DNA of 64,000 nucleotides from Salinibacter ruber DSM 13855 (GTDB taxonomy: Bacteria > Bacteroidota > Rhodothermia > Rhodothermales > Salinibacteraceae). Shown one piece after another: positions 1 through 64,000 of this stretch. Where the stretch lies: NCBI RefSeq assembly GCF_000013045.1, contig NC_007677.1, forward strand, positions 2,480,001 to 2,544,000. Direction: 5' to 3'. Made by a program: the position numbers and the translations under genes. The notes beneath the pieces were generated by a model that did not search any database, had not been told where the DNA came from, and worked only from the letters and a program-made list of their open reading frames with translations. Within the stretch, counting starts at the first letter, position 1. Each line of letters begins with the position of its first letter.

Positions 1-2777
1 TGCCGCCGCCACTTCGCGACTTCGTCGGACTGTGCCGTCAGGTAGACCACCTGACGCCCCTCGGCGGCGATCGTACGAACCGCCTCGATCATGGCCGCGG
101 CCTTCCCGTCGTCGCTGTTGGCCAGGGCCTCGTCCAAAACGAGGGGCGGCCGGATGCCCTGCTCCTGGGTCTCGACGAAGGCCATGCGGACGGCAAGTAG
201 AAGCTGGACCTTGGTGCCCCCGGACAGTTCCTGGAGCGCGAGCCCACGCCCGGCGTCCGTCACCACGCGGAACGTGCTCTCCGCCCGGTCGAGGTCCAGG
301 CGGTAGCGGTCGCTCGTGATGTGCCGGAAGAGCTCGTCGGCACGGGCAAAGACGGCCGGCAGATCCTGATTTCGGGTCCGCTCGTGAACGACATCCGCGA
401 GGGCCTGCCCGACGACCCGCCGCAGGTCCCGGCGGCCTCGACGCCGCAGCGCCTGGCGGGCCGACTGGTGCTCCGCGAGCGCTTCCTCGAGGTCGTGGTC
501 CGTCTTGGCGTCCTCGACCTGCTGCTGAATGCGGCTAATCCGGTCGGAAAGGGCGTCGACCCGTTCGGCCTGCCGGGCCGCCTCCTCTTTCCGCCGCTCC
601 AGCTCTTCGGCCGTCGCCCCGAGCATCGATTCCTCGAAGCCCTCCCGTTCCTTGAGGCGCTCGCGTTCCAGCTCGACGGACCGCTCGGCCCGATTCAGGG
701 CCTCCTCGGCGGCCTCGTACTCGTCGAACTGCGCGCACCACTCCGCGACCGTCTCGTCGCTCTCGTCGTCCAGCCCAAGCCGGTCAAACAGCTGCGCGAT
801 CTCGTCGTCGATCCGTTCCACCTGCTCCGTCGCCTGGTCGAGACGCTGCTGCGCGTTTTCCCGGTCGGCATGGGCCGCCTCAAGGGCCCGTTGGTCCTCT
901 CGGAGTTGCTCCAGGGCCGCCTGGCCGTCGCTGATGTCCTCCACGTGGTCGTCCCCGTACGGCTCGACGAGCGCCTCCACCTTCTCCCGCCACGTCTCCG
1001 CCTGTCGCTCGGCCTCTCGCATTTTCTCTTCGGCCCCCATGCCCTCCGTCCACGCCTCCTGCCAGGCCCCCAGCCGCTGCACGAACCAGAGCAGTGAGTG
1101 GGCACTGAGCCCCGGATCTACGTGAAGCCGGTCGGCGAGCTCGCCCTCGCGCTCATCCAACTCGGCCTGTTTGTCCTCGATGGCGTCTGCCTCGTCGGCG
1201 TGGCGGGCCCACTCCTGTGCCTTCGCCGCCTCCAGCCGCGCGTCCGTCCAGTCCTGGAGGAGGGAGTCGAGGTGGGCGTGGACTGCATCCACCGACCAGG
1301 TTGAGGGCGTGGGGAGGTCGAGCCGTTCGAAGCGGTGCTCCAGATCGGGCCGACGCGTTTCCGTCGCGACGCCGGTCGAGCGGGTAGCGAAATACGCAGC
1401 GACGGCCACGACGGCGCCCGCCCCGGCCACGACCCAGCCCAGGGGCGCCCCGCCAAGTCCCAGCACGGCACCCCCCACGACCACAGTGCCAGCCCCCGCG
1501 AGGACCACATAGCGAAGGACCCGCCCCCGTCCTTTCCCGTCGGAAGCCGACGCCGGCTCCCGCAGCCACTCCGCAAGCTGCTCGACGCCACGGCGAAGTT
1601 GCTCCGGGCTGGTCTCGGGGTCGGCCTCCCCGAACCGCCGCTCCAGGGCGCGGAGCGCCGCCTTTCGCCCCTGCACCTCCAGGCGTGACTCGGCCAGCGA
1701 CTGGACCGCGTCGACCGCCGGCCCGTCGATCTGGGCGGCCGCCTCCTTGTCGTCCCCCGACAGGCGCTCCCACTCCGCCGCCTCCGTCTTGGCCGCCCGG
1801 GCTCGTTCGCGCTCCGCCTGTTCGAGGGCTGTTCGCGCCTCGTCCCATTCCTGTAGGGCCGTCCGGAGCGTGTCGAGGGTGCCGTCCGGGAGCCCGTCCG
1901 CCGGCAGCCGGCTTTCGGCGATGCGCGCCTCCGCCTCTGTCCGCTGCGCGGTGGCCTCCTCTCGTTTCTCGACCGCCGCCTCCCGATCGGCCCGGAGGCG
2001 GTCGAGGCGGTCGGCCTCGTCGCCCTGAAGGGCTTGCATGCCCTCGGGAAACGCGTTGAACGTCCGTTCGGCCTCCTGACGCTCCTGCTCCGCCCGCACC
2101 ACTGCCAGGGCCTGCTCGAGGGCGTCTCGGCGCCGGGCCGCCGCCCGCGCCTCGTCCCGTTCGCGGCGGAGGCGCCGCAGCGACCGCTCTTTGCGCTCCA
2201 GATCCCGGTGCAGCGACCGGGCCGCCTCCACACGGCCCCGTGCCTCTTCAACCTCGCGCGTCTCCTTCAGCTTGCCCTTCGCGTATTCGCCAAAGCCGAG
2301 CGCCCCGGCGGCCCCCGGCACGTCGTACCCGCCCTGGGCCTCCTGCAGAATGGCGTCGGCCAGGGCCCGCTCCGAGTCCTCGGTCGCGGCGAGCAGGTCG
2401 CGCAGGGACATGTGGTAGCGCCCCCGGTGGCCGGGCGGCGGCATGGACGGCGGGGAGGCCGGGACGCCGTCCTTCTGGTACTGCACACGGCTGCCCTCCA
2501 CGTCGACCCGCCACGGCTCGCCGCCCAGGCGAAACGTGCCCTCAACGAGGGGCCGCCCCCATCCGTGGGCCTCCGGCCACAGGAGCACCGTCACGGCCCG
2601 GGCGAGCGTTGTTTTGCCGGAGCCGTTCGGCCCCGCGATGACGTTGACGCCCGGGTCGAGCCCCTCGACGTCGAGCCCAAACGACCGGCCGTACATCCGT
2701 TGCACGGCGAGGCGGCGGACGTGGAGGGCGGCGTCGGCCGTCGCAGTCGGCATGTCGGGGGAAGAGGCATTCGTCAT
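1..2777 (-). CDS. YhaN/SbcC-like DNA-repair ATPase (3' end cut by window)
   Basis: About 925 residues are visible and only a short C-terminal piece is missing. The start is the ATG at 2777, which overlaps the stop of the upstream nuclease gene (ATGA), a sign of translational coupling. A Walker A motif GPNGSGKT lies at residues 49-56. A long charged coiled-coil region follows, interrupted near residues 412-462 by two hydrophobic segments. An ABC signature (LSGGTK) and a Walker B (LVLDEAL) lie close to the left edge. This order (P-loop, coiled coil, central hydrophobic hairpin, signature) is that of the YhaN branch of the Rad50/SbcC family, which is membrane-associated in Bacillus. With the neighbouring nuclease it should form an SbcCD-like complex acting on DNA ends. 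The family call is firm; the exact function is inferred. Confidence 0.87.
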   Translation of the reverse strand, partial: MTNASSPDMPTATADAALHVRRLAVQRMYGRSFGLDVEGLDPGVNVIAGPNGSGKTTLARAVTVLLWPEAHGWGRPLVEGTFRLGGEPWRVDVEGSRVQYQKDGVPASPPSMPPPGHRGRYHMSLRDLLAATEDSERALADAILQEAQGGYDVPGAAGALGFGEYAKGKLKETREVEEARGRVEAARSLHRDLERKERSLRRLRRERDEARAAARRRDALEQALAVVRAEQERQEAERTFNAFPEGMQALQGDEADRLDRLRADREAAVEKREEATAQRTEAEARIAESRLPADGLPDGTLDTLRTALQEWDEARTALEQAERERARAAKTEAAEWERLSGDDKEAAAQIDGPAVDAVQSLAESRLEVQGRKAALRALERRFGEADPETSPEQLRRGVEQLAEWLREPASASDGKGRGRVLRYVVLAGAGTVVVGGAVLGLGGAPLGWVVAGAGAVVAVAAYFATRSTGVATETRRPDLEHRFERLDLPTPSTWSVDAVHAHLDSLLQDWTDARLEAAKAQEWARHADEADAIEDKQAELDEREGELADRLHVDPGLSAHSLLWFVQRLGAWQEAWTEGMGAEEKMREAERQAETWREKVEALVEPYGDDHVEDISDGQAALEQLREDQRALEAAHADRENAQQRLDQATEQVERIDDEIAQLFDRLGLDDESDETVAEWCAQFDEYEAAEEALNRAERSVELERERLKEREGFEESMLGATAEELERRKEEAARQAERVDALSDRISRIQQQVEDAKTDHDLEEALAEHQSARQALRRRGRRDLRRVVGQALADVVHERTRNQDLPAVFARADELFRHITSDRYRLDLDRAESTFRVVTDAGRGLALQELSGGTKVQLLLAVRMAFVETQEQGIRPPLVLDEALANSDDGKAAAMIEAVRTIAAEGRQVVYLTAQSDEVAKWRR

Positions 2778-4081
2778 TCCTGAGGCGCAGCGTCGGTCTG
2801 GGAGCGCAGTTCGTCGAGAAGCAGGAGGCCCTGACGCCAGGCCATGTCGGCGAGCGTCTCCCGGTCCGGCGACAGGTCGTCCGCGGCGGGGAGCGGGTCG
2901 TAGGCGGGGGAGTCCTGCACCGCAGAGCACGCCGCTTTGATCGCAGTCCACGCCTCCTGGGCATGCTCGTCTTCCGCCCCGTCCCGCATCGCGAGCAGAA
3001 GCTGGGCGAGCACGGCGGGCGGGTCGGTGCCCTCCGCGATGCGCTCCAGGTCGAGGGCCGGGCGCGTCCGGGCGGCGGCCGCCTCCACGACGGCGGTCGA
3101 CTCCGCAACCGGCACCTCCAGCGCGCCCGGCCACGTCTCCACCAGGTCGCACACCGCACGATGGACGGGCGTGCGGCCCGTGAGCGTGAGGCGACAGACG
3201 AGCCGCTGCGGCGTGGGGCCCTCCTCGCGGGCCGTACGGAGCCGGTCGCGCATCGCGTCCGTCACCGCGGCCTCGACGGCCCCCTCGTCGTCGATTGCGT
3301 CCACGTCCACCTCGAGATGCTCGTAGCGGAGGGGGGCGCGGGGCAGCTGGGCCGCTGTGCTGGTCCCGTCCGGGGCCACCTCCACGCGCCAGGGACCGTG
3401 GGGCCCCGGTTCCGAGGGGTCCAGCGGCTGGAGCGAGCCGGGGTACAGCACGAGGGGCGACCGGTCGTCTCGCAGCGAGGGCGCATGGATGTGGCCCAGG
3501 AGCCACGCCGAAACGGGGCACTGGCGCAGGGCGCCGAGCGACACCGGGGCGTAGACGCTCCCCGGGGCGTTCAGGTCGGCGTGCAACAGCCCCACCGTCG
3601 GGGCGTCGTCGCGGAGGCGCCCGTCCGGAAACGACTCGACCGGAGAGGCCTGCTCGTGCGCCTCCCGAAACGACCACCCCACGAATTGAACGGGCGACCG
3701 TCCCTCCGGCGCCACGGTCACGGTGCTCCACTCCCCCCCCCGCCCCAGAAGGTGAAAGTGCTCCGCCTCGACCATTTCGGCCAGGCGGGGGAGCGCATCG
3801 AAGTCGTGATTCCCAGCCACCGCCACCACGGGAATGCCGGCCTCTTCGAGCCGGCGGAGGCCCCGTTGAAGCGGGCCCAGGGCCTCGTACCGCTTGTTCT
3901 GATCGTCAACGACGTCCCCGGTCAACGCCACCACGTCCACCGCCTGCTCCACGGCGTACGACACCGTGTCCGCCCACACGGAATCGACCGCCCACGCCCG
4001 GTCGCGCGACTGGGTGCGGGACGGGTAGCGCCCGAGGTGAAGGTCGCCGGTACACAGAATCCGACACGATGCGTCGGCCAC
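2774..4081 (-). CDS. YhaO/SbcD-like metallophosphoesterase nuclease
   Basis: A protein of 435 residues starting at GTG 4081; no in-frame ATG lies just upstream. It shows the calcineurin-type metallophosphoesterase motifs in order: GDLHLG near residue 12, GDVVDD near 54, GNHD near 94, a His in LLHADL, and GHIH before residue 210. The C-terminal half is less conserved and acidic, and probably contacts the partner ATPase. The length fits YhaO (about 400 residues). The family is Mre11/SbcD-like and uses two metal ions for exo/endonuclease action on DNA. Its stop overlaps the ATPase start, so the two are one operon, most likely a DNA double-strand-break or end-processing complex. Confidence 0.87.
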   Translation of the reverse strand: MADASCRILCTGDLHLGRYPSRTQSRDRAWAVDSVWADTVSYAVEQAVDVVALTGDVVDDQNKRYEALGPLQRGLRRLEEAGIPVVAVAGNHDFDALPRLAEMVEAEHFHLLGRGGEWSTVTVAPEGRSPVQFVGWSFREAHEQASPVESFPDGRLRDDAPTVGLLHADLNAPGSVYAPVSLGALRQCPVSAWLLGHIHAPSLRDDRSPLVLYPGSLQPLDPSEPGPHGPWRVEVAPDGTSTAAQLPRAPLRYEHLEVDVDAIDDEGAVEAAVTDAMRDRLRTAREEGPTPQRLVCRLTLTGRTPVHRAVCDLVETWPGALEVPVAESTAVVEAAAARTRPALDLERIAEGTDPPAVLAQLLLAMRDGAEDEHAQEAWTAIKAACSAVQDSPAYDPLPAADDLSPDRETLADMAWRQGLLLLDELRSQTDAAPQE

Positions 4082-4320
4082 GCGGACGTACGAAGTGGCG
4101 AAAAACGAGAGCGGTATGCGGGTCTCGCAAAACTGCGCGGGGCAATGATTCGGGCACCGCTAACGTAAGAAAACCTGCGCCCTTCCCCAACCCGCCTATA
4201 CACATCGTAACGGTCGTCGTCCCCAGAACAACGAGACTGTGCATTGGTGGCGACCTGAGTGTACCCGTGGCAGAGACGCCCCAAAACAATTTTCGGGTCT
4301 TGCCCACGTAGCTGTGGGCG
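4082..4320 (+). ncRNA. possible small RNA ending at the 4321 terminator
   Basis: This stretch has no credible reading frame, yet it leads into a strong plus-strand terminator. A compact hairpin (GCCCAC at 4302-4307 with GTGGGC at 4314-4319) sits immediately before the terminator stem. Terminators without an upstream gene on the same strand often end small RNAs. It does not match the conserved cores of SRP RNA, 6S RNA or tmRNA as far as can be seen by eye. The 5' end cannot be placed, and the call is speculative. Confidence 0.2.
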
Positions 4321-4370
4321 CCCCACGTCGGTAGTCCCTTCCAGAGACCAATCCGGCGTGGGGCTTTTTT
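4321..4370 (+). terminator. rho-independent terminator
   Basis: An 11-bp stem (4321-4331 with 4353-4363, one G-U pair) is followed directly by C and six T. It has no annotated gene upstream on the plus strand. Confidence 0.65.
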
Positions 4371-4409
4371 ATGTCGACCGTGTGCTGGTGTATGTCGACC
4401 GTGTGCTGG
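4370..4409. repeat. 21-bp tandem repeat, two copies
   Basis: A 19-base core beginning TATGTCGACC and ending GTGTGCTGG occurs perfectly at 4370-4388 and 4391-4409, with a TG spacer. It lies just after the terminator T-run. The rest of the gap to 4790 shows no coding signal. Confidence 0.7.
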
Positions 4410-4790
4410 GCGACTGGGCCGATGTAGGGGCCCTGCGGGCCGCCCTCACGTGTGCCCCGCATGTCGTTCTCGTCCCCGAGTCTCGCGTGTGTCCCGTTGC
4501 GCCAGGGCAGAACGGGACGCCACCTCATCCATCCGGATGGCCCCAAGCCCCGACGCCTCGATTCCACGAATCGGGCACCGCTTTTGTAATCATTCGCATA
4601 CACTCGGCGCGCTGAATCGGCCTCGCTTTAACATCTGACGGCAGGGCTTTTTGAAGACATCCGTAACTCTTATGCTTACTGGTGCCGCCTGGGCAGTGCG
4701 CTTGCGCCCGCGCTTTCCACTCCCTCCGCCCATCGCCACGGGCGTCGCGGACTGGACGCCTCGTTGCCCCACAGCACCATTCCGCACACG

Positions 4791-7700
4791 ATGGACGACG
4801 TCGACCCTGCCTCGCTCTCAGATCCCGATCGGCTCGCCGCCCTGGGCCGCTACGGCGTTCTTGGAAGCCTCCCCGAAGAGGCGTTCGGGCGCGTTGCCAA
4901 CCTCGCGGCGCGCCTCCTTGACGCCCCCATGGCCGGGGTCCACTTCGTCAACGACCACTCCCGATGGGCCGGGGCGCAGGTGGGCCACGATGCCCAGCAG
5001 GTGGCCGTCGACGTGTCGCTCTCCGCCCGTGAGCTCGGCACCAAGGAGCTCTTCGTCGTCGAGGACGCGGCCGACGACCCGCGTTTTCAGGACAACCCAC
5101 TCGTGGCCGGCGGGCCGGCCGTTCGCTTCTACGCCGGCGCCGCCATCACGACGCCCGCGGGCCATGCGCTCGGGCGGCTTTGTGTGCTCGACCCGACGCC
5201 GCGCCCCGAGGGCCTCCCCGAGCACGATCGTCAGACGCTCCGCGAGCTCGCCGGTGTCGTCATGGACGAATTGGCGCATCGCGCCCAGCCCCGCCACCGG
5301 GAAGAGATCCTCGAGAGCATCACCGACGCGTTCTACGCGTTGGACGACGAATGGCGGTTCACCTACATCAACCAGCAGGCCGAAGCGCTCCTCGAGTGTT
5401 CTCGGGAGGAGATGCTGGGCGAGGTCATCTGGGAGGTATTTCCCGAAACGAAGGAACTCCCGAACTACGAGGAGTACCACCGCGCCGTGGAAACCGGCGA
5501 GCCCGCCCACTTCGAGGCGTATTCCCCAGCGTTTGAGGCGTGGTTCAGCGTCAACGCCTACCCGTTCGACGGCGGCCTGTCGGTCTACTTCAACGACGTG
5601 ACGGCGCGCAAGGAGCGGGAGCACACCCTCAAGGAGCGCGAAGAGTACCTGTCGGTCACGCTCTCGTCCATCGGCGACGCCGTCATCGCCACCGACCGCG
5701 GCGGCCGCGTTACCGAGATGAACGCCGTCGCCGAGCGCCTCACCGGGTGGTCCCACGCCGACGTCGAAGGGCGCCCCCTGGAGGACATCTTCCAGATCCA
5801 CAACGCCAAAACGGGCGCCCCGGTGGAGAGCCCGGTCCAGAAAGTCCTGAGTGAAGGCAAGACGGTCGGGCTCGCCAACCACACGGTCCTCACGGCCCGC
5901 GACGGCACCGAGTACCAGATTGCGGACAGCGCGGCCCCCATCCGCACCGACGAAGACGACCTGCTGGGGGTAGTCATGGTGTTCCGCGACGTGACCGACG
6001 AGTACGAGCGGCGGGAGGCGATCAAAGAGCAGCGCGAGCGCCTGGAGATGGCCCTAATCGGCGGGGGCGCCGGCATGTGGGACTGGGACATGCAGACGGG
6101 CGACGCGGTCTACGACGAGCGCTGGGCGGATATCCTCGGCTACTCGCTCGACGAGGTCGAGTCTGACAACTCGTTCTTCGAGCGCCATACCCACCCCGAT
6201 GATCTTGAACGGGTGTACGACGACATCGACCGCCACGCCCACGGCGAAATCCCCTACCTCGACCAGGAGATTCGGATGCGCCACAAGGACGGCTCGTGGC
6301 GCTGGGTGCTCGACCGGGGCCGGATCGTCGAGCGGGCCGCGGACGGGACGCCGCTCCGCATGGTGGGCACGCACGTGGACATCACCGAGCGCAAGGAGCG
6401 GGAGCGAGAGCTCCGGACGGTCCGCCGCCGGTTCGAGCGGTTCGCCGAAAACGTGCAGGACGCGTTTTTCCTGTTGCCGACGGACTACTCGGAAGCCGAG
6501 TACGTGAACCCGGCCGTCGAACGGGTCTACGGCGTCCCGGCCGAAGACATTCGTGAGGACCCGGCGGCCTGGCTTACGCACGTCCACCCCGACGACAGAG
6601 AAGAGCTGCTCGCCGGCATGGAGCGCCAACGGGACGGCGCAGTGGATTGGCCCGTCCAACAGGAATTCCGCATCCAGCATCCAGACCGGGGGCGCCGCTG
6701 GGTCGAATCGCGACTCGACGTTGTCGCGGACGACGGGGGCCCGCCTCGGATCGCCGGCGTGGCGACGGACATCACCGAGCGGAAGGAGTCCGAGCAGCGG
6801 CTCCGCCTCCAGTTGGACACCCTCCGTCAGGTGGCCACGGGCACCCCCCTCCGAACCACCCTTCGGGACCTCATCGCGGCCATCGAGGCACAGTGCCCCG
6901 GCATGATCGGATCGGTCCTGTTCTGCGACCGCGCACAGGGGCGCATTCAGCACGGCGTCGCCCCCCACCTGCCCGACGCCTACAATGCGGCCATCGATGG
7001 GGTCGAGATTGGCCCGGCGGCCGGGTCCTGCGGGACGGCGATGCACGAGCGCGCCCCCGTGATCGCCGAGGACATCGAGAGCGACCCGCGCTGGGCCGAC
7101 TACCGCGACCTCGCCCGCTCGCACGGCCTCCGTGCCTGCTGGTCGGTGCCCATTTTTGACTCCAACGACGAGGTCCTGGGGACCTTTGCGCTCTACCACG
7201 AGCAGCCCACCGCCCCCACCGAAAAGGAACGGACGCTCATCGATCAGGCCCGCTCGCTGGCCGGCGTCGCCATCGAGCGCCACCGCACCGCCGAGACGCT
7301 GCGCGACCGGGAGCAACGCGTGGAGGCGCTCTACGACGCCATAAGCATCCTCACCCAGTCCGAGACGCCGCAAGAGCTGGCCGAGGTGCTCCTCGATCTC
7401 ATCACCGACACGCTGGACTACCCCGTCTGCGCGGTGCGGTACGTGGAGGACGACCGCCTCGTCCCCACCGTTGCCTCGCCCCCCGGACGGGAGATTCTGG
7501 GGCCGCACGCGGACTGTGCCGTCGACGGCCCGCACGCCGCGGCCGAGGCCTTCCGGACCGGCACCACGTTGCACTACAATGACGTCGCGGAGGCAGATGG
7601 CATCGACGCCCCCAGCCCGCTGCAGAGCGTCGCGCACGTGCCGCTGGGGCCGTACGGAAGCCTCTCCGTCGGCATGACCGAGTCCGGCTCGATCCCGCCC

Positions 7701-8555
7701 TTCGACGTGCGCCTGCTCGACGTCCTGGCCCAGAACGCCGAGAGCGTGCTCCGCCGCATCGACCACGAGCAGGAGCTGGTGGACGCCAAGGAAACGGCCG
7801 AGAAGATGAGCCGCCTCAAGTCGGCCTTTCTCGCCAACATCAGCCACGAGATCCGCACGCCGCTCACCTCCATCCTCGGCTTCGCGGAGGCGATCGGCGG
7901 GGAGGTGGAGGGCGCCCGGCGGGTTGAGGAGGTCGACCATGCATCGCTCGCACGGTTCTCGTCGCTGATCGAACAGAGCGGGCAGCGCCTGATGGACACG
8001 CTCACCGGCGTGCTAAACCTCTCGAAGCTGCAGGCCGGGGAGATGACCCTCGACCTTGAGCCGATCGACCTGGCCGCCGAGGCCGCGGCCGCGGCCCACG
8101 AGTTTGCCCCACAGGCGGACGGCGCCGGCGTTGCCCTCGAACTGACGGAAGAAGACACGGCGGTTTGGGCCCGGGCCGACAGAAGCGGGGTGCAAATTGT
8201 CCTTCGCAACCTCCTCTCCAACGCGATCAAATATACCGAGGAAGGGGGCACGGTGTGGATTCGGGCTCGGACGGACGGGGAGCACGCGGTTTTGGAGGTG
8301 GAAGATACCGGAATCGGGATGGACCCGAATACGGCCGATGTGCTCTTTGAGGCGTTCAAGCAGGCGTCCGAAGGAATCGGGCGCGAGTATGAGGGCACGG
8401 GACTGGGCCTGACCGTCACCAAGGAGGTGCTGGACCAGATGGACGGCGCCGTTGCGGTGGAGACCGAGCAGGGCGAGGGGAGCCGGTTTACGGTGTGGCT
8501 TCCCCGGGCCGCGGAAGAGGGGGAGGAGCCGGAAAGGGGCACCTCGGGCTCGTGA
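4791..8555 (+). CDS. multi-PAS/GAF sensor histidine kinase
   Basis: A soluble sensor kinase of 1254 residues with no membrane segment. Order: a GAF-like domain (about 10-165), four PAS domains (about 175-280, 285-405, 415-545, 550-675, each ending in a DITERK-type linker), a GAF domain (about 690-840), a second, weaker GAF region (about 855-1000), HisKA with phospho-acceptor His1019 in SHEIRTP, and HATPase_c with the N box and a GTGLGL G2 box near the end. The frame is open to a TTG at 4764, but ATG 4791 gives a normal N-terminus (MDDVDPASL). No receiver domain is fused and no response regulator is adjacent, so the output partner is elsewhere. Redox, light or ligand sensing is possible, but no cofactor residue can be assigned. 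Confidence 0.88.
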   Translation: MDDVDPASLSDPDRLAALGRYGVLGSLPEEAFGRVANLAARLLDAPMAGVHFVNDHSRWAGAQVGHDAQQVAVDVSLSARELGTKELFVVEDAADDPRFQDNPLVAGGPAVRFYAGAAITTPAGHALGRLCVLDPTPRPEGLPEHDRQTLRELAGVVMDELAHRAQPRHREEILESITDAFYALDDEWRFTYINQQAEALLECSREEMLGEVIWEVFPETKELPNYEEYHRAVETGEPAHFEAYSPAFEAWFSVNAYPFDGGLSVYFNDVTARKEREHTLKEREEYLSVTLSSIGDAVIATDRGGRVTEMNAVAERLTGWSHADVEGRPLEDIFQIHNAKTGAPVESPVQKVLSEGKTVGLANHTVLTARDGTEYQIADSAAPIRTDEDDLLGVVMVFRDVTDEYERREAIKEQRERLEMALIGGGAGMWDWDMQTGDAVYDERWADILGYSLDEVESDNSFFERHTHPDDLERVYDDIDRHAHGEIPYLDQEIRMRHKDGSWRWVLDRGRIVERAADGTPLRMVGTHVDITERKERERELRTVRRRFERFAENVQDAFFLLPTDYSEAEYVNPAVERVYGVPAEDIREDPAAWLTHVHPDDREELLAGMERQRDGAVDWPVQQEFRIQHPDRGRRWVESRLDVVADDGGPPRIAGVATDITERKESEQRLRLQLDTLRQVATGTPLRTTLRDLIAAIEAQCPGMIGSVLFCDRAQGRIQHGVAPHLPDAYNAAIDGVEIGPAAGSCGTAMHERAPVIAEDIESDPRWADYRDLARSHGLRACWSVPIFDSNDEVLGTFALYHEQPTAPTEKERTLIDQARSLAGVAIERHRTAETLRDREQRVEALYDAISILTQSETPQELAEVLLDLITDTLDYPVCAVRYVEDDRLVPTVASPPGREILGPHADCAVDGPHAAAEAFRTGTTLHYNDVAEADGIDAPSPLQSVAHVPLGPYGSLSVGMTESGSIPPFDVRLLDVLAQNAESVLRRIDHEQELVDAKETAEKMSRLKSAFLANISHEIRTPLTSILGFAEAIGGEVEGARRVEEVDHASLARFSSLIEQSGQRLMDTLTGVLNLSKLQAGEMTLDLEPIDLAAEAAAAAHEFAPQADGAGVALELTEEDTAVWARADRSGVQIVLRNLLSNAIKYTEEGGTVWIRARTDGEHAVLEVEDTGIGMDPNTADVLFEAFKQASEGIGREYEGTGLGLTVTKEVLDQMDGAVAVETEQGEGSRFTVWLPRAAEEGEEPERGTSGS

Positions 8556-8783
8556 ACGGACGGCCCGGCTCCTTCCTTCGCACGTTTCTGAAGGCCGTCC
8601 CTCTGAGCCGAAAGATCGGTCCCCCGCATGGCAGTTCGCGTGGTGCCTACCGCCTTCGTGGAAGATCTCCCTCCCCTCCATTGGATCTTCCCTGCCTACG
8701 CGAAGCAAGCAGGCCTCCGGGGTCGTCCCAATTCGGCCTCAGAGGCGGCCATTTCGAGCCGGTGCCGGACGGCATTGTTTGAG
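8556..8783. other. short gap, nothing recognised
   Basis: Between the kinase stop and the end of the disrupted lipoprotein gene no gene or clear terminator is visible. Confidence 0.4.
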
Positions 8784-9205
8784 CTACTCCGTGCCGCAGC
8801 CCGTGATGGGTTTCCCGGGGATGCCGGCGAAGGCATTGCCCTGCGCCGTAAGGTCGATGCCCGCGTCGTTGCAGGCGATGCCGTGCTTCCCGCTGTCCTC
8901 GATTCTGCTGTTCTCGACTGTCAGCGAGCCCTGCGCGTCTAGTCCCGGGAGGACTTGCTCTGCTGTGATGTTGGCCGGGGACGAGGCGCCGCCTCCATGA
9001 CGGATGATGACATTGCTGAGGGTGCCCCCGAAGTCGTCGCGCAGGTAGATGCCTTGCCACCACCCCGGCATCTCGTTGCCCTCGGTGGCGGTCATCCGGA
9101 TTGGATTGCCAGCAGTGCCTTGAGCCTCGATGGCCGCCGGCAGAATTGCAAACACCTCAAGCTGCACGTTTTCGGCGAAGGTCATATGGACGCCGGCTTT
9201 GATTA
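8784..9205 (-). pseudogene. 3' part of lipoprotein gene split by the IS630-family element
   Basis: This piece encodes about 140 residues of parallel beta-helix-like repeats, including a GNEMPGWWQGIYL stretch that parallels GNRQPGWWRGVEF in the 5' part. Joining it to the 5' part across the element, keeping one TTA, gives a continuous frame reading ...TLVIKAGVHMTFAEN. That aligns with ...VDIKEGVTVTIEP in the preceding repeat. It has no promoter or start of its own and is most likely not expressed as a functional product. The original stop is at 8784. Confidence 0.8.
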
Positions 9206-9215
9206 TACCAGTTGC

Positions 9216-9821
9216 CTAGGATGACAGTACATGTCTAGCCTCCAACAGGTAGCTGTATCCGGTCAGGGACCTGATCGCTCGATCGGTGTACCTACGAAGA
9301 GCCATCCGGGTCTCCTGTCGCAGGCTCGATAGGTGCTCGTAGAAATCGAAGGAGAGCTGGTCTTTTAGGTCCTGCCAGAGCCGCTCGACTGGATTGAGCT
9401 CCGGGCTGTATGGAGGCAGAAACGTCAGGTCGATATTCTTCGGGATCGAGAGTTTCTTCGCCTTGTGGAACTGGCCGTTGTCCAGAACGAGAATGTTGTG
9501 GCTCCGAGGAAACGCCTCCGCGAATCGATCCAGAAAGCGCTGAAAGCAGTCGCTGTTCAGACGCTCGTGTTCGGTGAAAAACCGTTGCCCAGTTTCCGGT
9601 TCAACTGCTCCGTAGAGATAAAAGTACTCGTAGCCGGGCTTGGCTTCCTGAATCGGTTTCACGCCGGGAAGAGTGACTCGGTGCCTCGTAATGGGCATCA
9701 GCCCAATCCGACACTCATCCTGGCAAAACAGCCGCACGGGTTGGTTCGCCCCCGTCTTGACGCTCGCAAGACGGTCGGGAAGGCCCTCCTGGAAGTCTAT
9801 TTGCTCCTGCTCGTTTTTTTT
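9216..9821 (-). CDS. IS630 transposase, catalytic DDE frame (orfB)
   Basis: This frame is entered by -1 frameshifting at the A8 run. It carries the DDE triad of the Tc1/mariner-IS630 superfamily: Asp in LFCQDECRIG, Asp in ILVLDNGQFH, and Glu in the signature PPYSPELNPVERLW. The C-terminus runs almost to the terminal repeat. All key residues are present, so the element may still be active. With orfA it makes a fused protein of about 355 residues. Confidence 0.85.
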   Translation of the reverse strand, partial: KKNEQEQIDFQEGLPDRLASVKTGANQPVRLFCQDECRIGLMPITRHRVTLPGVKPIQEAKPGYEYFYLYGAVEPETGQRFFTEHERLNSDCFQRFLDRFAEAFPRSHNILVLDNGQFHKAKKLSIPKNIDLTFLPPYSPELNPVERLWQDLKDQLSFDFYEHLSSLRQETRMALRRYTDRAIRSLTGYSYLLEARHVLSS

Positions 9822-10279
9822 GGATGGCTGGGCCGAGGGGCCTTCGGCTTGGCTCCGAGTTCGTAGCGCACAATGCCATGGACCGTCGAATAAGGAAGCT
9901 CTGCGCCCTGCTCCTCAGCGAGCCAGCGCTGGATGTCCTTGTAGCTGCCGAAGCCCTCCGGGTCGGAGAGTCGTTCCTTCAGGGCCTCCATCACCTCGGA
10001 GGAAATCGACGTTTGGCCGGGCTCCGGTCCCGGATCTTCGACCTCTTGAATCTTCTCGATGCCTCCTTCTTCGTAGAGCCCGAGCCAATCGGAAACGGTA
10101 TGGCGATGGACGCCCAGGTGGCGAGCCGCCCCACTCCGGCTTTCGGCCTCTCCGGTCTTCAACAGAAGGAGCATGTGGAAGCGGCGCTGAATTTGGGCGT
10201 CTTTCTCCTTGCGAACGAGCTGCTCAAGCCGCTCGGTCGACTCGGTAATTTCGGGAAGGTTGTACATGAGGGGCGGCAT
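9797..10279 (-). CDS. IS630 transposase, N-terminal frame (orfA)
   Basis: This is the DNA-binding part of the transposase, about 160 residues with a helix-turn-helix region (RHLGVHRHTVSDWLGLYEEGG) and a second winged region typical of IS630. ATG 10279 is the chosen start; ATG 10267 is the alternative. The frame stops at 9797 soon after a run of eight A (9814-9821 on this strand). Slippage there by -1 joins it to the catalytic frame. Confidence 0.8.
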   Translation of the reverse strand: MPPLMYNLPEITESTERLEQLVRKEKDAQIQRRFHMLLLLKTGEAESRSGAARHLGVHRHTVSDWLGLYEEGGIEKIQEVEDPGPEPGQTSISSEVMEALKERLSDPEGFGSYKDIQRWLAEEQGAELPYSTVHGIVRYELGAKPKAPRPSHPKKTSRSK

Positions 10280-10346
10280 TCCTTGGACGGTACGATTCGA
10301 CCGCCAGTAACCGCTCAACCTGTATAGTGATCCTCAGCATTTGGTA

Positions 10347-11421
10347 TTACGAGGGTATCCGATGATACAGTCACATCTTCAGTGACTCGGTACGGAATGT
10401 CTTCGTCGAGCGAGCGCATTCGCGTTTTCTCCTCGATTCCGCTTTCGATGGGTGCCTCAAACACCTCAACTGCTGACTGTGGCGGGAAAGAATTGCTTCC
10501 ATCGAAGATACCGACCTTCGCAAATGGAATGCAGACGGGCGGTTTCTCCAGTTCCCGAAACTCATTCCCTGAAAAGGTTTGGAGCGTTGACTCGATATTG
10601 GGGACAACGGCTAACCCACAGCCCCTGCCGCTTTCGATTGTTGAGTTTGTAAGCTGAAGATCGGCCTCGGAGCTACCTGACTGATAGATACTTGCGGCCC
10701 GGTCTCCTGGAACGCGGTCAGCGCCGGCGTAACGGATCTGGACGTGGTCCAGTACGCTGGTTCCGGCGCTGAACTCGACCCCTCTCCACCATCCAGGCTG
10801 CCGGTTTCCCCGGGTAGCGGTCACAGTGATCGAATCCTCGGCCGTACCCTCCGCCCGGAGGGTGCCGAATACGTCCAGACCGGCCTCTTCGGCAAAGCGG
10901 AGGTCAGTATCCGGCTCGATTGTGACCGTCACTCCTTCCTTGATATCGACCGGATCTGTGTTAGGAAACCGGTAGGTCTCATCCGACGTGAGGGTCCGGT
11001 CACTCGAGATGTCTCCGGTGATCTCGACGACCGCCTGCACCGCCTCCAGCGATCCGTCGTCGGTGTCGTTTTCCTCGCCGTCGGACACCTCCAGCCCGAC
11101 GACGTAGTCCCCGGTCGCGTCCGGCGTGAAGTCGGCCGTGATGCCGGCCTCATCAGCAAGAGACGCGTCGCTGCCGCTCGGGGCCGCGGCCAGGCGCCAG
11201 GAGTACGTCAGGTCGTCCCCGTCCGGGTCGGAGGAGCCGGAGCCGTCTAAGGCCACCTCGGTCCCGATCTCGACCTCGCTTGTGTCCAAGGTCAAGTCGG
11301 CGGTGGGGGCTGCGTTGTCGGTCTCGGGCGGATCAGGGCGGTCCGGAGGCGGATCGTTGGGTCCTCCGTCGCAACCGGCAAGGAGAACCATCCCGACGAT
11401 GAGAAAAACGAACACACGCAT
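10347..11421 (-). pseudogene. 5' part of PKD/beta-helix lipoprotein gene disrupted by IS630
   Basis: ATG 11421 gives a textbook lipoprotein signal (MRVFVFLIVG, lipobox LLAGC); the frame is open to 11451 but that start would spoil the signal. After a Pro/Asp-rich linker comes a PKD-like domain (roughly residues 35-120, ...LDGSGSSDPDGD...). Parallel beta-helix-type repeats follow, in which PGWWRGVEF and HVQIRYAG repeat the scheme seen in the downstream fragment. The insertion truncates it after residue about 358, and translation would read about 10 codons into the element. The intact protein would have had about 500 residues at the outer membrane or cell surface. Its binding function is unknown. 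Confidence 0.8.
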
Positions 11422-11452
11422 CCTGTAGAGACCTGGCCTGTAGCTTCTCATA

Positions 11453-11761
11453 GCATGTGGGACAGCGATTATCGGGCTCCAGGTGCCAAACTGGAGGGTA
11501 GTCCAGGTTCAACACCTGACCAAACGAACGGACGAGACTCTACTTTCGTGTTTTGCGCATTTTGAAATTAACATTTTCCGCCCAACATTCCCATATCACC
11601 CTCACGCTCGTGTCCATAATGTATTATTTTTATAACATCTTTTCGTCTCCTCTCTGTCTACTCCACCGTGGTCAACCTGTTTTATGTTTAAATTCATTTC
11701 CCTGCATCAACAAATGTCGCTTCCTGCTTCGGACGGGGAGACACTACCCCTTTTATTTTAT
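11453..11761. other. AT-rich gene-less stretch
   Basis: From about 11540 to 11761 the sequence is far richer in A+T than the surroundings, with runs such as ATGTATTATTTTTATAAC. No convincing gene is seen. It includes the TATTTTAT target (11754-11761) of the adjacent IS1-family element. Unusual composition suggests imported DNA or a regulatory AT island. Confidence 0.5.
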
Positions 11762-11835
11762 GGTAGCGGCTCAACACGTAGTGGAGCTCTCTGTTTTAAT
11801 GATGTCGCTCTTGGCTCACCAGTCCATCCAGTCCG

Positions 11836-12114
11836 ATGATCAAAGAGACCCATGAGTGTAGGGAGTGCGGCTCCTCGAACATTATCAAAAACGGCCACAG
11901 CGCGAGCGGCTCTCAGCAATACCACTGCAAGGATTGTGGGGCCCATAAGGTGCTCGATCCGGAGCCGCGGGGCTATTCCGAGGAGGAGAAAGAGAAGATT
12001 CTCCGGGCTTACCGTGAACGCGGGTCAAAACGAGCAATCAGTCGCATTTTTGGGATCAGTCGCAATACTCTGAACCGGTGGCTTGAAAAAAGGGACACGA
12101 AGCCGACTCAGTAG
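11836..12114 (+). CDS. insA: IS1-family InsA-like protein
   Basis: A 92-residue protein with an N-terminal zinc-finger pattern (CRECGSSN...YHCKDCGAH) and a helix-turn-helix (SKRAISRIFGISRNTLNRW), the layout of IS1 InsA. It binds the element ends and, alone, usually represses transposition. The frame ends just after an A6 run (12086-12091) where -1 slippage would give the fused transposase. Confidence 0.85.
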   Translation: MIKETHECRECGSSNIIKNGHSASGSQQYHCKDCGAHKVLDPEPRGYSEEEKEKILRAYRERGSKRAISRIFGISRNTLNRWLEKRDTKPTQ

Positions 12115-12554
12115 CTGAGGGCCTCCGGCCAGCCAGGGACAACGACACCCTTGAACTCGACGAATGCTGGACATACGTCCGAAAACGGTCGAACAAACGG
12201 TGGCTCTGGGTCGCTCTATGCCGTCGAACTCGACAGGTCGTAGCATTTGTGATCGGAGACCGCTCGGCAAAAACCTGCGCACGGCTCTGGAGCCGGATTC
12301 CGGAGGGCTACCGGAAAGGCCGAAGTTTCAGCGACTTCTGGAAGTCCTATCGCCCAGTTTTTGAAGACGATTCCAGCCATCGGCAGGTCGGAAAGTCCAG
12401 TGGCGAGTTGGCACATGTGGAACGGTTTTTTGGGCGACTGCGGCAAAAGCTGGCACGGTACGTCCGTCGGACGCGAGCGGCCTCCCAGTCAGAACGAATG
12501 CTCCATCTGACGACAAAACTGTTCGTGGAGTGGTACAACGAAGCCATCACTTAA
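12087..12554 (+). CDS. insB: IS1-family InsB catalytic frame
   Basis: This frame is read after -1 frameshifting at the A6 run. It begins with the DECWTYV motif and continues through a GDRSAKTCARLWSRIP region to HVERFFGRLRQKLARY. This is the DDE core of the IS1 family, with Asp in ELDECW and Glu in HVERFF as likely catalytic acids. No internal stop occurs, so the element looks intact. Confidence 0.82.
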   Translation, partial: KKGHEADSVAEGLRPARDNDTLELDECWTYVRKRSNKRWLWVALCRRTRQVVAFVIGDRSAKTCARLWSRIPEGYRKGRSFSDFWKSYRPVFEDDSSHRQVGKSSGELAHVERFFGRLRQKLARYVRRTRAASQSERMLHLTTKLFVEWYNEAIT

Positions 12555-12577
12555 CATCGACCCGCTACCTATTTTAT

Positions 12578-13016
12578 CTTTTAAGATCGAATTCAAGGGA
12601 AATCGCTCAGGGGAGGCTGTATGTTTTCGATCTTCGCCCTGACAGTTTGCAGGCACGACTTTCCCGGCCTTCTTTTTCTCCTGGAGGTTCTGTCGGTCAC
12701 GTGCGTCCGCCCGTTCCGGAGGCGATTCTGAAAAAAACGACGGAAGTGCGCAGCATGGCCCTGCCCCTCGGGGTGCAGTATCTGCTGGGCCAGGAGGCGG
12801 GGGACCTCACCGAGGGAGCGCTCAGCGACCAGAGCGGCAACGGCCAGCTCAAGCGGCGCGAGTCGGCCGGTCGCCGCCCGCGAACGAGCGTTCGGCAGGC
12901 GACGTTAGGCATGACCGCTCGGCCGGCCGACGCCGACCAGTGCTGGTGGCCCGATGATGCCCGTTGCGATGCACCTCGTCCATTTTTTCATCTGAAGAGA
13001 ACGCAAGCGCTTTCTC
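12578..13016. other. gene-less stretch before the HELTH peptidase gene
   Basis: An open plus-strand frame crosses this region, but it starts inside the IS1 element and shows no recognisable domain. No terminator or operator stands out. Confidence 0.35.
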
Positions 13017-16000
13017 ATGTCCTCGTTTGCCGGGTTGTGCTCTCAATCCCCCGCATGCCCCACACGGTCCAGTCGCGCGTTCGTCTGGACGCTGTTCCTG
13101 GCGACGCTCCTGGCCGGAGCCCTTGCGCTCGCGGCGCCGGCCGCGCAGGCACAGATCAGCTACGACGCCCGGTACCGCCCGCAGGCCGACTACCGCCTTG
13201 TGGACACCGACCGCTTCGAGTGGATCTACCCCGCTGGGGCCGACACGACGACGGCCCTCTTCGAAAATGCGCTCCGGCGCAGCTTCCAAAGCACCCGCTC
13301 CGTCGTGGGCACGGACGGAGCGGACTTCGAGCTTCCCGTCGTTGTCGATCCGATTAGCGGCCGGGCCAACGGCTTCGTGACGCCGGTCAACTTCCGGTCG
13401 CACCTCTTCCCGGCCCATCCCACCTTCTCGTTTGGGGCCAAGTTCGACTCCTGGGCCCAGACGGTCGCGCCCCACGAACTGACCCACGCAATGCACTTCG
13501 AGATCGACTCCGGTGTGGGTCTCGGCGGGCTCCTCGGGCTCTTTTCCGGGGATGCCTCCCGTTTCGTCCACGGCCTCGCGCCACGTGGCTGGTTCGAGGG
13601 CATCGCCGTCTACCGCGAGAGCCATCTGGAGCCGGAGGCCGGGCGGCTCGACGCGCCGCTCCAGGTGATGAAGTACCGCGCCGCGCTGGGGTCCGGCGAC
13701 CCCTGGAGCGTCGGGGAGGTGATGCATGGCAGCGTCTTCGAACGCCCCTCGCGCCGCCACTACCTCGGGGGCGGGCAGCTGATCGAACACATGGCCCAAG
13801 AGCGGGGGAGCACCGACTTTTTCCGGCGGGCGACTCGCTGGCACCACCGCCTCCCGTTTTTGGGCTTCGGGATGGCGCTCTGGATGGGCACCGGCCAGAC
13901 GCCCGCTCAGCTTAGCGATTCGTTTCTCGACGAGGAGAAGCAGGAGGAGCGGCGGCGCCTCGATTCGCTGCGGCAGGCGGCCGAGCAGGGAATCACCGAC
14001 CCCACGGTCGTTGCCGGCACCGAGGGACTCCACGTCCGCCGCCCCTACTGGCTGAGCGACTCCACCCTCGTGGCCTACGCCTCCGGCTACGCCACGCGGC
14101 CGGGGTTCTACCGGATCGATGTCCACACCGGCGAGCGGGAAGTGATCAGTCACCAGGCGACCACGCAGGGGCGAACGTACGCGCTCGGACCCGACACGAC
14201 GGCCCTCTATTTCGCGCGCCAACATCCGGACCTGCTCGTCCCGGACGCCACGACACTGAAGACGCATCGCCTGAATCTTCGCACCGGCGAGACTCGCCTC
14301 GTGTCGGAGACCAGCGGCGCATTCACGCCGGCCAGGGCGCCCGGCGGACCGGTGTGGGCGGCGCGGCGAGACGGCTCGTTTAGCGAGCTGGTGACCCTGG
14401 GCGAGGAGAGGGCAACCTTGCGGGCCCACCGCCCGGGCCTCCGCTACAAACAGGTCGTCCCCTCCCCGAGCGGCGACACGATTGCCGTTCTCGCCAACGC
14501 GGGCGGGACACAGGGCCTCTACCGCTTCGACCCGTCCACCTCGACACTGGAGCCGTGGCTCCGGTTCGAAGGCGGCTCCATCTACGACGTGACCTGGGGG
14601 CCGGAGGGGCGCTACGTGCTCTTCGCGGCCGACCCGTCGGGCATCGCGAACGTCTACGCCCTGGACCGCCGCGACGGAGACGTCCGGCGCCTCACAACCG
14701 TGCGCTACGGCGCGCTGGAGCCGACCCTCTCCCCAGGTCGGGAGCGCGTGGCCTTCGCGCGCTACCGGCACGAGCGCTTCGAGCTCGCCACAGTTCCCTT
14801 CCGGCCGGACTCGCCGCGGCCCGTCGCCGACACCGAGCGGGACTGGGCCCCACGAGGGGGTGTGCTCACGGCCTCTGCCGACTCGGCGGCGGGGGGGCGG
14901 GCAGGCGCCGAGCGACGCGTGTCGGGGACGGACGGTGCCTCGCAGAATGGCCTTCCTTCGGGTCGTGACGCGGCGTCCCTGCGCGCCCAGTCGCGCCCGT
15001 ACGAGGCCTGGCGCCACCTTTTCCCTCGGTCGGCCACCCCTGTGCTGCGAGGCGCCTGGGATCTGCTCGGCACCTCCGTCGACGGCGAGAACCTGGGGCT
15101 TGGGCCAGGCCTGAAGGTCAGCGGGGCTGACCCGCTTGGGCGATGGGCCTACAACGCCCGGGGCTTTTACCAAGCGGACCGTCTGTGGGGCGATGTCTCC
15201 GTGGAGACCGGCCTCGTGCCCGGCACCCCGTCGCTGACCGTCTTCAACGGCCCGGTGGAAGCGGTGCGGGAAACGGGCGCGGGCCCCTCGCGCCTGGAAG
15301 CCTTCGAGCTGCGGGGCATCGGCCTCGGGGTCGACCAGCGGTTCCTGTTTCAGAAGAACGTCTACGGCACCAGCCTGACGGCAGGCCTTGCGGGGGAGTA
15401 CCGCCAGTCCCGCCCCATCACAACAAGCGGCAAGGCGGAGGCGGGCTTCACGGGCCGGGCGACGCTCCGCTCCGACCTGACGTTCAAGTACCGCGTTCAG
15501 AAGAACATCCGAGATCTGGTGCCGAATACTGGCGTCCGGCTAAACGCGAGTGCCGAGGTCGATGTGCTCACCCCCACGGGTGCCACGCCCAGCCAGTACC
15601 TGAAGCAGCGGGTCGACGTGTTCTGGCCCCTGCTCTCCGGGCACAACACAGGGCTGCGCACGAGCGCCTCGTTTCTCACGCAGAGCCGCCGGTCATTTTT
15701 CGATGTGCAGTCGTTCGTGCCCCGCGGCTACCGAGACCTATCTGGCGCCCTTCCCGGGGCCGGCAACTACCTCCGGCTCGGCACGAAAATCACCCAGCCG
15801 CTCTGGTACATAGACACCGGGTCGGTGATGCTGCCGGTGGCCGTAGACGCCCTCTACGGCTACGGCCTCGGGCAAGCGCAGTACCGCGTGGGCAGCGGCG
15901 CGGGACCGACGCTGGGCGAACGGCGCGCCTCGGTCGGAGGCGGGCTGGGGCTTCGGCTCCGCCCGTTCGGCGGCATGAGCCTGAACCTGGAGATCGGCGT

Positions 16001-16055
16001 CTCCTACCGCATCGACGCCCGCGGCGAGAACCGGTGGGCGCCTCACCTCCGATGA
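13017..16055 (+). CDS. outer-membrane HELTH metalloprotease / beta-propeller / beta-barrel protein
   Basis: A protein of 1012 residues starting at ATG 13017, with a signal peptide ending near AQAQ (residues 40-46). Residues about 60-300 hold a gluzincin-type zinc site: HELTH at 153-157 and WFEGIAVY near 191, where the Glu would be the third ligand, as in the peptidase MA (M1-like) clan. Residues about 330-640 form TolB/WD40-like propeller repeats (SPSGDTIAV, YALDRRDGDVRRLT). A low-complexity linker follows. The last roughly 330 residues alternate polar and hydrophobic strands like an outer-membrane barrel. The protease probably faces the outside or periplasm, tethered by the barrel. The substrate is unknown. 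Confidence 0.75.
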   Translation: MSSFAGLCSQSPACPTRSSRAFVWTLFLATLLAGALALAAPAAQAQISYDARYRPQADYRLVDTDRFEWIYPAGADTTTALFENALRRSFQSTRSVVGTDGADFELPVVVDPISGRANGFVTPVNFRSHLFPAHPTFSFGAKFDSWAQTVAPHELTHAMHFEIDSGVGLGGLLGLFSGDASRFVHGLAPRGWFEGIAVYRESHLEPEAGRLDAPLQVMKYRAALGSGDPWSVGEVMHGSVFERPSRRHYLGGGQLIEHMAQERGSTDFFRRATRWHHRLPFLGFGMALWMGTGQTPAQLSDSFLDEEKQEERRRLDSLRQAAEQGITDPTVVAGTEGLHVRRPYWLSDSTLVAYASGYATRPGFYRIDVHTGEREVISHQATTQGRTYALGPDTTALYFARQHPDLLVPDATTLKTHRLNLRTGETRLVSETSGAFTPARAPGGPVWAARRDGSFSELVTLGEERATLRAHRPGLRYKQVVPSPSGDTIAVLANAGGTQGLYRFDPSTSTLEPWLRFEGGSIYDVTWGPEGRYVLFAADPSGIANVYALDRRDGDVRRLTTVRYGALEPTLSPGRERVAFARYRHERFELATVPFRPDSPRPVADTERDWAPRGGVLTASADSAAGGRAGAERRVSGTDGASQNGLPSGRDAASLRAQSRPYEAWRHLFPRSATPVLRGAWDLLGTSVDGENLGLGPGLKVSGADPLGRWAYNARGFYQADRLWGDVSVETGLVPGTPSLTVFNGPVEAVRETGAGPSRLEAFELRGIGLGVDQRFLFQKNVYGTSLTAGLAGEYRQSRPITTSGKAEAGFTGRATLRSDLTFKYRVQKNIRDLVPNTGVRLNASAEVDVLTPTGATPSQYLKQRVDVFWPLLSGHNTGLRTSASFLTQSRRSFFDVQSFVPRGYRDLSGALPGAGNYLRLGTKITQPLWYIDTGSVMLPVAVDALYGYGLGQAQYRVGSGAGPTLGERRASVGGGLGLRLRPFGGMSLNLEIGVSYRIDARGENRWAPHLR

Positions 16056-16091
16056 GGACCCTTCTCTTCGGTGCCCCCCCACTTGCACACC

Positions 16092-16574
16092 ATGACAGAT
16101 TCATCCGCAACGGACGACCGAAGCACAGGCGAGAACTCAGAGACGCCCCTCGGCCCCCATGTGCCCTCGGCCTCTCCTATTCGTCGCGTTGTTGGATCCG
16201 GCGTGGCCGGGGCCCTCGGCGGCGGGGTCTTCGCTCTCACCCAGCACCTCGGTCCCAGTTTCCTTTCGGAGCCCGGCCTTGCTCGCTGGGTCGTTCTCTA
16301 CGCGCTGCTCGGCGGCCTGGGGGTGGCCCTGTGGAGGGAGGCCACGCGGTGGGCGACCGGCCGGGGTTCGCTGTCCCGCCGAGGAGCTATTCTGGTGTCC
16401 GGTCTTGTAGCAGGAACGCTTCTCGGGGCCGCTACGCTGCTTGTGGCCACGTTGAAGCAGGGCGCCGGGGCCGGCGGCGGGCTGCTTCTGCTGGGGCTGC
16501 CCTGGAAAGATGGACTCGGGGGGTTTGTCGGCGGCGCGGTCTACGGCGCGCTGAGCACGCACTTCGACGTGTAG
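16092..16574 (+). CDS. small membrane protein of unknown function
   Basis: A protein of 160 residues from ATG 16092 (MTDSSATDD). An acidic, Ser-rich N-terminal tail of about 35 residues precedes four hydrophobic segments, rich in Gly and Ala (VAGALGGGVFALTQ, VVLYALLGGLGVALW, SGLVAGTLLGAATLLVAT, GFVGGAVYGAL). No known domain is recognised. It follows the HELTH protein by 36 bases on the same strand and may be cotranscribed. Confidence 0.65.
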   Translation: MTDSSATDDRSTGENSETPLGPHVPSASPIRRVVGSGVAGALGGGVFALTQHLGPSFLSEPGLARWVVLYALLGGLGVALWREATRWATGRGSLSRRGAILVSGLVAGTLLGAATLLVATLKQGAGAGGGLLLLGLPWKDGLGGFVGGAVYGALSTHFDV

Positions 16575-16733
16575 TCCCCGACACTCCCTCGTAGGGGGGC
16601 ATGGGAGCCCTGGCGGTCGGAGGGGCAGCGGAGGCATCGACCCAGGGCAACCCGCGGGCGGCGCCTACGGAGGAGTGCCTGTTCTCTGCATCCGTTGTGG
16701 GATAACAGTACAGGTTGGGGCTCGGCCTCTTCG

Positions 16734-17102
16734 TCAGCGACGGCTCGTCGAGTGCCCGGAGTAGCGCAGCTCGTAGAACTCCACGTCGGTGAACACGCCC
16801 GAGCGGCGCCAGAGCTTCGCGTAGAGGAAAACGGTGAACACACCCGTCAGCAGAAACGCCCACCACGTCCAGTTGCCCACCGTCCCCGTCGAGCGGACGA
16901 TGTCGGCAACCAGGTTCGGCGTGTCCGTCGAGAAGGTCGTCGCGACCATCGAGATGCCCAACAGCCACCACGGCATCTGCTGGTTTCCGAGGAAGAAGCT
17001 GCCGAAATCCTCGCCGGCCCGCCGGTACACCGCCACCCCAATCCCGAGGGAGACGGCGAAGTAAGCGGCCATGATGGCCCAGTCTACGAACGCGAGCTCC
17101 AT
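16734..17102 (-). pseudogene. truncated sodium/solute symporter (SSS family)
   Basis: 122 residues match only the N-terminus of SSS-family symporters: TM1 (WAIMAAYFAVSLGIGVAVY), the FFLGNQQMPWWLLGISMVATTFS core and TM3. After FYELRYSG, where these proteins normally continue for about 400 more residues, the sequence changes to HSTSRR and stops. It lies 3 bases after the gatZ-like gene, so it was the last gene of the sugar operon, probably its transporter. The product cannot make a transport pathway. Confidence 0.75.
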
Positions 17103-17105
17103 GGA

Positions 17106-18407
17106 TCACGCGGGTTCTTGTGTGGGGAGCAGAACGCGTTCGAGACGACTGTTGAAGTCGATCAGATTGAACGCATGATAGTACTTCATCATGGCTTGTT
17201 TAATCCTCCACAGCACATACCCCTCAGCATCCCGATATCCATCGAGATTCTCGTAGAGGCGCGCTCGCGCCGTGCTGACCTCACGGTCGCTCCACACGTA
17301 CCGGCTCCCGGTGCGAATCAGCCAGTTCTGCCGTTCCTCGTCTAACTCGTTGAACGCGCGGCCTTCTTCGTCGGCGTGAAGCCATTTTTTCCACCGCCCG
17401 CTTTCGACGACGGCCTCCCGGAGCGCCTTCTTCAGACCGGACGTCTTTCCAATCTTGTGCTCCAGGTCCACCAGGTCCATCAGGGCCTTGTACTCCTCCT
17501 CGGTGAACTCGGGCCCCACGTTTGCCCCGCCCATGCCCGCCAGCGGGTAGTCGTCCGGGTTGTCGACGTAGTCGGTGTAGTGTCCCTTCACCAAGGCCCC
17601 GTACGGCTTCGTTCGCGTGGTCAGGTCCCGCGCCGTGTCGGGCTCGAAGTACGACGTGTCGAGGTCGGTCCCCACCTTGCCCACGACGAAGCAGGGCCAG
17701 GCGTCGTCGAGCCCGCGCTCGCGGAGCCCCGCATCGAGCCCTTCCAGAAAGCGCTCAAACTTGTCGCGGTCCGCCAGCCCCCCGTGCACCTCTTCGGTGC
17801 CCACTTCGTAGCTGATTGGCGGGTGTCCCTGTCCGCGCCGGTACGCTTCGGCGTGCTCGATGAGCTCAAGCGTGTGCTCCACGACCCAGTCGATGGAGGT
17901 CGGCTCCCGATCCGGCTGGCGTTGATCCACGGTCGGATCGATGTGCAGGAGTTCGTAGCCGGCGTCAATGCACGATTCGAGCGACCGTTTGACCGCGCTC
18001 ATCGCTTCCTCGTACGTGTAGTCCTCGATGACGTGGCGGTCCTTCAGCCAGGGGCCGCCGTGATCGAGACACGGGAGAATCGGGACGTCGAGATCAAGCT
18101 GATCAGCCTTCCGGTCGATGAAACCGATGAGGTCATCGTGCGTCCAGCCGGTGTACCCGCGGTCGCGGTCTACCTGGTTCAGCGTCGAGGTGAAGAGAAG
18201 CGGGGCATTGGCTTCTTGAGCGGCCAACAGCGCGGCCTTCGTCACGGCCCGCGAGTTGGGGCAGATCGCAAGAAGGCAGGTTTGCTCTTCGAAATGGTCC
18301 GTCAGCGTCTGAACCAGTGCCTTCACCACCGGGGTCTTCTCGTCCTGTAGCGCCTGAACGAGCGGGTGGGCGTTCCGCGATGTCGACTCATCTGTTGCTA
18401 CCATCAT
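17106..18407 (-). CDS. GatZ/KbaZ-like tagatose-bisphosphate aldolase accessory protein (possible sugar-phosphate 4-epimerase)
   Basis: A protein of 433 residues starting at ATG 18407 (a second ATG follows at once), with AGGA about seven bases before. It matches the GatZ/KbaZ/AgaZ family over its length (NSRAVTKAALLAAQEANAPLLFTSTLNQVDRD, LPCLDHGGPW, SYEVGTEEVHGG). In enterobacteria these are called non-catalytic subunits of class II tagatose-bisphosphate aldolase. Some thermophile relatives have been reported as fructose/tagatose 6-phosphate 4-epimerases. No GatY is present, and the operon instead has a class I LacD aldolase, so an epimerase role is a reasonable inference. It lies 39 bases from the SIS gene. 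Confidence 0.8.
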   Translation of the reverse strand: MMVATDESTSRNAHPLVQALQDEKTPVVKALVQTLTDHFEEQTCLLAICPNSRAVTKAALLAAQEANAPLLFTSTLNQVDRDRGYTGWTHDDLIGFIDRKADQLDLDVPILPCLDHGGPWLKDRHVIEDYTYEEAMSAVKRSLESCIDAGYELLHIDPTVDQRQPDREPTSIDWVVEHTLELIEHAEAYRRGQGHPPISYEVGTEEVHGGLADRDKFERFLEGLDAGLRERGLDDAWPCFVVGKVGTDLDTSYFEPDTARDLTTRTKPYGALVKGHYTDYVDNPDDYPLAGMGGANVGPEFTEEEYKALMDLVDLEHKIGKTSGLKKALREAVVESGRWKKWLHADEEGRAFNELDEERQNWLIRTGSRYVWSDREVSTARARLYENLDGYRDAEGYVLWRIKQAMMKYYHAFNLIDFNSRLERVLLPTQEPA

Positions 18408-18446
18408 GAGCAGGTCCTCTACGTTGCAAATACTCGTTTTGTACGA

Positions 18447-19409
18447 CTAGCGATGTTCCCCTGAATTCTCCGCACAAGCCCCCGACGGATCGTAGATCTG
18501 AACGCCCTGCACGGTCCGGTTGTACAGTGCCTTCTCGACGGACGGCTCGTCCACGTTCACCCCGCGCCGGTAGGCCGCAAACAGGCCGGCCATTTGGCCG
18601 ATCAGCACGGCGACATTGGTCTGTTGCAACGCGGGCACCTCCCCCTCCGCGTCGTAGGCAAACACCGAGAGGTGGTCCGTCTCCTCGATCTCCGCCGTGC
18701 GGTCGGTCTGGTGCACGAAGGCATCCATGCGGTCAAGGTGGGCGAGGGCCTGACTCGCCACCACCATGCTCGTGTAGGAGCTGGTCATTGCCAGCCCCTG
18801 GTCGTTCGTGTCGTCGGGCAGCACCAGCAGGTGCACGCGATCGGGGTGGGCCCGAGCCAGTTCCGCAAGGGTCCCGTCGCTGTTGCACGTGATCACCAGG
18901 TGCCGTCCCGCCTCACCCATGCATTCCAGCCCCCCCTCAAGCACGGCCCTGCTCTCCGGGCTGTTGCCGGATCGAGCGAAGTGGACCATGAGGGTCGGCT
19001 CCCCCTCCCGGAAGAACAGATCCGGGTTGGGCGTAATGCGGGTGGTGGGTCGGCTTTCGCAGGGCGTGTCAAAACGCCGGCGGAGCAGGTCCACGACCGA
19101 GAGGCCCACGTAGTGAGACGTTCCCGCCCCCGTCAGGAGAATGCGGGAAGGGATCTCGTCGGAGTAGAGGCCGGCCGCCTCCAGGAACCGCTTGAGGGCC
19201 GGCGCACGGTCCCGAACCAAACGGGCCGTCTGCCGCCACATCTCGGGCTGCTGCGTAATTTCGCCGGGGGTGTGAACTGTTCCCCGATCCGGATCGGGAT
19301 GATCGACCATGTGCTGAAGCACATCGCCGTTCGAATCTCCTCGTTCTGGTTGTGGGGCGACCGATGGGTGACGTTGACTCACGTACGTTTGCGTGTTGGG
19401 TTGATGCAA
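18447..19409 (-). CDS. AgaS-like SIS sugar isomerase lacking most of its second SIS domain
   Basis: Up to 320 residues. The first SIS domain is present (LLTGAGTSHYVGLSVVDLLRRR, VHFARSGNSPESRAVLEG, DQGLAMTSSYTSM). The C-terminal signature NRTVQGVQIYDP of AgaS is also present. The roughly 90-100 residues between them that normally carry the second SIS core (the GSG loop and GFRHGPK region) are missing, in frame. The frame is open to TTG 19409; ATG 19310 is an alternative start, so the N-terminus is uncertain. AgaS proteins deaminate/isomerise galactosamine 6-phosphate to tagatose 6-phosphate. This copy is probably inactive or altered. Confidence 0.7.
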   Translation of the reverse strand: MHQPNTQTYVSQRHPSVAPQPERGDSNGDVLQHMVDHPDPDRGTVHTPGEITQQPEMWRQTARLVRDRAPALKRFLEAAGLYSDEIPSRILLTGAGTSHYVGLSVVDLLRRRFDTPCESRPTTRITPNPDLFFREGEPTLMVHFARSGNSPESRAVLEGGLECMGEAGRHLVITCNSDGTLAELARAHPDRVHLLVLPDDTNDQGLAMTSSYTSMVVASQALAHLDRMDAFVHQTDRTAEIEETDHLSVFAYDAEGEVPALQQTNVAVLIGQMAGLFAAYRRGVNVDEPSVEKALYNRTVQGVQIYDPSGACAENSGEHR

Positions 19410-19446
19410 GGAGTCGGTGTGTGGCCCTCCCCTGCGGCCGGGACGA

Positions 19447-20505
19447 TCATCCAGTGGTGAACGGGTCCGTCCCGGCCGGGGCCGCCCTGGACTGATACTT
19501 CGGATGGTCCGTCCACGCCCGTGCGGACTCGTTCGCGTCGAGCAGGCGCTCTACCCTGCCGATCCCCACCTCCGCCATGAAGTGGCGCATTTCACGTTCA
19601 TTCGGGGCGTAGCGCACAATGTCCTTCCACGCGGCTCGCCCGCAGAGAAATCCGCTGGCCCCGGCGTCATTCGCAAACTTGAGGGTCTCGATAAACTCGT
19701 CGATCCCCACCCCTGAACTGAGGATGACCCAGGGAACGCCCGCCGCACGGTCGAGGCGCTCGCACGCCTGCTCGACCGTCTTGCGGTCGTACACCGCCTC
19801 CCCCGCCCCAAACGGCGCGTCCTGGTAGGCGCCCACAAACCTTAGATTGGCGGGAAACTCCAGCTTGAGAACGTCCACCTTGTACGCTGGATCGGAAAAC
19901 GTCTTGGCGGCATCCACGACGACTTCAGGCTTTCGGCGCGCCTGCACGGCGGGCGTCCGTGCCGCCTCGCCCATTGGATACGTGACGACCTCGAGAATGA
20001 AGGGCATCCCGGCTTCCTCGCAGGCCTCCCCCATCGACGCCACAATCTCTTGCTCGTGTCGATGCGTCTCCTCGGACGCGTCCGGATGATGATAGACCAG
20101 GAGCTTTATTGCATCGCCCCCGCTCCGCAAGGCTCGCCGAGGGGACCACGCCTCCAACAGCCGGGTGCGCCGTTCGTCCTCCCCAGCAGCGACGTAGCCC
20201 GTTTGCTCCCCCGAAAGAAGCACGCCCGTGGACGCCGGCAGAACATCGATCGACGCAGGATACCCGTACAGCGGATCGGTCAACAGGCCACTCACCAGTG
20301 GCGCGACCGCCTGGGTTACCACGCGTTTCACCTGTTGCAGTCGATCCGGGGCCACCTCGGTCGGCTCGGTGCCGTGTTCGCGAGCAAACATGCGACGCAA
20401 CGAGCCCCGCTGGTCGACGGCAAGCATCGAAAAGCGGTCCGCAGCATCACTGAGTCGCTTGAGGCGGCGGTACTTTCCCGGCGAGAGGGCGTCCGGAATC
20501 TGCAT
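19447..20505 (-). CDS. lacD: class I tagatose 1,6-diphosphate aldolase
   Basis: A protein of 352 residues from ATG 20505, matching the LacD family: LAVDQRGSLRRMF at the N-terminus, the barrel strand GDAIKLLVYHHPD, the likely Schiff-base lysine in VDVLKLEFPAN, and ILSSGVGIDEF plus GFLCGRAAWKD near the end. It cleaves tagatose 1,6-bisphosphate to dihydroxyacetone phosphate and glyceraldehyde 3-phosphate. It is first in a minus-strand operon with the SIS, GatZ-like and symporter genes. No kinase gene is in the operon, so phosphorylation must be done elsewhere. A C-terminal tail of about 20 residues extends beyond usual LacD. Confidence 0.87.
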   Translation of the reverse strand: MQIPDALSPGKYRRLKRLSDAADRFSMLAVDQRGSLRRMFAREHGTEPTEVAPDRLQQVKRVVTQAVAPLVSGLLTDPLYGYPASIDVLPASTGVLLSGEQTGYVAAGEDERRTRLLEAWSPRRALRSGGDAIKLLVYHHPDASEETHRHEQEIVASMGEACEEAGMPFILEVVTYPMGEAARTPAVQARRKPEVVVDAAKTFSDPAYKVDVLKLEFPANLRFVGAYQDAPFGAGEAVYDRKTVEQACERLDRAAGVPWVILSSGVGIDEFIETLKFANDAGASGFLCGRAAWKDIVRYAPNEREMRHFMAEVGIGRVERLLDANESARAWTDHPKYQSRAAPAGTDPFTTG

Positions 20506-21128
20506 GTTAAGGGGCTCAGTTCAAATACAAGCGCGATGGAAACTCAGCCCTGGAATGCCAAGGCATGGGCTCCCGGTTCCCGGTCCGGTGCGGGGGCACC
20601 CACGATCAGGAGGACCAGTCTTGGGCCCATCGCCCGTTCCGGCCCCGCTCAATGGGCGGCAGGAGAAAGGCACAGTCGAGAGGGTCGTGCCACACGCCTG
20701 ACGCCCGGGACGTGCTCTTGAGCGGGGTACTCGACGTTCAGACCCAGCAAATCCGCCCTCGGTCCTCGATGGCGCTTCGGCACGCTCGAAGATGGAGACG
20801 TGCGTGCGATCTGCCATCACGTTTTCTCCCTGCCTCCGCGGTGGAGCCGACGCTACTTGCAGGCCCCATTCGGTCGGCTCTTGATGGGGCCCCTCCCTCG
20901 GTCGATGCGACCGGCCCCCTCCACCCGGCCCCACCGCCTCACGTCGCCCCTCTTCTCGTCTCCGGATCGAAGTTGCACTGCAGTTGGTCGCAGAACGATA
21001 CGATCTTCTCTTCCGGCCCGTACACGATGGCTGCCCCATCGGGGGGCACGCAGTCTTCGGCCCCCGGTGCATCGTCCATCGGCCGGGAGGGTAATCTAAC
21101 ACGTCGCCGGTTCTTTCCCGGAGACGGC
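20506..21128. other. gene-less stretch upstream of the tagatose operon
   Basis: No frame here has a recognisable domain. A 46-codon minus-strand frame (20939-21079, MDDAPGAEDC...) is the best candidate but has no ribosome binding site. The operon promoter should lie near 20510-20600, though no clear box is visible. Confidence 0.35.
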
Positions 21129-21575
21129 CTATCCGTGTTGCTGGTAGATGAGGTCCCGGACCGCCTCAGGATCGTCCAGGTCGCGCATCGTGAGCTCGAT
21201 GCCGGACTGGCCGGCACTTGAGAGCCGGAGCGTGCCGCATTGCATGAGCCGATGGATTGGGCCCTGATCGATCTGAACGTTTCGGATGTTGCGATGGGCG
21301 AGTTCGGTCGTGCGGTTGCTGAGGATTCCGGACCGCTTTCGAACCCGAGATCGGGTGACCACCAGCTCCCTGCTCCGCGCCTGAAGCCACATCCAAAGCA
21401 GCGGGAGCGGCCCACAAAGCCCGGCCATCAGGGCCGCCGTCCATCCGGTGTCGACGAGCGCTCCCCCTAGCACGAACGGCGCGACGGTGGCCGACAGCAG
21501 GCCGAAAAGCGTCACGCTAAACGGATGTGCCTTCCACAATCGTGGCTGCGCCCGGAAAATGACATCTTCGGTCAT
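21129..21575 (-). CDS. bacterial PH-domain membrane protein (YdbT/bPH2-like)
   Basis: A protein of 148 residues. Two hydrophobic segments (about 19-35 and 45-65) precede a bacterial PH-like domain: RELVVTRSRVRKRSGILSNRTTELAHRNIRNVQI. The pattern in which the sequence switches from hydrophobic hairpin to V.xxR.....G......E.....I..V is typical of bPH_2 proteins such as YdbT. Function is not known; membrane-bound PH proteins of this kind are often linked to envelope stress. It stands alone, 550 bases or more from its neighbours. Confidence 0.75.
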   Translation of the reverse strand: MTEDVIFRAQPRLWKAHPFSVTLFGLLSATVAPFVLGGALVDTGWTAALMAGLCGPLPLLWMWLQARSRELVVTRSRVRKRSGILSNRTTELAHRNIRNVQIDQGPIHRLMQCGTLRLSSAGQSGIELTMRDLDDPEAVRDLIYQQHG

Positions 21576-22092
21576 AGTCCCAGATCCAGATAATCACCAT
21601 GCAGTTCAGATAGACCGGCGGGGGCAATACGGCTGCTCAACGCAATAGGATGCATGACCTGCAATTGGGCCCCGGCGCGGAACGGCCTCTTGAAGAGGAA
21701 AAGAGATCACGAATGGCCGGTTCTGAGGGGGCACGAGGGCCTCAGGCCTCAAAGCAGGGGACGTGTACGGGGCCAGCGGCACTCCCTTGGTTGTCGGCAG
21801 GACGGGCGCGGACGTAGTAGCCTCACGTCACGCGCGGGTCTCGGCCTGCGGCGTGCCCCAGGACAGGGGGGCCATCCGCCCCGCGGGGAGGACGCTCCAG
21901 ACCCATTTGGGCGCGGGCTCGACGCCCCACGGGCCCGAACAGAATTGCCTGTGCTCCGGGCGGAGGCGTTCGATTGGGGGCGCTGTGCGCCCTCGGTGTG
22001 GGTACTGGGATGCGTCGAGGCGACCGCCTGCTTGGACCCAGTTCCCACGGCACGGCCGAGTTGGGCCGGTTCACCGATGGGCACGCCCTTCC
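21576..22092. other. gene-less stretch
   Basis: GC-rich sequence with several long open frames on both strands but none with a family signature. Nothing else is seen. Confidence 0.35.
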
Positions 22093-22263
22093 CTACTCCT
22101 CCACGACACTGATCGACTCGACGTCTTCCTCCGAAAACCGCAGGACGTCTCCGTCGGCCGTTTCGATCTTGTATCCCTCCCGGGTTTTTCGAATGTCGTC
22201 TTTCGACTCGACCTGATATCTGGTCTTTCGCAGATCCGTGGTGGTTACTTCGGCAACGGGCAC
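22093..22263 (-). CDS. small acidic hypothetical protein
   Basis: Reading from GTG 22263 gives 56 residues with an alternating, plausible protein composition (TRYQVESKDDIRKTREGYKI, ETADGDVLRFSEEDVESISV). The same frame stays open about 15 codons further upstream without an ATG, before a TGA. It could therefore be a 5'-truncated remnant of a slightly longer, perhaps exported, protein. It resembles small beta-rich proteins with a DGxVLRF strand, but no family is assigned. Confidence 0.33.
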   Translation of the reverse strand: MPVAEVTTTDLRKTRYQVESKDDIRKTREGYKIETADGDVLRFSEEDVESISVVEE

Positions 22264-22492
22264 GCTACTGCGCTTTTTGGCTTCGAGTGCGATAAGGGGG
22301 AACTCGGCTCAGGATCTGGAACGGAACGGCCCGATCGCCCCCCGTCCGCGTCACCGATCCCAGTCGGAGGGCGCCACTCGTCCTCTTTCTCCTGCATCGT
22401 TCGTGGCGCGGTGGGTTCCCGAATCGATCTATCGGGCCTACAGTCTCCCGGGATGTCGTCTCCAGCCGGTGCCCCCCCTGCGAGGAGGTCGC

Positions 22493-23233
22493 CTAGCGAC
22501 CGGCCGGCCCAGCGTACCGGCGGGCCGCCTCGCGCACGAGCGTCCGAGCGGCCGTCACGTCCCCGAATCCGCGCGACCGGTTCCCCGGCCCTTCGTAGTG
22601 CACAAACCAGGTCTCTAGGATCTCAAGCACCCCAGGGTACCGGTCCTGCAGCCCATCGATGCTGCGGACGTCCCCGAGCGGAGCGCCCGGGCGCACCGCG
22701 AGAATTTTGTCGTCCCGCTCCTCGTCGTCGATCAGGCGAAGGACTCCTACAATTCGGGCCCGCACGACCGCCCCACAAGGAGTGGCCGGGCCAAGCAGAA
22801 CGAGGTCCACGGGGTCGCCGTCCCCCCCGTCCTCCGTTTCCAGGCGCGTTTGGGGGATGAAGCCGTAGTTGGCCGGGTACGGGAGGTAGTTGATGCGGCG
22901 CCGCCGACCGGCCTCCCGCTCGATGGCGAGGGCGCGCCCGGTTTCGGCGACCTCCCACTTGTCGGCGGTTCCCGCCGGAATTTCCACGACCGCGTTCACG
23001 GCAGTGCTTCCGGCTGTTGCGGGGGCCGCTTCCAAGAGATTCGTCCCCGCCGCAAGCGTGTCGGGGGCCTGGGGCTGAAGGCCGTCGGCGACCGCTGGGC
23101 AGAGGGGATCGACCCGCACCGTGTCGGTCTGGGGCAGGCCTCGCGTCCACGAACTTGGGGCCACAGCAGGCGGGGGCGACGCGGAGGCACATGGCGCCCA
23201 CACGAGCACGAGCATCCAGAAGACAGAGCGCAT
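22493..23233 (-). CDS. exported family I inorganic pyrophosphatase
   Basis: A protein of 246 residues from ATG 23233. The catalytic fold of soluble family I diphosphatases is clear: AVVEIPAGTADKWEV, the RRRINYLPYPANYGFIPQT substrate loop, the signature DGDPVDLVLLG with the metal-binding aspartates, and DDEERDDKILAV. The first 18 residues (MRSVFWMLVLVWAPCASA) form a signal peptide, and about 60 extra residues precede the core. Family I enzymes are normally cytoplasmic, so export to the periplasm or surface is unusual; it would hydrolyse external pyrophosphate to phosphate. A TonB receptor and phosphatase lie a little further on. Confidence 0.83.
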   Translation of the reverse strand: MRSVFWMLVLVWAPCASASPPPAVAPSSWTRGLPQTDTVRVDPLCPAVADGLQPQAPDTLAAGTNLLEAAPATAGSTAVNAVVEIPAGTADKWEVAETGRALAIEREAGRRRRINYLPYPANYGFIPQTRLETEDGGDGDPVDLVLLGPATPCGAVVRARIVGVLRLIDDEERDDKILAVRPGAPLGDVRSIDGLQDRYPGVLEILETWFVHYEGPGNRSRGFGDVTAARTLVREAARRYAGPAGR

Positions 23234-24042
23234 CAGCGGAAGCGGGAGAAATGAGACGACACGCTACAGGAAAGGCCGACGACGGACGTTCGCCCCTTCC
23301 TCTCAGAACGGCCTGTGCTGTTGTGTAATGTATGTGCACACCCCCGGGATAAGCATCTTTCACTGGAAAACACCACCTCCGTCGCTCCAGACTTGATCTG
23401 GAGCCTATCTGACGACCGTTGAGGCCTCCCTGTGTGGATGGATAGGCTCCAAGTCAAGCTTGGAGCGACGACGATGCTTATTTCTGGCGTTTGGAGCAGG
23501 GCACACATTCTATCCACATATAGCACAACTCGTTCTCAGAGAAAATATTCCAGTGTGCGACAATCTTTCCGCGCGGGGACGGGAGATAATGGCGAGGTAA
23601 TTTCGACGGACCTCGTCCGGCGTCGGGACACGCGAAACGGCCCAAGCGTCCAGCCTCAGGCCCGTACATCCCTCGGTCGGGCCGCCCCGTCACAGGAGGG
23701 CGCCTGCGGAAATCCGTCCGTAGCTCCCACGTGCCCAGGGCGGCGGCCCGGTTCGGTCCGGGCTTAACGCCGGAGACGCAGGCGCCGCGGCCCAGGCCCC
23801 TGTTCGGCGGACGGGTTGCGGCCCCACTGTCTGCAGGCTGCGGTTCACAGATCTTGCGAGCCCGGAGCGCGCTCAGTGGCGGCGTTCCGGCGCAGTCCGG
23901 AGCTGCATCTGCCCGGCAGCGCACCAGAGGGGGGACGTCGCTTGCTGCGTCTCGGCTGCGCACTCGTCAGCGGCTTTTGAGGGTTTGGGGCCCGTTCGTA
24001 AAGGTATGGAAATACCGAGTTTCCAGCCAGATAAACTCAGCT
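23234..24042. other. gene-less stretch holding a hairpin repeat
   Basis: Apart from the inverted repeat at 23380-23470, no gene is recognised in these 800 bases. The right end contains the ACTCAGCT target (24035-24042) of the second IS1-family copy. Confidence 0.4.
23380..23470. repeat. double-hairpin dispersed repeat, copy 1
   Basis: Arms 23380-23409 and 23441-23470 are inverted repeats of each other (26 of 30 positions). Each arm is itself palindromic (CTCCAG...CTGGAG and CTCCAA...TTGGAG). A related copy with the same spacing lies at 60847-60936. This is REP/BIME-like organisation. Confidence 0.65.
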
Positions 24043-24116
24043 GGTAGCGGCTCAACAAGTAGTGAGTCTTTCTGTTTGAACTGCGTCGCGTCTGGCCCAC
24101 CAGCCTGGTCTATCCG

Positions 24117-24395
24117 ATGATCAAAGAGACTTACGAGTGTAGAGAGTGTGGCTCCTCGAACATCGTCAAAAACGGACACAGCGCTAGCGGCTCTCAGCAG
24201 TATCACTGCAAGGACTGTGGAGCGCACAAGGTTCTCGATCCAGAGCCGCGAGGCTACTCCGAGGAGGAGAAAGAGAAAATCCTCCGTGCTTACCGCGAGC
24301 GCGGGTCAAAGCGGGCAATCAGCCGGATATTCGGCATCAGCCGCAATACATTGACCCGGTGGCTCAAAAAAAGGGACGAGAATCCGATTCAGTAG
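24117..24395 (+). CDS. insA: IS1-family InsA-like protein
   Basis: A 92-residue protein, nearly identical to the copy-1 InsA with a few substitutions (for example Tyr for His at residue 6 and TRWLKKRDENPIQ at the end). The CxxC pairs and helix-turn-helix are retained. An A7 run after RWL allows -1 frameshifting into InsB. Confidence 0.85.
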   Translation: MIKETYECRECGSSNIVKNGHSASGSQQYHCKDCGAHKVLDPEPRGYSEEEKEKILRAYRERGSKRAISRIFGISRNTLTRWLKKRDENPIQ

Positions 24396-24835
24396 CCGAA
24401 GGGCTCCGGCCTGCTGAGGAAGGCGATGTCCTTGAACTCGATGAATGCTGGACGTATGTCCGAGAGCGGGCGAATAAACGGTGGCTGTGGGTTGCTCTGT
24501 GCCGGAGAACCCGGCAGGTCGTGGCATTTGTGATCGGAGACCGTTCGGCCAGAACCTGTGCTCGGCTCTGGAGCCGGATTCCGGAGGAATACCGTCAGGG
24601 CAGAAGCTTCAGCGACTTCTGGAAGTCCTATCGCCCAGTGTTTGCGGGCGACCCCAGCCACCGGCAGGTCGGAAAGTCCAGTGGTGAGATGGCCCACGTG
24701 GAAAGATTCTTCGGGCGACTGCGCCAGAAGCTGGCCCGGTATGTCCGCCGGACGCGAGCGGCCTCCGAGTCAGAACGGATGCTCCATCTGACGACGAAAC
24801 TGTTCGTGGAGTGGTACAACGAAGCCATCACTTAA
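24359..24835 (+). CDS. insB: IS1-family InsB catalytic frame
   Basis: A continuous frame from the A7 slippery run to 24835 with DVLELDECWTYV, GDRSARTCARLWSRIP and MAHVERFFGRLRQKLARY. It can be read from a GTG at 24359, but by family precedent it is made as an InsA-InsB fusion by -1 slippage. No stop interrupts it, so this copy also appears functional. Confidence 0.82.
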   Translation: MAQKKGRESDSVAEGLRPAEEGDVLELDECWTYVRERANKRWLWVALCRRTRQVVAFVIGDRSARTCARLWSRIPEEYRQGRSFSDFWKSYRPVFAGDPSHRQVGKSSGEMAHVERFFGRLRQKLARYVRRTRAASESERMLHLTTKLFVEWYNEAIT

Positions 24836-24946
24836 CATCTATCCGCTACCACTCAGCTTTTTACCATGCCGTGCTGTCCGGAAAAACAAACGCACCGGAG
24901 CGGCGAGAGCAGAATCGAATTCCTCCCCCAACACAGTTGCACTCGT

Positions 24947-27931
24947 ATGCTTCTTCGATATCAATCTCTTCTTTCGTCCCTCCTAATGCTCTTTCTGATG
25001 GGCGTAGCCCCTGCCAGTGCATTGGCGCAGTCAGGCGGCATTGTCGAGGGCCGGGTCGTCGACGCCAGTAGCGGGGCCCCGCTGCCCGGCGCCAACGTGG
25101 TCGTGGAGGGCACGTCCATCGGGGCCGCCACCGACGCCAACGGGCGCTACGAGCTCCGCGACGTGCCGCCCGGGGCGCAGCGATTGAGCGTCTCCTTCGT
25201 GAGCTACCAGGACACCAGCACCACGGTCGAAATCGACGCCGGGGAGACGGTCACCGTCGACGTCGAACTGAGCAGTGAGGTGACCCGGGCCGGCGAGGTG
25301 GTCGTGACCGGAATTCGTCAGAGTCAGATGCAATCGGTCAGACAGAAGAAGCAGGCCGTCAACGTGGTCGATGCGCTCTCGGCGGACGACATCGGGGACC
25401 TTCCCGAGAAGAATGTGGCGGAGGCGGTGCAGCGCCTTCCGGGGATCGTGATGACGAACGACCGCACCGAAGGCCGATTCGTGTCCATCCGCGGCGGGTC
25501 GGCGGACCTGAACAACGTGACGCTCAACGGAACCACGATGGCGTCTACGACCGACTCCCGTGCCACGGGCCTCGACCTGCTGCCGGCCAACATGGTGTCG
25601 AACATTACGGTCACGAAGGCCGTGACGCCGGACATGTCCGCCAACGCGATTGGGGGATCGGTCAACATCGAAACCCTGACGGCCTTCGACCGGGCAGGGG
25701 ACTTCGTCTTCGGCACACTCCGGGGCATGAGTCACGACCAGCAGGTGCCCGGCCTCCGCACCCTTCGGGACTCCCGGTTTCCATTCAAGGGCAGCCTGAC
25801 GGGCGGGGCGAAATTCGGCGCCGACGATCAGTTCGGGGCGCTCGTCACCGTGAGCGGCTCGCGCCGGGACTTCACCACCTCGGGCTACAAGGCCGAGAAC
25901 TGGAACTGGGCGAACGAGGCCAACATCCAGACCACGCAGGGGAGCAAGACGCTCGCCGTACCGGAGGCGTCGGAGCAGATTGTTGAGTCGAACCGACGGA
26001 GGCGTGTCGCCGTCAACACCAGCTTCGACTGGCGGCCCAGCGAGGAGACCGCCGTCTACGTCCGCCCGTACTTCACGTACACCGACGAGGACAAGATCGA
26101 CAACGAACTGGAGTACGTTCTTGGCGACCTCAGCCCGAGCGAATCGGCCCGCGACAACGTCGTGGCCTCGGGGGACAATCGGTTCGAATTTCCCCACGGA
26201 TATGGCTCTCTGGACGCCAGCCTGAGCGAGGAGGAGGAGCGGCTCTGGGGCACCAGTGCCGGCGTCGAGCACGACTTTGCGAACAACGTCAGCCTGTCAG
26301 CGAGTGGGAGCTTCTCCCGCGGCGTGTTTGACTTCCGAAAGCCGGACGGCGAGTTCCAGACGCCGGGGGATCCGGACATGGCGAGCAGCGACCCCGACGT
26401 GTCCGCCCCCGAGCCGCGGGCGGGCGGCGTGGCCGACATGAGCAACTTCCTCTTCGACTTCTTCCCGTCGGATCCCAACTTTCTGGGGAGCCCGCAGAAC
26501 TACCTCATGAACAAGTTCGAGGTCGACGACCAGCGGAACACCGAAAACACCTACGCGGCGCAGACCGACGTCCGGATCCCCTTCGAGCTTGGCGACGCAC
26601 CGGGGTATCTGAAGACGGGAGGGCGGTTCCAGTACCGCAGCAAGGATGTGGACGTGAACAAGGCCGAGTACGACTTCACAGGGTTCGGGGAGGATCGGCT
26701 GACGCTGGGGGACGGATACGCTGCGCCCCGGGTGCAGACGCAACAGCTGGACAACCGCCTCATGCCGTTTGCCAACACCCAGGCGTTCGCGGACGGATTC
26801 TTCGGCGGGCTTTGCAACCCGCCGGCGGATTTCACGGAGCGCAACGGGGGAGAAGAGTGCCGGGCGTCCGGCAGTGAGTTCACGTTCGACGGCCGAGAGA
26901 TCTTCGAGGAGGACTCCGAAAACGAAGAGGGCATTTATGCCGGCTACGCGATGGCCTCGGTCGAATTTGGAGCGCTGACGGCCCTAGCGGGGGCGCGCGT
27001 GGAACACACGTCCACGTCCTCGACCCGCTTTGAATTGCTGCCGGGCGGTGAAACGGGGTCGAGCACCTTCGAGAGCACGTACACCAACATTCTTCCGTCG
27101 GTTCACCTCACCTACGCGGTGGGGGATCACCTTCAATTCCGCGGCGCCTGGACCAACACCATCGGGCGTCCGGACTACGATGAACTTGCGTCCTTCCGAG
27201 AGGTGGAGGAGGAAAATGGTGAGGTTAGCATCAACCAGGGCAACCCGGACCTGGACCCCTACCGGTCCATGAATTTCGACCTCAGTGCCGAGTATTACTT
27301 CGAGAACGGCGGACTGGTGTCGCTGGCCGGGTTCTACAAGCGGATCGACAATGCGATCTACGAGGACGTTCGCAGGGACACGGACGGCCCATTTGATGTC
27401 CCTGGCGTAGACGGGCCAATCGACGAAGTCGAGGTCACGCAGCCCGAAAACGCGGACCTCGGTACGGTGCTTGGCCTAGAAGCCGCGTATCAGCAGCCGT
27501 TCACGTTCCTTCCATCGCCCCTCAGTGGTCTCGGGGTGAACTCGAACGTGACGGTGACCGACTCCGAAGTCGACGTGCCCGATCGGGGGGACCTGCCGTT
27601 CTTCCAGCAGGCCGATCTGGTGTACAACATCATTCCGTACTTTCAGAGGAGCGGGTTTCAGGCACGCGTGGCCATCAACCACCGCGGCGACTACCTCTTG
27701 GGGCTGGCGGACAGGCAGGTCAACGACACGTGGGTGAAAGACCGCACGACGGTGGACATCAACGCCAGCTACCAGTTCGAGAGCCTCCTCGCCCAGCCGA
27801 CCCTGATGGTGCAGGTCGAGAATCTGACCAACGAGCCGGAGGTCGAGTACGCCGGAGGAAATGAGGATCACTTGTCCTTCCATTATCTCAGCGGCCGCAC
27901 CGTGTCGGTGGGGCTTTCAATGGAGCTCTAG
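24947..27931 (+). CDS. TonB-dependent receptor with carboxypeptidase-like domain
   Basis: A protein of 994 residues from ATG 24947, chosen because a good signal peptide starts there (MLLRYQSLLSSLLMLFLMGV... ending ALAQ); the frame is open to 24866. Residues about 30-120 form a CarboxypepD_reg-like domain (GRVVDASSGAPLPGANVVVEG). The plug follows (NVVDALSADDIGDLPEKNVAEAVQRLPG, with RGGSADLNNVTLNGT), then a 22-strand-type barrel ending in an aromatic-poor strand (SVGLSMEL). The ADDIGDLPEKN plug is that of the TonB-Xanth-Caul subfamily, which takes up sugars or other organics. The ligand is unknown. The IS1 element just upstream may have replaced its promoter. Confidence 0.88.
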   Translation: MLLRYQSLLSSLLMLFLMGVAPASALAQSGGIVEGRVVDASSGAPLPGANVVVEGTSIGAATDANGRYELRDVPPGAQRLSVSFVSYQDTSTTVEIDAGETVTVDVELSSEVTRAGEVVVTGIRQSQMQSVRQKKQAVNVVDALSADDIGDLPEKNVAEAVQRLPGIVMTNDRTEGRFVSIRGGSADLNNVTLNGTTMASTTDSRATGLDLLPANMVSNITVTKAVTPDMSANAIGGSVNIETLTAFDRAGDFVFGTLRGMSHDQQVPGLRTLRDSRFPFKGSLTGGAKFGADDQFGALVTVSGSRRDFTTSGYKAENWNWANEANIQTTQGSKTLAVPEASEQIVESNRRRRVAVNTSFDWRPSEETAVYVRPYFTYTDEDKIDNELEYVLGDLSPSESARDNVVASGDNRFEFPHGYGSLDASLSEEEERLWGTSAGVEHDFANNVSLSASGSFSRGVFDFRKPDGEFQTPGDPDMASSDPDVSAPEPRAGGVADMSNFLFDFFPSDPNFLGSPQNYLMNKFEVDDQRNTENTYAAQTDVRIPFELGDAPGYLKTGGRFQYRSKDVDVNKAEYDFTGFGEDRLTLGDGYAAPRVQTQQLDNRLMPFANTQAFADGFFGGLCNPPADFTERNGGEECRASGSEFTFDGREIFEEDSENEEGIYAGYAMASVEFGALTALAGARVEHTSTSSTRFELLPGGETGSSTFESTYTNILPSVHLTYAVGDHLQFRGAWTNTIGRPDYDELASFREVEEENGEVSINQGNPDLDPYRSMNFDLSAEYYFENGGLVSLAGFYKRIDNAIYEDVRRDTDGPFDVPGVDGPIDEVEVTQPENADLGTVLGLEAAYQQPFTFLPSPLSGLGVNSNVTVTDSEVDVPDRGDLPFFQQADLVYNIIPYFQRSGFQARVAINHRGDYLLGLADRQVNDTWVKDRTTVDINASYQFESLLAQPTLMVQVENLTNEPEVEYAGGNEDHLSFHYLSGRTVSVGLSMEL

Positions 27932-27973
27932 ACGTCATCCCTGAGGTTGAGTCGGCCTCGGCACGTCCCCCTT

Positions 27974-28010
27974 CCTCCCCGCCTGGAGGAGGGGAGGCGT
28001 GTTGTTTTTT
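27974..28010 (+). terminator. probable terminator after the TonB receptor
   Basis: The stem CCTCCCC/GGGGAGG (27974-27997) has a 10-base loop and is followed a few bases later by a T6 run. It is modest in strength because of the intervening CGTGTTG. Confidence 0.5.
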
Positions 28011-28040
28011 CTTGTCCCTTTTCCGAAGCGGAATTCATTT

Positions 28041-29819
28041 ATGCAACGATTCGACGCGTCCCTTCTCGTCTGCGTACTACTCCTGTTGCCGCTGGGCCTG
28101 CTGGCGACCGCCTGCTCGACGCCCTCGTCGGGCTCGGCGGCGGAGGGCGCGGACACGACCCAGCCTACGTCGGCAGAGCCGCCCCAGCTGCCCTCGACCC
28201 CGCCCGGGCCCTACCCCGACCGCGTCGTGCTGAGCCACGCGGCGGATCCGTCCTCGTCGCTGAGCGTCACCTGGCGCACCGACAGCACCGTCACGGGCGC
28301 GAAGGCCCAGGTCGCCCTGGCCACGGGCGGGCCCTCCTTCTACACCCAAGCCCGTACCGTCGAGGCGGAAACGCAGGACCTCCACGCCCACAAGGTGACC
28401 GGCGAACACGTAAGCGCCAACTACCACTCCGTCACCTTCGAGGGCCTCATGGCCGACACCCTCTACGCCTACCGCGTCGGCGATGGCGAGCGATGGAGCG
28501 AGTGGTTTCACGCCCGCACCGCCAGCCAGCAGCCGGAGCCCTTTTCCTTCGTCTACGTCGGAGATGCACAAAACAACGTGCGCTCCCACTGGTCTCGGCT
28601 CATCCGGCAGGCCTACACCGACGCGCCCGAGATCGACTTTCTGCTCCACGCCGGCGACCTGGTCGACAATGCTCACCGGAACGTCGAGTGGGGCCACTGG
28701 AACGCGGCGGGGGGATTTATCCAGAGCATGGTCCCGAACATCGCGGTGCCCGGCAACCACGAGTACGCGGGCTACCGCAGCTGGCGGGCGCGCGATACCT
28801 TTCAGGTTGAGGTGGAGGCCAACGGCCAGGAGATGACCGGCACCATCTTGGAGCCGGACGGCAACCCGGAGCCCTTGGAGGCCACCAACAGTGGGGCCGT
28901 GCCGTCGAGCAGCCGCTCTCCGACCGGCGACTGGGACTACAACGTCGACAACGGGGAGTACGTGGGCACGCTCCAGATCGAGAGCGACGGGTCCGGCTAT
29001 GGGGCCACGCTCGTCAGCGAGGATGGCCGGGCGCGTCCCCTTCAGGACGTATCCGTCGACGGAAACACGTTGACCGGCCACTTCCTGATGGAGGTCGAGA
29101 AGGAAAGCCCGGAGCAGCTCTCGGTCCACTGGCATCCCCAGTTCGCCTTCCCCGAAAACGGGCCGGAGGGCATGGAGGAGACGGTATACCACCTCGACTA
29201 CCAGGGCATGCGCGTCGTCGGCCTCAACTCGGAGGCGGCCAAGATGGATGAGGAGGTGCTGCGCACCCAGACCGAGTGGCTGCGGTCGACGCTCCGAGAG
29301 GCGGAGCAGGATCCGGGCATCCGTTGGACGGTCGTCACCTTCCACCACCCGATGTTCTCCTCCGGCGAGGGCCGCAGCAACGCGGACCTCCGCGCGGCGT
29401 GGCGACCGATTCTCGACGAGTACAACGTGGATCTCGTCCTGCAGGGCCACGACCACACCTACGCCCGCGGCCAGACGAAGAACCTGAAGCAGGGCGTGAG
29501 CGCCCGGTCCCCGGAGGGCGGCACCGTGTACGTCAACTCCGTCAGCGGCGCGAAGATGTACGAGATCAAGCCCAACCGGTGGGAGGATTTCGACGGCGTC
29601 GAGATGGAGCGCGGCGGGGAAAACACGCAGCTCTATCAGGTGGTGCGCGTTGGGGCGGACACGATCCAGTTCCGTGCCTACACGGCCACCGGCGCGCCCT
29701 ACGACGCCTTTGACCTCGTGCGGCCCGGCGACGGCGGGCCCAGCCGCATGATCGAGCGGCCGCCGGCCCACCGGCCGGAGCGCACCCACGAGAACACCCT
29801 CGACTACACGCGGCCGTAG
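28041..29819 (+). CDS. purple-acid-phosphatase-like lipoprotein
   Basis: A protein of 592 residues from ATG 28041, with a lipoprotein signal (lipobox LLATAC). An N-terminal fibronectin-like domain (about 50-160) precedes the metallophosphatase domain with GDAQ near 174, GDLVDN near 205, GNHEY near 238, FHHP near 434 and GHDH near 469. This is the full set for a binuclear centre of the purple acid phosphatase type. Between about 250 and 350 an extra beta-rich insertion (NGQEMTGTILEPDGN..., SGYGATLVSEDGRARP) splits the catalytic domain. It should release phosphate from external phosphoesters, beside the TonB receptor that may import the product. Confidence 0.83.
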   Translation: MQRFDASLLVCVLLLLPLGLLATACSTPSSGSAAEGADTTQPTSAEPPQLPSTPPGPYPDRVVLSHAADPSSSLSVTWRTDSTVTGAKAQVALATGGPSFYTQARTVEAETQDLHAHKVTGEHVSANYHSVTFEGLMADTLYAYRVGDGERWSEWFHARTASQQPEPFSFVYVGDAQNNVRSHWSRLIRQAYTDAPEIDFLLHAGDLVDNAHRNVEWGHWNAAGGFIQSMVPNIAVPGNHEYAGYRSWRARDTFQVEVEANGQEMTGTILEPDGNPEPLEATNSGAVPSSSRSPTGDWDYNVDNGEYVGTLQIESDGSGYGATLVSEDGRARPLQDVSVDGNTLTGHFLMEVEKESPEQLSVHWHPQFAFPENGPEGMEETVYHLDYQGMRVVGLNSEAAKMDEEVLRTQTEWLRSTLREAEQDPGIRWTVVTFHHPMFSSGEGRSNADLRAAWRPILDEYNVDLVLQGHDHTYARGQTKNLKQGVSARSPEGGTVYVNSVSGAKMYEIKPNRWEDFDGVEMERGGENTQLYQVVRVGADTIQFRAYTATGAPYDAFDLVRPGDGGPSRMIERPPAHRPERTHENTLDYTRP

Positions 29820-29960
29820 CCCCAACAGCCCGTCCGCCCTTCCCCCCTTCCCGATCGCTTTTCCGGAAAACGCCCTTCCTCGCCCCAGCGGCTCCCCTGC
29901 GTCCCGGCCAGGCCGTGGCGCCCCCTTCTGAAGCGCTCTGTCCCCACCTCCCTCCTTTTG

Positions 29961-31733
29961 ATGACGCCCGCTTCCGCCCGCCCCATTGCGACGCTTCTAT
30001 GCCCCGCCCTGCTGGGCCTCCTCCTCGTGGTGGCGTCTGGCTGCGCGACCAGCGCCGATGCCCCCGGCGAGACGGAGGACACCTCGCCCGCCCGCCAGAC
30101 CGCCTTCCGGGTGCGCTCGGACGTCGGCGCCGGCCTCAACGCCGATCGGGGATGGGCGGGGCCGATCAACCAGCCGGTCGCCCTGCCGGTCGAGACCCCG
30201 TTCCGTCTTCGATTTGAGGTGGAGACGCCCCGGGACGTGCCGTTCGTGGAGCGCTTTCGCCTGCAGTACCGCCGCAACGGCGGGGCGTGGCGCCCGGTGC
30301 TGGCCGCCGACTTTCCCTACGCCCCGTCGGAGGTCACCCCTCGGGTGAGCGTCGTCTCCCCCTCTGCCTACGCCGATCGCGCAGACGCCGCCGACCTGCT
30401 CGACGGCTCGACGGCGTCGTACGCGGGCGGAAAAGGCATTGCCCTCTCCGGCACGGGCCCCGCCCTCCCGGATCACGGGGTGCAGAGCGAGTGGGAGTGG
30501 CCGCTGGTGATCCGACGCTACGCGGACGGGGCCGTGACCAACGAGCCGGGCGATCGGTTTGAGTTCCGGCTGGTGGACGTGAAGGGGCGTCCGCTGCCCG
30601 CCCCCGCAACGCCCGAGGTGACGGCCTTCGTTCCCCCACGGCTCCTGGGCGGCACGTACCCCGAGACCCCGGGCCGCCTCGGGCCCTGGGAGGCCTCCGA
30701 CGGCAGCCTGTACTTCCTCATGGAGCCGGCGGAGTCCTACAACAAGTTGATGACCGTGAAGTCGACCGACGGCGGGCGGACATGGCGAGAGGTGGACGGC
30801 GCCCATCGTCCCGTGGCGGGCGACCTGGAAGGATTTGCCTCGGCCGTCCACGACGGAACGATTCACATGCTCCACCAAATCGACGCGGGCGTGCTGCACC
30901 ACTCCTTCCGAACCACGGACCACCCGCGCACTCCGGACGCGTGGGCCGTGCGGGACGACACGGTGGCCACGCCCGGCGCGCCCCCCGTGCAGGTCGCCTC
31001 GGTCGCCGCCCGGTCGGACGGCAGCCTCGTCGGGGTGTACGGGGGGCCGGAGCACCTTCACTACAGCATCCGCAGTCCTGAGGGAACGTGGGGCGATCGG
31101 AAACCGATCTCTGGCGGGGCGGGCGATGCCCGTTCGGGGCCGCAGCTGGTCCGCGGCGCGGACGACACGGTGCACCTCGCGTACACGCGCCGCGACGGGA
31201 CGGCGTGGTACCGCCGCATTCGGCCCGACGGCAGCCTCACGTCCCCCCAGCGGGTCTCTTCCAACCTGGGGACGGCCGTAACGGACGTCGGCTCCGTCCT
31301 CCCGCTCGTGCACCTTCCGGAGACGAATACGACGGTCCTTCTCTACCGCCGGGCCGGCGGCACCCTGTGGGCGCGACGAGCAGACGCGGAGGGGCGACTC
31401 AGCCCGCCGGTGCAGGTCACCGAACGAGCGGTCGCCCAGAGCGCCGCCGACTCCGATCAGGTCGGGGCCGACGCCGTTGCCCTCGGATCGTCGGTCCACG
31501 TCCTGTTCATCGAAGCGCAAACCGGCTACCTCTACCACACCCGCAGCGACGAGCGCGGCTCCTGGGCGCCCGCCACGGTACAGGTCGACAGCGTCGATGC
31601 GCAGTGGGTTCGGGGGCAGCCGGTCTCGAACGGGACGTCGTCCCCGACGGCGTACGGGTACGTCTACGACGCAGGGTCAAACGGCGGGTCGGGGATGAAC
31701 TGGTACGACGAGGTGCCCGTGCGCCGGCGGTAA
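29961..31733 (+). CDS. sialidase-fold (BNR/Asp-box) lipoprotein
   Basis: A protein of 590 residues from ATG 29961, with a lipoprotein signal (lipobox VASGC near residue 28). An N-terminal beta domain (about 45-220) precedes a six-bladed propeller with one clear Asp-box, STDGGRTW, near residue 274. Other blades are recognisable from repeats such as GSLYFLMEPAES, GTIHMLHQ, SLVGVYGG and DTVHLAYTRRDG. The arginine triad of real sialidases cannot be identified, so it may be a binding or other hydrolase propeller. It follows the phosphatase on the same strand by 141 gene-less bases. Confidence 0.65.
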   Translation: MTPASARPIATLLCPALLGLLLVVASGCATSADAPGETEDTSPARQTAFRVRSDVGAGLNADRGWAGPINQPVALPVETPFRLRFEVETPRDVPFVERFRLQYRRNGGAWRPVLAADFPYAPSEVTPRVSVVSPSAYADRADAADLLDGSTASYAGGKGIALSGTGPALPDHGVQSEWEWPLVIRRYADGAVTNEPGDRFEFRLVDVKGRPLPAPATPEVTAFVPPRLLGGTYPETPGRLGPWEASDGSLYFLMEPAESYNKLMTVKSTDGGRTWREVDGAHRPVAGDLEGFASAVHDGTIHMLHQIDAGVLHHSFRTTDHPRTPDAWAVRDDTVATPGAPPVQVASVAARSDGSLVGVYGGPEHLHYSIRSPEGTWGDRKPISGGAGDARSGPQLVRGADDTVHLAYTRRDGTAWYRRIRPDGSLTSPQRVSSNLGTAVTDVGSVLPLVHLPETNTTVLLYRRAGGTLWARRADAEGRLSPPVQVTERAVAQSAADSDQVGADAVALGSSVHVLFIEAQTGYLYHTRSDERGSWAPATVQVDSVDAQWVRGQPVSNGTSSPTAYGYVYDAGSNGGSGMNWYDEVPVRRR

Positions 31734-31913
31734 GACGGCGCCGCCAGGGGGGGCTACAGAGCACTGCCGGGCGCAAGGCACAAGGATCCGGCCGCGTCAC
31801 TCGGCGGCTGAAGGGCGGGCCGGCCGAGAAGGCAGGGATGTAGGTCCTGCTCTCGGATGCGCCCACGGAGGGTGCTTCGCCCCCGACGCACGCCATTCTC
31901 ACACAAACAATTC

Positions 31914-32948
31914 TCACACGAACAAAAGCCCGAACGCGCCGAAGTAGAGCACCAGCGCCAGGAAGCTCTCGAACCCGATTCCGAATGCCCCCCGTCGCTC
32001 GCGGCGCAGGAGGCCCATCAACAAGATGCCGGTCAAAAGCAGCGTGAGGGCAATGATGAACACCTGCTGCTCGGTCATGGCGTGGTAGATCGAGCCCTCC
32101 TGGTAGCCAACATCCGAAAAGGCCACGAACAGGACATCGAAGCTGTTGCCGCCAATGATGCCCCCGACGGCGAGGGTCAGCGCCCCACGCCGCACCGCCG
32201 CCACCGACGTGACCAGCTCCGGGAGCGAGGTGGACACGGCCGTAAAGAGCCCGCCGACGAGCCCTTCGGAGAGGCCCGTCCGGGCGGCCACCTGCCCGCC
32301 CGTCTTGGCGATCACGTATCCCGCGGCGCCGACCACGAGGGACAGAGCCACGAACTCTAACCAGAGCGTCGAGAGGGCGGCCGACTCGCGGCCCTCCGCT
32401 CCGGTGTCCTGGCGGGTCTTGTCGGTTTGGCGCGCCACCCAGTACGGGGTCGACCGGGCCTCGGCCACGAGGTGAATGCCATAGAGGTAGCCCGCAACCA
32501 GCAGCACGGAGGCAGGGTGGATCCCGAACAGGTCGAGGCGCGGCCCGGCCATTCCGAGCAGGGGAATCGCCAGGAGGGTCGACAGCAGGGCGCCCTGCAG
32601 GAGGTTCTCGACAGAGGCGGCGGCGTGTTCGAGATTCGCGGGCCGGTAGGCCATGTCCGCCACCGCAAGGAAGACGGTCTGGGCGGCGATCCCGCCAATG
32701 GCGTTGCTGATGGCCAGGGACGGAAGCCCGTCCACCGCGGCCGTCACGGACGTCGTGATGCCGGCAATGGAGGTGGTACTGCCCAGCAAGACGGCCCCGA
32801 AAATCGCCTCTCCGAGACCGGTTTCGTCGGCGAGGCGGTCGGCGGCCCGGGTCATCCGCGTTCCGACGACGGCGATGAGGAAGGCCGAGGCTCCGAATGC
32901 CGCAGAGACGACCGGAAAGGAGAGGGTTTCCCAGGCAACAAGGTCCAT
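31914..32948 (-). CDS. sodium/calcium exchanger family (CaCA) membrane protein
   Basis: A protein of 344 residues from ATG 32948, with about ten membrane segments. It has two alpha-repeats: GLGEAIFGAVLLGSTTSIAG near residue 45 and GLSEGLVGGLFTAVSTSLPE near 225, followed by GNSFDVLFVAFSDV. The second repeat keeps the SLPE acidic residue used for ion binding, while the first has TSIAG where most family members have an SLPE-type acidic residue. This makes cation/proton exchange likely but the ion uncertain. Monocistronic. Confidence 0.78.
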   Translation of the reverse strand: MDLVAWETLSFPVVSAAFGASAFLIAVVGTRMTRAADRLADETGLGEAIFGAVLLGSTTSIAGITTSVTAAVDGLPSLAISNAIGGIAAQTVFLAVADMAYRPANLEHAAASVENLLQGALLSTLLAIPLLGMAGPRLDLFGIHPASVLLVAGYLYGIHLVAEARSTPYWVARQTDKTRQDTGAEGRESAALSTLWLEFVALSLVVGAAGYVIAKTGGQVAARTGLSEGLVGGLFTAVSTSLPELVTSVAAVRRGALTLAVGGIIGGNSFDVLFVAFSDVGYQEGSIYHAMTEQQVFIIALTLLLTGILLMGLLRRERRGAFGIGFESFLALVLYFGAFGLLFV

Positions 32949-33242
32949 CAAGCGTCAGGCGCGAGCGGAAAAACAGCGTCGAAAACTACGCGTGCACACC
33001 CTACACACGGTCCCCCCACACATGGCCTCGGTCTGATTGTTGAGACCAGCACCATTGCGGGCGGCAGGGCAGTCGATTTCGGGGCACAGCAGGACGATTT
33101 CTGACACGGAAGCGGCCTGGTCGTCCGGCCCCCGCACTGAATGTTGGGAGACAGCCCCCCTCCTCCGGCCTGTTCTACGTCGGCTGGTTGCCATCCCGTC
33201 CGTCTGATCCGGCCCCGTGTCCTCTCGGCCCACCGGATCATC
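32949..33242. other. gene-less gap between two minus-strand membrane protein genes
   Basis: No domain-bearing frame, RNA or terminator is recognised. Confidence 0.35.
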
Positions 33243-33575
33243 TCATAGGCCCATCTCCAGGGCCAGAAGCATCAGATTTGCAAGGCCCGCCAACGGGCCG
33301 ACCACCGCGAATGCGGGGTACACCCAGCGCCCCACGCCCTCCGGCATGCGGTGACAGGACAGGTCCACCGCTCCCCGAAAGAACTGCCCCAGCGTGACCG
33401 CCGTCCCGATGGCGGCGCCCGTGAGGCCCCAGACCGCCCACCCTTCGGCCCCGGCTTGCCTCCACGGCAGGTGGAAGGCGGCCATCCCCTTCTGGACCAG
33501 GGCCTGCGCCACGAAACCGATGAACGCGACGAGAACGCCAAGTTGGCCGACAAGCCACTGCTGTGCCTGAGTCAT
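33243..33575 (-). CDS. small membrane protein of unknown function
   Basis: A protein of 110 residues from ATG 33575 with three hydrophobic segments (LGVLVAFIGFVAQALV, AVWGLTGAAIGTAVTLGQFF, VYPAFAVVGPLAGLANLMLLAL). Coding composition is good, but no family is recognised. Confidence 0.55.
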   Translation of the reverse strand: MTQAQQWLVGQLGVLVAFIGFVAQALVQKGMAAFHLPWRQAGAEGWAVWGLTGAAIGTAVTLGQFFRGAVDLSCHRMPEGVGRWVYPAFAVVGPLAGLANLMLLALEMGL

Positions 33576-33993
33576 GAGCCCGAGTCCGTTGCTCGTGCTA
33601 GGGGGATTGGGGACTGGGTATTCAGCTGCCAAGTGCTTGGGGGCCGGACAGTAGGACGCCAAGGTATTGGACCTCTTGTCCTGCGTCGTGTTCGACGGGC
33701 CAGATGGCCATCGGGGAGAGGCGGTGTCGGGGAAGGGAGACGAAGACCACGGTGGCGTGGGGCCAGCCGACACGGGCCCATCGGCAGCGTCGAGACAAGG
33801 GGCCGGTCGCGCTGCATGCCGGCGACGAACAGGCGGAATCGAACGAGCGTACGTCACGTGCAGATGTTGTCGGGAAAAAAACGCACTTGGGAAGGTACTG
33901 GATGCGTTCCAGCACGTCGCCCGCGAGGGCATGGCCGTTGGCCCCCAGTTGGCACGCAATCATACATACGCAATCATACGTCTTGCCCCTCAC
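33576..33993. other. gene-less region upstream of the ParA-like gene
   Basis: No recognisable protein is encoded. The last 40 bases hold two perfect 12-bp direct repeats right before the parA-like start; see the separate entry. Confidence 0.4.
33954..33979. repeat. iteron-like 12-bp direct repeat pair
   Basis: ACGCAATCATAC occurs perfectly at 33954-33965 and 33968-33979 (14-bp period). It ends 14 bases before the start codon of the ParA-like gene. The position fits an operator or centromere-like site, but also overlaps where a ribosome binding region would be. Confidence 0.6.
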
Positions 33994-34665
33994 ATGGGTA
34001 TGACCACAATCGGTCTCGTCCAGCGGAAGGACGACGTCGGAACGACCACAATCGCCACCAATCTTGCCGTCACGCTTCGGAACAGGGGAGACAGCGTGCT
34101 CCTGGTTGACGCGGGCCCACAGGGGCCCCAGAAGGGCACTGTACGGGACTGGTCTGCCACAGGCGACTCCCAGACGCCCGAAACGATCGGCGTGGACCGA
34201 CCTGTGGTCCACGAAAAACTTCCCTCCATCGAGGGCTTCGATGTTGCGATCATCGATGCGACCGGCAAGCTGGAGGAAATGACCATCTCGGCCATCAAGG
34301 CCAGCGACCTCACGCTGGTACCCGTTCAGCCTTCGACGGCGGATCCGAAGAAAGTGGGGCAGGTCATTGATTGTATTGAGACCCACCAGGCCCTGACGGA
34401 AGCCCCCTCCAACGAGAGACGCCCCGCCGCTCGCTTTGTCATCTCCAGGGCGACCGGCTCCTCGAGGATGGGCGAGCAGATCCAGCAGATCGTCAGCGAG
34501 GCGCCCTTCGGCCGGCTGGATGCCGGAACGAGCCAGCGCGTCGCCTATGCCAGGGCCCTCGGCGAGGGGGCCAGCGTCCACGAGACCGGCGACAAGGAAG
34601 CGCAGGCCGAGGTGAAGGCCATCACCGACGAGATTGAACAAATTCTCCGGGCCGATGGACAGTAA
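33994..34665 (+). CDS. ParA-like protein with degenerate P-loop
   Basis: A protein of 223 residues from ATG 33994 (ATG 34000 also possible). The overall fold matches ParA/MinD-type partition ATPases: TTIATNLAVTLRNRGDSVLLVDAGPQG, FDVAIIDATGKLEEMTISAIKASDLTLVPVQPS, and ParA-type C-terminal helices. The deviant Walker A that should read KGGxGKTT is instead KDDVGTTT. Both glycines before the Val and the catalytic lysine are lost, and the following DADPQG is DAGPQG. The protein therefore probably cannot hydrolyse, and perhaps cannot bind, ATP. No parB is adjacent. It may be a former plasmid or island partition protein, or a pseudo-ATPase regulator. Confidence 0.8.
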   Translation: MGMTTIGLVQRKDDVGTTTIATNLAVTLRNRGDSVLLVDAGPQGPQKGTVRDWSATGDSQTPETIGVDRPVVHEKLPSIEGFDVAIIDATGKLEEMTISAIKASDLTLVPVQPSTADPKKVGQVIDCIETHQALTEAPSNERRPAARFVISRATGSSRMGEQIQQIVSEAPFGRLDAGTSQRVAYARALGEGASVHETGDKEAQAEVKAITDEIEQILRADGQ

Positions 34666-34823
34666 CGATCTCAACTACATCCAGCACAGATGCATTCCGC
34701 GTCGCTAGAACGTGGCCACAACCGGCGGCGTCCGACAGCGGCGGGCACAGGGCCCCGCGAACAGGAAGCTCAGCAATCGGCCAAACATTCGTCCACTCTC
34801 ACGCTCGTCGTTCCACCTTCTCG

Positions 34824-35249
34824 ATGAAGAAATACGTCTACTGGGGATCGACCGTCCTTTTCGCTCTCATGATGGCCGGCTCTGGCACAATGTACTTCGT
34901 GTCCGAGAACATGGCCGCCAAGTTCGCCCAGCTTGGCTTTCCGGACTACTTCCGAATCGAGCTCGGCATTGCGAAGCTTCTGGGGGCCGTGGCTCTCCTC
35001 ACGCCCCTCCCCCGGTTGGGACTCTCCCGCGCGGTACTCGCCCGCACGGTCAAGGAGTGGACCTACGCCGGCTTCACGATCAGCATCGTCTCGGCGATGA
35101 TCGCGCACACGGCATCGGGCGATCCGGCGACGGCACTCCTCCTCCCTGGGGTGGCGTTTGTGCTGGTGGCCACCTCCTACACGACGTACCATCAGTACTA
35201 CCGGACGGAGGCCGGCGCAGAGGAGACACCCACAGCCCCCGCTACGTGA
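34824..35249 (+). CDS. DoxX-like membrane protein
   Basis: A protein of 141 residues from ATG 34824 with four membrane helices. The pattern (SGTMYFVSENMAAKFAQLGFPDYFRIELGIAKLLGAVALL) is that of the DoxX-like family, where FP.Y....G..K..G is conserved. Family members are linked to redox or quinone-related membrane functions, but most have no defined role. The acidic C-terminal tail is short. Confidence 0.8.
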   Translation: MKKYVYWGSTVLFALMMAGSGTMYFVSENMAAKFAQLGFPDYFRIELGIAKLLGAVALLTPLPRLGLSRAVLARTVKEWTYAGFTISIVSAMIAHTASGDPATALLLPGVAFVLVATSYTTYHQYYRTEAGAEETPTAPAT

Positions 35250-35357
35250 TGGCAATTCGCCGCGTGGCAGCAGCTCCTTCCGTGCGGCGACCGGCCGCGC
35301 CACGACAGCCTTCACAGCCCCCGCGCCCTGCGTTTGGTCTCAGCCCAACAGACCCCG

Positions 35358-36173
35358 ATGGCCCCTGCCTCCGAGATCCCAATGCGACTCCACGATGCGC
35401 TCACCGCCCGATACCCCCGTCTCGTGGACACCTACGACCGAAAGATCGGAACCAAGGGGGCCGAGGGCCACGCCGACTGGAGCGCGTGGTGCTTTGCGGC
35501 CGGCGGGATTGCGGCCACGATCGCAAGCAACCGTCACGCCGCGGCCCCGGAGACGGTCGGCGCGGGCCAGGCGTTCGAAGACATCCACCGCATTGCCGCC
35601 ATCGCGGCGTGGCGCCCCGACCGGTACGTGCTGGACCTCTCCGACCGCCCGTCGACCGCAATCGAGACGATTCCCGCCCAGGTGTCGCCCCCGCGCTGCC
35701 TTCGCCCCGATACGTTTCATTTTGGGGCCTGGTGCCCCTTTGTCTTTCTGGGACGAGGGGCCGACGGCCAGAACCGCGGACTTTTCGTGTACCTGGATGA
35801 CCCGGGGACGGACAACGCCACAAACGGCCCCCCGATGCTCATCGGCGTCGTCGCGCGGGCGGACCTCGCATGCAGAACCGTCGCGGTGGCTTTGGGACAG
35901 GGGGGTCTGATGCGGGGCATCGAGACCGCGATGAAGGAGATTTCCGAAACGCGGCAGGTCGACACGGAAGAAGCGGTCGAGGTGGACGAGGAGGAGCTCG
36001 AGAAAGAAGCCGTGCCCAGGCTCGGGAAAACGACCGATTACGCGAGGGAGGCCCGCATTGCGGCAACGGTTGCGCTGTTTGTCTCCCAGGCCGACTGGAC
36101 CCCACCGCTTCCGGAGGCTCCGCGTCGGACCATTGCCATGGCGGAGGAGACGACGGTCTGCTCTCTCGCGTAG
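35358..36173 (+). CDS. hypothetical protein
   Basis: A protein of 271 residues from ATG 35358; the frame is open to TTG 35334. No signal peptide or membrane segment is clear. The first about 180 residues look globular and rich in Trp, Cys and aromatic residues (DWSAWCFAAGGIAATIA, TFHFGAWCPFVFLGRG, GLFVYLDDPGT). A strongly acidic helix (about 205-230, DTEEAVEVDEEELEKEAV) follows, and a hydrophobic stretch lies near the end. Frame and composition support a real gene. I do not recognise the family. Confidence 0.6.
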   Translation: MAPASEIPMRLHDALTARYPRLVDTYDRKIGTKGAEGHADWSAWCFAAGGIAATIASNRHAAAPETVGAGQAFEDIHRIAAIAAWRPDRYVLDLSDRPSTAIETIPAQVSPPRCLRPDTFHFGAWCPFVFLGRGADGQNRGLFVYLDDPGTDNATNGPPMLIGVVARADLACRTVAVALGQGGLMRGIETAMKEISETRQVDTEEAVEVDEEELEKEAVPRLGKTTDYAREARIAATVALFVSQADWTPPLPEAPRRTIAMAEETTVCSLA

Positions 36174-36671
36174 CCCCCCTCCCCCCGCGCGGCGCAATCG
36201 CCTCCTGGACGAACCAGCCGACCGTTCCGCCGCAGAAGTTCTTTTCGAGGACGCGACGCGTGCCGCCCTCGACCGACGCCCCCCCCAGGCGGTTCATCGT
36301 GGCCTTTCGGCATCCCACGCTCGTCGTGACGGCGTCCACTTGTTCCGGCGGTGGGCCCTCGATCTCCCGATCGACCCCTTCGAGGGGACGCGTCTCTACC
36401 TGCTCTGCCTGCGGGTCCGATGGGCTCATCGCAGAAGCGTGCGGCCTCAAACGGCCCTGGACGAGAGAGGAGAAGTAACGATTCGGGCCCAGGGACAACG
36501 GAGCGGTAGACTGCAACGCAGCAGCTTCGCGTCGGGGGCGGCATTTTCACCTCCGGACGTGGAGGAGGACCGAGGCTCCTCGATGCTCGCCGACGTCCGA
36601 CACAGTCCGCATGCGCGTCGATCGCCCCTGCGCTCTCGTGTTCGCTTCGCACACACCACTCGTTCGTGCCC
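36174..36671. other. gene-less stretch
   Basis: Several long frames exist on both strands because of the high GC, but none shows a signal peptide, domain or ribosome binding site. No RNA is seen. Confidence 0.35.
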
Positions 36672-37133
36672 ATGTACTCTCGTCTTCAGTCTGGATTCGT
36701 AGGCGGAGCACTCGGCTCCGTCTTCATCGCCGCAATCATGCTCGCCATGTTCGTCGTGGCGGGCACCCCCCCGATGTTCATGGCCACCTTCAACGCCACA
36801 CTCGGCCCGGCCAGCCCGATTGTCGCCGGGCTCGCCGGCGGGGCGCTGTTTGTCCTGAGCGGGGCTCTCTGGGGCGTGCCGTTCGCGGCACTGGTTCGAA
36901 CGCCGACGATCGGGAACGGAATTGCGTTCGGGCTCGTGCCGGCACTCTGGCTGTGGGTCGTTGTCGCCCCGGTGATGCTCGGAAAGCCCGTGTTCTTCGG
37001 GTTTGCCCTGCCGAAGCTGAGCCTGCCGTTCGTATTCAACTGCCTGGTGTGGGGCACGACGGTCGGCTGGTACGCCGGCGCGGACGCCCCCGCGGCCGAC
37101 GGAGAGGCGCAGGCCAGCGTTGCCTCCTCGTGA
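36672..37133 (+). CDS. small membrane protein of unknown function
   Basis: A protein of 153 residues from ATG 36672 (a GTG at 36666 is also in frame). Four hydrophobic segments (SGFVGGALGSVFIAAIMLAM, PIVAGLAGGALFVLSGALWG, AFGLVPALWLWVVVAPVML, FNCLVWGTTVGWYAG) and an acidic Ala-rich tail. The layout resembles small Bacteroidota membrane proteins of unassigned function. Confidence 0.65.
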   Translation: MYSRLQSGFVGGALGSVFIAAIMLAMFVVAGTPPMFMATFNATLGPASPIVAGLAGGALFVLSGALWGVPFAALVRTPTIGNGIAFGLVPALWLWVVVAPVMLGKPVFFGFALPKLSLPFVFNCLVWGTTVGWYAGADAPAADGEAQASVASS

Positions 37134-37446
37134 GAAGCCAGGCGACAGCATCCGTGGATGTGCGCCCCGCGACGGCGGCCCAGGGCCTTCTGCCTCTCTG
37201 ATGGGAACCACTGGCCTTGGGACAGGACGACTCCTGATCTGCCCCCGGCCCCTCCGGAGGGCGTCTGTCTCTTCCCACCGCCCAGGGTCTCGAAGTGGGG
37301 AATCACCCCGGCCTGGGTGTGGCAAAAGTGGGTGACGAAAGCAGCCTACGGAAGCGTGGAGCCGTTTCGGAACCGCTTCGAAGTGTTCTCGAATCCGCGT
37401 ACTGTCCCTTAGGGGCTGGCAGGACCGAGGCGACTGTTCCAAACAG
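37134..37446. other. gene-less gap
   Basis: Nothing recognisable before the tRNA-Leu terminator. Confidence 0.4.
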
Positions 37447-37493
37447 AAAACGCCCCTTAGATCGCCGGTTACAGGCGCTGAGGGGCGTTTTTG
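37447..37493 (-). terminator. terminator of tRNA-Leu
   Basis: The stem CGCCCCT/AGGGGCG (37451-37457 with 37481-37487) is extended by A/T tracts on both sides. Read on the minus strand it ends in a T-run, just after the tRNA gene. Because both flanks are A/T tracts it could act in both directions. Confidence 0.7.
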
Positions 37494-37507
37494 ATGCTGT
37501 CGCTATG

Positions 37508-37592
37508 TGCCCGAGAGAGGACTCGAACCTCCACGGCCGCAAGGGCCACGTGACCCTGAATCACGCGCGTCTACCAATTCCGCCACTCGGGC
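37508..37592 (-). tRNA. tRNA-Leu (anticodon CAG)
   Basis: 85 nt. The acceptor stem GCCCGAG/CTCGGGC, discriminator A, D-arm GGCGGAATTGGTAGACGC, anticodon stem CGTGA/TCACG with loop TTCAGGG (anticodon CAG), a long variable arm typical of class II tRNA-Leu, and T-loop GTTCGAGTC. No CCA is encoded (CAT follows). A terminator lies 15 bases downstream. Confidence 0.95.
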
Positions 37593-37750
37593 ATCAAAGT
37601 GTGGATCCACCCAACGCCTACGACCGCCTGAAATGTTCCTTGAAATTACCGCGCACCCGACCGCCCCTCGAAACAGCGGCTCGCACTCGCCGCCCCCAGT
37701 TCATACATTAGAGGCGCTCGCTTCTGCTTCACAACCGCCCCTGCCCGCCC

Positions 37751-39823
37751 ATGCGTGGTGTGCGCCTTCTCGCAGTCATCGGCCTCGTGCTCGGCGGCCT
37801 CGTGCTGTCCGGCCGTCCCGCACAGGCCCAGTACGCCCAGGACTCCCTCGCCTTCGACCTGGAGCATGTCTTTGACCTAGAGTACGCGGCGGACCCGCAG
37901 ATTTCGCCGAGCGGCGACCGGGTGGTGTATGCGCGCACCGTCATGGACAAGATGGACGACCGCCGTGCCTCTCGGCTCTGGGCCGTCAACGCGGACGGCT
38001 CGGGCCACCGTCCAATTACCGCCCCCGAGACAAACGCGTCGCAGCCGCGGTGGTCCCCCAGCGGCGATCGGGTCGCCTACGTGGCGTCGACGGAGGGCGA
38101 CGGGGCCGAGGTCTTCGTGCGGTGGATGGACACCGGCCAGACCGCCCGGATCACGCAGCTTGAGGAGTCGCCGAGTGGGCTCTCGTGGGGGCCGGAGGGG
38201 GACCGGCTGGCCTTCTCCATGTTCGTCCCGGCGGAGCCGGAGCCCTTTGCCCGCATGCCCAGCCCGCCGGAGGGGGCCGACTGGGCCGAGCGGCCCGACG
38301 TCATCGACCAGACCTACTACCGCTCCGACGGCGGCGGGTACACCGAACGGGGCCATACGCAGCTCTTTGTCGTATCGGCGTCGGGCGGCACCCCGCGTCA
38401 GATCACAACCGGGCCCTACGACCACGGCGGCGCCCCCACCTGGACGCCCGACGGCGAGACGCTCTTGATCAGCGCCAACCGCCACGCGGACCGGCGCCTC
38501 GACCCGCTCAACACGGAGGTGTACGCCGTGGACGTGGCAAGCGGTGCGGTCACCGCCCTCACCACCCGGCAGGGCCCGGACGGCGACGTGGCCCTCTCCC
38601 CGGACGGCTCTACGATCGCCTACACCGGCTTCGACGACCGCGAGCAGGGCTACCAGGTGACCAAGCTGTACGTCATGGACCGCGACGGCACCAACGCCCG
38701 CCTCCTCACCGAGGGCTTCGACCGGGACGTCCAGAACCCGACGTTCACCGCCGATGGGGAGCACATCGTCTTCCGGTACGTGGACGAGGGGTCGACCAAG
38801 ATCGGCCGCGTGGCGCTCGACGGGGGGCGGCGCGTCGTGGCGGAACACGTGGGCGGCACGTCCATCGGCCGCCCCTACACGAGCGGCTCTTTTAGCCTCG
38901 CGTCGAACGGCCGGGTGGCCTTCACGCACGCCACGCCCCAGCGCCCCGCCGACGTGGCGGTGGCCCAGGCCGGGCGCGAAGCACAGGTCCTCACCGCCCT
39001 GAATGACGATCTGTTTGGGCAGGTCGACCTTGGCTCCGTCGAGCAAATCACGTACGAATCCTCCCACGACGGCCGCACGATCGAGGGCTGGATCGTCACC
39101 CCGCCGGGCTTCGACGCGTCACAGGAGTACCCGCTCGTCCTCGAAATTCACGGCGGCCCCTTCGCCTCGTACGGCCCGTACTTCTCCGCGGAGGTGCAGC
39201 TCTACGCCGCCGCCGGCTACGTGGTGCTCTACACCAATCCCCGCGGCTCGACCAGCTACGGCCAGGACTTCGGCAACGCCATCCACCACGACTATCCCGG
39301 GCACGACTACGACGACCTGATGTCCGGCGTGGATGCCGTCCTGGAGCGCGGCTACGTCGACGCGGACCGGCTCTACGTGACGGGCGGAAGCGGGGGCGGG
39401 GTTCTGACGTCCTGGATCGTGGGCCACACCGATCGCTTCCGGGCCGCCGTCGCCGCCAAGCCGGTGATCAACTGGTACAGCTGGGCGCTGACGGCGGACA
39501 TGTACCCCTACGGCGTCAAGTACTGGTTCCCCGGCCTGCCGTGGAACCACGAGGAGCACTACATGGACCGCTCGCCCCTCTCGTACGTCGACAACGTGAC
39601 GACGCCCACCATGCTACTGACCGGCGCCAACGACTACCGCACGCCGATGTCGGAGTCGGAGCAGTTCTACCAGGCCCTGAAGCTCCGCGAGGTGGAAACG
39701 GCGCTCGTCCGCGTCCCGGGGGCCTCCCACAGCATCGCCGCCCGCCCGAGCCACCTGGCCGCGAAGGCCGCCCACGTGCTGGAGTGGTTTCGTCGCCACG
39801 GGGGCCCCACGCCTGAACAGTAA
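37751..39823 (+). CDS. secreted S9-family prolyl oligopeptidase-like peptidase
   Basis: A protein of 690 residues from ATG 37751, with a signal peptide ending near AQAQ (residue 27). An N-terminal WD40/TolB-type propeller of about 400 residues (ISPSGDRVVYAR, PRWSPSGDRVAYVAS, NPTFTADGEHIVFRY) precedes the alpha/beta-hydrolase domain. The catalytic triad is visible: Ser547 in GGSGGG, Asp628 in TGANDYRTP and His660 in GASHSI. It is a periplasmic dipeptidyl/acylaminoacyl peptidase type (S9C-like) that trims short peptides. Monocistronic between two tRNA genes. Confidence 0.88.
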   Translation: MRGVRLLAVIGLVLGGLVLSGRPAQAQYAQDSLAFDLEHVFDLEYAADPQISPSGDRVVYARTVMDKMDDRRASRLWAVNADGSGHRPITAPETNASQPRWSPSGDRVAYVASTEGDGAEVFVRWMDTGQTARITQLEESPSGLSWGPEGDRLAFSMFVPAEPEPFARMPSPPEGADWAERPDVIDQTYYRSDGGGYTERGHTQLFVVSASGGTPRQITTGPYDHGGAPTWTPDGETLLISANRHADRRLDPLNTEVYAVDVASGAVTALTTRQGPDGDVALSPDGSTIAYTGFDDREQGYQVTKLYVMDRDGTNARLLTEGFDRDVQNPTFTADGEHIVFRYVDEGSTKIGRVALDGGRRVVAEHVGGTSIGRPYTSGSFSLASNGRVAFTHATPQRPADVAVAQAGREAQVLTALNDDLFGQVDLGSVEQITYESSHDGRTIEGWIVTPPGFDASQEYPLVLEIHGGPFASYGPYFSAEVQLYAAAGYVVLYTNPRGSTSYGQDFGNAIHHDYPGHDYDDLMSGVDAVLERGYVDADRLYVTGGSGGGVLTSWIVGHTDRFRAAVAAKPVINWYSWALTADMYPYGVKYWFPGLPWNHEEHYMDRSPLSYVDNVTTPTMLLTGANDYRTPMSESEQFYQALKLREVETALVRVPGASHSIAARPSHLAAKAAHVLEWFRRHGGPTPEQ

Positions 39824-40027
39824 GGCGGCGCGAGGCCCGCGGCGCCCACTCGCCAGCCCCCAGCGACCACCCCCGTGAAAAGAAAATCAATCCCCTACCA
39901 TAGAGGGGCCGAGTCGGGGACAAAAGCCCAGCACCCACCCGGGAGGGTTGGAACCCGGCCCGGCACCATGCCGTTACGCGAATCGGATATTTTGGGAGGC
40001 GGCTGCCCGCTCCACTTTTGATTCAAT

Positions 40028-40099
40028 TCCTCGGTAGCTCAACGGTAGAGCATGCGGCTGTTAACCGCAGGGCTGCTGGTTCGAATCCAGCCCGGGGAG
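40028..40099 (+). tRNA. tRNA-Asn (anticodon GTT)
   Basis: 72 nt. The acceptor TCCTCGG pairs with CCGGGGA (one G-U), discriminator G. The D-arm contains AGCTCAACGGTAGAGC, the anticodon loop is CTGTTAA, and the T-arm is GCTGG/CCAGC with loop TTCGAAT. No CCA is encoded. A perfect-stem terminator follows. Confidence 0.95.
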
Positions 40100-40104
40100 C
40101 CGAA

Positions 40105-40138
40105 AGCCCGATTGGACGGTCCAATCGGGCTTTTTCTT
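40105..40138 (+). terminator. terminator of tRNA-Asn
   Basis: A 13-bp perfect stem (AGCCCGATTGGAC with GTCCAATCGGGCT) around a one-base centre, followed by a T-rich tail TTTTTC. It starts five bases after the tRNA. Confidence 0.9.
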
Positions 40139-40368
40139 TTGCCACGCCGGTTCGCCCCGCCGGACTGGGGGCCTCCTCGTCTGTATTCCCGGCCCCCCAC
40201 GACCGCAGTCAGTGCCGCCCCGCCGGCCGCGACCGTCCCGATGCCGGCCGCCCCTTCCAATCCTCTTGCCCGGCCCTCAGCGTGTAGGGGCCTCGTTCCC
40301 ATCCGCCAGCATGGAGCCCGATCCAGATCGGGGTGGTCATGCGTCTCAGATGTTTGCCTAGAGTCCCG

Positions 40369-40956
40369 ATGCCCCCTGTACGAACGGAGACACTGATCCG
40401 ATGCGTCCTTCGACGGCCAACGGCGGCCGTCCTGGCCGTCGCGCTTGCGCTGGGCCTCACGGCGTGTGGCCTGGACGCGACCGATGACTCGACGCCGTCG
40501 CCCTCCGCTTCCTCCCGTTCCCCGGTGGCCGACAGCACGACCATCCCCCGCATGCTGACGACCGACGATCGGTTTTCGACCCTGCGCGCCGCCCTCGATT
40601 CTACGGGCCTCGATTCCCTCCTGGCCACCGGGGGCCCCTTTACTCTTTTCGCTCCCCCGAACGGCGCGTTTGCGTCGGCCTCCGCCGGCTCCGTCGAGGA
40701 TGTGCTGACAGGGGATCGGGACCGCCTTCGCGCCCTCCTTGCCCGCCACGTCGTGGGGGGCCGCGTTGCGGTGGGCGGACGGCCGGGGCCCCGCTCGGTG
40801 GTCCCGATGAGCGGCGACACGCTCTCGCTGCACCCGGCCCCCGACGGCGTCCGGATCGACGGGACCCCAATTCTCGACGCCAACATCCAGGCGGGGAATG
40901 GGCGCATTCACGTCGTCGACGCGGTGCTCCGGGCTCCCGGATCCGACGCGCCGTGA
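40369..40956 (+). CDS. fasciclin (FAS1) domain lipoprotein
   Basis: A protein of 195 residues from ATG 40369 (an upstream ATG at 40339 is in frame). A lipoprotein signal ends in LTACG. After a Ser/Pro/Asp-rich linker, a FAS1 domain covers about residues 60-190: H1-like motif GPFTLFAPPNGAFAS, the YH-like ARHVVGGRV, and H2 IQAGNGRIHVVDAVL. FAS1 domains mediate adhesion or binding at the cell surface. Confidence 0.83.
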   Translation: MPPVRTETLIRCVLRRPTAAVLAVALALGLTACGLDATDDSTPSPSASSRSPVADSTTIPRMLTTDDRFSTLRAALDSTGLDSLLATGGPFTLFAPPNGAFASASAGSVEDVLTGDRDRLRALLARHVVGGRVAVGGRPGPRSVVPMSGDTLSLHPAPDGVRIDGTPILDANIQAGNGRIHVVDAVLRAPGSDAP

Positions 40957-41073
40957 CGAGGCGCCCCTACCCGGGGCCGTAACGATCCACGAATATGTAT
41001 TCGTCCCGTCGAACCTGGGCGGGAAATTGGGTTTGGAGAAGTGTTCGTCTCTTCATAGCTCCCTCTCTAGCCC

Positions 41074-41832
41074 ATGGCTTCTGATTCTCCCGTCTATCTC
41101 CTTCTCGGCGCCACCGGCGGCATCGGGTCCGAGGTGGCCCATCGGCTCGCCGACGACGGCGCACAGCTCGTCCTCGGGGCCCGCTCGGAAGACGACCTGG
41201 ACGACCTGGCGGCCGCCACCGGCGGCGACGCGATGCCCCTCGACGCCACCGAGTTTGAGCAGGTGCAGGCCGCCGTGTCGCACGCCACCGACACGTACGG
41301 GGGCCTCGACGGGGTGGTCAACTTCGTCGGCTCGGTCCTCCTCAAGCCCGCCCACCTTACCAGCATCGACGAGTACCGGACGCAGATTGAGAAGAACCTC
41401 GACACGGCCTTCAACACCGTGAAGGCGGCCGGCCGTCCCATGATGCGCAGCGGCGGGTCCATCGTGCTCATGGCGTCGGCCGTTTCGCGCACCGGGCTCA
41501 AGAACCACGAGGCGATCGCCGCGGCGAAGGGCGGCGTCACGGGCCTCATGCGGGCCGCTGCCGCCACCTACTCCGGCCGCGGCATCCGCGTGAACGCCGT
41601 GGCCCCCGGCCTCATCGGCGGCGGTGAGAATTTCGCGAGCCAGATGTCGGAGCAGATCCTCAGCTCCGAGGCGGGCCGGAAGCAGTCCGAGAAGATGCAC
41701 GCCCTCGGCCGCGTGGGCACGCCCGAGGACGTGGCCCCGGCGGTCACGTGGCTCCTCGATCCCGAAACCGACTGGGTCACCGGGCAGGTCATCGGCGTGG
41801 ACGGTGGACTCGGCACCGTGCGGCCCGGATAG
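41074..41832 (+). CDS. atypical short-chain dehydrogenase (catalytic Tyr replaced by Ile)
   Basis: A protein of 252 residues with an intact SDR fold: nucleotide loop LLGATGGIGSEVA, LDATEFEQV, NFVGSVL, active-site Ser in VLMASAVS, and the PG motif VAPGLIGGG. At the YxxxK site it reads IAAAK, so the catalytic tyrosine is replaced by isoleucine while the lysine remains. C-terminal VTGQVIGVDGGLG is typical of classical FabG-like members. The photolyase gene follows 110 bases downstream on the same strand. It may bind NAD(P)H or a flavin-related compound without classical reductase chemistry. Confidence 0.8.
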   Translation: MASDSPVYLLLGATGGIGSEVAHRLADDGAQLVLGARSEDDLDDLAAATGGDAMPLDATEFEQVQAAVSHATDTYGGLDGVVNFVGSVLLKPAHLTSIDEYRTQIEKNLDTAFNTVKAAGRPMMRSGGSIVLMASAVSRTGLKNHEAIAAAKGGVTGLMRAAAATYSGRGIRVNAVAPGLIGGGENFASQMSEQILSSEAGRKQSEKMHALGRVGTPEDVAPAVTWLLDPETDWVTGQVIGVDGGLGTVRPG

Positions 41833-41942
41833 AATGAAGACGCACCCTCCGGCGGCGTGCAGGCCCGTCCCACGGGCGGGCGCTGCCCTGCAGACTTCAC
41901 CGGCCGGCCTCCTGTGCTTCTCCCCAGTTCCCCAGCGTTCCC

Positions 41943-43487
41943 ATGCGTACCCTGATTCTCGTCCTCCGGGACCAACTTGACCGCGACGCCACCGTCCTGC
42001 ACGAGGCCGACCCCGGCCGCGACGCCGTGGCGATGACGGAGGCGGACGTGCACCGGGACCGATACGCGGAGCACAAGCAGCGCCTCGCCCTCGGCTTCGC
42101 GGCGATGCGCCACTACCGGGCGGACCTGCGCGACGACGGCTGGACCGTCCACTACCAGCCGGCCGACGCCCCGGCCGGGGCCGAGGACGCCCCCGCCTTC
42201 CTGCGGCAACAGCTCGCCGAGCATCAGCCCGAGCGCGTCGCCATGACCGAGCCGGGACGTCATGCGCTTCTGGAGACGATCGAAGGGGTGTGCGAGGAGA
42301 TGGGCGTCCCGCTCCGCGTCCACGCCGACGACCACTTTCTGGCCACCCACGACACCTTCGAGCAGTGGGCCGATGGGCGCAAGGAGCTAACACTGGAGTA
42401 CTTCTACCGCGAGCGGCGCCGCGAGTACGACGTCCTCGTCACCGACGACGGCGACCCTGTGGGGGGCGACTGGAATTTCGACGACGACAACCAGGAGAGC
42501 TTTGGGGCGGACGGGCCGGGCATGGTGCCGGAGGGCCCCGCGTTCGAGCGCGACGCCATGACCGAAGATGTGCTCGACCTGGTGCGCACCCAGTTTGCCG
42601 ACGCGCCGGGGGCGCTCGACGCGTTTCGATGGCCGGTGACGCCCGCCCAGGCCCGGGCCGCCCTCGCGGACTTCGTGGAGCACCGGCTGCCGAACTTCGG
42701 CACGTACCAGGACGCGATGTGGACGGGCCGGGCCTTTCTCTACCACTCGCGCCTCTCGTGTGCGCTGAACCTGAAGCTGCTCGACCCCATGACCGCGGTG
42801 CGGGCCGCCGAGGAGGCGTACCACGACGACCATGCCCCCCTCAACGCCGTGGAGGGGTTCGTGCGCCAGATTCTCGGCTGGCGCGAGTTCGTGCGGGGCG
42901 TGTACTGGCTGCACGCCCCCGAGTACGTGGACCGCAACGCGCTGGAGGCAACCGAAGACCTTCCGGAGTTCTACTGGACCGGCGACACGGACATGCGGTG
43001 CCTGAGCGAGTGCACGGGACAGGTCCGGGAGCACGCGTACGCCCACCACATCCCACGCCTCATGGTGATGGGGCTCTTCGGGCTGCTCTACGGCGTCGAC
43101 CCGCAGCAGATGAACGAGTGGCACGAGTCGATGTACATCGACGCCTGGGAGTGGGTCTCCACCCCCAACATGGTCGGGATGGCCCTGTACGCCGACGGGG
43201 GCACCGTGGGCACCAAGCCGTACACGGCCTCCGGGAAGTACATCAACCGGATGAGCAACTACTGCTCGCACTGCCGCTACGACCCGGACGAGGCCGTCGG
43301 GGACGAGGCCTGTCCCTTCACCTCGCTCTACTGGAACTTCCTAGACCGGCATCAGGAGACCTTCTCGGGCAACCGGCGCATGAACTTTCAACTCGCCAAC
43401 GTCCGGCGAAAGTCCGACGCGGAGCTGCAGGACATTGCCGAGCGGGTGGAGGAGGTGCGGGCCCTCACCGAGGCGGGCGAAATTTAA
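41943..43487 (+). CDS. phrB: FeS-type (6-4) photolyase / bacterial cryptochrome (PhrB-like)
   Basis: A protein of 514 residues, matching the deoxyribodipyrimidine photolyase-related family through its whole length (LRDQLDRDAT at the start; QILGWREFVRGVYW; NHY-type FAD region GKYINRMSNYCSHCRYDP; CPFTSLYWNFL). Cysteines at 353, 441, 444 and 457 are offset by exactly three from the four [4Fe-4S] ligands of Agrobacterium PhrB (350, 438, 441, 454). It should repair UV (6-4) photoproducts with FAD and a lumazine-type antenna, useful in sunlit brines. It is paired with the atypical SDR. Confidence 0.9.
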   Translation: MRTLILVLRDQLDRDATVLHEADPGRDAVAMTEADVHRDRYAEHKQRLALGFAAMRHYRADLRDDGWTVHYQPADAPAGAEDAPAFLRQQLAEHQPERVAMTEPGRHALLETIEGVCEEMGVPLRVHADDHFLATHDTFEQWADGRKELTLEYFYRERRREYDVLVTDDGDPVGGDWNFDDDNQESFGADGPGMVPEGPAFERDAMTEDVLDLVRTQFADAPGALDAFRWPVTPAQARAALADFVEHRLPNFGTYQDAMWTGRAFLYHSRLSCALNLKLLDPMTAVRAAEEAYHDDHAPLNAVEGFVRQILGWREFVRGVYWLHAPEYVDRNALEATEDLPEFYWTGDTDMRCLSECTGQVREHAYAHHIPRLMVMGLFGLLYGVDPQQMNEWHESMYIDAWEWVSTPNMVGMALYADGGTVGTKPYTASGKYINRMSNYCSHCRYDPDEAVGDEACPFTSLYWNFLDRHQETFSGNRRMNFQLANVRRKSDAELQDIAERVEEVRALTEAGEI

Positions 43488-43866
43488 CCCCAGGGCCCTC
43501 GGGCGGGGCCACGGACCCGTCCGAGAATGTGACGATGCGGGCCGGGCGGCTCCCAATCCGGAACGCCCGTGCGTTTTGTCAAGTACCAGACCACAGATTT
43601 TCAACACGGTCCTTTTCAGGGAAGCATCGATCATGTACCGACGCGGTCGTTCCATTGCGACGTGTACCGTAATGGCCCCCGAGGCCGTGCGGTGTCGTTG
43701 TTGGTGTCGATGTTGTTCTCCCCCGGAGAGGCCGCCTTCTGTCGGCGCCCCGCGCCCCGTCCCTGAGTCCGGACGGTAAGCCCGCGCCCGACATTGTTGC
43801 CAGCGCCCGTCGCCTCTCCGGCCCCGCCGCGAGAGGCGTTTTCTATTTGCCCCGTTCCCCACACCA
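43488..43866. other. gene-less gap before the cysteine cluster
   Basis: No gene, clear hairpin terminator or operator is recognised; the cluster promoter should lie here. Confidence 0.35.
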
Positions 43867-44820
43867 ATGAGCACGGCCCCTGCCTCCCCATCCGCGTCGA
43901 CGGCCGCCCCGGCCGCGTCGTCCCTGGTTGACGACATCGGCCGGACGCCCCTCCTGCGGCTCGACCGCGTGGCCGATGACCTGCCGGACTCCGTGGCCGT
44001 CTACGGCAAGGCGGAGCACCTCAACCCTGGCGGCTCGGTGAAGGATCGCCCCGCCCTCCGGATGATCGAGGCGGGGCTCGACGCCGGTGCGTTCCGCCCC
44101 GAGCAGACGCTCATCGACGCGACGAGCGGCAACACGGGCATCGCCTACGCGATGATTGGCGCGGCGAAGGGGCTGGACGTGGCCCTCGCCCTGCCCGAGA
44201 ACGCCTCCGCGGAGCGCAAGAAGGTGCTGCGCGCCTACGGGGCCGAACTCATCCTGACGGACCCGATGGCGGGCACGGACGGCGCCCAGCGGCGCGTGAA
44301 GGAGATCGTGGACGCCCACCCGGACCGCTACTTTTACCCCGACCAGTACAACAACGACGCCAACTGGCGGGCGCACTACGACGGCACCGGCACGGAAATC
44401 TTGGATCAGACGGACGGCGCGGTGTCCCACTTCGTGACGGGCCTCGGCACCACCGGCACCTTCACCGGCGTCACGCGCCGCCTGAAGGCACACGACGCAT
44501 CGATTCGATGCGTCGCCGTGGAGCCGGAAACGGCCCTGCACGGCCTGGAGGGCCTGAAGCACATGGAGACGGCGATTGTGCCCGGCATCTACGCCCCGGA
44601 CCTCGCCGACGCCCACCGCACGTGCTCCACCGAGGCGGCCGTCGACATGACGCGTCGGCTGGCCCGGGAGGAGGGGCTGCTGGTCGGCCCGTCGGCGGGA
44701 GCGAACGTGGCCGCCGCGCTCGACGTGGCCCGGTCGCTCGACGCCGGCACCGTCGTCACGATCCTCTGCGACACCGGCACGCGGTACCTGAGCGACGACT
44801 TTTGGGAGGAGGAATCATGA
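43867..44820 (+). CDS. cysM: PLP-dependent cysteine synthase (CysM-like)
   Basis: A protein of 317 residues. The PLP lysine is K59 in NPGGSVKDRP, the phosphate/substrate loop is SGNTGIAYA, and the glycine loop reads GLGTTGTFTG. It makes cysteine from an O-activated serine and a sulfide donor. The genes after it encode a JAMM protease, a sulfur-carrier protein and its activating enzyme, the partner set of mycobacterial CysM. A protein thiocarboxylate is therefore the likely sulfur donor and O-phosphoserine a likely substrate (inferred). An acidic N-terminal tail of 20 residues is low complexity. Confidence 0.87.
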   Translation: MSTAPASPSASTAAPAASSLVDDIGRTPLLRLDRVADDLPDSVAVYGKAEHLNPGGSVKDRPALRMIEAGLDAGAFRPEQTLIDATSGNTGIAYAMIGAAKGLDVALALPENASAERKKVLRAYGAELILTDPMAGTDGAQRRVKEIVDAHPDRYFYPDQYNNDANWRAHYDGTGTEILDQTDGAVSHFVTGLGTTGTFTGVTRRLKAHDASIRCVAVEPETALHGLEGLKHMETAIVPGIYAPDLADAHRTCSTEAAVDMTRRLAREEGLLVGPSAGANVAAALDVARSLDAGTVVTILCDTGTRYLSDDFWEEES

Positions 44821-44925
44821 GTTTGCGAGTCACGAGTCATGAGCTACGGGTATTGAAATCGAACTGATGACTCGTGACCTCATGACTCGTGACCTCATGA
44901 CTCGTGACCTCATGACTCATCACTC
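44821..44925. repeat. 15-bp tandem repeats with inverted copy
   Basis: ATGACTCGTGACCTC is repeated perfectly three times (44867-44911) and then decays (ATGACTCATCACTCG). An inverse copy, GTCACGAGTCATGAG, lies at 44829-44843, so the transcript could fold into a long hairpin between cysM and the JAMM gene. Confidence 0.75.
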
Positions 44926-44965
44926 GTGACGCACTGACTCGCAACCTCGCCACTGACGCCCGACG

Positions 44966-45403
44966 ATGAAAACCACCCCTGACATTCTCGACCAGATTCG
45001 TGTCCACGGCGCCGACGCCTATCCCGAAGAAGGATGCGGCTTTCTGCTCGGCACCGTCACGGACGACGGCGACAACCGCGTGGCTGCCCTCCACCGCGCC
45101 ACCAACCGCCGCTCCGAGCAGCGGACCCGGCGCTACGAGCTCACGGCCGACGACTACCGGGCGGCCGACGCGGCGGCGCAGGAGCAGGGGCTCGACGTGG
45201 TGGGCGTGTATCACTCCCACCCCGACCATCCGGCGCGGCCCTCGGCGACGGACCTGGAGGAGGCCACCTTTCCCGGCTTCACCTACGTCATCGTCTCCGT
45301 CCGCGACGGCGCCCCGGAGGCCCTAACCGCCTGGGCCCTCGCCCCGGACCGCTCCGAATTTCACCGCGAGGACATCGTCCGGCCCGACCCCGAGGCGCCG
45401 TAG
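44966..45403 (+). CDS. JAMM/MPN metalloprotease (Mec-like)
   Basis: A protein of 145 residues with the JAMM zinc site: Glu in YPEEGCGFLLG near residue 21, HSH at 83-85 and SATD near 93-96. Small stand-alone bacterial JAMM proteins next to ThiS-like carriers (Mec in Mycobacterium, and QbsD) cut the amino acid joined to the carrier's C-terminal glycine. Here it would release cysteine from the carrier-cysteine adduct made by the cysteine synthase. The gene order fits this exactly. Confidence 0.85.
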   Translation: MKTTPDILDQIRVHGADAYPEEGCGFLLGTVTDDGDNRVAALHRATNRRSEQRTRRYELTADDYRAADAAAQEQGLDVVGVYHSHPDHPARPSATDLEEATFPGFTYVIVSVRDGAPEALTAWALAPDRSEFHREDIVRPDPEAP

Positions 45404-45462
45404 TCTCGGCAGGCTAGTCCCAACCGTCCAACGTTCCCCCTTCCAACCTTCAACGCCCTACC

Positions 45463-45756
45463 ATGCCCACCACCGACACCACGACCGTCACGCTCCGCAT
45501 TCCGACCCCCCTTCGCTCCGCCACCGACGGGCAGGCGACCGTCGAGGTGGAGGCGGAGACGGTCGACGCGGCCCTTCGCACCCTCGTAGACCAGCACCCC
45601 GACCTCGCCGACAACCTCTACGACGAGGACGACGAGCTGCGCCAGTTCGTGAACATCTACGTCGGCGACGACGACGTGCGGTTTGGCGAGGGCGTGGACA
45701 CCCCGCTGGAGCCGGGCGACGAGGTATCCATCGTGCCCTCGATTGCGGGCGGCTGA
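45463..45756 (+). CDS. ThiS/MoaD-like sulfur carrier (CysO-like)
   Basis: A protein of 97 residues with the beta-grasp pattern of ubiquitin-like carriers and the required C-terminal GG (SIVPSIAGG). The GG would be adenylated and thiocarboxylated by the E1-like protein encoded downstream and serve as sulfide donor to the cysteine synthase. The core DDEDELRQFVNIYVGDDDVRF...LEPGDEVSIVPSIAGG is that of the CysO/MoaD group. The 59-base gap before it contains CCAAC/CAACG-type short repeats. Confidence 0.87.
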   Translation: MPTTDTTTVTLRIPTPLRSATDGQATVEVEAETVDAALRTLVDQHPDLADNLYDEDDELRQFVNIYVGDDDVRFGEGVDTPLEPGDEVSIVPSIAGG

Positions 45757-45831
45757 GGCGATTCTATTCGGGATGCCCGCCCCCTTCGTCCTGTGGGCTT
45801 TTAAGCCGTTTGCGCATGCCGAAACCGCAGA

Positions 45832-45917
45832 CGTATTGCGTGTTGCGTATTCCGTGGAAGCGGTCGCGTCGTTTTACGGGGGTACGCAGTACGCAGTACG
45901 AAATACGCAATATCCCG
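45832..45917. repeat. heptamer tandem repeats with inverted partner
   Basis: At 45883-45917 the unit TACGCAG is tandemly repeated and drifts (TACGCAG, TACGCAG, TACGAAA, TACGCAA, TATCCCG). An inverted relative, CGTATTGCGTGTTGCGTATT, lies at 45832-45851. It fills the gap between the carrier and the adenylyltransferase genes. Confidence 0.7.
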
Positions 45918-45936
45918 ACGAATTTCATTCTTCCCG

Positions 45937-47154
45937 ATGCCTACAACCACGACTGACCCCAACCAGAAACAGGCGGAATTGTCCCCCGATGAGCTCCAGC
46001 GCTACAGCCGCCACCTCACGCTTCCCGAGTTTGGGCGCGAGGGACAGGAGGCGCTCAAGAACGCGTCCGTCCTGCTCGTCGGGGCGGGCGGCCTCGGCTC
46101 GCCGGCCGCGACCTACCTCGCCGCGGCGGGCGTCGGCCGCATCGGCCTCGTCGACTTCGACAGCGTGGAGGCCTCGAACCTTCAGCGCCAGATCCTCTAC
46201 GGCACCAGCGACGTGGGCCGGCCCAAGCTCGATGCCGCGTCCGAGCGCCTGGAGGACCTCAACCCGCACGTCGACGTGGAGACGCACGAGGTGCGCCTCA
46301 CGAGCGACAACGCGCTCGACATCATCGACCAGTACGACGTGGTGGCCGACGGGACCGACAACTTTCCCACCCGCTACCTCGTCAACGACGCCTGCGTGAT
46401 GACGGGCACGCCCAACGTGTACGCGTCCATCTTCCGCTTCGAGGGGCAGGTGTCGGTCTTTGCCACCGAGGACGGCCCCTGCTACCGGTGCCTCTATGAG
46501 GAGCCGCCCCCGCCCGGCCTCGTCCCCTCCTGCGCCGAGGGCGGCGTGCTCGGCATCCTGCCCGGCTTCATCGGCACGCTGCAGGCCACCGAGGTCATCA
46601 AGGTGCTCACCGGCGTCGGCGAGCCGCTGGTGGGGCGCCTGCTGATGTCCGATGCCCTCAACATGGACTTCCGCACCGTCAACGTGCCCACGAACCCCGA
46701 GTGCCCGGTCTGCGGCGACGACCCGACGGTGACGGAACTGATCGACTACGAGGCCTTTTGCGGACTTCCGCAAAGCGACGAGTCCTCCCCCAACGGAACC
46801 GCCGATTCTGACGTGTCTGACACCGACGACGCCGTCCCCGAAACGTCCGTCCACGACCTCAAGCAGCGCCGCGACGCGGGCGACGCGCCCTTCGTGCTCG
46901 ACGTGCGCGAGCCCTACGAGGCCGAGATCGCGAGCCTCGACGCCGACCAGCTCATCCCGGTGGACGACCTTGAGGCCCGCCTCGACGAACTGGACGCCGG
47001 CCCGGAGGAGGAGATTGTGGTGCACTGCCGCTCGGGCGCGCGCTCGGCGAAGGCCACCGCGTTCCTGCGCGAGCAGGGCTACGACGCCTCGAACCTGGAG
47101 GGCGGCGTGCTTGCCTGGAGCGAGGAGATTGACGACAGCGTGCCGCAGTACTGA
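45937..47154 (+). CDS. moeB: E1-like adenylyltransferase-rhodanese (MoeB/ThiF-Rhd)
   Basis: A protein of 405 residues. N-terminal ThiF/MoeB domain: nucleotide loop LLVGAGGLGSPAATYLAAAG, the NLQRQILYG arginine motif, DGTDNFPTRYLVND, and two CxxC zinc pairs (CYRCL, CPVCG). A linker of about 40 acidic residues leads to a rhodanese domain with active-site Cys364 in HCRSGARS. It adenylates the carrier's GG and delivers persulfide sulfur to it. As the last gene of the cluster it supplies activation and sulfur loading for the CysO-like protein, and possibly also for molybdopterin or thiamine synthesis. Confidence 0.88.
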   Translation: MPTTTTDPNQKQAELSPDELQRYSRHLTLPEFGREGQEALKNASVLLVGAGGLGSPAATYLAAAGVGRIGLVDFDSVEASNLQRQILYGTSDVGRPKLDAASERLEDLNPHVDVETHEVRLTSDNALDIIDQYDVVADGTDNFPTRYLVNDACVMTGTPNVYASIFRFEGQVSVFATEDGPCYRCLYEEPPPPGLVPSCAEGGVLGILPGFIGTLQATEVIKVLTGVGEPLVGRLLMSDALNMDFRTVNVPTNPECPVCGDDPTVTELIDYEAFCGLPQSDESSPNGTADSDVSDTDDAVPETSVHDLKQRRDAGDAPFVLDVREPYEAEIASLDADQLIPVDDLEARLDELDAGPEEEIVVHCRSGARSAKATAFLREQGYDASNLEGGVLAWSEEIDDSVPQY

Positions 47155-47188
47155 TCTTCGCGCAGCACACAGCGTCTCCACCACAAAA

Positions 47189-47235
47189 CCACAAGCGGGA
47201 CCCGTGGCTCAGCGCCAGGGGTCCCGTTGTATGTG
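47189..47235. terminator. hairpin between convergent genes
   Basis: ACAAGCGGGACCC and GGGTCCCGTTGT form a stem around a 15-base loop between two converging genes. It lacks a strong T-run but probably ends both transcripts. Confidence 0.45.
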
Positions 47236-47279
47236 TCTCCAATGTGCAGCCTTCGGTCCAGGCAGCGCGTCCCTCAGCA

Positions 47280-47651
47280 CTACGGAGCGAGAATCTGCTG
47301 CACCTGCGCCTGCTGGATCGGCCGGTCCGAGTCGACGGTCTGGTTGAACGCGGCCGAGTCACCGGGGGGCACGTCCTGCACCTGGATCCGCATCGTCTCG
47401 ATGCGGGAGCCCTGGCCATCGTAGAGGGCCACCTCCACCTCCGCGATGCCGATGGTAGAGCGGCCCTGGTTGACGAGCGTGCCCGCAAAGATCCGCTCGC
47501 CGGTCTCCGTCTGCAGGAGACGGGGCTCGACCACGGTCGCGTCGGTGGTCTCGCCCTCGCCCCCCCCGCACGCCCCGAGGACGGCCATCCCCGCGACGGC
47601 GGCAACGAGCAGCATCAGCGAACGCACGGACGAGCCGGAAGCGAGAGGCAT
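47280..47651 (-). CDS. FxLYD-like lipoprotein
   Basis: A protein of 123 residues from ATG 47651, chosen because it gives a lipoprotein signal with lipobox VLGAC; the frame is open to 47714. The mature part resembles FxLYD/DUF3426-type beta-sandwiches (IFAGTLVNQGRSTIGIAEVEVALYDGQGSRIE, QDVPPGDSAAFNQTV). These domains are often found in envelope lipoproteins with unknown binding partners. Confidence 0.72.
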   Translation of the reverse strand: MPLASGSSVRSLMLLVAAVAGMAVLGACGGGEGETTDATVVEPRLLQTETGERIFAGTLVNQGRSTIGIAEVEVALYDGQGSRIETMRIQVQDVPPGDSAAFNQTVDSDRPIQQAQVQQILAP

Positions 47652-48210
47652 AGGAGCAGCGGGGCCGGTCGGAGAACAGCGGGGCGGAAATGGTGGAGTT
47701 CTGGCGCTAACCAATGGTGTGAAGTTGTTTTCGCAGAAGAGTCCAGCCGCCCCCTACGGCAGTGGGTTTGTCCGGCTTCGTCGCTGTAGGCAAGCAAATC
47801 ATGGTAAATCAGGTGCTTTCTTTCTCTTCGGGTGTCCATTTTGTCGGCCCCAAAATGGACGAAAAGGGCCGGGCTGTCAGAAAATGGCCTAAGGCCACGC
47901 TCGCTCCATTGAAATTTATCAAACTCGCCCTCCCTTCGTCGGGCTCAGCCCAGGACTACTTCCTCGCTTCGCTCGGGGTGCGGGCATGATAAATTTCGGG
48001 CACTCCGCGAGCTCAGGCCTCCGGGCGGCCATTTTCTGAAGGCCGGAGGATCGGTCACCGTGTAATTTTCGATTTCAAACCGGGCGAGGCCCCTTCGCAC
48101 GAATAACGTCACACTGTTGGGCACTAACCACGGTGGGAAACCACACAGACCCCCACGGATCCCCGCGCCGGTCCGTCGGGCGTGGGGTTTACGAAACAAT
48201 CATGCGGCCG
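47652..48210. other. palindrome-rich gene-less region
   Basis: No gene is recognised. Several inverted repeats are nested: GTCCATTTTG (47834) with CAAAATGGAC (47851), TCAGAAAATGGCC (47877) with GGCCATTTTCTGA (48027), and GAAATTTATCA (47911) with TGATAAATTTC (47987). On the minus strand the loop would read HPERSEEVVLG, a phrase typical of bacterial dispersed repeats rather than of proteins. Confidence 0.6.
47834..48039. repeat. nested inverted repeats
   Basis: The 13-bp perfect outer arms (47877-47889 and 48027-48039) enclose 11-bp perfect inner arms (47911-47921 and 47987-47997). An independent hairpin lies at 47834-47860. This suggests a non-autonomous mobile element or a large RNA/cruciform structure downstream of valS. 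Confidence 0.65.
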
Positions 48211-50874
48211 CTACACGGCCTCCAGGTCGGCGAGGTTGTCCTGCAGCCGCTCTAGCTCGGCGGTCGCGTCCTTCTTCTTCTGGCGCTCGCGCTCCACGAC
48301 CTCGTCCGGCGCCTTGTTGACGAACTGGGGGTTGTTGAGCTTCTGCTCCACGCCTTCCAGGAAGGTCTCCTTCTCCTCAATCTCGCCCCGGAGCCGCTCG
48401 CGCTCCTGCTCCAGGTCGATCATGCCGACCAGCGGCACGAACACCTCGCACCGCCCCACGACGACCGAGGCGCTGGCCGTCGGCTTCTCGGCCCCGGCCT
48501 CCACCGTCAGGTCCGTCACGCTCGCCAGCTTGTCGAAGTAGTCGGCGTACCGCCGCACGGTGTCCGCGAGGGCTTCGTCGTCGACGGGCACGCTGACCGT
48601 CGCCTCGATCTCCTGCCCCAGGCCCACGCCGTAGTCGCTCTTGATGCCGCGCACGCCGGAGATCATCTCCTGGATGAGTTCGAACGTCTCGGCGGCGGCC
48701 GCGTCCATCTGCTCGTCGTCGGCCGACGGCCAGTCGGCGGCGATGCAGGCCTCCCCCGCCCCGCGCGGCCGCACCTTCCACCACAGCTCCTCGGTGATAA
48801 ACGGCATCAGCGGGTGCAGGAGCTTCAGGAGCGTCTCGTAGATCTCGGCCGCCAGGGCGATCTTGTCCGCCTCCATCTCCTCACCGTACGGCGGCTTGAT
48901 CAGCTCCAGGTACCAGTCGCAGTAGTCGCGCCAGAACACGTCGTAGACGCGCTCGGCGATCTCGTTGAGGCGGTAGCGGTCGAGCGAGTCTTCGACGTCC
49001 TGGATGGCGGTGTGGAGGCGGTGCAGCATCCACTGCTCCACCAGCTCCAGCTCTTCGAAGGAGCGCTCCCGCTGGTAGTCGCGGACGGGCACGCCGGCGT
49101 CGTCCCGGTCCATGAACTGGCCGAAGACGTTGAACGCGTTCCAGATCTTGTTGGCGAAGTTGCGGCCCATCTCAAACTTCGAGGGGGCGAGCTTGATGTC
49201 CTGCCCCTGCGCGCAGAGGAGCGTCAGGGTGAAGCGGGTGGCGTCGGCGCCGTACTGGTCCACCATCTCCAGCGGGTCGATGCCGTTGCCCAGGCTCTTC
49301 GACATCCAGCGGCCCTGCGCGTCCTTCACCATGCCGGTGATAAAGACGTTCTTGAACGGCGGCCGGCCGGTAAACTCGTACCCCGCCATGATCATGCGGG
49401 CAATCCAGAAGAAGAGGATGTCGTACCCGCTGACGAGCACGTCGGTCGGGTAGAATTTCTCCAGGTCGTCGGTCTCCTCCGGCCAGCCGAGCGTGGCGAA
49501 CGGCCAGAGCCAGGACGAGAACCACGTGTCGAGCACGTCGGTCTCCTGCACCATCCCGTCCTCCGGCTGGTCGATGCTCACGACGTAGCCCTGCTCGGGA
49601 TCGGCCTCCCCGTGCTCGTCGGTGTAGTACCAGACCGGAATGCGGTGGCCCCACCAGAGCTGGCGGCTGATGCACCAGTCGCGGATGTTTTCCATCCAGC
49701 GGAAGTACTCGTTGGCCCAGCGGTCGGGGAAGAACTCGATCTCGCCCTCGCGCACCGCCTCGATCGCCGGCTCGGCCAGGGGCTCCATCTCCACGAACCA
49801 CTGCCGCGAGATGAGCGGCTCGATCACCGCCTCCGAGCGCTCGGAGAGGGGGACGCTCATCATGTAGTCCTCCACCGCCACCAGCAGCCCCTCCTCCTCC
49901 AGGTCCTCCACGATCTGGTCGCGGGCGTCGAACCGGTCCATGCCCTCGTAGGGCCCGCCGTTCTCGTTGATGTCGCCCGTCGGGCTCATGATCGTGATTT
50001 TCTCAAGGCCGTGGTCCTCCCCAATTTCGAAGTCGGTCTCGTCATGGGCCGGGGTGACCTTGAGCGCTCCCGTGCCGAAGTCGCTGTCGATCCGCTCGTC
50101 GGCGATGATGGGGATCTCGCGCCCCAGGAGCGGCAGGATCGCGGTTTCGCCCACGAGGTGCTCGTACCGCTCGTCGTCGGGATCCACGGCAATGGCCGTG
50201 TCGCCGAGCATCGTCTCGGGGCGGGTCGTGGCGATCGTCAGGGACTCGTCCTCGGCGCCCACGAGCGGGTACTGGACGTGCCACAGGTGCCCCTCGCGCT
50301 CCTCGTTCTCGACCTCCTCGTCGGAGAGGGCCGTTTCGTTCTCGGGGTCCCAGTTCACCAGGTAGTCGCCGCGGTAGATGAGCCCCTCCTCGTGGAGCTG
50401 CACGAAGACCTCCTGCACGGCCCGCGTAAAGCCCTCGTCCATGGTAAAGCGCTGGCGGCCCCAGTCGCACGAGTCGCCGAGCGTGCGCTTCTGGTCCAGG
50501 ATGAGGTCGCCGTACTCCTCCTTCCAGGCCCGCACCCGCTCCACGAACGCCTCGCGGCCGAGGTCGTGGCGCGTCTTCCCCTCCGCCTCGCGGAGATCGT
50601 CCTCCACGGCGTTCTGCGTGGCGATGCCCGCGTGATCGAGGCCCGGCATCCAGAGGGTCTCGTCCCCCTTCATGCGGTGGATGCGCGTGAGGGCGTCCTG
50701 GATGGAGTCCTGCAGCGCGTGACCGATGTGGAGCCGCCCGGTGACGTTGGGCGGCGGCATCATGATGACGTGGGAGTCGGCGTCGCCGTCGGCGTCGGCC
50801 TCGAAGAAGCCGTGCTCTTCCCAGTAGGTGTACCACTTGTCTTCGATGTCGGACGGATCGTAGGCTTTGCTCAT
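48211..50874 (-). CDS. valS: valyl-tRNA synthetase
   Basis: A protein of 887 residues from ATG 50874 (MSKAYDPSDIEDKWYTYW); in-frame upstream ATGs at 50904 and 50916 are alternatives. Class I motifs: HIGH in GRLHIGHALQD near residue 45, and the KMSKS loop as RWMSKSLGNGIDP. The CP1 editing domain (TTRPETMLGDTAIAVDPDD) is intact, and the C-terminal coiled coil typical of ValS ends the protein. It charges tRNA-Val. Essential housekeeping gene. Confidence 0.95.
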   Translation of the reverse strand: MSKAYDPSDIEDKWYTYWEEHGFFEADADGDADSHVIMMPPPNVTGRLHIGHALQDSIQDALTRIHRMKGDETLWMPGLDHAGIATQNAVEDDLREAEGKTRHDLGREAFVERVRAWKEEYGDLILDQKRTLGDSCDWGRQRFTMDEGFTRAVQEVFVQLHEEGLIYRGDYLVNWDPENETALSDEEVENEEREGHLWHVQYPLVGAEDESLTIATTRPETMLGDTAIAVDPDDERYEHLVGETAILPLLGREIPIIADERIDSDFGTGALKVTPAHDETDFEIGEDHGLEKITIMSPTGDINENGGPYEGMDRFDARDQIVEDLEEEGLLVAVEDYMMSVPLSERSEAVIEPLISRQWFVEMEPLAEPAIEAVREGEIEFFPDRWANEYFRWMENIRDWCISRQLWWGHRIPVWYYTDEHGEADPEQGYVVSIDQPEDGMVQETDVLDTWFSSWLWPFATLGWPEETDDLEKFYPTDVLVSGYDILFFWIARMIMAGYEFTGRPPFKNVFITGMVKDAQGRWMSKSLGNGIDPLEMVDQYGADATRFTLTLLCAQGQDIKLAPSKFEMGRNFANKIWNAFNVFGQFMDRDDAGVPVRDYQRERSFEELELVEQWMLHRLHTAIQDVEDSLDRYRLNEIAERVYDVFWRDYCDWYLELIKPPYGEEMEADKIALAAEIYETLLKLLHPLMPFITEELWWKVRPRGAGEACIAADWPSADDEQMDAAAAETFELIQEMISGVRGIKSDYGVGLGQEIEATVSVPVDDEALADTVRRYADYFDKLASVTDLTVEAGAEKPTASASVVVGRCEVFVPLVGMIDLEQERERLRGEIEEKETFLEGVEQKLNNPQFVNKAPDEVVERERQKKKDATAELERLQDNLADLEAV

Positions 50875-51185
50875 CGAAGCCAAGGACGGGGCGTCGTCGG
50901 GCATGGTGTCGTGCAAGTACTTGAATCAGCGAATTCGACCGTGACCGTGCGGAGCCAGCGCGAGGCCGCCGTCTGCGGTCGGCCGTCTGCGGTCACGAAG
51001 GTAACGTAGGGGGCCGGAGCGAGGGATGCCGGACGCATGTCGGGTATTTCATTGAATTTGGGAGAGGCCCGTCGGATCCGTTTCGCTCGATCTTCCCAGT
51101 CGCCCCGTCCGCTCGGTAACATCTCTTCCCTCTGGGCGTATCTGTTCCTGTCGCTCTCGTCTGTCTCGACACCCGCCCTCCTCCC
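50875..51185. other. divergent promoter region between valS and dtxR-like gene
   Basis: About 310 bases shared by two divergent genes. No conserved operator of the ATTTAG...CTAAAT type is seen here, so the regulator is not obviously autoregulated. Confidence 0.35.
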
Positions 51186-51839
51186 ATGCGGAGCCCTTCC
51201 ATCGAGGACTATCTCAAAGCCCTCTACAAACTCGAAGACGACAAGGGAGCTCCCGTATCGACCGGTGCCCTCGCGGAGGCGATGGACGTCTCGTCGGCCT
51301 CGGCGTCGAACATGATCAAACGCCTCGACGAGCTCGAGTTCTTAACGTACGAGGCCTACGAGGGGGCCACGCTCACCGATCCGGGACGCACCGTGGCGCT
51401 GGAGGTGCTCCGCCACCACCGCCTGCTGGAGCTCTACCTGAAGGAGGTGATGGGCTTTTCGTGGGACGAGATTCACGAGGAGGCCGAAATTCTGGAGCAC
51501 CACATCTCCGAACGGTTCGAGGACCGCATCGAGGAAATGCTGGGCCACCCGGAGCGCGACCCCCACGGCCACCCCATTCCGGCCCGGGACGGCTCCGTGG
51601 ACGCCCTCCCCACCCGATCGCTCGCCGACCTCCCCGAGGGGGACGCCGCCTCCATCGACCACGTCGCCGACGAGGACGGCGAGCTGCTGGACCTGCTCGA
51701 ACAGCGCGGCCTCCTCCCCGGCGCCACCGTCGAGGTCGCCGACACGCGCCCGCTCGACGGCCTGCTCGTCGTGGCGGTCGACGGGACCGAGCAGCTCATC
51801 GGCCGCCCGGTCGCAAAGAAGGTCGTCGTGGAGGCGTAG
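51186..51839 (+). CDS. DtxR/MntR-family metal-dependent regulator
   Basis: A protein of 217 residues. Winged-helix DNA-binding domain at 1-60 (SIEDYLKALYKLEDD, VSTGALAEAMDVSSASASNMIKRL), then the metal-binding dimerisation domain (LRHHRLLELYLKEVMGFSWDEIHEEAEILEHHIS, with clustered His and Glu). A C-terminal FeoA/SH3-like domain follows (LLPGATVEVADTRPLDGLLVVAV). The next gene on the strand is a probable metal exporter with a palindrome before it, so this protein most likely controls manganese or iron balance. Confidence 0.88.
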   Translation: MRSPSIEDYLKALYKLEDDKGAPVSTGALAEAMDVSSASASNMIKRLDELEFLTYEAYEGATLTDPGRTVALEVLRHHRLLELYLKEVMGFSWDEIHEEAEILEHHISERFEDRIEEMLGHPERDPHGHPIPARDGSVDALPTRSLADLPEGDAASIDHVADEDGELLDLLEQRGLLPGATVEVADTRPLDGLLVVAVDGTEQLIGRPVAKKVVVEA

Positions 51840-51900
51840 CTGAACAGGAACCGGCCGATGCGACGGGTCTGTCGCCCCCTCCCGAGGGGCACGCGGAACG

Positions 51901-51918
51901 ATTTAGCCACGGCTAAAT
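51901..51918. promoter_or_regulatory. probable DtxR-family operator
   Basis: A perfect 18-bp palindrome ATTTAGCCACGGCTAAAT lies between the regulator gene and the transporter gene, about 90 bases before the transporter ATG. The half-site ATTTAG is shared with the palindrome at 63331-63349. Confidence 0.6.
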
Positions 51919-52010
51919 TATTGTATTGCCCTCGAAAACTCGGGGCCGTCCCCACGCGCACAAGACGGTGCGCACCGCCGACCCGTTCGCGTCCGCCCCT
52001 TTCCCGCCTC

Positions 52011-53378
52011 ATGCTTCCTCAAGACGCCCTCGACATTCTGATCGTCTCGATACGGGACGGGTTTGTGCAGGTGAGCGCCTTCGTCGCGGTGACCGTTCTG
52101 TTGTTTAGTTACCTTCAGTACCGAACCAGCGGCCGCATCGTCACCTTTCTCCGGAACCACCGGCGCATGCAGCCCATCGCCGGGGCCCTGCTCGGGCTGA
52201 CCCCGGGCTGCGGCGGGGCCATCGTGGCGATGCCCCTCTACATCCGCGGCACCATCAGCTTCGGGTCCGTCGTGGCCACCCTCGGGGCTACGGCCGGGGA
52301 CTCGGCCTTCGTGATTCTCGCCATTGCGCCCGGGGCCGGGGTGTACGCCTACGGACTGGCCTTCGCCGCGAGCGTGGCGTTTGGCTACGCCATCGACCAC
52401 TGGGGGTTGGGCGTCCGCCGCATCGACGCGGCCGTCGAGCGCGTTGCGGCCGTGATGCGTCCGGGGAACGTCGCGGCCTCCAGCGTGGTCGCCGGGGGGC
52501 ACGGCACGGCGACGGGGTCCCCGGAGGCGCCCCGCCCCGGGGATGCCGGCTCGGCGGCCGTCGCGCGGTCCAGTCCGGCCCGCCTCGACGGTGCGCTCTC
52601 GGCCCCAGACGCCGCCCCCGCCGGTACGGCCTCGTCCTGCCCGCCCCCGTCCGACGCCTCCGGCCCCCACGAATCGGCCGACGCCTCCGGCGCGACGAAT
52701 GGGGCGTCCGGCGTACTGACCACCATTAGCCACGTCGTGCACCTCCTCTGGTGGGGCGTGGCGGCCGCAGGGCTCGTGGCGGGCGTGATGTACCTGGCCC
52801 GAGGGGCCCCGGAGGTGGCCGTCGAGGTCGCCCCGACCTTCTTCGGGCTCTTCACCGTCGCCGGGGTGACGGGCACGGTGCTCTCGTTCTACCTCTACGT
52901 CGTCGGCCGCCACTACATGGACGAAGCGGGGGCCGGCCGCCTCCGCGACCGCTTCGGGAGCGCATACGAGACATTTCAGCACGCCGCGATGGAGACGTCC
53001 ATGGTGACGGTGTGGGTGCTCGCGGGCTATCTCCTCTACGAATACACCATGGGCCTTTTTGCCCTCGACCTCAGGGCCCTGTCCACGATGGCCGGCGTGT
53101 TTGCGCCGGCGGCGGGGGCGGCCCTCGGGATCGTGCCCGGCTGCACCCCCCAGATCATCTTTGCGCAGCTCTACGCCGTCGAGGAGGTGATCCCGTTTTC
53201 CGCCCTGGCGGCCAACGCCATCAGCCAGGACGGCGACGCCCTGTTTCCGCTCATGGCCATCGACATGAAGGCGGCGCTCATTGCGACGATCTACACGACC
53301 ATCCCGGCGCTGGTCGTCGGGGCCCTCGTGTACTACCTCTGGCCGTTCGCCCGCTTCGGCTTCGGCGTGCTCGGGTAG
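52011..53378 (+). CDS. putative manganese/heavy-metal exporter (ArsP_2 family)
   Basis: A protein of 455 residues from ATG 52011, with about ten membrane segments in two halves. Each half has a Pro-Gly-Cys signature: GLTPGCGGAIVAMPLYIRG near residue 65 and GIVPGCTPQIIFAQLYAV near 375. An Ala/Pro/Ser-rich hydrophilic linker of about 80 residues (roughly 155-240) separates the halves and looks disordered. This is the layout of the putative manganese transporter family. The preceding DtxR-type regulator and operator support metal efflux. Confidence 0.82.
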   Translation: MLPQDALDILIVSIRDGFVQVSAFVAVTVLLFSYLQYRTSGRIVTFLRNHRRMQPIAGALLGLTPGCGGAIVAMPLYIRGTISFGSVVATLGATAGDSAFVILAIAPGAGVYAYGLAFAASVAFGYAIDHWGLGVRRIDAAVERVAAVMRPGNVAASSVVAGGHGTATGSPEAPRPGDAGSAAVARSSPARLDGALSAPDAAPAGTASSCPPPSDASGPHESADASGATNGASGVLTTISHVVHLLWWGVAAAGLVAGVMYLARGAPEVAVEVAPTFFGLFTVAGVTGTVLSFYLYVVGRHYMDEAGAGRLRDRFGSAYETFQHAAMETSMVTVWVLAGYLLYEYTMGLFALDLRALSTMAGVFAPAAGAALGIVPGCTPQIIFAQLYAVEEVIPFSALAANAISQDGDALFPLMAIDMKAALIATIYTTIPALVVGALVYYLWPFARFGFGVLG

Positions 53379-53390
53379 CGCGCCTCCGCA

Positions 53391-53708
53391 TCACTCCGCT
53401 GGCTGCAGTTCACGGAGCCGGTCCCACCGGTAGATGCCGCCGCGGTGGCCGTCGTCCCAGGTGATGCGCAGCCCCACGCTGCCCGCCTTCTCGATCCGGA
53501 CGTTTTTCCAGCGGTTCTTCTGGCGGAAGATGTGGAGAACGCCCGGCTTGGGGATGCGCTCGACCTTCTTCCCCTCACATTCCGCACACGGACACGCCTC
53601 CCGCAGCCCGTCGAGCGGAAAGACGGACGCGTGCCCGTCGGCCCACTCAATGTTGAGCCGCTGCATCTTGACGTCGAGCGAGACGCGTTCGGGCGGCGGG
53701 ATGTCCAC
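53391..53708 (-). CDS. DUF971 domain protein
   Basis: A protein of 105 residues from GTG 53708 (the frame stays open to 53813, but the extra N-terminus has no domain character). It matches the DUF971/GBBH-like N-terminal fold: LNIEWADGHASVFPLDGLREACPCAECEG and LRITWDDGHRGGIYRWDRLREL. The domain binds zinc via cysteines (here CPCAEC) and is tied to iron-sulfur or ApbC/Mrp functions in other bacteria. It converges on the transporter gene. Confidence 0.75.
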   Translation of the reverse strand: MDIPPPERVSLDVKMQRLNIEWADGHASVFPLDGLREACPCAECEGKKVERIPKPGVLHIFRQKNRWKNVRIEKAGSVGLRITWDDGHRGGIYRWDRLRELQPAE

Positions 53709-53846
53709 GGCGAGACCACGGGCGAGAAGCAGAAACGCGCGACACGCCGGAGTCGGGCGCCGCGTCGGCAACGCGCCCGTCGCGGACGCCCCCAATTCCG
53801 GACAAAACCCCACAGACGCCTGCCGGGGATGATCCCCGGGCCCGCA

Positions 53847-56675
53847 CTACCCCTCCCCCAGCGAAGGCGCGTCATTCGTGGGCTCCATTCCCGGTAGGCC
53901 CACCGTCACACACGTCCCCTCTCCCTCCTCCGTCGCCACGTCGACGGTTCCGCCCATTCGGTCGACCGCCCGCTGCACGACGGCCAGCCCCAGCCCGGTG
54001 CCCTCGTACTCGCGCCCAAAGCCCTCCGACGCCTGCCGAAACGGCTCGAACAGCGCCGGCACCTCGTCCGGGTCCATGCCGATGCCCGTGTCCTCGACCT
54101 CCACGACCACGTCGCCGCCGGCCCGACCGACGCGCAGCCACACGGTGCCGCCCGCCTCGGTGTACGTAATTGCATTGGAGAGGAGGTGACGCAACACAAT
54201 CGGGACCTGATCCGCGGGGGCCCGGGTCCGCATCGTCGCGCTCCCCACCTCCGTCCGGAGCGCAATGTCGTCCGCTTCGGCCCGATCTTGAATCTCGTCG
54301 GCGACGGAGCGGGCCGCGGCCGCCACGTCGACCGGCTCGGCCGGTTCGTTCTGCTGCTCCGCCTCCAGCCGGGACAGGTTGAGTATATTGTCGAACGTGC
54401 GGAGCAGCCGCTCGCCGCTCTTCGCGATCAGCGATGCGAAGCGGGACACGGGGCCCGCGCCGTCGGAGGCCTCGTCGTCGATGGCCTCGGCAAACCCGAG
54501 GATGGAGGTGAGCGGGGTTCGTAGCTCGTGGCTCATGTTTGCCAGGACCGCCGACTTGAGCCGGCTCGCCTCTTCGGCCTCTTCCTTGGCCGCCCGGAGG
54601 GTCTCTTCGCGCCACTTGAGCTCCGTGATGTCGCGGGCCTCCGGAATCAGCAGCTCCACCTGCCCGTCCGCGTCGGTCACCGGGCGGATGGAAAAGTCAA
54701 TGATGCGGTCCTCATCGCCCCCCTGGATCGGCCGCTCGTAGCGTACGAACTCCCCCTCGGCTGCCCGCTCGACGGCCTCCCGGAGCCGCTGCTTCGAGTC
54801 CTCACCGGTTTGGGCCCAGTGGGTCTTCCAGATCGGCGTGCCGACGATGTCCTCCCGGTCGAGCCCCCCGAACCGAAGGGCCGTGTCGTTGGCCTCGATC
54901 ATCGTCCCGTCCGGCTCCATAAGGCCGGTAAACTGGTAGGTGTGGTTGAAGATGGCGTCGAGGCGACGCTCCCGCTGCTTGCGCTCCGTAATGTCGGTGT
55001 AGATGGCGTAGATCTCCGGCGGCCCCTCGTCGGGACGGCGGGAGATCGCCTGGACCTGAAACTCGCGCATCCCTTCGGCGGTCGTACGCTGCACCTCGGC
55101 CCGGACTTCTCCACTCTCCAGGACCCGACGATCAAAGTCTCGCGCCCGGTCGTGGCCCTTCTCCGGGACGAGTATGTGGTTGATCTCCGCCCCCACCGCC
55201 TCCGTGGCCGCCAGGCCGAACGTGTCCTCGAACGCGGGGTTGGCATCCGTGACGAAGACCCCGTCGTCCTGGGCCACGCAGCGTACCACCGGCGTGGGCA
55301 GCGACTCGAACAGCGTTTCGAAGCGGTCGCGCTCCTCGCGCAGGGCCTGCTCGGCGTTCTTGCGCTCGGTGATGTCCCGGATAATGGCCCCGAAGAACCG
55401 CTCCCGGTCGGCCTCCCAGCTCGAGAGGGCCAGCTCCACCGGCACCTCGTGGCCGTCCTGGTGGAGCCCTTCCAGCTCTACCGTTTCGCCCAGGAAGCGT
55501 CCACGGCCCGTTTCCCGGACCCGCTCCATGCCGCGGCGGTGTGGCGCCCGGTGGCGGTCCGGCATGATCGTCTCGATGGGGCGCCCGACAATGGCCTCCT
55601 TCTCGTACCCAAACATCGCCTCGGCCCCGGGATTCCAGTCGATGATGTCGCCGTCCGCGTCGGCGATGACGATCGCATCCTCGGCGCTGTCCTTCAGCTC
55701 CTCGTAGGTCCGTCGGCGCCGCTCGGCTTCTTTCCGCTCCGTGATGTCGAGAATCACCCCGTTGAACACGGTTTCTCCCTCCCGCTGCTCCGGGGTCGAC
55801 GCGCCGAGTGCCCAGATGCGCTCCCCATCCGGAGGGTCGAACGGCGTCTCGAACTCCCAGTCCGACTGTTCGTCGATGGCAGTTTCAATCGACCGCTCGA
55901 TCTCGCGCTGGTACGGGTCGGGAATGCGCTCCAGACACCGCTCGTGGAACGTCGCCGGCTCGGCCTCGAGCCCGAGCACGTCCTCGGCGTGTTCGCTGAC
56001 GAAGTGATGGCCGACGGTGCCGTCCTCACGCACGAAAAACTCGAAGACCACGCCGGGGAGGCTGTTGGTGAGGCCCTGGAGCCGGGCCTCCTGCTCGCGA
56101 ACAGTCTTTCGGATCCACAACCAGCCCTGTGTGAGAACGGTCTCCACCACGGCGATGGTGCCCATGCTCGCAAGCAGGATGAGCGGGCTGGTCTCCGGAC
56201 GCGGTCCCGTGAGCGTCGCCAGCACAGTCCCTCCCCCGCCGTAGCCCAGAAATGCGAGGGGGGCCCAGACCGACTCCGCCCCAAACGCGACGATTCCGGC
56301 CAGCACCGCGTACACGAGCAGCAGCCCCACGGCATACTCTCCCGAAAATTGGTTCAGCGCAGCGAGAACGACGAACCATCCCACAATGAGGTATAGCACC
56401 CCCCACACACAGGACACGTAGGCAGCCCGGACGCGGGCTGACCGGTACGAGGCCGCGAGGAGTGTTAAGAAGAGCCCGGCAATTCCCACGCGCACCCACA
56501 GCGGATCGATGGCATCGGGCGCGGCGACGGCGTAGAGCGGCGCGAAGCCCACCACGAGGCCCGCGCCGAGCAGGCTCAACAGGCGGTGCACCTGCACCTG
56601 CGACCGCATTTCTTCAGGGAGGTGGTCGTCTCGGGGCCGAAGACGCGAGAGGAGGGCACGTACGGAGGTCGTCAT
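53847..56675 (-). CDS. membrane multi-PAS sensor histidine kinase
   Basis: A protein of 942 residues from ATG 56675. Six hydrophobic segments lie at about 28-185. Four PAS domains follow (about 200-320, 325-445, 450-575, 580-690). HisKA has acceptor His716 in SHELRTP, and HATPase_c ends in a GTGLGLAV box. The phosphotransfer core is close to that of the kinase at 4791-8555 (LTSILGFAEAI in both), suggesting they are paralogues with different sensors. No response regulator is adjacent. The sensed signal is unknown. Confidence 0.88.
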   Translation of the reverse strand: MTTSVRALLSRLRPRDDHLPEEMRSQVQVHRLLSLLGAGLVVGFAPLYAVAAPDAIDPLWVRVGIAGLFLTLLAASYRSARVRAAYVSCVWGVLYLIVGWFVVLAALNQFSGEYAVGLLLVYAVLAGIVAFGAESVWAPLAFLGYGGGGTVLATLTGPRPETSPLILLASMGTIAVVETVLTQGWLWIRKTVREQEARLQGLTNSLPGVVFEFFVREDGTVGHHFVSEHAEDVLGLEAEPATFHERCLERIPDPYQREIERSIETAIDEQSDWEFETPFDPPDGERIWALGASTPEQREGETVFNGVILDITERKEAERRRRTYEELKDSAEDAIVIADADGDIIDWNPGAEAMFGYEKEAIVGRPIETIMPDRHRAPHRRGMERVRETGRGRFLGETVELEGLHQDGHEVPVELALSSWEADRERFFGAIIRDITERKNAEQALREERDRFETLFESLPTPVVRCVAQDDGVFVTDANPAFEDTFGLAATEAVGAEINHILVPEKGHDRARDFDRRVLESGEVRAEVQRTTAEGMREFQVQAISRRPDEGPPEIYAIYTDITERKQRERRLDAIFNHTYQFTGLMEPDGTMIEANDTALRFGGLDREDIVGTPIWKTHWAQTGEDSKQRLREAVERAAEGEFVRYERPIQGGDEDRIIDFSIRPVTDADGQVELLIPEARDITELKWREETLRAAKEEAEEASRLKSAVLANMSHELRTPLTSILGFAEAIDDEASDGAGPVSRFASLIAKSGERLLRTFDNILNLSRLEAEQQNEPAEPVDVAAAARSVADEIQDRAEADDIALRTEVGSATMRTRAPADQVPIVLRHLLSNAITYTEAGGTVWLRVGRAGGDVVVEVEDTGIGMDPDEVPALFEPFRQASEGFGREYEGTGLGLAVVQRAVDRMGGTVDVATEEGEGTCVTVGLPGMEPTNDAPSLGEG

Positions 56676-57128
56676 GGGGGATAACGATTCTGCACGATCG
56701 GGTCGGGACGTCGATCAAGGATCGTCCCCGGCAACACACGCAGCGGGACGCTGAGGCGTGGTCGGTCTACCGGGTCGGGCATAACAGCACTTGCAAAAAC
56801 CATTCGTACGCTTTTTTCTCTCCGTCCCTTGCCTGCGCCTCCCTGCCAATCGCCAATGCGTTGGGGCTTCTCCAAACCGGAACGCAGTGCCCTCAGCACG
56901 GATGCCCGATCCGTCGCCGGGGCGGCCCGGCCGTCCGCCCCTACTCGGCGTGGTGCCCACCGGGAACGCGTCGTGCTGGACGTCGACACGGGGTATTCCC
57001 CCTCGACACGTCAGAAATGAATTCGACGCTCGTCCTGGACGGGATGTCCTACAGTGCCGCCGTGCGGGCACGGCCGTCGGCCGTCACTTCGATCATGCAG
57101 GGGCGATCCAGCCAGGCGGGAACGCCCC
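56676..57128. other. gene-less stretch upstream of the kinase
   Basis: Only a short plus-strand frame (56856-57020) stands out, and it has no family signature or ribosome binding site. Confidence 0.35.
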
Positions 57129-57962
57129 TTACTCCAGCAGAAGCGCGTCGAGCCACCGGATCATCACGGCCTCCTGCTGATACATCCGCAGGTCGGCAAA
57201 CACCTGCCGAAGCGAGACCTCAATCAACCGCCGCTTGGGAAAGCCCTTCTCGTAGCGGGCGTCCAGGGCGGCGGCGGCCTTGTTTAGGTACGTCACCAGA
57301 TCGGCGTGCATCTGATCGACCGGGATGGCCTGCAGATCCGGATCCGCCGGCGCCGCGTCCCTCGCCATCGAAATGGAATCGAGTTGTTGCATCAGGGGGC
57401 TGTCCTTGCTGTGCATGTGAAAGTCCAGCAGCGACTGTCGCAGCGACGTTTCGAGCAGCAGCCTGTTGGTCAGCGCCCCGTCGTAGTTTTTATTGAGGTC
57501 CGAGGCAATCTGCTCAAAGTAGTCCACGACCGTGCCCTCCAGCGCCTCTACGGGCACCGGGCGCAGTTCCGGCTCCGACGGGCGGCGCTCGTCTTCGTCC
57601 GCCCCCGCTTCGTCCGCCCCCTCGTCGTCCGCTGCCTCGTCGTCCGCCTCCGAGCCGGGCGTCTCGACTTCCTCCTCCACGTCCGATCGCTCCAGGTAGA
57701 AGGAGGTCTGGGTGGCCCCGTATTCCGTGCGGTACCGGCCGCTCTCCTCCAATTTCCGGCGATCCAGTACGTAGGTGCCTCCCTGTCGGGTCTTGTAGAA
57801 GCCCATGACATCCCCACTTCGGGGCTTCTGGTGCACGTACACCTTCGTCGGGGTCACCTTCTGAATGTCGTGCTCGTGGATCATGCTCTTGCCATCGAGC
57901 CCGCTGACGGTGCGGAAGACCGTCTCGTGATCGTCGGCGTCGCGCTGAATGTCATCGCCCAT
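57129..57962 (-). CDS. acidic hypothetical protein with two alpha-helical repeats
   Basis: A protein of 277 residues from ATG 57962. The N-terminal 95 residues look beta-rich (HDIQKVTPTKVYVHQKPRSGDVMGFYKTRQGGTYVLDRRKL). An extremely acidic linker (about 95-135, mostly Asp, Glu, Ala) is followed by two similar helical units: YFEQIASDLNKNYDGALTNR..LLETSLRQSLLDFHMH and YLNKAAAALDARYEKGFPKR..IEVSLRQVFADLRMY. The internal duplication and the acidic spacer fit a halophile structural or scaffold protein. I recognise no family. Confidence 0.6.
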   Translation of the reverse strand: MGDDIQRDADDHETVFRTVSGLDGKSMIHEHDIQKVTPTKVYVHQKPRSGDVMGFYKTRQGGTYVLDRRKLEESGRYRTEYGATQTSFYLERSDVEEEVETPGSEADDEAADDEGADEAGADEDERRPSEPELRPVPVEALEGTVVDYFEQIASDLNKNYDGALTNRLLLETSLRQSLLDFHMHSKDSPLMQQLDSISMARDAAPADPDLQAIPVDQMHADLVTYLNKAAAALDARYEKGFPKRRLIEVSLRQVFADLRMYQQEAVMIRWLDALLLE

Positions 57963-58100
57963 GGAGTTGAGACCGCTCGTCCGAGAAATGCAGGCACGGC
58001 ACCGGCACTCGGGGGTGCCATTCGCGTTTTATGGAAGACGACCAAGACACGTTCGCCCCGTGGGACGCAGCGGCCCTCGTCGTGTCTGGAGGCATCCGGG

Positions 58101-58259
58101 GCGTGCGCCCCGTCGTCGGTCGCCGCCACGTGCCCCAGCGCCGCGAGCGTCTTCAGCAGTGCGCGCACATCGGCCCGGCGGGCACACTCCGAAAGCACGT
58201 CTTCACTTCGCTCAGGGCGCGGTGGACGTGCTGGGCGACCGGCTCGACCGTGAGCGGCG
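58101..58259. repeat. 159-bp direct repeat, left copy
   Basis: It matches 60386-60544 with about six mismatches over 159 bases and no gaps. It falls at the 3' side of a degraded coding remnant. With the right copy it brackets the ATPase-PIN gene pair. Confidence 0.85.
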
Positions 58260-58500
58260 CGTTCGCGTGGGTCATGACAGCGCGGACGGCCTGGACCCGC
58301 GGCGTGAGGCCGGACGGCCAGTCGTGCGGCTCGCGGAGGACGCCATCGCCTCCCACCTCAATGTCCAGCTCCGCTTGCGCCTCAACGGTCTCGGGGGCCT
58401 GGTACGCCGGACGGAGGTACCGGACGTTGCCTTCTTCTCTCCCCCGCCGCTCGGCGTTGAGATCATGGGGAAATCCAAGCGGGTCACCAAGGAGACCGAT
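58153..58500 (-). pseudogene. C-terminal remnant resembling a DNA methyltransferase-type tail
   Basis: Read on the minus strand from about 58500, a protein-like frame without a start gives LIGLLGDPLGFPHD..., EGNVRYLRPAYQAPETVEAQ, and DWPSGLTPRVQAVRAVMTHA, then LTVEPVAQHVHRALSEV. The reading then continues best in another frame (EDVLSECARRADV, TLAALGHVAATDDG). The pattern resembles the winged-helix tail that ends some class I SAM-dependent DNA methyltransferases. It directly follows the PIN gene stop. The frame break is also present in the right repeat copy. The family assignment is tentative. Confidence 0.45.
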
Positions 58501-58505
58501 CAGAT

Positions 58506-58958
58506 TTATGGTTCGCGGTCGTAGCTGGAGAGGTCGTCGTCCAGTGCCCAGATGAACACCCGGCGGGACGGATGGCGCTCACATTCATCGTGGAATGCTT
58601 CGACGATGGACATGTCATCAAAGCCCACTTCTTGCTGGGCATAATCGGGAAACTGTGCCAGCCACTGTCGGAGCTCGTCTTCCTCATTGATGTCCGTAGG
58701 CGTGAACGGATTTTCGCCCTGAAGCGCCAAATCGACCTGTTCTCCAAACCGTTCAGCGGCACTTCGTCGCTGACGGCCATCCCCATTCTGTGCGATATGA
58801 TTACCTGTTTCGTAGATCGTCGCAAGCGGGAGTAACAGAGTTGCCCCTTCGTCAATCAGCTCTTCGAGACGTTGAAGGACCTGCTCCCGTTCTTGACAAA
58901 GATTGGGGACTTCCAAGATATTGCAGAAGACAGAGGTATCAACGATGCAAATGCTCAT
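58506..58958 (-). CDS. PIN-domain nuclease
   Basis: A protein of 150 residues from ATG 58958. It starts with the PIN strand and first acidic residue (ICIVDTSVFCNILEVP). It continues with the second acid in LATIYETGNHIAQN, then the later aspartates in VGFDDMSIVEAFHDE and VFIWALDDDL. These fit the metal-binding pocket of PIN ribonucleases. It is longer than typical VapC toxins only slightly. The upstream ATPase ends 55 bases before it. The pair may form a nuclease-plus-sensor module, with the nuclease as effector. No antitoxin of VapB size is seen. Confidence 0.75.
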   Translation of the reverse strand: MSICIVDTSVFCNILEVPNLCQEREQVLQRLEELIDEGATLLLPLATIYETGNHIAQNGDGRQRRSAAERFGEQVDLALQGENPFTPTDINEEDELRQWLAQFPDYAQQEVGFDDMSIVEAFHDECERHPSRRVFIWALDDDLSSYDREP

Positions 58959-59013
58959 CAGCACAGGTAAAGCAGTCCGAGTACACCACGTATGAGCACA
59001 GCCCACGTAGCAA

Positions 59014-60297
59014 CTACTTCACCGATTCGAGCCAGGCCTTATCCTTCTTTCGCTGTTCTTCCGGATCCGATTGTTCATGCAGGTACTGTTCGATGATGCC
59101 CCGTGTCATGAGGCGGCCAAGGGGCCCTCGCGCCACGAGGTCCGGATACTTGCGCAGGTCTTCAAGTCGGATGAGGCGACTGTCCCCTTCATCCGGATCC
59201 CTGTAGCAGCAAACGACGTGCGGCACCGAATTGTCAGGAAGCGAGTCGAGAAGAGCAGGGTTGTGACTCGTAAGCACAACGCGAAGATTCCGCTCTTGAG
59301 CGATACGCTGGATGCTTTCGAGGAGCATCCCTGCCCGACTCGGATGGACGCCGTTATCGATCTCTTCGATGGCTATAAGAGACCCCTGTGGCGCAGAAAG
59401 CACCGCTACCCCAACGGCTAACACACGAAGTGTACCGTCGGAGAGTATGGGAGCATCCCACGCTTTTTTTCGCCCTCCAAACGATTCGGTAAGCTCCACC
59501 ATCACCTCATTTCGAGGCGTCTCAATGAAGCTGATGTTCTGAAAGTCTTGCTCGGGAAGGGCTTCAATGAAGTCGAGAATTTCGTCTTTGCGATCCTGGT
59601 GTTGACACAAATTGTAAAGGACACCTGATAGATTGCGCCCATCTCCCCTCAGCTCCGTCTCATTCGCAAAACTATACTCTCGCATGCGACGAGGATCGGG
59701 ATCAAGAAAAAGAATTTCGCCAAGCGCACTCCGAAACCGGTCCGTAATATCGGGAATCTTTTTCTGCGCCTCCTCCTTCCCGAATCGAGAAGGCGTATCG
59801 AGCTGCGTGAGTATCGCCCTTTGGTTAGAACATGCAATCTGGGGCTTCCGTCCCCCCCGCGCAAAATTATTGTAGGCAACTTTCACCTCGTACCCGTACT
59901 CATCTGGAGAGTGGACAATTTGGTAGAGCGGTACCTTTGAATGATCCCCATAGATGCTCTCTTCCACGATGTATAGATCATCGTCTTCAATCTTGAGTGT
60001 CACCTCAAAGTGCTCCCAGGGCTTGGTACTTGTCAGGGAGCATCCCAGCGAAAATGACTCAGCACCGTGGTACCCCAGAGTTTCGAGGGATCCTCGAATA
60101 GTAATGTCATCTTCTTGCACAGCACGAAGCGCATCATCAAGCCGCTGTCCTTTGGAAAGCCACGAGAGAAATCGGATGCCTTCCAGCGCGTTGCTCTTAC
60201 CGGAAGCATTTGTTCCAATAAGAAGCGTGAGTGGAGCGAGGGGGAATCTGGCTTCTCGGTAGCTCTTGAAGTCCTCGTACCGAAATTCGCTAAACAT
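59014..60297 (-). CDS. AAA/ABC-type ATPase (AAA_21, OLD-like core)
   Basis: A protein of 427 residues from ATG 60297. Walker A GTNASGKSN lies at about residues 28-36 after the FEYEDFKSY-like RecF/SMC start (FRYEDFKSYREARFPLAPLTLLIG). A central lid region follows, then the ABC signature-like LSDGTLRVLAVGVAVLS, Walker B SLIAIEEIDNGVHP and switch SHNPALLDSL. The C-terminal 60 residues hold no nuclease domain. Similar ATPases drive phage-defence pairs by sensing invaders and activating an effector. Here the effector would be the PIN protein. GC content is visibly lower than in neighbours, which suggests transfer. Confidence 0.82.
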   Translation of the reverse strand: MFSEFRYEDFKSYREARFPLAPLTLLIGTNASGKSNALEGIRFLSWLSKGQRLDDALRAVQEDDITIRGSLETLGYHGAESFSLGCSLTSTKPWEHFEVTLKIEDDDLYIVEESIYGDHSKVPLYQIVHSPDEYGYEVKVAYNNFARGGRKPQIACSNQRAILTQLDTPSRFGKEEAQKKIPDITDRFRSALGEILFLDPDPRRMREYSFANETELRGDGRNLSGVLYNLCQHQDRKDEILDFIEALPEQDFQNISFIETPRNEVMVELTESFGGRKKAWDAPILSDGTLRVLAVGVAVLSAPQGSLIAIEEIDNGVHPSRAGMLLESIQRIAQERNLRVVLTSHNPALLDSLPDNSVPHVVCCYRDPDEGDSRLIRLEDLRKYPDLVARGPLGRLMTRGIIEQYLHEQSDPEEQRKKDKAWLESVK

Positions 60298-60385
60298 AGG
60301 CCTTCAGTCCCAATGCAGTGGGGGGCAGTGTGTGATCCACCTACGGTATTCGTCTCGCCTTGTTGAAGACCCTCTCTCCTATGTT

Positions 60386-60544
60386 GCGTGCGCCCTGTCG
60401 TCGGTCGCCTCCACGTGCCCCAGCGCCGCGAGCGTCTCCAGCGGTTCGCGCACGTCGGCCCGGCGGGCACACTCCGAAAGCACGTCTTCACTTCGCTCAG
60501 GGCGCGGTGGACGTGCTGGGCGACCGGCTCGACCGTGAGCGGCG
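60386..60544. repeat. 159-bp direct repeat, right copy
   Basis: The partner of 58101-58259. A minus-strand frame through it (60379-60669, LIERWQFSGASEQGN..., EDVLSECARRADVREPLETLAALGHVEATDD) covers the same protein remnant as the left copy. Confidence 0.85.
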
Positions 60545-61095
60545 TTGCCCTGCTCGGAGGCGCCGGAGAACTGCCAGCGCTCGATGAGGGCGTCGACGAG
60601 CATAGAGGAAGTGCGTTGCACAGAACACAGGGGACATCGACGAAAGCGGCGGCCATAACCTATGCTCACAGGCCCCGAGGATCAATGCGCTCCATTCAGG
60701 AGACGGAGTCGTCCCCCCACCGTCGCTTCGTCTCGCGTGTTGCACCGGTGTGCCCCCGAAGCCGCCATTCCCGCGACGGACGACGCTTTGGAGCAACGCT
60801 GTGCTGCAGGGCAGGAGACGGCTTCTGCCGGACGAGGCCCTCATCCTGTCGCTTCAGACGTGATCTGGAGCCGATCCGTCCAACGGCCCGAGCCGATTCT
60901 GGCAACTGGATGGGCTCTGAATCAATACTGCATCGAGTTCCCCGCACGCAGTCCGGCCAGCACGGGGCTCGGAGACAGGGCGTGTGCCCTAGCCTGGAGG
61001 TAACAAGCCGGTGATCCCTCCCCACTTTCCTGGATCGTCTGTCGCCCCCCTGCCGTGGATAGACTTCCGATCTGATACAAGTCTTTGTCCCTCTC
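60545..61095. other. gene-less region with the second dispersed repeat
   Basis: Apart from the repeat at 60847-60936, nothing recognisable is encoded before the YceI gene. Confidence 0.4.
60847..60936. repeat. double-hairpin dispersed repeat, copy 2
   Basis: The left arm (60847-60876) matches the arm at 23380-23409 in 26 of 30 bases. A weaker relative of the right arm follows at 60909-60936, with the same spacing. Confidence 0.55.
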
Positions 61096-61716
61096 ATGCG
61101 CGTTGCTCTCCGTGCCGCTGCTCTCCTCCCGTTGCTGATCGCTGGTCTCGTCGGGCTGGCCGGCGCCCCGGCCCAGGCCCAACAGGTCGCCGCGACAATT
61201 GACTCGACCGCGAGCCTCGTCCACTACACCGGCACGGCCCCCCTCCACAGCTGGCGGGGCACGAGCCGGAGCGTCCAGGGGAAATTCGTCCTGCGGCCCC
61301 GTCGGCCCGACAGCAGCCGCGCCGTCATCCGCATTCCGGTGGCCAGCTTCGACAGCGGCAACAGCACGCGGGACAGCGGCATGCGCGACGTAACCGAGGC
61401 GGACGCGTACCCGTTCGTCACCTTTCGGGGGACGGACTTCTCGCCCTTGACGTGGGGCCGCGGCGCCTCGGGCTATCGGGGGGGATGGGCCGTCTCGGGG
61501 GAGCTGACCTTCCACGGCCGCACCCACCCGCTGCGCGATACGGTATCGGTGGAGGTGGCCGGGGACACGGTGCGGGCGCGGGCCGAGTTTGACGTGTCCC
61601 TGACCCGGTTCGACGTCGAGCGCCCCGGCTTCATGGGCTTTACCGTCGGCGACACGATTCGCATCGACGCCCAACTCGCCGGGCCCATCGCGCCGGACAC
61701 GCTCGCCTCACGGTAA
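61096..61716 (+). CDS. YceI-family periplasmic protein
   Basis: A protein of 206 residues with a signal peptide ending near AQAQ (residue 28). It shows the YceI lipocalin-like pattern: STASLVHYTGTAPLHSWRGTS, VIRIPVASFDSGNSTRDSGMRDV, YPFVTFRGTDF, GELTFHGRTHPL. YceI proteins bind polyisoprenoids or similar lipids in the periplasm. A second substrate cannot be told. Monocistronic. Confidence 0.88.
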   Translation: MRVALRAAALLPLLIAGLVGLAGAPAQAQQVAATIDSTASLVHYTGTAPLHSWRGTSRSVQGKFVLRPRRPDSSRAVIRIPVASFDSGNSTRDSGMRDVTEADAYPFVTFRGTDFSPLTWGRGASGYRGGWAVSGELTFHGRTHPLRDTVSVEVAGDTVRARAEFDVSLTRFDVERPGFMGFTVGDTIRIDAQLAGPIAPDTLASR

Positions 61717-61808
61717 TACGGATCGGCGAGCGCGATGCGCCGCAGGCCCACCCCTGAACCAGGCCCGCATCAGCGATTCGGGCTGGGCCCGGCTCTTACC
61801 CAACGCCA

Positions 61809-62618
61809 CTACGCGCCCTCGGCCTGCGTGCGCACCCGCTCCACAATGTCGTCGATCTGATCCTGTGCGCGGGCCAGAAGCATCGGCACGGTGCGGCGGC
61901 GCACCTCATCCTTGTGGGCAAGGTAGGCGTCCAGCTCGTCCTGGGTAAGATGCCCTACCACCATCCCCAGGAGCGTCCGCTTGAGGCGGCCGTCCTCCTT
62001 CATGAGATTGCGGAGGCGATCGCGCTGGTCGACCCGGTCCATCGCCGCGAAGCCAACCCCGTAGCGCGCCAGCCGCTCGGCCACGAGGCGTAGGATCGTC
62101 GGGTTCAACAGCTTCAGGATGGGGCGCAGCGTCTCGTTCTGGAACTGCTCGACGGGCCGCGACTCGGCGGTGTCGAGGTCCAGCACGGGCCGCACCCGCC
62201 GCAGCCGCTCGGCCCGGGCGGTGGTGCTCCAGAGCGTGCTGCTCACCAGCTCCACGCTGTTGCCGGCCGGGTCGCGGACGTAGAGGGACCGCTGCCCGTC
62301 GCCCCACTGCGTCGTGTCCTCCACTGCCACGTCGTGCCGGTTGAAGTGGCGGCGCCACGCGGCCAGCTGGTCGGTCGGCACCCCGAACGCGACGTGCACC
62401 GGCCCCTCCGCGCCGTGGGCCGGCAGCGACGTCCGGTCCCGGCTGGCGGCCGGATCAAAGACGTGGACCACGCCCGGGCCGCACCGAAAGGTGATGTGGT
62501 TGCCCTCCGTGCGAAGCATCACGTCCAGCCCCAGCACGTCGCCGTAAAACTGCTCGGCGGCCGCCAGGTCGTCGGCGTAGAGGCTCGTTTCGAGGGCGAG
62601 GCGGGGCGGGGTCGGCAT
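61809..62618 (-). CDS. VOC-domain protein fused to a Bacteroidota-type helical domain
   Basis: A protein of 269 residues. Residues 1-130 form a glyoxalase/bleomycin-resistance (VOC) domain (LETSLYADDLAAAEQFYGDVLGLD, GPVHVAFGVP, SLYVRDPAGNSVELVSS) with metal-type His and Glu positions. Residues about 140-265 are a helical domain (EQFQNETLRPILKLLNPTILRLVAERLARYG, LKRTLLGMVVGHLTQDELDAY) resembling a small family that stands alone in Bacteroidota, from memory. The fusion is unusual and suggests that both act on one substrate. That family is only tentatively recognised. Confidence 0.75.
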   Translation of the reverse strand: MPTPPRLALETSLYADDLAAAEQFYGDVLGLDVMLRTEGNHITFRCGPGVVHVFDPAASRDRTSLPAHGAEGPVHVAFGVPTDQLAAWRRHFNRHDVAVEDTTQWGDGQRSLYVRDPAGNSVELVSSTLWSTTARAERLRRVRPVLDLDTAESRPVEQFQNETLRPILKLLNPTILRLVAERLARYGVGFAAMDRVDQRDRLRNLMKEDGRLKRTLLGMVVGHLTQDELDAYLAHKDEVRRRTVPMLLARAQDQIDDIVERVRTQAEGA

Positions 62619-62704
62619 CGCGTATCGACGGCGTGGGGCTGGGGATGGGCACGGAGGCGCGGCGCCCGCATTTTCGAGCGCCGACCTCCCAAACGCCCGC
62701 CGGC

Positions 62705-63262
62705 CTAGCGCGTTGCCCGCACAATCTCTTCGAGTTGGAGATTGTTGTACGTTACCGTTGCGGGGGCAAAGAGCTGGGTGCCGTAGGCCGTGCGCCAGTC
62801 GCTATGGGTGGCCAGCTCGAGCGTCTGCGGGGGGTGTACCTCGAAGGCCACCCTGTAGGGGTCGTCGGGCGCGCCGGGAAGGGCGATGTTGCGGGCGTAG
62901 TGGAAGTTGTCCGTCTGGTTCACGTGGGGCACCAGCGTCGCCTTCTTCACCTGGCCCGTCTCCTCGTTCGTGACGGTCGCGAAGAGGCGGAGGTACGGCA
63001 CGAAGCCGCCCGCGGGCGCCCCCACCTCGTCGCTCGCCGCCTCGGTCCAGCCCGACAGCACCTCCAGGTGCAGGTCCGAGCGCGACTCCGAGAGGTTCTG
63101 GGCCGCCGGCTCCACGTCCCCGGCCGGCGCGACCAGGAAGGTCATCTTCACCCCGGGACCGAGCACCTCTTCGCCAAAGACCTGTTCCTGGGCCTGGGCG
63201 GGGGAGGCCTGCAGCAGCAGGCCCGCGACAACGAGCGACAGCAGGACACGAAGGGACGTCAT
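62705..63262 (-). CDS. Tp34/P19-type periplasmic iron-transport protein
   Basis: A protein of 185 residues from ATG 63262 (the frame is open to 63331) with a signal peptide ending near AQAQ. It matches the Fe2+ transport family of Tp34 and P19: GVKMTFLVAPAGDVEPAAQNLSESRSDLHLEVLSG, FVPYLRLFATVTNEETG, LVPHVNQTDNFHYARNIALPG. The conserved Met, His and Glu residues bind iron and copper. The palindrome at 63331-63349 is placed to repress it in metal-rich conditions. Confidence 0.8.
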   Translation of the reverse strand: MTSLRVLLSLVVAGLLLQASPAQAQEQVFGEEVLGPGVKMTFLVAPAGDVEPAAQNLSESRSDLHLEVLSGWTEAASDEVGAPAGGFVPYLRLFATVTNEETGQVKKATLVPHVNQTDNFHYARNIALPGAPDDPYRVAFEVHPPQTLELATHSDWRTAYGTQLFAPATVTYNNLQLEEIVRATR

Positions 63263-63330
63263 GGCAGAACAAATGGGTTGGTGGCGTGGGCTCGATGCAG
63301 TCGGCGAACCGTCGGTGGAGGCGGCCTCCA

Positions 63331-63349
63331 ATTTAGAACGGTTCTAAAT
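63331..63349. promoter_or_regulatory. probable DtxR/Fur-type operator of the iron protein gene
   Basis: A perfect palindrome ATTTAGAACGGTTCTAAAT (9+1+9) lies 68 bases upstream of the Tp34-like start codon. It shares the ATTTAG/CTAAAT arms with the palindrome at 51901-51918. Confidence 0.62.
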
Positions 63350-63445
63350 AGTAGAGGCAGGGTACCTCACAGTCCGCCCTGTATCAAGGGCCGGCGGGCG
63401 AAGATCGGTCAAAAGTGGTCCCTCCGACATCCGGACCGGACGCGC

Positions 63446-63802
63446 TCAGTCCTCCTGCTGGAATTTGTCGAGCCGGACGACCTGGGTGTCGGAGACAAAC
63501 ATCACGCCCGAGCTCTTCTCGAAGAGGGGCGTGAGGCCGTCCACGATGGTTTGAATCGCCTCCTCCTGGCCGACGGCAAAGAACATGACCAGCCCGTCCC
63601 GGTCGTTGAAGAGCAGGCGGCCTTCGTGGAAGCCGTGCTCGCCGCGGCCGGTCACGTTGTGGTGGATCGTGTACCCGCTCACCGTCGACTCGTCGAGGAG
63701 GTCTTTCACGAAGGGCTCTTTCTCCCCCCGCACGATGATTTCGATTTTTTTGAGGGGGTGCAGCGTATGCTGCGTGTCCGCGTGGTTCGTGTCGTCGCTC
63801 AT
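63446..63802 (-). CDS. PII-like regulatory protein
   Basis: A protein of 118 residues from ATG 63802. It has the ferredoxin-like PII pattern (LKKIEIIVRGEKEPFVKDLLDESTVSGYTIHHNVTGRGEHGFHEG, ILLFND-like strand, TPLFEKSSGVMFVSDTQVVRL). The T-loop lacks the uridylylation tyrosine of GlnB. PII-like proteins beside bicarbonate transporters (DabP-, SbtB- or CPII-type) sense adenine nucleotides or carbon status. The gene just upstream ends like a DabA protein. Confidence 0.75.
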   Translation of the reverse strand: MSDDTNHADTQHTLHPLKKIEIIVRGEKEPFVKDLLDESTVSGYTIHHNVTGRGEHGFHEGRLLFNDRDGLVMFFAVGQEEAIQTIVDGLTPLFEKSSGVMFVSDTQVVRLDKFQQED

Positions 63803-63853
63803 GGGACTGTGCGGTCTCAATTCGACTCTGGGTGCGATGTGCGTCTCCTGGGC

Positions 63854-64000
63854 TCAGGACGGCACCCCGGCGGACGCCGGCGCCTTCGTTGCCGTTGACG
63901 CGTCGGGGGCGGGCCGTGCGTGCCAGCCCCCGCCGGGCTTGTAGCGCACAAACGCGTCGTCCTGCTCCGGGTCCATCACCGTGAGGTGCATCCACTCGTG
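63854..64000 (-). CDS. C-terminal end of a DabA-like inorganic-carbon transporter (DUF2309), cut by window
   Basis: 48 residues and the stop are visible. They begin HEWMHLTVMDPEQDDAFVRY and continue KPGGGWHARP, then an Ala/Ser/Thr-rich tail. The pattern (N/H)EW.hL...DPE......Y.PGG.W is how DabA/DUF2309 proteins end. The PII-like gene that follows is consistent with a DAB-type bicarbonate uptake operon. Most of the gene lies outside the window, so the call is tentative. Confidence 0.55.
   Translation of the reverse strand, partial: HEWMHLTVMDPEQDDAFVRYKPGGGWHARPAPDASTATKAPASAGVPS

Follow-up and report, generated by a model that had tools for sequence, protein, structure and literature searches.

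Is a ParA-type gene whose ATP site has lost conserved residues a protein kept by selection for work outside the usual ATP cycle, or a plasmid leftover on its way to decay? The question is raised by a gene at positions 33994-34665 (forward strand) of the window, the 64,000-nucleotide stretch of the salt-loving bacterium Salinibacter ruber DSM 13855 analysed here (genome size 3,551,823 + 35,505 bases). A preliminary description had read the motifs KDDVGTTT and DAGPQG in this ParA-like gene, and had preferred a selected pseudo-ATPase to decay, as the frame contained neither stop nor frameshift.

A ParF-type gene with a changed nucleotide site

Both motifs were confirmed by translation, and the frame is indeed single and intact (223 amino acids). 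The protein starts MGMTTIGLVQRKDDVGTTTIATNLAV and contains LLVDAGPQGPQKGTVRDW (translation of 33994-34665). It has Pfam matches to AAA_31 (8.7e-13) and CbiA (1.3e-7), its PHROG match is ParA, and the best match among solved structures is ParF of plasmid TP228 (1.7e-19). The AlphaFold model (pLDDT 88.7) has the ParF fold and superposes on the ParF structure with a Z score of 27.8 and 1.8 Å over 203 residues, at 28% identity. The PDB match, the fold comparison and the tree described below place the protein, by its ParF/Soj fold and by common descent, in the ParA/MinD fold superfamily. Within it, the gene belongs to the small, type Ib (ParF-type) ParA class; we call it the variant parA.

The start at 33994 is backed by the orthologue in another species of the genus (genome G002), which has the same MGMTTIG beginning and an in-frame stop shortly upstream. 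A frame extended upstream to TTG 33667 was rejected, since it is not conserved in the orthologue. Opposite the variant parA a 350-amino-acid antisense ORF is open (33622-34674). On account of this length it could be taken for the true gene and the ParA frame for its by-product, but in the orthologue several stops interrupt the antisense frame, and it is the ParA frame that stays open and aligns with ParF from end to end; this reading is practically excluded. Two adjoining ACGCAATCATAC copies, absent from the orthologue, lie just 5' of the gene (33954-33979), overlapped by a promoter-like match at 33949-33977.

The altered P-loop (residues 12 to 19, 34027-34050, forward strand) reads K12-D13-D14-V-G16-T17-T-T. 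The second motif, D39-A-G41-P-Q-G, has Gly in place of the catalytic-loop Asp, and a four-residue insert, missing in the canonical relatives, follows DAGPQ (residues 39 to 48, 34108-34137, forward strand). At codon 119 (34348-34350, forward strand) Lys replaces the Trp of the DxW motif, conserved in the alignment of relatives. The insert and W119K were not among the features listed by the preliminary description. In 31 canonical relatives G13, G14 and D41 are each present in 31 of 31 and K17 in 30 of 31, so the departures at these positions are not common variation. The signature lysine K12 of the KGG motif (KGG in 31 of 31) is kept in the variant parA and in its orthologue. The lysine loss reported earlier holds for the P-loop lysine of GKT, not for this first one. 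Also intact are G16, T19, D39, Q43 and D88. Altogether 6 of 27 well-conserved columns are changed, four of them in the nucleotide site, a descriptive count of small numbers. A count of P-loop variants among 80 viral-contig loci was set aside as evidence, since the search pattern favoured canonical motifs.

The family model for type Ib, ParF-like partition ATPases (NCBIfam NF041546, cut-off 180 bits) gave 152.0 bits for the variant parA and 160.3 for the orthologue, and 216.1 and 205.0 for the canonical relatives L072 and L020. Neither chromosomal protein has the deviant Walker A motif KGGxGK[ST] (KDDVGTTT and KDDVGKTT, respectively) or the catalytic-loop aspartate of DxD(P)Q (DAGPQ in both). 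One mark of a pseudo-ATPase, the loss of residues that nucleotide binding or catalysis requires, is present in the variant parA.

The orthologue, plasmid relatives and the lost partner gene

The G002 orthologue, chromosomal and 83% identical, is the single one in the 13 genomes of the genus; 11 of the 13 have no counterpart. Beyond it, no orthologue turned up among 114 genomes of the order, among 84,980 genome records and IMG/VR when these were scanned with peptide patterns, or in PLSDB, where 2,334 plasmid records carry relatives, all below 60% identity. It reads KDDVGKTT and DAGPQDPQQGTVRDW. The changes common to the two proteins against the canonical relatives are G13D, G14D, D41G, L118P, W119K and the insert after DAGPQ. 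K17T is confined to the genome of the window. The preliminary description had proposed a search for orthologues with the same loop, and had regarded a normal lysine in them as a sign of an isolated mutation. The sharing of the two aspartates, D41G, W119K and the insert answers the first point in the affirmative, but the orthologue keeps the P-loop lysine, and for K17T the second point stands.

In the tree the two proteins form one fully supported clade beside the canonical L072 and L020. Judged from these comparisons, most of the ATP-site lesion appears to be old and shared, and the lysine loss private to this genome. Being common to both species, the two Gly to Asp changes and the Asp to Gly change most likely predate the species split; K17T may be recent. 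G002 encodes a second, canonical ParA (L009, 1501-2121, on the 34-kb contig C12), which is 45% identical to the variant parA.

The closest sequence outside the chromosomal pair is the ParA of L072, on a 33.6-kb element (IMG/VR 2831103195; 67-70% identity), followed by that of L020/L066 on contig CAJXLX010000070 of an uncultured Rhodothermaceae bacterium (56-59% identity). The tree places both beside the pair (support 81-82/95-99). They differ from the variant parA in having canonical KGGVGKT, DADPQG and DLW motifs, and L072 has an intact partner gene: the end of its parA is overlapped by the ATG of a 72-amino-acid gene starting MDSDDLNQ. At the same place the variant parA is overlapped by an ATG opening MDSNDLN (34655-34675, forward strand; MDSDDLN at the L072 partner start), a vestige of a lost partner gene. 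Both chromosomal copies keep this ATG and about seven codons, MDSNDLN here and MNSDHPN in the orthologue, after which the frame soon ends. Given the overlapping gene in L072 and the same ATG and first codons in both chromosomal copies, the variant parA is a remnant of a plasmid-type parA-partner pair.

A small centromere-binding partner (ParG/omega-like) adjoins the parA of L072 and that of this genome's plasmid but is missing beside the variant parA, an orphan whose partner is reduced to its first codons. A search of the genome for the L072 partner gave a single, weak match, located on the plasmid beside the plasmid's own ParA. This plasmid carries a complete type Ib pair (L017, 8240-9092), a canonical ParA with an overlapping 74-amino-acid partner that has weak matches to ribbon-helix-helix families. 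The suggestion to look for a parB nearby was borne out to the extent that a partner once stood there; the sole ParB_N-domain protein of the genome is about 1.8 Mb away (C1:689164). The protein fails the defining tests of a partition ATPase yet keeps the ParF fold. Compared with ParF (ParA) of TP228, a type Ib partition ATPase (PDB 4e03, 4e07, 5u1g), it is alike in full-length fold and size, and its relatives show the ParF layout with a small overlapping partner gene; it differs by the replacement of G13, G14 and D41 (and K17), the four-residue insert, the lack of a partner gene and its chromosomal location.

By eye, a TTAAGATC-centred box was seen just 5' of parA in L072 (4950-5000), L020 (1320-1500) and L009 (1450-1500). 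It is missing upstream of the variant parA in both species. The box may be an operator bound by the partner protein.

The variant parA, a DoxX-like gene (34824-35249) and a hypothetical gene (35334-36173) form a block (33819-36173, forward strand) that is collinear in G002 with 77-82% nucleotide identity. The outer flanks differ, two genes outside the block lying on other contigs in G002. In the closest species (G005) the interval 33716-34738, which contains the variant parA, is replaced by 1.4 kb of other sequence, and the two genomes are collinear on both flanks of it. The replacement (L063, about 8430-9840) holds an ORF of about 154 amino acids, lipoprotein-like and without a Pfam match. 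Genes may be exchanged at this position, which lies between two conserved genes. Probably the variant parA stood beside the DoxX-like gene in the common ancestor and was later replaced in G005. Since it was lost in the closest species and is missing from 11 of the 13 genomes, the gene is dispensable and not essential to the genus. The 279-amino-acid product of the hypothetical gene has no Pfam match and occurs in three of the 13 genomes (this one, G002 and G005). A functional link to DoxX was considered and rejected: a DoxX match is found in 12 of the 13 genomes, mostly without the variant parA, and the neighbourhood is probably incidental. PADLOC gave no match to known defence families for the variant parA or its neighbours.

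Selection and decay

Between the variant parA and its orthologue, 25 differences fall on first, 20 on second and 62 on third codon positions, and the only indel is in frame. The corresponding dN is 0.10 and dS 0.51, with a pairwise dN/dS of 0.20 (about 0.17-0.21 over the methods used). In the same species pair the dS (NG86) of four other genes is 0.32-0.51, and the neighbouring DoxX-like and hypothetical genes have omega values of 0.13-0.27. Late transfer between the two species does not explain the shared lesion, because the dS of the variant parA is not reduced and lies at the upper end of the range of the other genes.

A codon model written for this analysis (five taxa, 203 codons) gave a crown omega of 0.166 for the pair and rejected omega = 1 (lnL -2733.1 vs -2764.4, 2 delta lnL 62.7). 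When equal times, a reasonable constraint, were imposed on the two branches, their omega values were 0.166 and 0.164, and neutrality of either branch was rejected (lnL -2735.6 vs -2758.8 and -2758.7), with 2 delta lnL of 46.3 for the branch of this genome alone. The constraint matters: as synonymous sites are saturated in the outgroups, synonymous changes cannot otherwise be polarised and divided between the branches. When it was lifted, omega = 1 cost nothing on the G002 branch and a 2 delta lnL of 4.2 on the branch of this genome, so that one of the two branches could be neutral. Amino acid changes polarised with L072 and L020 numbered 12 and 14 per branch, with nine ambiguous; from these counts the lineage carrying the additional K17T does not evolve faster.

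With a dN/dS of about 0.17-0.2, neutrality rejected and a dS like that of other genes, both genes appear to be under purifying selection, and simple decay is unlikely. As the lesion is shared, and so most likely older than the split, the constraint most likely acted on a protein already altered at the GG and D positions. The other mark of a pseudo-ATPase, a sequence kept by selection after the loss, is seen in two sequences and, for each branch, under the equal-time assumption. The shared lesion and the dN/dS of 0.17-0.21 give the preference for a selected pseudo-ATPase stronger grounds than the lack of stops had provided, though the lysine loss, which is not shared, does not belong to these grounds.

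Slow decay of a plasmid leftover, in which the ATP site went first after the loss of the partner and the rest is to follow, would account for the missing partner gene, for the absence of the gene from most species and its replacement in the nearest one, and for the additional active-site loss K17T. The dN/dS of the pair, 0.17, is also higher than the 0.01-0.04 of canonical relatives, an outgroup value affected by saturation. Against it stand the intact frames of both species with their in-frame indel, the 25/20/62 distribution over codon positions, the strong rejection of neutrality at an omega of 0.17 for both branches together, and equal rates on the two branches. We regard slow decay as improbable.

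About as doubtful, in our judgement, is an unusual nucleotide switch, slow or locked, whose remodelled loop continues to bind ATP or another nucleotide. Natural lysine losses in the motif are found in other ParA/MinD relatives: BcsQ has RGGVGTT (Table 1 of PMC9178275), and the title of PDB entry 6ybb, a crystal structure, describes a BcsQ complex as ATP-bound; McdA (SGGQGKT), which lacks the signature lysine, has strong ATPase activity (PMC6328274). The missing P-loop lysine would by itself be no proof of lost nucleotide binding, given the BcsQ motif and the title of 6ybb. For the same reason the term 'destroyed', applied earlier to the ATP loop, is right as to the replacement of residues and unproven as to destruction. 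The intact K12, G16, T19, D39, Q43 and D88, the K17 retained by the orthologue, and the fact that D40A-type proteins can be locked ATP dimers also speak for a switch. Both BcsQ and McdA retain the GG; they are members of other subfamilies, and their partners are known. The variant parA has two adjacent aspartates in the phosphate-wrapping loop, a replacement at the equivalent of Soj G12, at which a bulky residue prevents dimerisation, and four extra residues in the loop after DxD. The two aspartates are a stronger argument for lost nucleotide binding than the missing lysine. As for K17T, it is quite conceivable, if somewhat short of an even chance, that it is an isolated mutation of the sequenced strain with no meaning of its own, which is compatible with a pseudo-ATPase. 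The sole orthologue has the lysine, and one base substitution is enough to produce the codon of this genome (ACG); on the other side, three other invariant positions had already gone, so the site may be no longer constrained.

A possible role outside the ATP cycle

In Bacillus subtilis Soj and MinD, G12V blocks dimerisation, K16A ATP binding and D40A hydrolysis, and all three MinD mutants have negligible ATPase activity (PMC13246001). Soj itself works in monomeric form when it carries G12V or K16A, and SMC control and DnaA inhibition are distinct functions of these monomers (PMC9564211). In the alignment the equivalents of G12, K16 and D40 are positions 13, 17 and 41 of the variant parA, occupied by Asp, Thr and Gly. 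The structural positions changed are the same, although the Soj and MinD mutants are engineered single changes in chromosomal proteins, and the variant parA combines natural Gly to Asp, Asp to Gly and Lys to Thr changes in a small plasmid-type ParA.

The explanation that we favour, and consider fairly probable, is that a plasmid ParA of type Ib (ParF-like) has been domesticated in the chromosome, and that the variant parA is the resulting orphan pseudo-ATPase, working without the canonical ATP cycle. The comparisons show a plasmid-type parA-partner pair in relatives and, in the chromosome, loss of the partner except for its first codons. They also show that the residues equivalent to Soj/MinD G12, G13 and D40 are replaced in both species, and that equivalent to K16 also in this genome, and that purifying selection has since kept the protein sequence. 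With an acidic phosphate loop and no catalytic-loop Asp, the protein would be unable to run the ATP-driven cycle of dimerisation, DNA binding, hydrolysis and release. It would be stuck in a single state, and this would most likely be monomeric, similar to apo-Soj(K16A) or Soj(G12V). In the least certain step, nothing but contacts to other proteins would be needed for its work. It might bind the partners encoded by related plasmids that enter the cell, and as a decoy disturb the partition of these plasmids, or it might bind a host protein, much as Soj monomers interact with DnaA and take part in SMC control.

How such a protein might disturb plasmid partition is illustrated by ParI of Pseudomonas putida: this orphan ParA, encoded on a genomic island, makes IncP-7 plasmids unstable (PMC9178275). 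It resembles the variant parA in being an orphan chromosomal ParA. ParI, however, has KGGVGKS, and its Walker A motif is required for plasmid destabilisation (PMC9178275); this motif is the one altered in the variant parA. The combination of GG to DD with lysine changes is absent among the motifs printed in that review, and a full-text literature search, of incomplete coverage, found no description of a conserved pseudo-ParA of this kind. The base for the pseudo-ATPase form is two known sequences, with K17T in one genome.

Present understanding of ParA/MinD proteins is built on their ATP cycle, and studies of what their monomers do have relied on engineered mutants. A natural protein changed at the same three positions and apparently still selected would make it possible to study ParA function in the absence of the cycle. 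We suggest only tentatively, and with considerable doubt, that the genus holds a conserved chromosomal pseudo-ParA lineage, nucleotide-independent and kept either as a decoy against the partition complexes that related plasmids or phage-plasmids form, or to regulate chromosome functions as a monomer. The variant parA also raises the question whether hosts turn plasmid partition genes into anti-plasmid factors.
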